In this document: piece after piece, positions 1 to 33,476 of the stretch
How the letters are laid out: each line of letters starts with the position of its first letter
How positions within the stretch are numbered: position 1 is the first letter of the stretch
From: Gammaproteobacteria bacterium
GTDB lineage: Bacteria; Pseudomonadota; Gammaproteobacteria; Steroidobacterales; GCA-2729495
Direction: 5' to 3'
Length of the DNA stretch: 33,476 bases
Assembly: GCA_027293165.1 (NCBI GenBank)
Contig: JAPUGB010000247.1
Coordinates: 1-33,476, forward strand
Position numbers and translations under genes: made by a program
The notes under the pieces: generated by a model
Seen by the model: the letters and a program-made list of their open reading frames with translations, nothing else
What the model was told of the DNA's origin: nothing
Databases searched by the model: none

Positions 1-110
1 GGATGTCAGAGCAAGCCGGCGCCGATCTGCCCGTAGCCAGGGACGGCGAAGGGCAGTTAAGCATGGATGCCCTTCGGGCGCCCGCGACGGGCGACGCGCC
101 GGGACTACCT
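1..110. other. Left edge, no gene called
   Basis: No convincing gene. All frames that cross this stretch are short or run antisense into the dehydrogenase that ends at 111. It probably holds the 3' flank of that gene and perhaps the edge of a neighbour lying outside the window. Confidence 0.4.
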
Positions 111-1094
111 TCAGCAGACGCGGTTGCGGGCTTCGCCGTTCTCGAACGCGACAATGTTGGCAAGCATCTCGTTCAGCGCGCGCTGCCGCGATTCCGTTGC
201 CGCCCAGGCGATGTGCGGCGTAACGATCAAGTTAGCCAGCCGTGCTTCGATTAACGGATCCCCGTCTACCGGTGGTTCCTGCTCCAGGACATCGATGCCG
301 GCGCCGGCGATCCGGCCATTGGTCAATGCATCGACGAGCGCCTGCGAATCCACGAGCCCGCCCCGGGCCGTATTGATCAGCAACGCGTCGCTACGCATAG
401 CGGTCAACGCCTGGGCGTCGATCAGATGACGCGTCTTCTCCGTCAGGGGGCAGTGCAAACTGATGATATCCGCCGCGTTCAGTAGTTCAGAGAATGGCAG
501 CCGTCGAATATCTGAGAGCGCGTCGCCGTTACCTCGCGCTTGAGTGGCCTGATAGGGTAAGTCTGCTGCGACTACCGTCATGCCAAACGCTTGTGCCGTT
601 TTGGCAACACCCTGACCCAGTGACCCGAGACCGACGATGCCCATAGTTTTGCCGTTGATTTCGCGGATTGGAAGATCGAGCAGACAAAATTGCGAGCTTT
701 CCGACCACGCGCCCTGATTCAGCAGCGTGCGGTACTCCTTCAGATGGTGGGTCAAAGCCAGAATCAACGCAAACACATGCTGGACTACTGATGGCGTGCA
801 ATAGCCTCGGATGTTGCAGACCGCGACGCCGCGTTGCCGGGCACTTTCCAGCGCGACATTGTCGGTACCGGTCGCGGCAAGGCAGACCAGCTGCAACCCG
901 GTAGCAGCGGCAAACGCAGAATCGTCCAGCGACACTTTGTTTAGCATCACCACCTCTGCTTTGCGAATACGGTCGTGCAGCTGTTTATCGTTTGTACTCG
1001 GAAAGCTTGTGAGATCCGGCAGCAGCTGGTTAAGACCGGAGAGATCGAGGTCTTCGGGACCAAGCGAGTCGAAATCGAGGAATACAGCCTTCAT
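111..1094 (-). CDS. D-2-hydroxyacid dehydrogenase, NAD(P)-dependent
   Basis: A 327-residue member of the D-isomer-specific 2-hydroxyacid dehydrogenase family, closest in look to hydroxypyruvate/glyoxylate reductases; such enzymes reduce 2-keto acids with NAD(P)H in the cytoplasm. The Rossmann motif GLGSLG lies at residues 155-160. The catalytic Arg is in NTARGG (R244), the Glu in DVLEQEPP (E273) and the His in TPHIAW (H294), so the active site looks complete. The frame stays open 35 codons further upstream, but I chose the ATG at 1094: the protein then begins MKAVFLDFDSL as in relatives, and the longer version would overlap the upstream PEP carboxylase-family gene. It lies 37 bases after that gene on the same strand and may be co-transcribed with it. 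The exact substrate cannot be told from the sequence. Confidence 0.9.
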   Translation of the reverse strand: MKAVFLDFDSLGPEDLDLSGLNQLLPDLTSFPSTNDKQLHDRIRKAEVVMLNKVSLDDSAFAAATGLQLVCLAATGTDNVALESARQRGVAVCNIRGYCTPSVVQHVFALILALTHHLKEYRTLLNQGAWSESSQFCLLDLPIREINGKTMGIVGLGSLGQGVAKTAQAFGMTVVAADLPYQATQARGNGDALSDIRRLPFSELLNAADIISLHCPLTEKTRHLIDAQALTAMRSDALLINTARGGLVDSQALVDALTNGRIAGAGIDVLEQEPPVDGDPLIEARLANLIVTPHIAWAATESRQRALNEMLANIVAFENGEARNRVC

Positions 1095-1131
1095 TTCGCC
1101 ACTGTGGATGTCACCTACCTTGACTCGCTGC

Positions 1132-3879
1132 TTAACCTGAGTGCAGCCCGCGGGCGATTCCATTGACGCTGGCCAGCAGTGCGTTAAGGAGTTGCTCATC
1201 GTCCCGGTCTGCGGCGCGCCAACGCTGCAGTAGATCCACTTGCAGCAGGCTCATTGGGTCGACATAAGGATTGCGTAGGCGAATGGAGCGACGCAGAGTA
1301 GAACTGGACTCGAGCAGTTCCGTCTGTTGCTTCACGGCCAGTACGGCCGAAACCGATCGCTCGAACTCCGCCTCGATGAGCGGAAAATACAGGTTGTGCA
1401 GTTCTCCGGCAAGTGATGAATAACGCCGTGCAATACTAAAATCTGCGATCGCCAACGCCGCCTCGGCGTCTTCGAGCATGCGCTGAAAAAATGCCCAGGA
1501 GCGATTCATTTCTATAAGCACGTCCGTACCATAGGCATCGATGGCCGCGGTCAATCCGGCACCAAGCCCATACCACGATGGCAGTAGGTACCTGCTCAAT
1601 GTCCACGCGAACGTCCATGGCAAAGTCCGCGTGTTGCCCGCGAGAAAGTCCTGATGCGGCCGGTCGGACTGGCGCCCAATGCGCATATGCTCGATTACAT
1701 CAATCGGTGTAGCCTGTCTGAAGTAATCCGGAAATCGGCCCGATTCGAATACGAGGTTTTTGTAAGCATCGCGGCTGGTTACCGCGATCAGGTTCATGAT
1801 CGTCGCCCATTCCGCATTTTCTTCCAGCGTATCTTTACGCGGCAGCGCGGTTGCAACTGCAACAGCGCTGAAAGCTTTTTCCAGTGATCGGGATGCGATG
1901 CCGCGCAGGCCGAATCGCTCGTTTACGGCTTCGCCGTGCTCAGTGGCACGCAATTTCCCGCCCGCCGTGTCCTCGGCCTGCCCCCCGCGGGCAGCTTCGC
2001 CGCTGCGACCATGAAACACTGTGTACTCGATGTTTTCCCGGTCGAACAGTTCAACCAGCCTGGTCTGCGCCCACCGAAGGGCCCAACGGGCCGAAGCGAA
2101 GCTGCCATCGGCGCTGTACTCGGAATTACCGACCATGACGGTCTGGTGGTTATTACGCATCTTTAGGTGACGCCGATAGGTTGGATTGCTGAGCATCTCC
2201 TGCATGATCCGCGGCGCGCCGGCAAGTTCATGAACCGTGTCAAACATCGGCGCAATGTCGATTGCAATTGTGCCGTCGCGGCGGCGCAGATCACTCCAGC
2301 CTGCCAATAGAATGACTGCTAATGCGTCCTCAACGCCGCGGAATTTGCTAATGACGAATGGCCCGATGGCGCGCCGGCCATATTTTCGCCGGCAGAACGC
2401 AATAGACTGACAGATAGACAATGCCCGCTTACTTTCGTTATCGAGGTGCGGCGCAGCCGACTCATTCTTCTCCAGGGCGCGGCTAATCCGCTCAACTCGA
2501 TTCTCAGCGGATTGACTGGCCCAGTCGGCCTCGCCGAGGCTTTGTCCGACAACTCGCTGCAATTCATCGGCGTCCTCGTGGATGTCCAGCGTCAAAAAGT
2601 GAAACCCGAAGGTCTCTGCCCGCCGGATCAAACGTCTTACTGCGAATAGGCCAGCATTTGCGCCGTGGTGTGCTTCCAGACTGGCGCCGATCAATTCCAG
2701 GTCCGCTATGAATTGATCCACTGATTCATATGGGTAGACGTCATCGTCGTAGGTGGATCGGAGACGCTCGGCCACCAGCCTTAACAACATGCGGTACGGC
2801 ATGCGCCGGTAGCGGGCGGGGATCGAGCCGCGGGTATTGGGAAACTGGCCGCTATATTCATCAACGCGATCGTCGATCTTCTGGTCGTAGCCGACGCGAC
2901 TGGAACTTTGGCTAAGCTTCTCCGAAAGCGCCAGGCATTCGCTGTAATAAAGATTGAGAATCAGAGAACGATGGCGCGAAGTCGTTTCACGGATAATCCG
3001 GGCACCGGTTTCCGGGTCGTCGGCTAGGTCTCCTCCAACCCAGGAACCGAACCGAACCAGCGTTGGCAGGCGAAGTTGATCAACCGCGCTTCCATAGGCC
3101 TCTCCCAGCGCGTCATGGAGGGACTCGTAGAATGACGGTATCACGCGGTAGATTACGTCGGTCAAAAAGAACAACATGTGTTCGAGTTCGTCGAACACGG
3201 TCGGTGCCTCCGCCGAGTTCTCCTCGGTTTGCCAGATTGTTGTCACGTCCGCTCGAATGTTCTCGAAACAAGCTCTGCTTTCTTGTGGCGTGAGAGTGGG
3301 ATTTTGCATTTCGATCAAACGACGCACGATATTTTGCTGTTTTCTCAATATCGTTCGGCGGGTCGTTGCTGTGGGATGCGCAGTGAATACCGGTTCAATC
3401 TCGAGTTTCTCCAGCAGGCTTGCCACATCCTGCAAAGATAGACCGGCGTCCCGGAGCTTAAAGGCAGTTTCGTCCAACGCCAAGGGTTGTCGCACCTTCG
3501 CATCCTTGAGGTAGGCACGGCGTCGACGAATGCGATGCACCTGTTCGGCGCTATTAACAACTTGGAAATATGCTGAGAACGCTTTGATAAATTCCTGGGC
3601 TTCGGGCGCTGACAGTTGTCTGACCAGGGCGTTCAGCTTTTCGGCTGCCTGGGGATCGCCTTCCCGTGCCCCGATGGCGAGCTGGCGGGCAGTTTCTACA
3701 GCATCGTAGAGGGGCTCCCCGCCTTGCTCGATTAACAGTTCCCCGATCATGGTGCCGAGCGCATGCACATCCTGGCGCAGCGCTTCGTCCTTCTCGGCGA
3801 AGCGAATATCCTGGCGTCGTCCCGCGGCGGATAGTGCAGGGTCTTGTGCGGGCGGTGCCTGACGCTTTTGAACTGACAT
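1132..3879 (-). CDS. ppc: PEP carboxylase family protein with altered active site
   Basis: A 915-residue homologue of phosphoenolpyruvate carboxylase, the normal length (about 880-930), alignable end to end. Retained: the active-site His in FTAHPT (H168), FHGR with H623 and R625, the second loop Arg (R631), PWTFAW followed by an Arg, and IRLRNPYVDP. Changed against E. coli and Xanthomonas enzymes as I remember them: TAHPTE to TAHPTA; GGDxDGNP to GGDLADDP; the Arg of DIRQE to His (H434); the metal-binding Glu of LFET to Asp (D547); GYSDSxKD to GNSEYSAD (residues 584-591), which loses the loop Lys and swaps the metal-binding Asp for Glu; GRGG to GRSG; the Lys of FxKxD to Ile (I811); and the C-terminal NTG to HSG. 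The fold is surely PEP carboxylase, but ordinary oxaloacetate-forming activity is doubtful. No frameshift is visible. The ATG at 3879 lacks a strong Shine-Dalgarno sequence. Confidence 0.88.
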   Translation of the reverse strand: MSVQKRQAPPAQDPALSAAGRRQDIRFAEKDEALRQDVHALGTMIGELLIEQGGEPLYDAVETARQLAIGAREGDPQAAEKLNALVRQLSAPEAQEFIKAFSAYFQVVNSAEQVHRIRRRRAYLKDAKVRQPLALDETAFKLRDAGLSLQDVASLLEKLEIEPVFTAHPTATTRRTILRKQQNIVRRLIEMQNPTLTPQESRACFENIRADVTTIWQTEENSAEAPTVFDELEHMLFFLTDVIYRVIPSFYESLHDALGEAYGSAVDQLRLPTLVRFGSWVGGDLADDPETGARIIRETTSRHRSLILNLYYSECLALSEKLSQSSSRVGYDQKIDDRVDEYSGQFPNTRGSIPARYRRMPYRMLLRLVAERLRSTYDDDVYPYESVDQFIADLELIGASLEAHHGANAGLFAVRRLIRRAETFGFHFLTLDIHEDADELQRVVGQSLGEADWASQSAENRVERISRALEKNESAAPHLDNESKRALSICQSIAFCRRKYGRRAIGPFVISKFRGVEDALAVILLAGWSDLRRRDGTIAIDIAPMFDTVHELAGAPRIMQEMLSNPTYRRHLKMRNNHQTVMVGNSEYSADGSFASARWALRWAQTRLVELFDRENIEYTVFHGRSGEAARGGQAEDTAGGKLRATEHGEAVNERFGLRGIASRSLEKAFSAVAVATALPRKDTLEENAEWATIMNLIAVTSRDAYKNLVFESGRFPDYFRQATPIDVIEHMRIGRQSDRPHQDFLAGNTRTLPWTFAWTLSRYLLPSWYGLGAGLTAAIDAYGTDVLIEMNRSWAFFQRMLEDAEAALAIADFSIARRYSSLAGELHNLYFPLIEAEFERSVSAVLAVKQQTELLESSSTLRRSIRLRNPYVDPMSLLQVDLLQRWRAADRDDEQLLNALLASVNGIARGLHSG

Positions 3880-4115
3880 GCCGTTTTACTGCATTTGGCG
3901 GAGGGTGCCCGCCTTGCTGAATACCGTTCACGACCGGTATCCGCGCCGCGAATCTTACGGCCACCGTTGTCACTATGGAAGGACTCGCCACCAATCAACG
4001 CGAAAAGGCTGCTTTCGCTGGGCGATTCGGACACCGCCTTTTGGCAAATTAACCGGCCGTTCCACACCTCAGCGGCATTATTGGCCGAGTCGGACACACC
4101 CATCAGTTCGGTCAA
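3880..4115. other. Divergent intergenic region
   Basis: 236 bases separate the start codons of the PEP carboxylase homologue (minus) and the reductase-like protein (plus). Promoters for both should lie here, but I could not find a -35/-10 pair or operator good enough to call. The short frames in it are not convincing genes. Confidence 0.5.
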
Positions 4116-5591
4116 GTGCCTAACCTGGAGACCGCAAAGTCGATGGGCCAATTCGCGCGACCTTCAGACCGTGGCGTCGCAGCACGCCGAACCCAGGCGT
4201 CGACGCAGCAGCCGCTGGACTCGAGTTCACAAAAGCGGCTCGCGATTCTGGCGGCCGCCGGTGAACCACGCCGGGAGCACTGGCAACGCCGCTTCCAGTG
4301 TCTTTTGGCAAGCCGTGCGATCGGTGCCTTGTCGGGGGGCGAAGTTCCCGATATCGACGCTGGCGCTTTAGCGGGGCAATTTGGCTTGCGGTTCCGGAAG
4401 GTGCCGGCAGACCGGGGCGGCTTTTCGGCGAGCATCGCATTTATTGCCCAGCGAGTTGCGCCGTTGCTGTCGGCCGGCCGGAAAGTTTGCGTCGATCTGA
4501 CCCCAGTGCCGGGCGACACGTTCGAACCGGCTAACGGCGAGTCGGGCTTCGCCGCTTTTTGCGCCGCATTGCAGGTTCATCTCCCCAGCTTTTTTGGCAG
4601 CGCCAAGCCCCGGCCTGGCCAATTGATGTTTTCATTACTTGCGGATCATCCGGGACTGCCGGCCTTCCTGAAATTGCGCGAAATCGACGCGCTGGCCTGT
4701 CCATATCTGGGGATACGCATACCGAATCGAATGATGTCCCGGCTGCGGTTCGGTACCGGCGAGACCAACGGGGGCGATTCTGCCTGCGCAGAGAATCCGG
4801 ACTCCATTTGGGAGCGGTTGACCCGCACCAGTCATCAGGACCCGGGGGTGGTGCTGATCCTGGCAGCAACGACGCTGCCGCTGTCGGATTTGCATTCGTC
4901 GGAACGCTGTGAGGTAGCGATGCCGCAGAGCTTGTTCGAGGCGCCGGCCGATTCGGCATGGCTGGCACTGCAGCTCGATGTCAGCAGGCTCGTGGACCCG
5001 GTCGCCGGTATCGGATTTCGGCGATTGCGCCCCATACTTCGGGCCGGATTGCGCTTCGCGGACAATCTCGTCGATTGCGTTGAATGGCCATGGGCCAGTC
5101 TTCGCCTCGATGCGATGCTGAATCGTCGTGTTGCGGTTCATCTTGTCGGAATTGGCGACCTGGTCGACAAGCTTGATCTGGATCCGCTCGACTTCAGATC
5201 ATTGCAGCTTGTGGCCAGGTGGCTGGGGCTGATGAAACGCGTGCTGATTCGCGAGTCGGCAGCGCTGGCGCGCCGACGAGGACCGTTTCCCGGACTCGGT
5301 GTAAATGATTTGGTGCGTAACCTGGCCCCACACTATGGCCTCAAAGATGCAGAGCGTTTGATTCGTCAGCATAGCCTGCGTCACCGTCATTTACTTGCGA
5401 TATCTCCGTGGGCGATCTTCCCGTCTTCTGCCTCAAAGCACCCCACAATAGAGTATTGCAACCTGCTGCCGGCGATAAGTTGCGCGGATACCATCAACAT
5501 GTATGGCGACCATAAGCGGCATGGCCTGCCGCTGCGACACTACCGCCAGCTCATGCGCATGACCTGGGCCTTGTCGCGCAACCGGCGCTGA
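4116..5591 (+). CDS. Degenerate ribonucleotide reductase-like protein
   Basis: Intact 491-codon frame with no obvious function. The order of motifs matches the large chain of class I/II ribonucleotide reductases, most like the adenosylcobalamin type. LLADHPGLPAFLKLRE (174-189) resembles the HPDI-x-x-FI-x-x-K segment; LGIRIPNRMM (198-207) the NxSVxVTDxFM segment; DPGVVLI (242-248) the DPGVxFIDR segment; LRFADNLVD (312-320) the VRFLDNVID helix; NRRVAVHLVGIGDLVDKLDL (336-355) the RRIGLGxMGxADLLxxLGI segment; RRRGPFP (386-392) the ERGxFP segment; and LLAISPWAIFPSS (426-438) the TIAPTGTIS loop. The active-site NPCGE is ERCEV (263-267): the Cys survives, the Asn and Glu do not, and the N-terminal strand carrying the partner cysteine is missing. 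It is probably not a reductase. The start is GTG at 4116; ATG 4143 is an alternative, and recognisable homology begins near residue 55. Confidence 0.72.
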   Translation: MPNLETAKSMGQFARPSDRGVAARRTQASTQQPLDSSSQKRLAILAAAGEPRREHWQRRFQCLLASRAIGALSGGEVPDIDAGALAGQFGLRFRKVPADRGGFSASIAFIAQRVAPLLSAGRKVCVDLTPVPGDTFEPANGESGFAAFCAALQVHLPSFFGSAKPRPGQLMFSLLADHPGLPAFLKLREIDALACPYLGIRIPNRMMSRLRFGTGETNGGDSACAENPDSIWERLTRTSHQDPGVVLILAATTLPLSDLHSSERCEVAMPQSLFEAPADSAWLALQLDVSRLVDPVAGIGFRRLRPILRAGLRFADNLVDCVEWPWASLRLDAMLNRRVAVHLVGIGDLVDKLDLDPLDFRSLQLVARWLGLMKRVLIRESAALARRRGPFPGLGVNDLVRNLAPHYGLKDAERLIRQHSLRHRHLLAISPWAIFPSSASKHPTIEYCNLLPAISCADTINMYGDHKRHGLPLRHYRQLMRMTWALSRNRR

Positions 5592-5636
5592 ATTCGTCTC
5601 CTCCCTGGACGGCAAAAGGCAGATGCGGTGGAGCCT

Positions 5637-5650
5637 GCGGCGATCGCCGC
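5637..5650. repeat. 14-bp perfect palindrome GCGGCGATCGCCGC
   Basis: Perfect inverted repeat in the 155-base gap between the reductase-like gene and the permease gene. There is no T-run after it, so it is not an intrinsic terminator. It could be an operator or chance in GC-rich DNA. Confidence 0.35.
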
Positions 5651-5746
5651 GTTGCGGGATAATGTATTTCCGTGCTATAGGATTCACGGACCAAATCGGC
5701 CCCGACGGCCTCGAAAAAGTTTTCCCTTATAACCAGAGCGCAGGCC

Positions 5747-7564
5747 TTGCCCCCACCGCCAAACATACACGCTGTTGCTGTCATCTTTTTGACCGGCGTC
5801 GCCCTGTTCCTGTTTACCAGGGATCGCGTTCCACTGGAGGGTACAGCTCTGGCGGTCCTGACCTTGCTGGTGCTCGGCTTTTACCTGTTTCCTTATGGCA
5901 GCGTGCAGCCAGCAGACTTTTTCCGCTCCTTTGGTCACGAGGCGCTGATCACGATCAGTGCGTTGCTGATTGTCAGCAAGGGCCTTGAAACCACTGGCGC
6001 ACTCCAACCACTGGCGTCGATCATGGCGAGTGGATGGCAGGAACGCCCCGGCCTTTCGTTACTGACGACGCTGGTGGTTGGTGCAGTCGCCAGCGCGTTT
6101 CTCAACAACACTCCTATCGTCGTCATGTTACTGCCGATCCTGGTCGCCGTTTGCCTCAGAAGTAGTGCCGTGCCTTCCAGCGTGCTGCTACCTATGGGTC
6201 TGTCGACTTTGATTGGTGGCATGGCGACGACCATTGGCACCTCGACCAATCTGCTCGTCGTGGGGATCGTTGCCGATCGCGGTTTGCCGGTTCTGGAAAT
6301 GTTTGATTTCGCCTGGCCGGTGGTGATAGTGGGGATTCCCGGCATTTTGTTTCTGTGGCTTGTTGCGCCGCGCCTGCTGCCGGAGCGCGAACCACCGATG
6401 TCCGATATCTCGCCGCGTGTTTTCAAAGCGTTGCTTCACGTGAACGAAGACAGCTTTGCTTTTGGAGAAACTCTCTCAGCGGTATTGGCAAAGACCGAGA
6501 ACCGCATGCGAGTCGACCAGATTCAGCGTGGTGACAACCTTACCGTTGCGCGTCTCCCTGAGGTCACATTGCAGGCGGGCGATCGCCTGTATGTAAAAGA
6601 TACTGCTGATCGGCTGAAGGAGTTCGAGCAATTGCTCGGGGCAACCCTGTTCAACGCCAGTGATATCGAGCACCCGATCAGCGAAGAATTTCCACTGGCG
6701 ACCGAGGACCAGCAACTTGCCGAGGTTGTTATTTCACGAGGTTCACCGCTGCACCAACGGACATTGAACGCGGCGCAGTTTACGGGCCGCTATGCACTGG
6801 TACCGCTGGCCATACACCGTGCTCGACCGTCGGCTGATGTTGTGGGTGATCTGGGTGCGACCCGCTTGAGAGCCGGAGACGTGTTGCTTGTGCAGGGTTC
6901 CCGCGAAGCTATAGCTGATCTTCGCGCCAGCGGGTCGATGATGGTGCTGGATGGCGCAATGGACCTGCCGCACACGGACCGCGCCAACTGGGCATTGGGC
7001 ATCATGATAGGCGTTGTATTTTTCGCCGCCACGGGTTTGCTGCCGATATCGATTAGTGCAGTGGCCGGCGTAGGTTTGATGCTAGTTACCGGGTCTCTCA
7101 GGTGGCGAGATGTCGGCGATGCTCTGAATATTCCGGTCATTATGATTATTGTCGCCAGCCTTTCGCTGGGATTCGCGTTAATGGTAACTGGCGGCGCGGA
7201 ATACATCGCGCAGATTTTTGTCGCCGTAACCGGCGGACTACCCACGCCATTGGTACTAAGCGGTCTGATGTTGCTAATGACGGTGCTTACCAACGTTGTT
7301 TCGAATAATGCAGCGGCGGTGATCGGAACACCGATCGCAATAAGCGTCGCGCAACAGCTTGGTGCGCCAACCGAGCCATTCATCCTGGCGGTGATATTTG
7401 GTGCCAACATGAGTTTTGCCACACCCATCGGTTATCAGACGAATCTCCTGATCATGAGTGCCGGCGGGTACCATTTCACCGACTTTCTGCGAGTCGGCAT
7501 ACCCCTGACGGTGATCATGTGGCTGGGGTTTTCGATCGTCCTGCCGATACTGTACGGCCTGTAG
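5747..7564 (+). CDS. SLC13/ArsB-type permease with internal TrkA-C domains
   Basis: A 605-residue inner-membrane transporter of the ion-transporter superfamily (DASS/SLC13, ArsB, NhaD). About five to six hydrophobic helices come first, then a soluble insert (about residues 215-405), then about six more helices. The two halves carry matching hairpin motifs, FLNNTPIVVMLLP and VVSNNAAAVIGTP, and matching GTSTNLLVVG and IGYQTNLLIMSAGG segments, the hallmark of this inverted-repeat fold. The insert looks like two TrkA-C (RCK_C) ligand-binding modules; the second, LAEVVISRGSPLHQRTL, is clear. Related proteins are annotated as sulfate, dicarboxylate or sodium-coupled carriers; the substrate cannot be read here. 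The start is TTG at 5747, placed just before the first helix; the frame opens only at 5681 and I see no better ATG or GTG, so the start is the least certain part. Confidence 0.88.
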   Translation: MPPPPNIHAVAVIFLTGVALFLFTRDRVPLEGTALAVLTLLVLGFYLFPYGSVQPADFFRSFGHEALITISALLIVSKGLETTGALQPLASIMASGWQERPGLSLLTTLVVGAVASAFLNNTPIVVMLLPILVAVCLRSSAVPSSVLLPMGLSTLIGGMATTIGTSTNLLVVGIVADRGLPVLEMFDFAWPVVIVGIPGILFLWLVAPRLLPEREPPMSDISPRVFKALLHVNEDSFAFGETLSAVLAKTENRMRVDQIQRGDNLTVARLPEVTLQAGDRLYVKDTADRLKEFEQLLGATLFNASDIEHPISEEFPLATEDQQLAEVVISRGSPLHQRTLNAAQFTGRYALVPLAIHRARPSADVVGDLGATRLRAGDVLLVQGSREAIADLRASGSMMVLDGAMDLPHTDRANWALGIMIGVVFFAATGLLPISISAVAGVGLMLVTGSLRWRDVGDALNIPVIMIIVASLSLGFALMVTGGAEYIAQIFVAVTGGLPTPLVLSGLMLLMTVLTNVVSNNAAAVIGTPIAISVAQQLGAPTEPFILAVIFGANMSFATPIGYQTNLLIMSAGGYHFTDFLRVGIPLTVIMWLGFSIVLPILYGL

Positions 7565-7579
7565 ATGCGGCACCGGCCC

Positions 7580-7609
7580 TTGACGATGCCCCTGGGCGGC
7601 GGTGATACT
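7580..7609 (+). promoter_or_regulatory. Candidate trp promoter
   Basis: TTGACG (7580-7585) and GATACT (7604-7609) are 18 bases apart: 5/6 and 4/6 matches to sigma-70 boxes. Transcription would start at about 7616, the very A of the leader-peptide ATG. No TrpR-like operator was recognised. Confidence 0.35.
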
Positions 7610-7615
7610 GAGCCG

Positions 7616-7681
7616 ATGCTAACAACGCGCAACAAACTGCAATGGTGGTGGCCCTTCTCTGCGGAGAGGGTCGCTGGCTAG
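7616..7681 (+). CDS. trpL: trp operon leader peptide
   Basis: A 21-codon frame from ATG 7616 to TAG 7679-7681 containing three consecutive Trp codons (TGG at 7643-7651; peptide core LQWWWPFS). It ends just before mutually exclusive RNA hairpins and 85 bases ahead of trpE, as in classic trp attenuators. The peptide has no function beyond acting as a translation sensor: scarce charged tRNA-Trp stalls the ribosome on the WWW codons. No clear Shine-Dalgarno sequence precedes the ATG; if the promoter at 7580-7609 is real, the mRNA would start at or next to the ATG. Confidence 0.82.
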   Translation: MLTTRNKLQWWWPFSAERVAG

Positions 7682-7738
7682 TCTGTAGCGCCGATAGAGC
7701 CAGCAACCCATCTCCGTGTTAACGGGGATGGGTTTTTT
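7652..7738 (+). promoter_or_regulatory. trp attenuator: pause, antiterminator and terminator hairpins
   Basis: Three alternative structures can be drawn. Hairpin 1:2 is CCCTTCTC with GAGAGGG (7652-7670), directly after the Trp codons. The antiterminator pairs CGGAGAGGG (7662-7670) with CCCATCTCCG (7707-7716; one bulged A) and continues inward with GCTGGCT (7673-7679) against AGCCAGC (7698-7704). The terminator pairs the same CCCATCTCCG with CGGGGATGGG (7723-7732). A ribosome stalled at 7643-7651 would cover the 5' arm of hairpin 1:2 and free the antiterminator strand. A ribosome reaching the TAG at 7679 would cover that strand and let the terminator form. Confidence 0.85.
7707..7738 (+). terminator. 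trp attenuator intrinsic terminator
   Basis: A 10-bp stem (7707-7716 with 7723-7732, one G-U pair), a 6-base loop and a run of six T (7733-7738). It lies 28 bases upstream of trpE, so it is a regulated leader terminator and not the end of the permease transcript. Confidence 0.9.
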
Positions 7739-7766
7739 ATTGCTCCGCAAAAAATTCAGGAAGTTG

Positions 7767-9158
7767 ATGGAAGCACCATTTGACATAGCCGCAGACCTTG
7801 ATACACCCGTGTCGACCTACATGAAGCTCCGCCCATTGAAACCGCGGTTTCTGCTGGAGAGCGTGGAGGGTGGCGTCCAACTTGCGCGCTACTCTTTTCT
7901 AGGATTCGGTGAGGCGCTCGAACTACGCCTTGACGATGCTGGCCTGCGTTACGATGGGCAATCTTTCCCGCGACCTGGCAATCAGTCAGATTTACTGGGC
8001 GCACTTCGCGATGCAGTGTCGCGAACTCCACAGCTACTACCACATATCCCCGAATTGCCGTTCAGTGGTGGTTTGGTTGGCAGCGCCGGGTACGACACCG
8101 TGAGGTATTTCGAGCGCCTGCCGAATTCGCCACAGTTGATCGACGAGCCGCGAGCCCCGGAAGCGGCCTATCTGGCGCCGGATTCTCTGCTCGTTTTCGA
8201 TCATCTCACACGGCGAATCGCATTGCTGCATGCGGGTCCGGATACCGAGCGTCAGGAGTTGCGAGGCGAAGTCAGGCGACTGCTTGCCGGACCCATGCCA
8301 AGGATGTCGAAAAAAGCCAGGCTCGGGCCTGTGAAATCAAGTCTATCGGCCGACGAGTTTATGGCTGCCGTGGAGCGAAGCAAACACTACATTGCCAGGG
8401 GAGACATTTATCAGCTTGTTCTATCCGTTCGATTCGCCGGATCGCATGAACTGGAGCCATTCGAAACGTATCGTGCGCTGCGGTTGTTAAACCCCTCTCC
8501 CTACATGTTTTTCTGTGATCTCGGTGATATGCAGGTCGTTGGATCATCTCCCGAAGCGCTGGTCCGCCTTCGCGGTCGCGATGTATCCCTGAGACCGATT
8601 GCAGGCACACGGCCCCGTGGTGCGGATGCCGATGAGGACCGCGCGAACGAAGATTCGCTGTTGCTCGATGAGAAAGAGAATGCCGAGCATGTCATGCTGG
8701 TCGATCTGGCACGCAACGACCTTGGGCGGGTCGCTGCTGCGGGCAGCGTAAGGGTCGAACCATACCGGGCGATCGAACGATACAGTCATGTGATGCATAT
8801 TGTCAGCGGGGTGCAGGGAATCCTGCGGGACGATAAGGATGCGTTCGATTTGTTCGCCGCGGTATTTCCAGCGGGAACGCTGGTTGGTGCGCCAAAGGTG
8901 CGGGCAATGGAGCTGATCGACGAAATGGAGCCGATACGGCGTGGCGTTTATGCCGGTACGGTCGGTTATTTCGGCAACAATGGCGATATGGATCAGGCCA
9001 TCGCGATTCGCACGCTGGTTTTTCAGGGTGATCGCTTTAGCTACCAGGCGGGTGCGGGAATTGTAGCGGACAGTATTCCGGATTATGAGTACCGAGAGGT
9101 ACTGGCGAAGAGCGCTATTCTTAGCCGCGCACTGGCGATGGCGGAGGAAGGACTGTGA
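7767..9158 (+). CDS. trpE: Anthranilate synthase component I
   Basis: Converts chorismate plus ammonia (from TrpG) to anthranilate, the first committed step of tryptophan synthesis. 463 residues. The N-terminal regulatory motif LLES (29-32), which in E. coli TrpE forms part of the feedback site for tryptophan, is present. The chorismate-binding domain shows [48 protein letters not shown] and [11 protein letters not shown], all canonical. The frame is open from inside the terminator, but ATG 7767 is preceded by AGGA (7758-7761) at good spacing and follows the attenuator, so I take it as the start. It overlaps trpG by one base (TGATG), indicating translational coupling of the two subunits. Confidence 0.97.
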
Positions 9159-9736
9159 TGCCCAGCGTCCTGCTAATTGATAACTACGATTCGTTCACCT
9201 ACAACTTGGTGCAGGCTTTTCTCGTGCTGGGTGCCGAAGTAGACGTGTATCGAAACGATCAAATTGAGGTCGCCGTGGCGTTGGATATGGAGCCAAGCCA
9301 TCTGGTGATATCACCAGGCCCCGGGCGGCCGGAAGACGCTGGTGTATCACTGGCAATGATCGAGGCGTTTGAAGGCCGGGTTCCCGTTCTCGGAGTTTGC
9401 CTGGGGCACCAGTGCCTGGTCGACCACTTCGGAGGTCGTATCGTTTCAGCGCGGCGCCTGATGCACGGTAAGACATCGATGATTGATCATGACGGCGCAA
9501 CGATTTTTTATGGCCTGCCCAACCCATTCGAGGCTGGCCGTTATCATTCACTGGCTGCCGAACGGAACACCGTCCCGGACACGTTGACAGTCACGGCCCG
9601 GACACCAGGTGGCGAGATCATGGCGGTGCGACACCGCGACAAACCGATGGAGGGCGTGCAGTTTCACCCTGAAAGCGTGCTGACTCCGGACGGTGAGACC
9701 TTGCTCGAAAACTTTTTGCAGCTCCGCGCCGGTTAA
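9158..9736 (+). CDS. trpG: Anthranilate synthase component II, glutamine amidotransferase
   Basis: Releases ammonia from glutamine and passes it to TrpE. 192 residues, a stand-alone class I amidotransferase not fused to TrpD. The catalytic triad is complete: Cys81 in GVCLGHQCL, and His170 and Glu172 in [12 protein letters not shown]. The oxyanion region [11 protein letters not shown] is normal. I chose ATG 9158, which overlaps the trpE stop by one base and has GGAGGAAGG upstream; a GTG three bases earlier is also in frame. In some gammaproteobacteria one such subunit also serves p-aminobenzoate synthase; its place in the trp operon makes tryptophan its main role here. Confidence 0.96.
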
Positions 9737-9741
9737 ATCAG

Positions 9742-10770
9742 ATGGCCATGGATTCAAAGGACATCCTCGAGGCACTGTTGGAGGGTCAGAATCTCGCTCC
9801 CGATCAAGCTGCTTCACTGATGAAAATGCTGGCCGATGAGAGCATGATGCCGGCCCGGGCTGGCGCACTGCTGGCAGCGCTGCGTGCCAAAGGTGAAACT
9901 GCCGACGAAATTCGGGGCTTCGCGACGGCAATGCGTGAACTCGCCCGCAAGCCAAAATTACCGGATGGCATCCGAGCTGCCGATTCGGTGGGCACGGGCG
10001 GCGACAGGTCCGGAAGTTTCAACCTTTCTACCGGTTCGGCGCTGTTGGCCGCCGCCAGCGGGGTCCCAATGGTCAAGCACGGTAACCGTTCCGTGTCCAG
10101 CAAGTCCGGCAGTTCCGACGTGCTGCAAGCGCTGGGATATCAACTTCCGGCCGATCCGGAAGCGGCCGTCCGGGATCTCCAGCGATTCAATTTCACGTTT
10201 CTGTTTGCGCCGGTCTTTCATCCCGCGATGAAAGCCATTGCACCCGTACGGGCAGCGCTGGGCGTGCGAACGCTATTTAATATTCTCGGCCCGCTGAGCA
10301 ATCCGGCGGAACCACCGTTTCACCTGATTGGCGCTTACAGCATCGAGATCGCGAAACTGATGGCGGACACTCTGTCCGGTATGCAAATCGAACGTGCATT
10401 TGTCGTGCACGGCGAGCCGGGTTGGGATGAAGCGACGCCTGTCGGTGCGTTTGAACTGTTTATCGTTACGCCCGGCGCGGTGCGGCAGGAGCGCCGTGAC
10501 CCGGCAGATTACGGGATCCCGCGATGCTCGGCGACCGACCTCGCCGGCGGTGATGCGATTGAGAACGCCAGTGCGCTTGAGGCCGTCCTAAACGGTGACG
10601 ACACCGGAGCCCATCGTGATGCTTTGCTGCTGGGCGCCGGGCTGGTGCTGGAACTGACCGGGGTAAGCGCGGATCTGAATGCTGGGCTGAAACGTGCCGC
10701 GGATGCGCTGGAGTCAACGGCCGCTGCCCAGCTGCTGAGCCGATTGCGCGGCTTGGATCGGGGCCAATGA
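9742..10770 (+). CDS. trpD: Anthranilate phosphoribosyltransferase
   Basis: Transfers phosphoribose from PRPP to anthranilate. 342 residues, typical for stand-alone TrpD. The PRPP-binding motif VGTGGDRSGSFNLSTG is present, followed by KHGNRSVSSKSGSSDVLQALG and NILGPLSNPAEP, all characteristic. ATG 9742 is six bases after the trpG stop codon; a second in-frame ATG at 9748 is equally possible. The 3' end overlaps trpC as ATGA. Confidence 0.97.
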   Translation: MAMDSKDILEALLEGQNLAPDQAASLMKMLADESMMPARAGALLAALRAKGETADEIRGFATAMRELARKPKLPDGIRAADSVGTGGDRSGSFNLSTGSALLAAASGVPMVKHGNRSVSSKSGSSDVLQALGYQLPADPEAAVRDLQRFNFTFLFAPVFHPAMKAIAPVRAALGVRTLFNILGPLSNPAEPPFHLIGAYSIEIAKLMADTLSGMQIERAFVVHGEPGWDEATPVGAFELFIVTPGAVRQERRDPADYGIPRCSATDLAGGDAIENASALEAVLNGDDTGAHRDALLLGAGLVLELTGVSADLNAGLKRAADALESTAAAQLLSRLRGLDRGQ

Positions 10771-11618
10771 CGATGGCCAATCGACATAACCCACTGCAGC
10801 CGAATTTTTTGGCCCGCATGACTGAGGCCAGTCGGGCACGAGCCGCCATCGCCGAGGCAGAATATGGCATGGCCGAGCTGCAGCAGTTGGCCGAGCGATC
10901 CACGGCCCCGCCGCCGCTGATCCTCAGCGACGCCGGGTTTGACCTGATTGCGGAAGTCAAACGCCGTTCGCCGACAGAAGGGCAATTGGCCGGGCAAGGG
11001 CTGTCGCCAACCGATCAAGCGCAAGCCTATGTCAGTGGCGGCGCAACCGCACTGTCGGTGTTGACGGAACCCTCTGAATTCCATGGCAGCGTCGAGGATC
11101 TGCGATCGGTTGCAACAGCGGTCACGCCGGCTCCGGTTATGCGCAAGGATTTCCTGGTATCGCCCTACCAGGTTCTCGAAGCCCGGGTTTCCGGGGCCGC
11201 GGGAGTATTGCTGGTCGCGGCAATCCTCGACCGCACGACGATGCAGGATATGCTCGATTGTGCACTGGGTCTGGGCATGTTCGTGCTGGTGGAAGTGTTC
11301 GATCGCGTGCATCTCGACCATTGCATGCCGGTACTCGAATCGCTTGGATCGGTTTTTGATGGCGATCATTGCCGGGTGCTGCTGGGCGTAAATTGCAGGG
11401 ACTTGCGTTCGCTAAAGGTCAACTTCGAAAACTTTGCCGAAATTGCACCGCAATTGCCGACAACGATGCCCTGGGTGGCTGAGAGCGGAATCGCCGAAGC
11501 GGCTCAGGTACGCGAACTGGCTGCACTCGGGTATCGGCTGGCATTGGTTGGAACCTCGCTTATGCGCAGTCGGGATCCCGCTGCTGCAGTTCGGGCGTTG
11601 TGTATGGCTGGTCAGTGA
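10767..11618 (+). CDS. trpC: Indole-3-glycerol phosphate synthase
   Basis: Closes the indole ring: carboxyphenylaminodeoxyribulose phosphate to indole-3-glycerol phosphate. 283 residues, a stand-alone enzyme, not the TrpC-TrpF fusion of enterobacteria. The barrel motifs are present: LIAEVKRRSPTEG with the catalytic Lys, VMRKDFLVSPYQVLEAR, LLGVNCRDLRSLKVN and WVAESGIAEA. The start ATG at 10767 overlaps the trpD stop as ATGA; ATG 10773 is a close alternative. It is followed by trpF with a GTGA overlap. Confidence 0.97.
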   Translation: MTMANRHNPLQPNFLARMTEASRARAAIAEAEYGMAELQQLAERSTAPPPLILSDAGFDLIAEVKRRSPTEGQLAGQGLSPTDQAQAYVSGGATALSVLTEPSEFHGSVEDLRSVATAVTPAPVMRKDFLVSPYQVLEARVSGAAGVLLVAAILDRTTMQDMLDCALGLGMFVLVEVFDRVHLDHCMPVLESLGSVFDGDHCRVLLGVNCRDLRSLKVNFENFAEIAPQLPTTMPWVAESGIAEAAQVRELAALGYRLALVGTSLMRSRDPAAAVRALCMAGQ

Positions 11619-12226
11619 AAACCTTCGTGAAAATTTGTGGCTTGACGGATACTGATGCGGTTGCAGCGGCAGTGGCAGCAGGTGCGGATGCCGTTGGCTT
11701 CGTGTTTGCCGAATCACAGCGACGGGTCAGCGCTGATCGGGCAGCCGAGCTGGCAATGGCGGTGCCCGCCCGGATCAAAAAGGTAGCAGTCATGCAGCAT
11801 CCCGAGCGGGACGAATGGGCGCTGGTTCAGCAGGTGTTTCAGCCGGACTGGCTGCAAACGGATGCTGAGGATTTTGCTGGGCTCGACATGGTCGACGGTA
11901 TTCGGCCGCTGCCAGTTTATCGGGACCATGCCGGTTCCGGTGTAGCAGTAGTGAACTGGCCGCAGCGAGTTTTATTTGAGGGCGCGCAAAGCGGTCGCGG
12001 ACAAAAACCGGACTGGAACCGCGCTGCCCACATCGCTCGTCGCTGTGAACTGGTTCTCGCCGGCGGATTGGATTCGGAAACCGTGGGCGAGGCGATAAAC
12101 AAAGTCAGACCCTGGGGTGTGGATGTCAGCAGCGGGGTTGAACAACGACCCGGCATAAAAGATCCGGACAAGATAACTGCTTTCGTGCAGGCCGTACGTA
12201 GACTGGAATCGAAACATGCGGGTTGA
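11615..12226 (+). CDS. trpF: Phosphoribosylanthranilate isomerase
   Basis: Isomerises phosphoribosylanthranilate before TrpC. 203 residues starting MKTFVKICGLTD; the catalytic Cys is C8 in KICG. The other half of the barrel shows LVLAGGLDSETV and GVDVSSGVEQRPGIKD. The position of the usual general-acid Asp (LLD, followed by GGSG or GGTG) reads LFEGAQSGRG, so Glu122 stands in for Asp and the glycine motif is altered; this could be a subfamily trait. I chose GTG 11615 because it overlaps the trpC stop as GTGA and gives the usual N-terminus; the frame also has a GTG at 11600. The 3' end overlaps trpB by 11 bases. Confidence 0.94.
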   Translation: MKTFVKICGLTDTDAVAAAVAAGADAVGFVFAESQRRVSADRAAELAMAVPARIKKVAVMQHPERDEWALVQQVFQPDWLQTDAEDFAGLDMVDGIRPLPVYRDHAGSGVAVVNWPQRVLFEGAQSGRGQKPDWNRAAHIARRCELVLAGGLDSETVGEAINKVRPWGVDVSSGVEQRPGIKDPDKITAFVQAVRRLESKHAG

Positions 12227-13493
12227 TCTGACTAAAGCAGAGCGGAAAAAATTGCTAATGCAATTGATCGCTGGCGATCTACCGGATGCGCGCGGTCGCT
12301 ACGGGCCTTTCGGCGGTCGGTACGTACCCGAGACGCTAGTGCCGACCCTGGAAAGAATGGAGCGGGGTGTTCATGAATCGCTTAGCGATGAAACGTTCCT
12401 GGGGGAGCTCGATCGGGAACTCAAACAATGGGTTGGTCGTCCGACGCCGCTAACCTTTGCAGGCCGCTTGAGCCGGCGCTGGGGGGTCGAAGTTTACCTG
12501 AAGCGTGAGGATCTGGCCCATACCGGGGCGCACAAGATCAACAATGCACTCGGGCAGGCTCTGTTGGCGCGCCGCTTGGGCGCGCAACGTGTGATCGCTG
12601 AAACCGGCGCGGGTCAACATGGGGTAGCTGCCGCCGCAGCCTGCGCTCGGGTCGACATACCCTGCACGGTGTATATGGGCGCCGTGGATATTGAGCGTCA
12701 GGCGCCTAACGTCGATCGGATGTATCAGCTTGGCGCTACGCTGGTTCCGGTCCAAAGCGGTGACCGCACCTTACGTGCGGCGATCGATGAGGCATTCCGG
12801 GACTGGGTCTCCAACCATGACAATAGCTATTATCTGCTTGGCTCGGCAGTCGGTCCGCACCCGTATCCATACCTTGTCCAACGATTGCAATCGGTCATCG
12901 GCACAGAGGCGCGGGCGCAAATATTGGCGATGACCGATGCGCTTCCCGACGCCGCCTTTGCCTGTGTCGGCGGCGGGTCAAACGCGATCGGATTGTTTCA
13001 CCCTCTGCTCGCGGACGAGTCAATCGAATTGATCGGCATTGAGGCCGGCGGTCGTGGTACCGGCCTTGGCCACAACGCAGCAACACTCGCCACGGGCAGA
13101 CCCGGGGTGCTGCATGGCAGTTACTCGATCCTGCTCTACGATGACGACGGCCAGATTCAGGAGACGCATTCGGTATCGGCCGGGCTGGACTATCCAGGGG
13201 TCGGACCGGAGCACGCGCTGCTTCAGGCAACCGGAAGGGTGCGTTACGTGAGCGCGACCGACACGGAGGCGCTGGAGGCGGTTCACGAATGCTGCTCGGC
13301 GGAAGGCATTTTGCCGGCGCTGGAGTCTGCGCACGCATTGGTCGGGGCGCGCAACTGGGCCCGTGAGAATCCGGGCAAGCGGATCGTTATCGGACTGTCC
13401 GGCCGCGGTGACAAGGACCAGCCGACGCTTAGTCAGCAGAGCTCCGACACCAACGATACAGTCGAACAACCCCGATCCCTCACGGTTCCGTGA
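12216..13493 (+). CDS. trpB: Tryptophan synthase beta subunit
   Basis: Condenses indole with serine using pyridoxal phosphate. 425 residues, about 25 more than E. coli TrpB. The PLP lysine is K107 in HTGAHKINNALGQ; ETGAGQHGVAAAAA and the phosphate-binding loop CVGGGSNAIG are normal, as is SGRGDKD. The extra length is an N-terminal stretch before GRYGPFGGRYVPETL and a polar C-terminal tail (about 25 residues, ending RSLTVP) with no recognisable domain. ATG 12216 lies inside the end of trpF; ATG 12258 would give a more usual N-terminus. The stop overlaps the trpA start as GTGA, matching the need for equal amounts of both subunits. Confidence 0.97.
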   Translation: MRVDLTKAERKKLLMQLIAGDLPDARGRYGPFGGRYVPETLVPTLERMERGVHESLSDETFLGELDRELKQWVGRPTPLTFAGRLSRRWGVEVYLKREDLAHTGAHKINNALGQALLARRLGAQRVIAETGAGQHGVAAAAACARVDIPCTVYMGAVDIERQAPNVDRMYQLGATLVPVQSGDRTLRAAIDEAFRDWVSNHDNSYYLLGSAVGPHPYPYLVQRLQSVIGTEARAQILAMTDALPDAAFACVGGGSNAIGLFHPLLADESIELIGIEAGGRGTGLGHNAATLATGRPGVLHGSYSILLYDDDGQIQETHSVSAGLDYPGVGPEHALLQATGRVRYVSATDTEALEAVHECCSAEGILPALESAHALVGARNWARENPGKRIVIGLSGRGDKDQPTLSQQSSDTNDTVEQPRSLTVP

Positions 13494-14275
13494 ACGCCAC
13501 CGATATGTTGCCGCACGGGAAAATCGCCTCCGCTCTTAACGTCGCAACAGCTGCCGGCCGCGTCGCGATGGTACCGTTCATGACTGCCGGATACCCGGAG
13601 CGCGACGGGTTCATCGATACGTTGCGCGAGGTTGCCCGTTACGGGGACGTCGTTGAAATCGGTGTACCGTTTACGGATCCGATGGCCGACGGGGTCACGA
13701 TTCAGCGCTCTAGTCACGCGGCGCTTGCCAATGGGGTCAGCCTGCAATGGATCCTGGATGAATTGGCGGGTGCTTCGGGTATCAATACACCGTTGGTTCT
13801 GATGAGTTACCTGAACCCGCTGCTTGCGTTCGGCTTCGATGCACTGGCAAAGCACGCCGCACAAGCAGGCGTTTGCGGTTTCATTGTGCCGGATCTGCCG
13901 TACGAGGAAAGCGGGGAGTTTCGCAGCGCACTGGCGACCGAGAACCTGGGAATGATTCAGCTGGTTACACCGGCAACGCCGGAAGCTCGCCTCGAAAAAT
14001 TGTGTGCGGCCAGTCAGGGATTCATCTACGCGGTTACCGTGGCCGGCATTACTGGCGGCTCGCAGGATCTGCCGGTCGACGTCACCGATTATCTTGACCG
14101 CGTAAAATCCTGCGCATCGATCCCTGTGTGTGCGGGGTTTGGTGTGCGCAGTGCGGAGCAGGTCGCAGAGCTTGGCGCCCATGCCGATGGTGTCATCGTC
14201 GGTTCAGCTCTGGTGGAGCAATTGGAAGCGGGTAAGGACCCGTCAATTTTTCTTCAGCAGTTGGTCGGCAAGTAG
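13490..14275 (+). CDS. trpA: Tryptophan synthase alpha subunit
   Basis: Cleaves indole-3-glycerol phosphate to indole, which is tunnelled to TrpB. 261 residues. The catalytic Glu (E56 in GDVVEIGVPF) and Asp (D67 in TDPMADG) are in place; the usual ADGPTIQ reads ADGVTIQ. The substrate-loop region AVTVAGITGGSQDLP and the phosphate-binding VCAGFGVRSAEQV and ADGVIVGSALV are normal. The start is GTG 13490 overlapping trpB; ATG 13505 is an alternative. It is the last gene of the operon and converges on ubiB with only 19 bases between the stop codons; no intrinsic terminator is visible there. Confidence 0.97.
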   Translation: MNATDMLPHGKIASALNVATAAGRVAMVPFMTAGYPERDGFIDTLREVARYGDVVEIGVPFTDPMADGVTIQRSSHAALANGVSLQWILDELAGASGINTPLVLMSYLNPLLAFGFDALAKHAAQAGVCGFIVPDLPYEESGEFRSALATENLGMIQLVTPATPEARLEKLCAASQGFIYAVTVAGITGGSQDLPVDVTDYLDRVKSCASIPVCAGFGVRSAEQVAELGAHADGVIVGSALVEQLEAGKDPSIFLQQLVGK

Positions 14276-14294
14276 AGTCGGAATTTGTCTCGCC

Positions 14295-15926
14295 TCAGGG
14301 ACGCGGGCGGGCCATAAACAGCAGTACAAGCGCGCTGGCGCCTACTCCCCAACCAAGCTCAATGGGTTCGGCGTTAAGACCGATCAAAATCGATGCGGCA
14401 ATCAGCATTACCGAACCGGTGGCGAGCAAATAACGGTGTCTGGCCCAGCCACGCATAGTCCGTCGATCGGGCCGCCGGGGCTCAGTTTGTTCTTCTTCCA
14501 GCATGCGATCCACGAACCGGCCTAATGCCTGCGGCAGGCGCTCCAGTGCGTACTGGATCTCCGGTAAGTCCCGCCTGAGCTGTTGCGCCAGCGCACGGGG
14601 ACCGGTGCGCTCCGCCATCCACTCGCGCAACACCGGCTGACCGGTCTGCCACAAGTCGAGTTCGGGATAGAGCTGACGGCCCAGACCCTCTATGTTGACC
14701 AAGGTTTTTTCCAGCAACACGAGTTGCGGCTGGATTTCCATGTTGAACTGCCGCGCGATCTGAAACAGGCGCACCAGCACCTGGCCAAACGAAATGTCCT
14801 TCAATGGTTTGTTGAACATCGGCTCGCAAACTGTTCGTATCGCCGACTCGAGCTCGTCGACGCGTGTTCCTGCAGGTACCCATCCGGAATCGACGTGCAG
14901 CCGTGCGACGCGGTGATAGTCCCGGTCGAAAAAGGCGATGAAATTCTCGGCCAGGTAACGGCGATCCCGATCGTCCAGTGTCCCAACAATGCCAAAATCG
15001 ACCGCACAATAACGAGGATTGTCCGGGTCGGTCACGTCGACAAATATATTGCCCGGGTGCATGTCAGCGTGAAAGAAGTTGTGCCGGAATACCTGGGTGA
15101 AAAAAATCTCCACGCCATTTGCAGCAAGTTTAGGTATATTGGTTCCGGCCCGACGCAGACTTTCTATGTCACTGATCGGAATGCCCCTGATCCGTTCCAT
15201 GACCATGACACTGGGACTGCAGTAGTCGAAGTACACTTCTGGAACATAGAGCATTTCGGAGCCCAGAAAATTGCCGCGCAGTTGGGCCGCATTGGCAGCC
15301 TCACGCATCAGGTCGAGCTCGTTGAGGACGGTCTTCTCGTATTCGGCGACGACCTCTACCGGTCGCAGCCGTCGACCGTCAGGCCAAAAGCGCTGGGCCA
15401 GCCGTGCAACCGTGTGTAGAACCTCCAGGTCACGTTTGATCTGCTGCCGGACGTTTGGCCGCAGGAGTTTAACAACCACCTCTTCACCGCTAACTAAACG
15501 CGCTGCATGTACCTGAGCGATGGAAGCGGCCGCCATCGCTTCAGCGTCAAACTCGGCAAACACTTCATCGGCCGGCCTACCGAATGCTTGCGCAACCTGA
15601 TCCAGCGCAGCATCGGCGGGAAATGGGGGCACCTGGTCCTGTAGCTTCGCAAGCTCGGTGCCGATGTCTGCGGGCAGAAGATCCGGGCGGGTCGAAATCG
15701 ACTGGCCGAATTTCACGTAGATGGGGCCGAGTTCCTGCAGCGCCTCCCGGATGCGAACGCCGCGCGGGAGAGCAGTGCTGCGTCGGACCCAGGTCCACGG
15801 CGATAACAGGAACAGGAATCGCAACGGCCGTAACAGGTGGGTCTGGGCGACAATCTCGTCCAGGCCATGCCGAACAAGCACCCGCTGTATCGTCAGCAAC
15901 CGCAGTACTAGCCGAATCCGAAACAT
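14295..15926 (-). CDS. ubiB: Ubiquinone biosynthesis atypical kinase/ATPase UbiB
   Basis: Atypical protein-kinase-like ATPase needed for ubiquinone synthesis; it is thought to help extract or hand over lipid intermediates at the inner membrane. 543 residues from ATG 15926, whose N-terminus RLLTIQRVLVRHGLDEIV matches E. coli UbiB; the frame is open further upstream, but that part would overlap ubiJ. Visible are the family signature KFGQ (in YVKFGQSISTRPDLLP), the Ala-rich nucleotide loop AAASIAQVHAA, the ATP Lys in VVVKLLRP, HADMHPGNIFV and the metal-binding DFG in CAVDFGIVG. Two C-terminal membrane helices end the protein. It follows ubiJ by 8 bases, as in the E. coli ubiE-ubiJ-ubiB operon. 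Confidence 0.95.
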   Translation of the reverse strand: MFRIRLVLRLLTIQRVLVRHGLDEIVAQTHLLRPLRFLFLLSPWTWVRRSTALPRGVRIREALQELGPIYVKFGQSISTRPDLLPADIGTELAKLQDQVPPFPADAALDQVAQAFGRPADEVFAEFDAEAMAAASIAQVHAARLVSGEEVVVKLLRPNVRQQIKRDLEVLHTVARLAQRFWPDGRRLRPVEVVAEYEKTVLNELDLMREAANAAQLRGNFLGSEMLYVPEVYFDYCSPSVMVMERIRGIPISDIESLRRAGTNIPKLAANGVEIFFTQVFRHNFFHADMHPGNIFVDVTDPDNPRYCAVDFGIVGTLDDRDRRYLAENFIAFFDRDYHRVARLHVDSGWVPAGTRVDELESAIRTVCEPMFNKPLKDISFGQVLVRLFQIARQFNMEIQPQLVLLEKTLVNIEGLGRQLYPELDLWQTGQPVLREWMAERTGPRALAQQLRRDLPEIQYALERLPQALGRFVDRMLEEEQTEPRRPDRRTMRGWARHRYLLATGSVMLIAASILIGLNAEPIELGWGVGASALVLLFMARPRP

Positions 15927-15934
15927 AAATGCAA

Positions 15935-16543
15935 TCAGCGCGTTTGATTTTCGTGCAGTTGCTTGAGCCGCGCTTCGGCCCGGGCGACGGCATTGGCGAG
16001 TTCGTCCACCTGCTGACAAAATTCCTGGACTTCCGCCGGTGCGGGCAGGTCGCGGCTTTCCTCCTGGAAATATTCCGCGGTACTGCGAGCCAACGAGTGA
16101 CGAGCACGCTCGGCCCAGCTTCCGAGATTTCTGCCCATCCTGCCGAACTGATGGGCGATTGAGTCGCCAACCAGCCGCGACAATTCCTCCTCGAGATCGG
16201 GCTGGGCGAATTTGATCAATTCGCGAAATCCAGTGGCGATCTCCGCATCGCCTGAGATTTTCACGCTGCCGTCACGAATGGCGGCTTCTGGGTCGGAACC
16301 GAGCAGGCGCTGCAAACTGAAAGGCCCGCCGGTCATGATGGCATCCGCATCTTCGGTGGCCCGTTCCGTGACCCGGAGTTTGCCGCCATTTGCGCATATG
16401 CGCATCCCGATGCCGGTATCGTCTATCCGGACCGCCAGTGCACGACCGTCAAGCTGTTCGCAAAGCTGCGCAGCGGTGGTTGAACGACGTATGCCGCGAT
16501 TCAGCAGGCGTTCGATTGGTTGCAACATTGAATCAGTGAACAC
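15935..16543 (-). CDS. ubiJ: Ubiquinone biosynthesis accessory factor UbiJ
   Basis: 202-residue SCP2-domain lipid carrier that binds ubiquinone intermediates and supports the soluble Ubi complex. The N-terminal half is the SCP2 fold (LCEQLDGRALAVRIDDTG, ADAIMTGGPFSLQRLL, DGSVKISGDAEIATGFREL). The C-terminal part, after about residue 165, is a charged helix likely to form a coiled coil, the region that contacts UbiK in E. coli. The start is GTG 16543 with AAGGGA upstream; ATG 16528 is possible. It lies between the GFA-family gene and ubiB. Confidence 0.92.
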   Translation of the reverse strand: MFTDSMLQPIERLLNRGIRRSTTAAQLCEQLDGRALAVRIDDTGIGMRICANGGKLRVTERATEDADAIMTGGPFSLQRLLGSDPEAAIRDGSVKISGDAEIATGFRELIKFAQPDLEEELSRLVGDSIAHQFGRMGRNLGSWAERARHSLARSTAEYFQEESRDLPAPAEVQEFCQQVDELANAVARAEARLKQLHENQTR

Positions 16544-16592
16544 CGGGGTTTTCCCTTTGTGGCTATTCAGTGTCTACTCGCCGAAACCGCAG

Positions 16593-16985
16593 CTAATCTT
16601 GCGCCTGCGGATGCAATTCTGCGATGTGCGCTTCCCAATTTGCACCGTCGAATGGCAATACGGTTTGCTGTTCCACAGTTCCCGCGTCAAGACAGCGGGC
16701 ATTGACACTGAAACTGCTCGGGTGCGATCGAGGCCGATAAAACGATTTAACTCCGCAAATTTTGCAAAACAGATGATCGGCCACACCCGTATTGAATCGA
16801 TATGATATCAGCGCGTCCCTTCCCGAAACCAGGCGAAAGCTCGATTCGGGCACGATCAGATGCAGATAACCGGTCAGGCAACAGATTGAGCAATTGCAAT
16901 CGTGAACTTCTATCTTCGCTGGAGCCTCAATCTCGAAACGCACCGTTCCGCAGTGACAACCTCCCAGGTGTAATATCAATTCCAC
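16593..16985 (-). CDS. GFA/CENP-V family zinc-binding protein
   Basis: Small protein (130 residues from this start) of the glutathione-dependent formaldehyde-activating (GFA) family. The zinc-binding cysteines are clear: GGCHCG (C10, C12), CNCSIC (C30, C32, C35) and FCKICG (C74, C77). Most family members have no proven activity; the name comes from a single formaldehyde-adduct enzyme. I chose GTG 16985 because it gives the short lead before GGCHCG usual in the family and lies just after the ubiE stop; ATG 17015 and TTG 17024 are also in frame and would overlap ubiE. It separates ubiE from ubiJ on the same strand and is probably co-transcribed with them. Confidence 0.85.
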   Translation of the reverse strand: MELILHLGGCHCGTVRFEIEAPAKIEVHDCNCSICCLTGYLHLIVPESSFRLVSGRDALISYRFNTGVADHLFCKICGVKSFYRPRSHPSSFSVNARCLDAGTVEQQTVLPFDGANWEAHIAELHPQAQD

Positions 16986-16995
16986 GGCCACAGCT

Positions 16996-17754
16996 TCAGT
17001 ACTTGTAGGCAACATGCAGGGCAACGATACCGCCGCTGAGGTTGTAATAATGACCGTCCTCCAAGCCTGCGTTATCCAGCATGCTCACCATGGCATCCTG
17101 GCCCGGGTGCATACGAATTGACTCGGCCAGATAGCGGTAACTCGCACTGTCCCCGGCAACGAGCTTGCCCAGCGCAGGCAAAACGTTGAATGAATAGATA
17201 TCGTAAAGTGGTCGCAGAATTTTCAACGTCGGCTGCGAAAATTCCAGTATCAGCGCGCGGCCGCCGGGTTTGAGCAGCCGCGCCATCGACGTCAGTGCCT
17301 GCACTTTGTTGGTCACGTTGCGCAGACCAAACGCGATCGTTACGCAGTGAAAACTTTCGGCGCGGAATGGCAGGCTCTCTGCGTTGGCCTGAACCACGCT
17401 GAGTGCGGCGCTGAGCCCTTGGTCCATCAGGCGATCGCGCCCCAGCGCGAGCATTTCGGCATTAATATCTGTCAAAAACACTTGGCCTTCCGGGCCAACC
17501 TGCCGCAGTAAGCCGGCGGCGAGATCGCCTGTACCGCCAGCGACGTCCAGGGCGCACTGACCCGGACGCAGGCCCGTTTTCGCCAGCGCAAATCGCTTCC
17601 ACAAGCGATGCGCGCCGAGCGACATCAGGTCATTCATCAGGTCGTAATTCGGAGCGACCGAATCGAATACGGCGCGCACACGCTGCGTTTTCTCGCCAGT
17701 CGCGACCCGCTCATAGCCAAAATGCGTACTGTCGGAGTCCTGCTTGTTGTGCAT
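16996..17754 (-). CDS. ubiE: Ubiquinone/menaquinone C-methyltransferase
   Basis: SAM-dependent C-methyltransferase of ubiquinone (and, where made, menaquinone) synthesis. 252 residues from ATG 17754, against 251 in E. coli, starting with a THFGYERVA segment as in that enzyme. Motifs: FDSVAPNYDLMNDLMSLGAHRLWKRF, SAM-binding LDVAGGTGDLA, ANAESLPF, FGLRNVT, LKPGGRALILEFS, and the family ending YYNLSGGIVALHVAYKY. A longer frame upstream is rejected by this comparison. It follows hslU by 38 bases. Confidence 0.96.
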   Translation of the reverse strand: MHNKQDSDSTHFGYERVATGEKTQRVRAVFDSVAPNYDLMNDLMSLGAHRLWKRFALAKTGLRPGQCALDVAGGTGDLAAGLLRQVGPEGQVFLTDINAEMLALGRDRLMDQGLSAALSVVQANAESLPFRAESFHCVTIAFGLRNVTNKVQALTSMARLLKPGGRALILEFSQPTLKILRPLYDIYSFNVLPALGKLVAGDSASYRYLAESIRMHPGQDAMVSMLDNAGLEDGHYYNLSGGIVALHVAYKY

Positions 17755-17792
17755 TCTTGTCAGCTTTCGACGAAATCGACTATCGCGTCCGG

Positions 17793-19115
17793 TCACAGGA
17801 TATATCGACTGAGGTCCTCATCCTGCGCCAACTCTCCCAGGTGGTCGTCTACGTATGTGTCATCCACGGTAACCTGTTGGCCGCTCCGGTCGGCCGCCTC
17901 GAACGAAATGACCTCGAGCAGCCTTTCCAACACCGTGTGTAAGCGACGAGCTCCAATATTCTCGGTCTGATCATTGACCTGGCAGGCGATATCGGCAATC
18001 CGGCCGACGCCTGACGCCTCGAAACTTAGTTCCACACCCTCGGTGGCCAATAGGGCTATGTACTGTTTCGTCAGCGAAGCATCGGGCTCGGTCAGAATAC
18101 GCACGAAGTCGTCAGACGTAAGTGCGTTGAGCTCAACGCGGATCGGGAAGCGGCCCTGTAGCTCAGGAATCAGATCGGATGGTTTGGACGCGTGAAATGC
18201 TCCGGATGCAATGAACAGAATATGATCGGTTCTCACCATGCCGAATTTTGTCGTTACGGTACATCCTTCGACGAGGGGAAGCAGGTCACGCTGGACTCCT
18301 TCGCGCGAGACATCAGCACCCATGGTCTCGGCTCGCCTCGCTACCTTATCCAGTTCGTCAATGAACACGATGCCGTTTTGTTCGACGTCGTTCAAAGCAG
18401 CGATCTTGATGTCTTCCTCGTTGATCATCTGACTCGCTTCTTCTTCAGTCAGCAGCTTAAACGCTTCACCAATCTTCAGCCTGCGGCTACGAGAACGGGT
18501 ACCCGAGAGGTTCTGGAACATCCCCTGCAACTGACTGGTCATTTCCTCCATTCCAGGCGGCGCCATGATTTCTACGCCTACCGCCGAAACCTGCACGTCA
18601 ATTTCGATTTCCTTATCGGCAAGTTTCCCCTCCCGCAGCATCTTGCGGAATTTCTGCCGGGTATCGGACCCGCTGTCGTCATCCCGTGCAGACCCAGCCG
18701 CCGTTGGCAGTAGCGCATCTAGGATCCTTTCCTCGGCGGCGTCTTCAGCCCGGTACCGGACCTTTTCAACGGCGGTTTCCCGCGTGATTTTTACTGCCAC
18801 GTCGGTAAGGTCACGAATGATGCTGTCGACTTCCCTACCGACGTAGCCTACTTCCGTGAATTTGGTAGCCTCGACCTTTATAAAGGGTGCCTTGGCGAGG
18901 TTGGCGAGGCGCCTGGCAATCTCCGTTTTGCCGACCCCGGTGGGACCCATCATCAGGATATTTTTTGGGGTGATCTCGTTGCGCAGCTCCGCATCGACCT
19001 GCATGCGCCGCCAGCGGTTGCGAAGGGCAATCGCCACCGCCCGCTTGGCGTGCCCCTGGCCGACGATGTGTTTGTCGAGCTCCTGGACAATTTCACGCGG
19101 GGTCATTTGCGACAT
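17793..19115 (-). CDS. hslU: ATP-dependent protease ATPase subunit HslU
   Basis: AAA+ unfoldase of the HslVU (ClpQY) protease, which unfolds substrates and threads them into HslV. 440 residues from ATG 19115, beginning [20 protein letters not shown] as in E. coli (443). Walker A GPTGVGKT, pore loop EVGYVGRE, Walker [11 protein letters not shown] and the C-terminal tail ending SRYIL, which docks into HslV, are all present. The intermediate domain lies roughly at residues 110-240. It starts 22 bases downstream of hslV, whose reading frame ends at 19138. Confidence 0.97.
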
Positions 19116-19137
19116 GGTGTTTGATCTCCGCAGCGAT

Positions 19138-19692
19138 TCACCCGGCTTTGCTTCCATCTGCTTTTAGGGTTTCGATAACGACGCTTTGATTCGTGTACAC
19201 GCAGATCTTGGCAGCTATATTGAGGGCTCTGTGAACAATCTCTTCGGCGCTGAGATCTGTATTTTCCAGCAGTGCCTGTGCCGCGGCTTGGGCAAAGGGT
19301 CCGCCCGATCCGACCGCCATCAAGTCGTTTTCAGGCTCGATGACATCGCCATTGCCGGAAATGATCAGAGACTTTTCTGCATCCGCGACGCATAGCAGCG
19401 CCTCCAGGCGGCGAAGGCGACGATCGATGCGCCAGTCCTTGGCCATTTCAATTGCCGCCCGGGTCAGATTTCCGTACTGCTCGAGTTTGCCCTCGAACCA
19501 TTCGAACAATGCAAATGCATCCGCCGTGCCGCCGGCAAATCCGGCCACGACCCGGTCATTGGCCAACCGCCTGACTTTGCGTGCGTTGCTTTTGACCACG
19601 GTGTTGCCCATGGTTACCTGGCCGTCACCGCCGATGGCGACGACGCCGTTTCTCCTTACCGACACGACTGTAGTGCCGTGAAACTGTTCCAT
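19138..19692 (-). CDS. hslV: ATP-dependent protease peptidase subunit HslV
   Basis: Threonine peptidase of the HslVU protease. 184 residues. The nucleophile should be Thr7 in [10 protein letters not shown], preceded by a six-residue MEQFHG propeptide that must be removed; E. coli HslV has only the initiator Met there, while several other proteobacteria have a similar short extension. The active-site Lys region ([12 protein letters not shown]), [11 protein letters not shown] and [18 protein letters not shown] are conserved. GGAGAGG precedes ATG 19692. The gene follows xerC after 94 bases; I did not find a convincing heat-shock (sigma-32) promoter in that gap. Confidence 0.97.
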
Positions 19693-19786
19693 TTGTGGAT
19701 CCTCTCCGGCCCGTGACTCGACGGAATACCCGGGCTATTTATTCTCGGCTCGCGCGCGGGAAACGCAGCCGCCCTATTCGGCCATT

Positions 19787-20692
19787 CTATTTGTTTTGCC
19801 GCCGCGCCCTTGGATGTGATTTATCGTATATCTGGGCAAGGTGCTGAAAATCAAGGTGAGTATAGATCTGTGTGCTACTGATGTCGGCATGTCCGAGCAG
19901 TTCCTGTACCGCCCTGAGGTCCCCGCTGGATTCCAGCAGGTGGGTGGCAAAACTGTGGCGGAACAAATGCGGGTAAATCCGCTGCGGCAGCCCCGATTCG
20001 CGCGCACGGCGCTTGACCAGTGCCTGCACCGTCCGCGGGCTGATTCTGCGTCCGCGGGGGCCAACAAAAAGGGCTGTTTCTTCGACTACCGCAAGCCCCG
20101 CCCTGACCCGCAACCAACCGGATAAAGCTTGCCGGGCCCAGCGGCCAACCGGCAGGATCCGCGTTTTGTTGCCTTTACCGGTCACTCTGACGGTAGCGTC
20201 CGCCAGGTCCAGATCGTCCGGATCCAGGCTCACCAACTCGGCCAGCCGTAGACCCGAGGAATACAGCAGTTCCAGCATGGCCCGGTCGCGCCAGTCGGCC
20301 GGCTTGTCTCCCTTGATGTCCAGCAGCCGCGCCATCTGCTCTGCGTCCAACGTGGCGGGAAGCCGTCTTGGCGTGCGCGGAGCCGAGACCGCTGTGCCAG
20401 GGTTATGCTGTAACCGGCCTTCGCGGACCAGGTATCTCAGAAAACTGCGCGTTCCCGATAGCCTTCGTTGGATACTGCGAGGGCTCAGACCGGAAGCATG
20501 GCTCGAGGCGGCGAAGTGCCGCAGGTGATGTACGCGCAACTGATCCCATGACGCAACACTCTGCTGCATACAAGAATCAGCAAGACAATCGAGATCGCGT
20601 CGATAGCTCTTAACTGTATGTGGGGATAGCCGTCGCTCGAATTTAAGGTGATCGAGGAAGCTGTCGACGAGTTCCAGTTGGCTTACATCCAT
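19787..20692 (-). CDS. xerC: Tyrosine recombinase XerC
   Basis: Site-specific recombinase that, with XerD, resolves chromosome dimers at dif. 301 residues, the normal length. The catalytic set is complete: R149 (SGLRLAEL), K173 (TGKGNKTR), H242 and R245 (HLFRHSFATHLLES), H268 (LLGHAD) and nucleophile Y277 (TQIYTHL). The N-terminal SAM-like domain contains RRLSPHTVKSYRRDL. The place after dapF and DUF484 is the standard gammaproteobacterial arrangement, which favours XerC over XerD or a phage integrase. Confidence 0.95.
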   Translation of the reverse strand: MDVSQLELVDSFLDHLKFERRLSPHTVKSYRRDLDCLADSCMQQSVASWDQLRVHHLRHFAASSHASGLSPRSIQRRLSGTRSFLRYLVREGRLQHNPGTAVSAPRTPRRLPATLDAEQMARLLDIKGDKPADWRDRAMLELLYSSGLRLAELVSLDPDDLDLADATVRVTGKGNKTRILPVGRWARQALSGWLRVRAGLAVVEETALFVGPRGRRISPRTVQALVKRRARESGLPQRIYPHLFRHSFATHLLESSGDLRAVQELLGHADISSTQIYTHLDFQHLAQIYDKSHPRARRQNK

Positions 20693-20743
20693 GCAACACC
20701 TGCAAAACCTCGGCGACTGGATGCCGCTTGACGGGCATCGTGC

Positions 20744-21448
20744 TCAGTCGACGCGCAGCGCGCAGCCCACCAAGTCGCCAAGCCGCGACAAAAAATCCAT
20801 GCTTTTACCGGGATGAAAATAGTCGGCGTCCCGGTTGCCAATAGCGAGAAACCCGACCCTGCAATTGGGTCCGAGCGGTACGAGGGCTGCGGAACCAATT
20901 TCCAATGCGTCAGCACCAAACAGGAAGTCCCGCTGAGTGTCGCGTATTCGGCCGCAGCGTGGAGCGTCCGCCTCAAGGAACGTCTTAAATGGCGCAATGG
21001 CAGCATCAGTGCGCTCGATGACGCGCAGGAAGCGGCCGAGCTCATTTTCATCGCTGCGCGGTTCATCGAAAAGAATCAGCACTGCAACGTCGGCACTGAA
21101 CGCCGTATGCAAAGCTTCTTCAACGACGCTGACGGCGTCTTCCCTGCTCCGTGTTGCCTGAAGCTGGGTGGCGACAGCGTGAATCTTGGTTGCCAGCGCC
21201 TCGTTGCTGCGGGCCACTTCGACCAGGTCTCGCAACTTGCGCTCCAACGCGTTGTTTTTCTGTCGGAGTACGGAAACCTGCCGTTCGACAAGGGATACAG
21301 CTGCGCCACTGGTACGATGCGGCACCCGGAGGTTAGTCAGCAAGGTATGGTGTCGGTCAAAAAAATCCGGGTGGGACTGCAGGTAGGCAGATATTGATTC
21401 TTCGGTAAGATCCTCGGCGATACCTTGCGATTCTTTGACAGTGCTCAT
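20744..21448 (-). CDS. DUF484 family protein
   Basis: 234-residue member of DUF484, a GAF-like-fold family found between dapF and xerC in many gammaproteobacteria, with no firmly known role. After an acidic N-terminus comes the family hallmark AYLQSHPDFFDRHHTLL. A predicted coiled coil follows (SLVERQVSVLRQKNNALERKL), then a GAF-type domain (about residues 95-230) with VAVLILFDEP and AALVPLGPNCRVGFLAIGNRD. The ATG at 21448 overlaps the dapF stop as ATGA, which fixes the start although the frame is open upstream. Confidence 0.92.
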   Translation of the reverse strand: MSTVKESQGIAEDLTEESISAYLQSHPDFFDRHHTLLTNLRVPHRTSGAAVSLVERQVSVLRQKNNALERKLRDLVEVARSNEALATKIHAVATQLQATRSREDAVSVVEEALHTAFSADVAVLILFDEPRSDENELGRFLRVIERTDAAIAPFKTFLEADAPRCGRIRDTQRDFLFGADALEIGSAALVPLGPNCRVGFLAIGNRDADYFHPGKSMDFLSRLGDLVGCALRVD

Positions 21449-22272
21449 ATATCCACGGCTCCTTCGAACACAGTTACTGCTTCTCCGATAAGCCAGACTG
21501 GTGTGTCGTTTCCTTGCCAGCGTACCGTGAGGTTGCCGCCCGACATTTCCACGGTGACATCGTCCGTGAGCTTGCCCATACGGTGGCCGATCACTGTTGC
21601 CGCGCAGGCGCCGGTTCCACACGCCCTGGTTTCGCCCGCACCGCGCTCGAAAACCCGCAGGCGAATGCGCCCCGAGTCCACCACCTGCATAAAACCGATG
21701 TTAGCACGGTTTGGAAACTGCGCGTGGCTTTCCAGCGCGGCTCCCAGCTCTGCGACGGGAGCCACGGATAGGTCGTCAACTTCGATCACCGCATGGGGAT
21801 TTCCGATCGAAACCACTCGAAGTTCAACGAACTCATTACCCACTTCGACCGAATAACTTGCTTGTTCCGTGTCAGTGACAAACGGTACGTGCTCTGGACG
21901 AAAATCCGGAACACCCATCGCCAAAGCCACCGAGCCATCCGCCTGAATCCGTGCCTCGAGCGTACCTGCGGCGTGCTCGAGCACCAAAGGCCGGTCGCCA
22001 AACTCGCCCGAGTTCGACAGCAACTTGGCAATACAGCGGGCGCCGTTGCCGCATTGCTCGGCTTCGCCTCCATCGGCATTGAATACGCGATAGTGGACGT
22101 CTGCACCCTCGGAGCGCGGCGCATCGAGCCAGAGCAGCTGGTCAAAGCCGATCCCGCTACGCCGGTCCGCCAGGCGCCGGATCAGGGCGCCGGTGGGGGT
22201 TTCCAGCCCGTCGGCGCGTACGACGATGAAGTCGTTGCCTAAGCCGTGCATTTTTGTAAAAGGAACCCGCAT
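21445..22272 (-). CDS. dapF: Diaminopimelate epimerase
   Basis: Interconverts LL- and meso-diaminopimelate for lysine and peptidoglycan synthesis, without a cofactor. 275 residues from ATG 22272 (TAGGAAA upstream), starting MRVPFTKMHGLGNDFIVV as in the family. Both catalytic cysteines are in normal settings: EQCGNGARC and RACGTGACAA. It is the first gene of a long minus-strand run (DUF484, xerC, hslV, hslU, ubiE, ubiJ, ubiB) and diverges from the ParA-type gene. Longer upstream starts would cross into that gene and are rejected. Confidence 0.97.
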   Translation of the reverse strand: MRVPFTKMHGLGNDFIVVRADGLETPTGALIRRLADRRSGIGFDQLLWLDAPRSEGADVHYRVFNADGGEAEQCGNGARCIAKLLSNSGEFGDRPLVLEHAAGTLEARIQADGSVALAMGVPDFRPEHVPFVTDTEQASYSVEVGNEFVELRVVSIGNPHAVIEVDDLSVAPVAELGAALESHAQFPNRANIGFMQVVDSGRIRLRVFERGAGETRACGTGACAATVIGHRMGKLTDDVTVEMSGGNLTVRWQGNDTPVWLIGEAVTVFEGAVDI

Positions 22273-22372
22273 GTGCCGTTTCCTACTAAGGCCCGCCGGG
22301 GCGATTATAAAGGCCGCGCCCGTCTGCTGGGTACCAGAGCGACAGCGGCTCACCAATCGCCACTTGATTTGC

Positions 22373-22386
22373 TCAATTCGAATTGA
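22373..22386. promoter_or_regulatory. Candidate operator: palindrome TCAATTCGAATTGA
   Basis: A perfect 14-bp palindrome between the divergent dapF and ParA-type genes. Part of it (TCGAATTG) recurs at 22423-22430, just before the ParA Shine-Dalgarno. A weak promoter (TTGAAT 22383, TACTTT 22406, 17-base spacer) overlaps it in the ParA direction. The regulator is unknown. Confidence 0.4.
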
Positions 22387-22440
22387 ATTTTGGCAAAGGC
22401 GACGATACTTTAGTGTAGCGGATCGAATTGGGGGATAACT

Positions 22441-23085
22441 ATGCGTCACATCATGGTGCTTAACGCCAAGGGGGGTTGCGGCAAGAGCACGCTGTCGACC
22501 AATCTCGCCAGCTACTATGCCTCGGAAGGCTACAAGGTTGCGTTGGTCGATTACGACCCGCAGGGTTCAAGTATCGACTGGCTGAAACGTCGCCCGGAGC
22601 ATCTGGCACCCATCACCGCCGTTGAAGGTTATCTCTATGGTCTGCGGTATATGCCGCGAAACATGGATTTCGTGATCCTGGATGCCCCGGCCCGTTCGCA
22701 CGGTCCGGAACTGACGGATCTGGTAAATCACGCCGACACCATCATTGTTCCGGTACTGCCATCGAGTATTGACATGCAGGCAGCCGGAAAATTCATCGGT
22801 GAACTGAAAGCCAGGGGCCGGGTGGCGGGACGCGGAGCGAAAGTTGCGGTGGTTGCCAACCGGGTGCATGAGAACACGCTGATATTCGATGAGCTCAACG
22901 AATACCTGGGCAAGCTCCGGGTACCGTATGTAACCGCGTTGCGCGAAGCCCAGAACTATATCCGGGCCTATACCCGCGGGCTGGGTATTTACGAGTTGCC
23001 CGAATACCTGGCGTGGCCGGACTGGGAACAGTGGGACCCGTTAATCGAGTATCTGGAAAGCCGTCGCAGCAGGCCCGCCGCCTGA
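22441..23085 (+). CDS. Orphan ParA/MinD-type ATPase
   Basis: 214-residue deviant Walker-A ATPase: KGGCGKST at residues 10-17, switch region VDYDPQGSS and Walker B-like FVILDAPAR. Such ATPases position DNA, plasmids or protein assemblies by dimerising on ATP. No parB-like partner or centromere-like repeat array lies nearby, and the protein is shorter than chromosomal ParA (about 260), so chromosome partitioning is not implied; cargo could be a protein complex. GGGGG lies six bases before ATG 22441. It is a single gene: divergent from dapF, with hemY convergent on its other side. Confidence 0.88.
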   Translation: MRHIMVLNAKGGCGKSTLSTNLASYYASEGYKVALVDYDPQGSSIDWLKRRPEHLAPITAVEGYLYGLRYMPRNMDFVILDAPARSHGPELTDLVNHADTIIVPVLPSSIDMQAAGKFIGELKARGRVAGRGAKVAVVANRVHENTLIFDELNEYLGKLRVPYVTALREAQNYIRAYTRGLGIYELPEYLAWPDWEQWDPLIEYLESRRSRPAA

Positions 23086-23172
23086 TCGGGCAGCGGAGTC
23101 GAATTAAGCTCAGCTGATATATCCAACGCCGCTGGCCGTGCCGCCCGCTGTATGCTGCAAACAGACTTTGAC

Positions 23173-24381
23173 CTAGGGATCAGTGGTGAGCTTGCTTTCC
23201 AGCTTCGGAATCGCCGACCCCGCATAACTCAGCGACAAGCCTTTTTGAAACGCGTCAGACGCCGCATCCTGCTCGCCGACATCCAACATCAACTGGCCTA
23301 GTTCGTGATAAGCAGCTGGACTTGGGCGTATGCTCAAACTGGATTCCAGGTAGCTGCGCGCCTTGCCCCACAGCTGGTTGCGAATGCACAGTCGTCCCGC
23401 CGTTAGCAGCAGCGCGGGATCGTCTGGTCGGTGTTTAAGCCATGCCTCAGAGCGCCGCAAATGAGCCGCAATGTCGTCCACTTCCAGTTCTCCGTATCGC
23501 AGAATCAGGGACTCGTCCCATTCGTGCGCCAGAGCCTTGCTGATCGCTGCTTCCGCAGCGGCCATGTCGCCGCTGGCAATACAGGCGTCAATTTGTGCCC
23601 GGATCAGTCGCGGATGCTTGCGCAGATCTCGCGGCACCGCCTTCCAGTACTCCCTGATTTTTTTTCGATCGGTATCGTCCCGGCCCAGCAGCCCGGCGTA
23701 AGCATCGAGCGTCCATTCGTTCAGCACCTCGGCGGGGACATGCGCACGCTTTGCAACCTTTGGCAGCATGGCCGCGAGTTCCTGCCAGTCCTTCTGCATC
23801 CAGTACAGTTCGGCCAGCAACTTCAGGGCTTCCGCGTTTCGTGGGCTCATTTCGCGCAGCTGCTGCAAAGTCGCCAGCGCGGCTTCCAGTTCGCTATTCG
23901 AGACTTGTAGCTCGGCCTGCGTTAGCAGAATCGCGCTCGCAGCTCCCGGTTCCTGTTCGTAGGCCATTGTGAGCCAGGTGTCCCGGCGTTCCAGGTCACC
24001 CTGAAATTGTGCAGCGCGAGCGGCAGCGAGGTAGTTAAGTAATGGTGTCTCACTTTCACGCACGCCACGCGTCAAAAGCTTCTCCCCCTTGGCGAAGTTG
24101 CCCTCAGCCACTTCTATGTAGCCGCGCGTAATTTGACGAGCTGCTCGCCGGGCACGTGCGCGCGCGGCAACTTCCCCGATCTGGCCCGGGGCCTGCCAGA
24201 TGCGCGTCACCAGCCGAACGGCAAGGTAGAGAAGCAGCATCAGAAATGCCAGGATCGGCACGGAAGTTTCCAGCGCGTAGCCGTGAAAATTGATTAGGAC
24301 GTAACCGTTGTCCTGTAGCAGGAAACTAGCGGCCACAGCGCCAAGCGCCAGCGTCAATACGACAACGAGGCCAAACTTCAT
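23173..24381 (-). CDS. hemY: HemY family membrane TPR protein
   Basis: 402 residues: two N-terminal membrane helices (about 3-22 and 42-60), a basic linker, then a periplasmic or cytoplasmic helical domain with TPR-like repeats (for example ETPLLNYLAAARAAQFQGD, PAAYHELGQLMLDVGEQDAA). This is the proteobacterial HemY, not the protoporphyrinogen oxidase that shares the name. It is linked to haem synthesis by gene neighbourhood, and proposed to act as an adaptor for haem enzymes. It overlaps the hemX stop as ATGA and ends the transcript, convergent with the ParA-type gene. Confidence 0.9.
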   Translation of the reverse strand: MKFGLVVVLTLALGAVAASFLLQDNGYVLINFHGYALETSVPILAFLMLLLYLAVRLVTRIWQAPGQIGEVAARARARRAARQITRGYIEVAEGNFAKGEKLLTRGVRESETPLLNYLAAARAAQFQGDLERRDTWLTMAYEQEPGAASAILLTQAELQVSNSELEAALATLQQLREMSPRNAEALKLLAELYWMQKDWQELAAMLPKVAKRAHVPAEVLNEWTLDAYAGLLGRDDTDRKKIREYWKAVPRDLRKHPRLIRAQIDACIASGDMAAAEAAISKALAHEWDESLILRYGELEVDDIAAHLRRSEAWLKHRPDDPALLLTAGRLCIRNQLWGKARSYLESSLSIRPSPAAYHELGQLMLDVGEQDAASDAFQKGLSLSYAGSAIPKLESKLTTDP

Positions 24382-25598
24382 TGCGCTATGCCTGACGCTG
24401 TTAATTGGGTAAGCAGGGTTAGCGATCCGGTTATGTCGGGCAAGCTGCTCCCGAACTCTACCGCTTCGAGTTTCGTGAGCGTATCCAGAGCGGCACGGAC
24501 CCGCGCTGAATCAGTATCGAAGGATGCCGTCACGCGTTCTCTGACCTGGGTTAAAGACTGGCGGTAGAGTTCACGCTCGCCGCGCAAAAACGCCAACTTC
24601 GCTACCTGCACCTCCAGGTCCATGGTTCTGATCAACAGCGCTTGGTCATCTGCCGACAGTTCCGGGGCTGCCTCGAGGTTGGTCTGCCGCACGCTAACGA
24701 TGCTGGAGAAAGCGTCTTTCACCGATTGTATCGCTCGGTCCATGCCAGCTTCGCTGGTGGCGGGCTCCGGCGCCTCGCGCCTGAACTGGTCCGGCCTGGC
24801 GCTGCGAAGCGGCATGGCCGAGAAATTGCGCGCCAAACTCTGCAGGGTTAGCGCCACCCCGGCACGGTCCGGTTGGGGAACTGCCCTGAGCGCTGCAACC
24901 TCGTCGCTGATTTTTTCTCTCACCGTGGTCATGCGCGGATCCGCCAGGTCGCGCAGTTTCGCATCCGCTAGAATCAGCGCCCGCAATGCGACGTCGACAT
25001 TGGATGCGAGATTGATCTGCGCGTTGGCGACGCGCAGGTAATACTCGGCTTCGGCAACCAACCATGCAGTGCGGGCTTCATCTGCCACCCCTGGAAGATT
25101 GGCCACCGATCGTTCTATGCGGCCCGATCGCACCGACAGCTCTTCAAGGCTTCTATTTTGCGTTTTAAGGTCCGCTATCGCTGAGTCTAGGTCTCGCGCA
25201 CGGCGTCTATCCTCGGTTTCGAGGCGCTCCAGTCGCGCTGACAGCTGAGCCAAGTCGACGCGCGAAAGGGCGACCTCTTCAGGTACTCCGGTTAGATTGC
25301 GCAATTGCCACCAGACATAGCCGGCAGCGAATGCTGTGATCACAGCCACCCCCAGCACGATTAGCAGTAAGCGGCGCTTTCCACCGCGTTCGCGCGCAGG
25401 TACCGCCGGCTTGTCCTCGGTCGCGCTTTCTTCCGCAGGGGTTGGTGGCGCGTCAGCCTCCGCTTGCTCCGCGACCTCCGTATCCTTGTCGGGCGCGTCA
25501 GCCTCCGCTTCCGCTTGCTCCACGACGTCCGTATCGGCGTCGGGCGGGTCAGTGATGTCGTCTGTAGGCTCAGTCGGCTCGGGTTTGTCTGGGCTCAT
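24378..25598 (-). CDS. hemX: HemX family membrane protein
   Basis: 406 residues from ATG 25598. A long acidic, Pro/Ala-rich cytoplasmic N-terminus (about 65 residues) contains a tandem repeat. A basic stop (RERGGKRR), one membrane helix (LLLIVLGVAVITAFAAGYVWW), a coiled-coil stretch (AQLSARLERLETEDRRRARDL) and a helical periplasmic domain with AEAEYYLRVANAQINL follow; the last segment is typical of the family. Older annotations call it uroporphyrinogen methyltransferase, but no methyltransferase domain is present. It normally follows hemC and hemD; here it follows algR directly. Confidence 0.9.
   Translation of the reverse strand: MSPDKPEPTEPTDDITDPPDADTDVVEQAEAEADAPDKDTEVAEQAEADAPPTPAEESATEDKPAVPARERGGKRRLLLIVLGVAVITAFAAGYVWWQLRNLTGVPEEVALSRVDLAQLSARLERLETEDRRRARDLDSAIADLKTQNRSLEELSVRSGRIERSVANLPGVADEARTAWLVAEAEYYLRVANAQINLASNVDVALRALILADAKLRDLADPRMTTVREKISDEVAALRAVPQPDRAGVALTLQSLARNFSAMPLRSARPDQFRREAPEPATSEAGMDRAIQSVKDAFSSIVSVRQTNLEAAPELSADDQALLIRTMDLEVQVAKLAFLRGERELYRQSLTQVRERVTASFDTDSARVRAALDTLTKLEAVEFGSSLPDITGSLTLLTQLTASGIAQ
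25448..25541 (-). repeat. Imperfect tandem repeat in hemX
   Basis: Two copies of a 45-51-base unit coding for DADTDVVEQAEAEADAP-like and DKDTEVAEQAEADAP-like peptides. The copies share long identical stretches at the DNA level (for example GCGCGTCAGCCTCCGCTT on the plus strand), so the duplication looks recent. The second copy carries six extra bases. Confidence 0.75.
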
Positions 25599-25664
25599 GG
25601 TAAAACTCGGAGTCTGCCCGATCACGGGCGGCTAACCATTTTGCCAGTGAATGACCCCTGCATG

Positions 25665-25702
25665 CACGGAAAGCCGGTGGGCAACGCGGCACACCGGCCG
25701 TG
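25665..25702 (-). other. Hairpin between algR and hemX
   Basis: Inverted repeats: CACGG (25665-25669) with CCGTG (25698-25702), and CCGGTG (25674-25679) with CACCGG (25692-25697), leaving a 12-base loop and a 4-base bulge. It sits just beyond the algR stop. No T-run follows in the minus direction, so it is not a standard intrinsic terminator; it may stabilise or separate the algZR and hemXY messages. Confidence 0.4.
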
Positions 25703-25709
25703 ATCCGGC

Positions 25710-26456
25710 TCAGATTCCCTTGCGCAGCCGGCGCTTTAGCGTGGTCACATGTCTGCGACTGACCGGGAGCGGGTCGGGGCAGTCCTTGATTCGAACCGAG
25801 TGAGTAGCCCCTTCATCCTTTTCGAGGCGATCGAGATACTGGATTGCTACCAGCGCATTGCGGTGAATGCGGAGGAAGCGATCCGCAAACTCGATTTCCA
25901 GATCCTTCAGTGATTCATCGATAAGGTCGTCGCCATCGAGGTGACAGACTTTCACGTATTTCTGATCGGCTTGGAAGTAGCGTATTCGGTCGACCGGGAT
26001 CAATCGCAGCTGCTCACCGCAGCGGGCGCATATATGGGTTCTGGATTGCGCTATACCGTCGCGTTGCGCCAGCGCTGAAAGCTGCGGCAGGGTCAAGCGG
26101 GCTGCGAGTTTTAGGGCTCGTTCAAGGCGCTCCCTGCGCACCGGCTTGAGAAGATAGCCGATCGCCTGGGCATCGAATGCGTCGACTGCGTATTCGTCAT
26201 AGGCGGTGGTGAAAATAACTGCCGGCGTTTTATCCAGTGTCCCCAGGTGTCGTGCCGTCTCGATACCATCCATATTTGGCATTCGTATGTCGAGCAATAC
26301 GACGTCCGGCTGAATGCGGTTGCAGATATCGATGACCTCGTGACCGTTTTGCGCTTCAGCCACCGCCTGCCAACCGTCGATCTCCTCCAACAGTTGTCGC
26401 AGTCGCGAACGTGCCGGTTGCTCGTCGTCAGCAATTAGTAATTTCAGTGAATTCAC
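25710..26456 (-). CDS. algR: LytTR response regulator (AlgR-like)
   Basis: 248 residues: a receiver domain (acidic pair D10-D11, phospho-acceptor D56 in LLDIRMP, K104 in LLKPV) and a C-terminal LytTR DNA-binding domain (LRLIPVDRIRYFQADQKYVKV, FLRIHRNALVA, VSRRHV). The QADQKYVKV segment and the gene order match AlgR of Pseudomonas, which controls type IV pili and exopolysaccharide there; target genes in this organism are unknown. A CARC motif (C143, C146) at the junction of the domains is unlike the AlgR I remember. The start is GTG 26456 with GGGAG seven bases upstream. It lies 16 bases after algZ. Confidence 0.9.
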   Translation of the reverse strand: MNSLKLLIADDEQPARSRLRQLLEEIDGWQAVAEAQNGHEVIDICNRIQPDVVLLDIRMPNMDGIETARHLGTLDKTPAVIFTTAYDEYAVDAFDAQAIGYLLKPVRRERLERALKLAARLTLPQLSALAQRDGIAQSRTHICARCGEQLRLIPVDRIRYFQADQKYVKVCHLDGDDLIDESLKDLEIEFADRFLRIHRNALVAIQYLDRLEKDEGATHSVRIKDCPDPLPVSRRHVTTLKRRLRKGI

Positions 26457-26472
26457 AGACGCACTCCCGCCG

Positions 26473-27546
26473 TCATGCCGCGAAAGGAAAGCTCAGGCAG
26501 ACCTGGTAACTTTCCGGGTCCTCGACGACTTCCAGGCTAGCGCGTTTACCAAACGCCAGCTCGAGGCGCTGGCGGATATTGTTCAAAGCGATTCGATTGC
26601 CTGCGTGACCGGCCTGATTCGCGCTCTGCGGCCGAGGATTGCTAACGGTGATGCTGATCATGTCTCCCCGGCGCCGTCCGGAGATCTTAACCACACCCCC
26701 TGACGGGTCGGGCTCGATGCCGTGATAGATTGCGTTTTCCAGCAGCGGCTGAATCGTCAATCCGGGTATCATCGCGCGCATCGGGATTTCATCGACGAAC
26801 CATTCAACAGCCAGCCGATCGCCCAAGCGGTGTTGCTCCATGCGCTGATAGATTCTTGCTACCTCGAGTTCCTGCTTCAGGCTGATTGGCTGTCCGGGTT
26901 CGCCGAGCGAGGCCCGGAATAGATCGGCCAAATCCTCCACCGCCTGTTCAGCAGCCTCTGGATTGGTTCCGATGAGCGCAGCGATGGTATTCATGCTGTT
27001 AAACAGAAAGTGTGGGCGAATGCGAGCCTGCAGCGCGTGGAAACGCGATTCGGCCTCGCGTTCGACGTTGCGTTTCCATTCGTGGGATATATAGAAGTAA
27101 CGCAGTGCCAGTGCGGTCACTATGCTGCCAATGGCGAGGTTCCGGAGCAGGAAGCCCCAGTGCTGCGGTGGAAACCAACTGCCTGTGCCACCCGTCGCGG
27201 TATTCCCATAAAGAAAACCCAGCCAATACACGAATTCGGAAACCAGCGCCACGTTTAGCACGACCAAAAGCAGCGTTATAGCGCTGGCTTTGTATACGCT
27301 GCATTCGGATAGCGCCGGTCGGGCTACCGATAGCACCGCAGCCGCGGTAAGAGCCATCCATAACATCAGCAGCGATGTTTTGGCCAGGTCGGGAAAAAAC
27401 TCTGGCCAGGGCACTGCCCGTGCCAGCGACAGAATTATGGCAACGATTTCGGCGATCAGCACGATCGCGAGGACCGCGCTAGACGCGCCGAAATCCGGCA
27501 GATAGAAATTGTCGGAGGGTTTGGCCTTGTCAGTATTAGTGCTCAT
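26473..27546 (-). CDS. algZ: LytS/AlgZ-type sensor histidine kinase
   Basis: 357 residues from ATG 27546. About four N-terminal membrane helices (residues 20-155) precede a His_kinase domain with ARIRPHFLFNSMN (phospho-acceptor H179) and the ATP-binding N box LLENAIYHGIEP. The usual DNG box reads SNPRP, as in Pseudomonas AlgZ (FimS), which is atypical among kinases. It pairs with the AlgR-like regulator directly downstream. The signal is unknown; there is no large extracytoplasmic domain, so sensing probably happens within the membrane. Confidence 0.88.
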   Translation of the reverse strand: MSTNTDKAKPSDNFYLPDFGASSAVLAIVLIAEIVAIILSLARAVPWPEFFPDLAKTSLLMLWMALTAAAVLSVARPALSECSVYKASAITLLLVVLNVALVSEFVYWLGFLYGNTATGGTGSWFPPQHWGFLLRNLAIGSIVTALALRYFYISHEWKRNVEREAESRFHALQARIRPHFLFNSMNTIAALIGTNPEAAEQAVEDLADLFRASLGEPGQPISLKQELEVARIYQRMEQHRLGDRLAVEWFVDEIPMRAMIPGLTIQPLLENAIYHGIEPDPSGGVVKISGRRRGDMISITVSNPRPQSANQAGHAGNRIALNNIRQRLELAFGKRASLEVVEDPESYQVCLSFPFAA

Positions 27547-27559
27547 TGGCGGCCACGAA

Positions 27560-28021
27560 TCAGCCGCTGCACCACTCGTCGACTTGTCGGCGAGCGTCAA
27601 CACGCGCCTGCGTCAGTTCCTTGTCATTCAGGTAATCCCGCTCGCCGTTGGGCAAATCACGATACAGGCGCCTAGCAGTCGCATATTGCTCTGCCTGGTC
27701 TTTCGCCATGTCACAGTTGGCTCGGCGGTCGGCGGCGACCTTCCCGGCTTCTTCTGTCAGCATCGCCTGCTCCTCCGCTGCAGATTTGCGGTCATCGGCA
27801 GCAGCGGCATATCGCTCTTGGTTGGCGGCGACCTGCTTCGTCACCTCGGCTCTGTTTGTCGGTTGCACCCTGAGTTCGATTTCCTCGTCTGCGAACTTGG
27901 GACGATCCGAATACGAGACCTTGCCGGTATCGTCGTCTACCGAACGGTAGATGGTCTGGGCCATGGTGGAACCGGCCAGAAGGCTCAGCCCCAGCAGGGT
28001 GGAAATAATTATCGTTTTCAT
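27560..28021 (-). CDS. Exported DUF4124 protein
   Basis: 153 residues with a signal peptide (hydrophobic core IIISTLLGLSLLAG, likely cut after TMA) and an N-terminal DUF4124 module, IYRSVDDDTGKVSYSDRPK, the common shape of this periplasmic family. The rest is a charged, Ala/Glu-rich helix, probably coiled coil, with two cysteines (in RRANCDM and DEWCSG) that could form a disulfide. Function unknown. It lies 13 bases upstream of algZ on the same strand and may be co-transcribed. Confidence 0.85.
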   Translation of the reverse strand: MKTIIISTLLGLSLLAGSTMAQTIYRSVDDDTGKVSYSDRPKFADEEIELRVQPTNRAEVTKQVAANQERYAAAADDRKSAAEEQAMLTEEAGKVAADRRANCDMAKDQAEQYATARRLYRDLPNGERDYLNDKELTQARVDARRQVDEWCSG

Positions 28022-28338
28022 GGTTTCTGTCCCTAGGCCACAGGTCCTTCAACAGGGCCTCGCCGGCAATCCGTTTGGCGTCCTGATCGGCGCGAGTATC
28101 CCCCGGCAGGCGGTGGGCAGTCGTTGACGGGAGTCACGAATGGGCGGTTCGCGGCGGGGGGCAGACTTGGCCCCAAAATCGGCTAAATAGCGCCTAAATA
28201 GCGCGATTATGTCGCCAAATGCTTCGATCGTCTGGGTTGGCGTCGAATTTCGCGGACTCGGGCCGAATTCGGGCCCGCAAACCCGCCAAAATCCTTGCTA
28301 CGGCGGTATCGACGCGCAACGGGGAGACCGGACCCGGC
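28022..28338. other. 317-base intergenic region upstream of the DUF4124 gene
   Basis: No gene seen. It lies between the amtB stop and the DUF4124 start (both minus) and should contain the promoter of the DUF4124-algZ-algR transcript and the end of the amtB transcript. The only clear structure is a perfect tandem repeat at 28183-28204 and a short CCGAATTCGG palindrome near 28263. I could not find a convincing terminator. Confidence 0.5.
28183..28204. repeat. Tandem repeat, 2 x CTAAATAGCGC
   Basis: Two perfect, adjacent 11-base copies. The 11-base spacing puts both on the same DNA face, so an activator or repressor pair site for the downstream minus-strand genes is conceivable. Confidence 0.55.
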
Positions 28339-29628
28339 TCAGAGGTTGTAACCGCTTTCCTGGTGCAGGGCGATATCCAGGCCCTCGGATTCGTCCTCTT
28401 CGCTGACCCGCAAGCCGATCAAAGCGCCAACGGTCCTGAGGATAATCCAGCTGACGGCGCCGGTGTAGGCGATCGTTACGACAATACCGATGGCCTGCAA
28501 CCTGACCTGATTGCCTATACTGCCGTCGATGCCGGCGCCTCCGAAAGTTGCGGCAGAAAATACGCCGGTTAGCAGTGCGCCAATAATTCCGCCAACCGCG
28601 TGAACGCCAAACACATCCAGCGAATCGTCGTAGCCCAGCAGGTTTTTCAGTTTGGTGGCCGCAAAATAGCTGGCAACGCCTGCGGCGATGCCAATGACGA
28701 TCGCGCCCATGGGGCCGACCGAGCCCGAGGCTGGGGTGATCGCGACCAGCCCAGCAACGGCCCCGCTGGCGATGCCCAGGACACTGGGTTTGCCGTGGAG
28801 TAGCCATTCGCTGAACATCCAGCCGAGCGCCGCAGCGGCTGTCGCGACCTGTGTGACGGCCATGGCCATGCCGGCAACGCCGTCGGCCGCAAGTTCTGAA
28901 CCGGCATTGAAACCGAACCAGCCGACCCAGAGCATGCCGGCTCCGACGATGGTATAGCCGAGATTATTGGGTGGCATCGCGACGCGCTGATAACCGGCAC
29001 GTCGGCCGATCATTAGACTCGCCACCAGGCCAGCGATCCCGGCATTGATGTGCACGACGGTCCCGCCAGCAAAATCAATAACGCCGAGTTCACCCAGCCA
29101 GCCGCCGTCGCCCCAGACCCAGTGGCAAATCGGGGCGTAAACGAGTGTGAACCAGAGCCCGGTAAACCACAGCATTGCGGAGAATTTCATGCGCTCAGCA
29201 AAAGCACCGACGATCAACGCTGGCGTGATGATTGCGAACGTCATCTGAAATGTCATGAATACAGTCTCCGGGATCGTGCCGCTCAGAGCCTCGACGCTAA
29301 CTCCTCTCAAAAAGAGCTTGTCGAGCCCGCCCCAAAACGCGCCCTCGCCGCCAAAGGCGATGCTGTAACCGTAGAGTGCCCACAGGATCGATATCAGCCC
29401 GGTAATCGCGAAACACTGCATCAGCACCGACAAGACGTTTTTGCTGCGTACCATGCCGGCATAGAAAAGGGACAAGCCCGGGATCGTCATGAACAGCACC
29501 AGCGCGGTGGCTGTCAGCATCCAGGCTGTATCGCCCGCACTGAGTTCGTCCGCGTACGCGTTGCTCGTCATCAGTACCAGGCCGACTGGGATGAACCGGC
29601 ATAGTCCGCCGCTGCGAGTTGACTCCAT
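28339..29628 (-). CDS. amtB: Ammonium transporter
   Basis: Trimeric inner-membrane ammonium channel of the Amt/Rh family, 429 residues. An N-terminal signal sequence ends near NAYADE, then eleven membrane helices follow. The pore histidines are in VVHINAGIAG and FGVHAVGGIIG, the Phe gate region in GAFAERMKFSA, and WVWGDGGWL lines the entrance. I chose ATG 29628, preceded by GAGGA; an ATG 15 bases upstream (29643) is the alternative. It is the third gene of a porin-glnK-amtB unit, 42 bases after glnK; GlnK presumably blocks the channel when nitrogen is plentiful. Confidence 0.96.
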   Translation of the reverse strand: MESTRSGGLCRFIPVGLVLMTSNAYADELSAGDTAWMLTATALVLFMTIPGLSLFYAGMVRSKNVLSVLMQCFAITGLISILWALYGYSIAFGGEGAFWGGLDKLFLRGVSVEALSGTIPETVFMTFQMTFAIITPALIVGAFAERMKFSAMLWFTGLWFTLVYAPICHWVWGDGGWLGELGVIDFAGGTVVHINAGIAGLVASLMIGRRAGYQRVAMPPNNLGYTIVGAGMLWVGWFGFNAGSELAADGVAGMAMAVTQVATAAAALGWMFSEWLLHGKPSVLGIASGAVAGLVAITPASGSVGPMGAIVIGIAAGVASYFAATKLKNLLGYDDSLDVFGVHAVGGIIGALLTGVFSAATFGGAGIDGSIGNQVRLQAIGIVVTIAYTGAVSWIILRTVGALIGLRVSEEDESEGLDIALHQESGYNL

Positions 29629-29670
29629 TATGGTTTTCCTCATATCTAGTCCGTGGCCGGATGGCATAGC

Positions 29671-30021
<351 letters not shown>

Positions 30022-30690
30022 TCACTCGGTTGCGCTAGACGCTCTTCCGATGTTGGATAACGAAAACGATTTACTGACGGTGAGCACGATCGATGTGTCG
30101 CTGCCGGTGCCTGCGCCAAAGAATTCGATCAGGTCGCTGTTGCTGTAGTTGTAGTAGGCATCAAAATCCAGCCCCAGGTACTCGGCTCTGTAGCCTGCCT
30201 TGATGTAGTCGCCATCGAAATCAGCGCCCCAGGCGCCGAGCATTCCATAGAAGCCGTTCTGCTCCAGGGTCACCGCGAAATAGCTGAAATCCTGTTGGGG
30301 GTTGCTGTCGTACTGGCCGAAATTCGCTTCGAGCGACAGGAATTTCCATGAGCCTGACAGGTTTAACTCGGTCGCATTTTCGTCGAAGGCCTCGGTAAAC
30401 GAATAGACCGTGAAACCTATGCCGTAACTGAAATCGTCAACCTGCCCGGTATAACCGCCATAGAAATCCATTTCAGCGCCCGGGTCGACGTTGGCCGCCC
30501 AAACGCCAGTGTAGAAACCGCCTTCATCTTGGCTCCAATCCAGGCCGAGCATCGCCGAAGAGTTGGCCAGCGGTATGCCCCGGAAGATGTAATCACTCAT
30601 CCAGCCGATGTTGCCAGTCACCTCCGCCTGGGCGGTCGCGCCGGCCAACGCTATCGCCAAGGTTGTCAATATCCGCGTAACCCGTTTCAT
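30022..30690 (-). CDS. TorF-family putative outer-membrane porin
   Basis: 222 residues from ATG 30690, with a signal peptide cut near AQA-EV. The mature part alternates aromatic and small residues typical of beta strands and starts NIGWMSDYIFRGIPLANSSAMLGLDW, the signature of the TorF/gcw_chp family. Strands such as GGFYTGVWAANVD and FYGGYTGQVDDFSYGIGFTVYSF follow. The barrel-like end, VLTVSKSF, is followed by 14 extra residues, unusual because outer-membrane barrels tend to end in an aromatic residue. Family function is not established; being first in an operon with glnK and amtB suggests uptake of a nitrogen source. Confidence 0.88.
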   Translation of the reverse strand: MKRVTRILTTLAIALAGATAQAEVTGNIGWMSDYIFRGIPLANSSAMLGLDWSQDEGGFYTGVWAANVDPGAEMDFYGGYTGQVDDFSYGIGFTVYSFTEAFDENATELNLSGSWKFLSLEANFGQYDSNPQQDFSYFAVTLEQNGFYGMLGAWGADFDGDYIKAGYRAEYLGLDFDAYYNYSNSDLIEFFGAGTGSDTSIVLTVSKSFSLSNIGRASSATE

Positions 30691-30760
30691 GATGATTTGC
30701 ACCCTTATTGGTTGTTTGCCGCACGCTCCCTGCATGCGACTATTCCGCTACCCCCTGTGA

Positions 30761-30780
30761 TAAAGCAGGTTCTGTGCCAA
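30761..30780 (-). promoter_or_regulatory. Sigma-54 promoter of the porin-glnK-amtB operon
   Basis: On the minus strand TTGGCACAGAACCTGCT has the invariant GG and GC separated by ten bases (-24/-12) and matches nearly the whole sigma-54 consensus. Transcription would start near 30753, about 60 bases before the porin ATG. A GG-N10-GC site ahead of glnK-amtB fits known nitrogen control by NtrC. Confidence 0.75.
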
Positions 30781-30826
30781 AATATGGAAACCATCGGATT
30801 TCAATGGCTTAGAGATAGTTGGCTCA

Positions 30827-30843
30827 CCGACAGCTGCTGTCGG
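30827..30843. promoter_or_regulatory. Candidate activator site: 17-bp palindrome
   Basis: CCGACAGCTGCTGTCGG is an 8-1-8 perfect inverted repeat, 47 bases upstream of the sigma-54 -24 box. GCACC (30845-30849) and GGTGCA (30874-30879) just beyond resemble halves of an NtrC site, but their spacing is not the standard one. It could serve the sigma-54 operon or the divergent ubiK. Confidence 0.4.
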
Positions 30844-30955
30844 CGCACCAAATCGGGGCGGTGAATCCGGCCCGGTGCATTGAAGTAGGGCGCAGCTCAG
30901 GTCGTGGCCGGTTCAATCGGGGTAACCGGGAATGTTTTGAGAAAACGGAGAGGTC

Positions 30956-31210
30956 GTGGACAAACAATTCATTGATGATCTGGCTAATCGCTTGGCCAAC
31001 GCTGTACCGCCCGGCATGAGAAGTCTGCAGGATGATCTGAAACGCAACTTTAGTGGCTTGCTTCAGTCTGGTTTTGCAAAGCTGGACCTGGTGACTCGCG
31101 AAGAATTTGACGTCCAGGCCCGGGTGTTGGAGCGTACCCGGCAGAAACTGACCGCGCTCGAGCAAGAACTGCAGTCACTGCAGCAGCAAGTTAAAGTTAA
31201 ACCGGACTGA
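30956..31210 (+). CDS. ubiK: Ubiquinone biosynthesis accessory factor UbiK
   Basis: 84-residue coiled-coil protein of the YqiC/BMFP family that forms a complex with UbiJ for ubiquinone synthesis under air. FIDDLANRLANAVP, NFSGLLQSGFAKLDLVTREEFDVQ and a C-terminal heptad region (LERTRQKLTALEQELQSLQQQ) are characteristic. The start is GTG 30956, closely preceded by GGAGAGG. It lies upstream of comM and next to amtB/glnK, the same neighbourhood as in Pseudomonas. Confidence 0.93.
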   Translation: MDKQFIDDLANRLANAVPPGMRSLQDDLKRNFSGLLQSGFAKLDLVTREEFDVQARVLERTRQKLTALEQELQSLQQQVKVKPD

Positions 31211-31242
31211 CTCACAACAGGGCGTTGGTTGTCGTCGCGGCG

Positions 31243-32766
31243 ATGCAACTCGCCACCGTTTATACCCGCGCACAGGTCGCACTTGAAGCTCCCCAGGTTA
31301 CCGTCGAGGTCCACCTCGCGGCCGGGCTGCCCGGCCTGTCTATAGTTGGGCTGGCCGAAACCGCAGTTAAAGAGAGCAAAGACAGGGTGCGCGCGGCCAT
31401 TACCAATGCCGGTCTTAAGGTTCCCGATCGTCGGATCGTCGTCAGCCTTGCACCGGCCGACTTGCCAAAAAGCGGCGGCCGGTTCGACCTGGCTATTGCG
31501 ATCGGGATCCTGGCCGCATCCGGGCAAGTTTCTGTGGACGAGCTGAGCGGATACGAGTTTCTCGGGGAGCTGTCGCTGTCCGGCGAGCTGCGCGGGGTTC
31601 CAGCCCTGCTGCCAACGTTGATGCAAACCGTGCACAGCGGACGACTGGTGGTTGTTCCGCGTGCGAGTGCCGGGGAAGCGAGCCTGTTGAACTCCGACCG
31701 AGTGAAAATGGCCGCGCATTTGCTCGACGTCGTGCGGCACTTGCAGGGGTTGGGCGAACTGAATGCAGTCCCATCAAATACCGCCAACCCTGAACCGCGG
31801 GCGGCCCGCGACCTCGCCGAAGTGCAGGGGCAACATCTGGCAAAGCGTGCGCTTGAAATCGCCGCGGCCGGCAATCACAACTTGCTGTTGATCGGTCCGC
31901 CCGGCACCGGCAAGAGCATGCTGGCGCGCCGGCTCCCAGGCTTATTGGCGCCGATGACTCACGACCAGGCGCTGGTCTCAGCGGCGCTGCATTCGCTTTC
32001 GGCTACTGGCAAACCACTGCGGTGGAGGGAGCGGCCCTTCCGTGCGCCGCATCACACCGCATCTGCCGTCGCGTTGGTTGGCGGTACGGCGCTGCCGCGT
32101 CCCGGCGAGATTTCGCTGGCCCACGGCGGCGTATTGTTTCTCGACGAGTTACCGGAATTTGACCGGCGCGTGCTGGAGGCTCTGCGAGAACCGCTTGAGA
32201 CCGGTAGGATCAACATTGCGCGCGCCGGTCGCAGCGCTGAGTTTCCGGCCCGGTTTCAACTGGTGGCCGCGATGAATCCGTGCCCTTGCGGTTTTTTTGG
32301 CGATCCGCAACGGGCCTGTCGCTGCAGCCCGGAGCAGGTGCGTCGTTATCAGTCCAGAATCTCGGGTCCGTTCCTGGATCGGTTAGACATAGTGGTGGAA
32401 TTGACACGCTCCGCCATGCATTGGACTCCCGCCCCACAAGTTGCTGGTGATTCGAGCGATACCGTCAGGCAGCGTGTCATTTCGGCAATCGGATGGCAGC
32501 ACGATCGATGCAATAAAACGAATTCGGCATTGGTAGCCGGCGAACTTCGTCGTTACTGTATGCCAGACGCCAGCGGCCAACGTTTGCTGTCGCGGGCAGC
32601 AGACAAGCTCGCAATGTCGGCGCGCGCCTGCGACAGCGTTTTGCGTGTGGCCCGCACCATTGCTGATCTGGCCGAGCAAGTCTCCGTCGGCGCGGCGCAC
32701 GTCTCCGAAGCCCTGGCACTCCGAAAAGATCTGGGTCGATCAGCCGAGCACTTGCGAATCGGTTGA
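31243..32766 (+). CDS. comM: ComM (YifB) Mg-chelatase-like AAA+ helicase
   Basis: 507 residues from ATG 31243 (E. coli 506); a TTG 18 bases upstream is rejected by comparison. ComM is a hexameric helicase that promotes branch migration during natural transformation, and is found also in species not known to be competent. The N-terminal Lon-like domain shows VHLAAGLPGLSIVGL and SLAPADLPKSGGRFDLAIAIGIL. The AAA+ core has Walker A GPPGTGKS and Walker B VLFLDELPEF, then the family's cysteine-rich NPCPCGFFGDPQRACRCS. The gene is 32 bases after ubiK and converges on the cytochrome gene with an 8-base gap. Confidence 0.96.
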   Translation: MQLATVYTRAQVALEAPQVTVEVHLAAGLPGLSIVGLAETAVKESKDRVRAAITNAGLKVPDRRIVVSLAPADLPKSGGRFDLAIAIGILAASGQVSVDELSGYEFLGELSLSGELRGVPALLPTLMQTVHSGRLVVVPRASAGEASLLNSDRVKMAAHLLDVVRHLQGLGELNAVPSNTANPEPRAARDLAEVQGQHLAKRALEIAAAGNHNLLLIGPPGTGKSMLARRLPGLLAPMTHDQALVSAALHSLSATGKPLRWRERPFRAPHHTASAVALVGGTALPRPGEISLAHGGVLFLDELPEFDRRVLEALREPLETGRINIARAGRSAEFPARFQLVAAMNPCPCGFFGDPQRACRCSPEQVRRYQSRISGPFLDRLDIVVELTRSAMHWTPAPQVAGDSSDTVRQRVISAIGWQHDRCNKTNSALVAGELRRYCMPDASGQRLLSRAADKLAMSARACDSVLRVARTIADLAEQVSVGAAHVSEALALRKDLGRSAEHLRIG

Positions 32767-32774
32767 AGGAGTGC

Positions 32775-33284
32775 CTACTGCGATTGCCGGACGATATATT
32801 CGACCGCCGCGATTATTTCCTCGTCCGACAGATCCACGCGACCTCCCTTGGGCGGCATGTAGCCGGTGTCTCCTTGCAAACCTTGCAGTGCATGCTCGTT
32901 GAGAAGTATTGAGCCTTGAGCGATGCGCGGTTGCCAGGCTGCCACGTCACCGGTCGCCGGTGCACCCCCTATGCCCGGTCCGTGGCACGCGATACAGGCG
33001 ATGTTGTAAACCTGTGGTCCGGACATCACCTCAGCTGCGGGTTCGGCTGTCGCGACCTTAACCGCAACATCTTCTTCCAGGGATTGCCCAGTTACCGCAA
33101 CCCGGCCGAATGGCCGAATGTTCTCAAGCACGGCGGCCTGATATTCCGGATCATTGCGGCTGGCGCTATTTCGGTTGAGCTCGCCGACAACGCCGAGCAG
33201 GGTAAAAAGTCCCGCGGCAATACCAATTGCAGCTACCGTAATAACCGTGGACCAATGAACAGACCTCTGATTTGGATCTCCCAA
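32775..33284 (-). CDS. Membrane-anchored cytochrome c5-type protein
   Basis: 169 residues: one N-terminal membrane anchor (about residues 12-35), a linker, then a small class I c-type haem domain. It has CIACH (C97, C100, H101) and the methionine ligand in GYMPPKGG (M143), a pattern typical of cytochrome c5. It should face the periplasm and carry single electrons, e.g. to a terminal oxidase; partners are not encoded here. The start is TTG 33284: no ATG or GTG exists in frame downstream before the anchor, and an in-frame stop lies two codons upstream. AAGGAG lies about 11 bases upstream. Confidence 0.9.
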   Translation of the reverse strand: MGDPNQRSVHWSTVITVAAIGIAAGLFTLLGVVGELNRNSASRNDPEYQAAVLENIRPFGRVAVTGQSLEEDVAVKVATAEPAAEVMSGPQVYNIACIACHGPGIGGAPATGDVAAWQPRIAQGSILLNEHALQGLQGDTGYMPPKGGRVDLSDEEIIAAVEYIVRQSQ

Positions 33285-33345
33285 TTTGCGCTAGACTCCT
33301 TTTTTGATCGAACTGGGCCGCTGCGATCGGGGAAACGGGGGCGAA

Positions 33346-33374
33346 AGTATAAGGGCTAAGCTAGCCGGTATAAA
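33346..33374 (-). promoter_or_regulatory. Candidate promoter of the cytochrome c5 gene
   Basis: On the minus strand TTTATA (33374-33369) and TATACT (33351-33346) are 17 bases apart: 4/6 and 5/6 matches to sigma-70 boxes. The transcript would start near 33339, about 55 bases before the TTG start. Confidence 0.4.
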
Positions 33375-33476
33375 GACGCGTCGTTCCGATGCGTGTACGG
33401 CGAGACGGTTGCTTAATGCTTGCCGGCGAACCATCAGGCGGAGAGCGGGATGAGACATCCATGCTCGCGGCCGCAT
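33375..33476. other. Right edge
   Basis: No complete gene. An ATG at 33450 on the plus strand is preceded by GGAG at six bases and could begin a gene that continues beyond the window, but only nine codons are visible. Confidence 0.25.

Follow-up and report, generated by a model that had tools for sequence, protein, structure and literature searches.

The window, which is the whole 33,476-nucleotide stretch of DNA that was analysed, is contig 165 of a gammaproteobacterial draft genome of 2.36 Mb that is 92.7% complete. The gene of interest is an open reading frame of 491 amino acids whose product resembles ribonucleotide reductase (RNR), and it is referred to here as RNRl. It was defined by domain, profile and codon comparisons, and its neighbours were assigned by domain matches and comparison of loci. 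The genes of the locus are:

1132-3879, reverse strand: ppc, encoding phosphoenolpyruvate carboxylase, the divergent neighbour at most loci
4116-5591, forward strand: RNRl, the putative RNR-like pseudoenzyme gene, with a GTG start
5747-7564, forward strand: gene for an SLC13-type transporter with TrkA-C domains, the downstream neighbour in most lineages
7716-9158, forward strand: trpE open reading frame, the next neighbour and the first of a run of trp genes

The start codon of RNRl is GTG in the window and ATG in the sister genome of the same genus (G001), and neither a promoter scan nor an Rfam search gave a match for the gene. A strong terminator-like hairpin of 13 pairs with a T-run (7705-7734) lies between the SLC13 gene and the homologous start of trpE. 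This hairpin may be a terminator or a trp attenuator, and it suggests that trpE forms a unit of its own, apart from RNRl-SLC13. It also indicates that the GTG listed as the trpE start (7716) probably lies too far upstream, the true start being probably some 50 bases later. Five loci (L034, L074, L076, L079 and L080) carry a tandem pair of SLC13 genes between RNRl and trpE; their close relatives L035, L073 and L075 have none.

The initial annotation had found a series of RNR-barrel motifs in this frame and proposed descent from the class II RNR barrel, and the coordinates, the motifs and the descent all held on analysis. The RNR barrel family of Pfam (PF02867) matches residues 296-431 with an E-value of 1.2e-5, exceeding the family cutoff. 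The best sequence match is the NCBIfam family PRK06948 / NF005401 ('ribonucleotide reductase-like'; E 1.2e-14), with a score of 54 bits that is far under the curated cutoff of 906 bits. When solved structures were searched by sequence the sole plausible match was Thermotoga maritima NrdJ (E 0.0065). Profile-profile comparison using an alignment of 19 RNRl relatives (A1) matched the family to class II RNRs with a probability of 99.3% and an E-value of 1.5e-20 (residues 37-431 of the query, 88-563 of NrdJa), and ten column-shuffled controls gave probabilities of 0.0-0.3%.

The predicted structure (pLDDT 76.7, pTM 0.78) has the α/β barrel fold of RNR. Foldseek matched it to T. maritima NrdJ with an E-value of 1.3e-13, and residues 28-488 superpose on NrdJ with a Z-score of 23.5 over 409 residues at 3.8 Å. 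The two outcomes that the initial annotation had named as counting against it, a failure to match the barrel fold and homologues with an intact catalytic set, were both looked for and neither was observed, the barrel match being strong. The best-scoring structure match is a class Id α subunit (Z 26.7). The fold match by itself does not tell RNR classes apart; the assignment to class II comes from the best full-sequence matches, which are class II RNRs. When the C-terminal half was modelled alone it matched NrdJ 275-622 with a Z-score of about 12, which is middling by the tool's own guide. RNRl thus descends, with much divergence, from the class II RNR α barrel and is a non-catalytic paralogue. 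Its parental type is likely to be the short class II RNRs, of about 600 residues, that occur in the gammaproteobacterial order to which the genome belongs.

The features of the protein that bear on catalysis and constraint are listed below, all on the forward strand, with the source of each assignment in brackets:

4389-4391, forward strand: Arg92, aligned with the N-terminal redox cysteine of class II RNR, Cys145 of the genome's own NrdJa (profile alignment)
4881-5588, forward strand: C-terminal, catalytic half of the barrel, about residues 256-491, the most constrained part and the only one kept in half-length relatives (dN/dS, half-length copies, model of the half)
4902-4916, forward strand: ERCEV (263-267), aligned with ENIRA just upstream of NPCGE, with Glu263 invariant (profile alignment)
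4920-4934, forward strand: MPQSL (269-273), the true NPCGE equivalent, with Asn changed to Met, Cys to Gln and Glu to Leu, and Pro270 invariant (profile alignment)
4959-4961, forward strand: Trp282, invariant in the family, which replaces the second redox cysteine (alignment)
5403-5420, forward strand: SPWAIF (430-435), where class II RNR has the substrate-phosphate loop APTGTIS (alignment)
5463-5489, forward strand: family-specific C-terminal motif LLP....AD, which reads LLPAISCAD (450-458) in the window (alignment)

The loss of catalytic residues had originally been read from ERCEV, taken as the NPCGE active-site loop. The loss is real but the register was wrong, since the profile alignment has two anchors (Glu263 and Pro270) that are invariant in both RNRl and RNR, is ungapped between them, and puts NPCGE of the genome's own NrdJa (364-368) on M269-P-Q-S-L273, six residues downstream of ERCEV. 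The N-terminal redox strand had been thought missing but is present: LAGQFGLRF aligns on TSTINCTVS with Arg92 in place of the cysteine, and the model matches NrdJ from residue 28 on, this strand included. The region of RNRl that is shortened relative to class II RNR is the portion after SP431.

Catalytic loss is kept throughout the family. Each of the 21 aligned members has other residues in place of the thiyl-radical cysteine, asparagine and glutamate of NPCGE, and none has the Cys-Asn-Glu set: the radical position holds Leu, Gly, Gln, Ala, Val, Asn, His or Glu and never Cys, the Asn position is Met or Leu, and the Glu position is almost always Leu. The second redox position is Trp in 21 of 21, and the first, Arg in the window, is Cys in just three, so that the redox-active pair of the barrel is absent from RNRl (R92, W282). 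In place of the phosphate loop the window has SPWAIFP and most of the family SP(W/Y/F).(V/I/L)(F/L)P. Only 18 of approximately 113 aligned RNR-invariant residues are retained; the roughly 95 that have changed lie mainly in the N-terminal half and include those of GGRRGA, the Asn in the FNxSV motif and PTGT of the phosphate loop. The C-terminal tail ends in ...TWALSRNRR and contains no cysteine, and the NrdJb gene lies elsewhere in the genome. Because the Asn-Cys-Glu loop and the redox cysteines were looked for and found to be lost, RNRl was not classed as an RNR, and it would no longer be capable of thiyl-radical chemistry.

To establish how widespread the gene is we searched 296 sampled genomes of the same order with the A1 profile. 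Matches occurred in 122 of these, and after discounting genomes with matches to full RNRs only, the carriers number approximately 105. Among 274 genomes drawn across the class, the profile matched only full RNRs outside the order and no RNRl; two short frames in this set are fragments of true RNRs with NPCGE. In a quick tree the RNRl proteins form one clade (support 100), and the branch leading to it is long, at about 3.7 changes per site. RNRl has a single origin, no later than the common ancestor of those families of the order that carry it.

Purifying selection acts on RNRl and is concentrated in the C-terminal barrel half. The dN/dS between the window and its sister is 0.19-0.29, and in seven other pairs it is 0.14-0.27. 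By region it is 0.31 for residues 1-40, 0.22 for 40-120, 0.31 for 120-255, 0.07 for 255-400 and 0.17 for 400-490. The neighbouring genes have lower values (ppc 0.11 and SLC13 0.06, against 0.19 for RNRl). The family alignment contains 42 invariant columns at an identity of 34-41%, and the frame is open in nearly all copies. With the open frame, the selection and the catalytic loss shared by homologues, the view of RNRl as an intact, non-reducing RNR descendant is borne out.

Some relatives have been reduced to half the protein. Twelve inspected loci of one family (f7) have open reading frames of 261-316 amino acids (one at a contig end) between ppc and SLC13, and these align with the f7 profile in its C-terminal half only (from positions 184-220 of 469). 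A search of these twelve loci for an N-terminal remnant in any frame found none. One half-length copy (G491:C256:5568-6317) contains an in-frame TGA and is the sole broken copy seen. The N-terminal half of class II RNR holds the effector (specificity) site and the dimer interface. Since several f7 copies have no N-terminal half, the function common to the family is unlikely to be allosteric sensing or normal dimerisation, and should rather be sought on the conserved surface of the catalytic half.

We consider it probable, at about 0.72, that RNRl is a non-catalytic class II RNR pseudoenzyme that is kept in place by selection and acts by binding. The surface of its C-terminal barrel half would be what carries this binding or scaffold role. 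The alternative that survives best, although it is improbable, is an enzyme with a new, non-radical chemistry and a pocket rebuilt around E263, F274, W282, D332, H423, R424, S430 and D458. The catalytic half has invariant polar residues that are absent from RNR, including D332, E380, H423, R424, S430 and D458, and it is there that the strongest constraint falls. However, the half-length relatives have lost half the barrel, so that a closed pocket would need rebuilding or dimerisation, and some of the polar residues (e.g. R424 and D458) vary in f7, f12 and f4 copies.

The setting of the gene could also point to a role with its neighbours, either in the cytosol, as a partner for the SLC13/TrkA-C transporter, or as a factor in trp expression. 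Directly downstream of RNRl at every examined locus there is an SLC13-type transporter gene and/or trp genes, and different families share the arrangement RNRl, SLC13, trp, with divergent ppc upstream in nearly all of them. At several loci without SLC13 trpE directly follows RNRl, and at the f13 locus SLC13 is followed by trpD with no ppc match within reach. A role with the neighbours nevertheless seems quite unlikely: RNRl remains in carriers with no SLC13 gene at the locus (L035, L038, L073, L075), trpE is not adjacent to it in f13, the SLC13 and trp neighbours persist where RNRl has been lost, and the whole order from ppc to trp is conserved anyway. In a dozen genomes without RNRl, ppc directly adjoins SLC13. 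Because the locus is fixed and ppc lies beside SLC13 where RNRl is absent, RNRl either was part of the ancestral locus or entered it by one old insertion, and it was cleanly lost several times, in some genera. Having been lost several times, it is not essential.

An earlier idea, that RNRl senses nucleotides or cobalamin through an inherited effector, substrate or cofactor site, draws on the RNR fold being kept over residues 28-488 in the model of the window protein. This idea is weakened, as is that of regulation by canonical dimerisation, by the changes at some 95 RNR-invariant residues, among them those of GGRRGA, FNxSV and PTGT noted above, and by the deletion in several relatives of the half that bears the specificity site, and we consider a sensor very unlikely. 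A decaying, functionless pseudogene is the least credible explanation, as faster evolution than the neighbours, several clean losses and deletion of the N-terminal half in some lineages are outweighed by a frame open in almost all copies (the one TGA being that of G491), a dN/dS of 0.14-0.29 with a core at 0.07, and 42 invariant columns in so divergent a family.

If RNRl is a binding pseudoenzyme, a candidate partner is the class II RNR itself (NrdJa or NrdJb), which we offer as a tentative guess. In Pseudomonas, NrdJb docks on the rim of the cofactor cleft and the C-terminal end of NrdJa (PMC4520616), and the guess was made because this docking region of NrdJa lies in the half that is retained in RNRl. 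Competition for NrdJb, or capping of NrdJa, by RNRl could then tune the supply of dNTPs. Slightly more doubtful is the fuller version, in which RNRl binds the only reductase of the cell (class II NrdJa/NrdJb) and controls dNTP supply, with some lineages shrunk to a half-barrel that keeps only the surface facing NrdJb. Were RNRl to bind NrdJa/NrdJb, it would represent protein-level control of class II RNR of an undescribed kind, and might reveal a dedicated regulator in organisms that rely on class II alone.

The genome does contain a separate, motif-complete reductase, as the initial annotation had suggested should be checked. This is a split class II RNR on contig 158, made up of NrdJa (758 amino acids, with NPCGE) and NrdJb (245 amino acids), and RNRl is not located near nrdJ. 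An RNR barrel match was obtained in 95 of 99 relatives and a class I small subunit above the cutoff in only one of the 99. A link between RNRl and RNR class or class I loss was considered but no such signal emerged, and class II is the only RNR class in nearly all genomes of the order. Genomes with and without RNRl alike carry class II RNR, and because it is nearly universal in the order, genome content neither favours nor opposes a partnership of RNRl with NrdJa/NrdJb.

Cells have no de novo route to DNA precursors other than RNR, and to our knowledge herpesviruses are the only known source of inactive RNR large subunits that have been retained for a different role. The betaherpesvirus R1 homologues (HCMV UL45, MCMV M45 and HHV-6B R1) have lost catalysis and been kept for binding roles (PMC5469499, PMC11772975). 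RNRl is like them in being an RNR large subunit without catalytic residues, but the viral proteins are of class I lineage and target host signalling proteins, whereas RNRl is bacterial, chromosomal and derived from class II. Its synteny within one bacterial order and its best matches to class II do not fit descent from a viral class I R1, and we regard the two as analogous rather than related. The nearest active enzymes are class II NrdJ and NrdJa (T. maritima NrdJ, 1XJE and 3O0O; P. aeruginosa split NrdJab), which share the fold over 28-488 and the 18 retained RNR-invariant residues. Unlike NrdJ, RNRl has no catalytic Asn-Cys-Glu, redox cysteine pair or phosphate loop, is shortened after SP431 and has half-length forms. 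PRK06948 was considered as a known inactive family and rejected, since NPC(G/A)E and the redox cysteine are intact in its members, as in the short class II RNRs, unlike in RNRl.

We found no description of an inactive cellular RNR paralogue in the open-access papers searched, an absence that is weak evidence, and term searches of two curated or family-wide RNR surveys and of a phylogenetic study (PMC2795772, PMC9669993, PMC3019208) gave no mention of one. The best reading is that RNRl is an undescribed bacterial RNR pseudoenzyme. A bacterial family kept at one locus, partly as a half-barrel, would show the re-use of an ancient radical fold without its chemistry. It is also an annotation trap, as Pfam labels these proteins RNR though the residues for catalysis are gone.

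The RNRs fetched from the order and phylum retain NPC(G/A)E except for that of L234, in which the loop is apparently interrupted by an insertion. L234 is one of a set of NrdJ frames of about 1080-1160 amino acids with a match gap at the catalytic loop (the others being in genomes G005, G006, G012, G013, G018, G019, G024, G025, G029, G040, G055, G066, G068, G079 and G089), and the gap looks like an intein. The genomes with these intein-like long frames are all without RNRl; they are phylogenetically clustered, so this is possibly a coincidence. Some genomes of the order carry, alongside NrdJa/NrdJb, a second short class II RNR of about 600-680 amino acids with an intact NPC(G/A)E (L241-L250).
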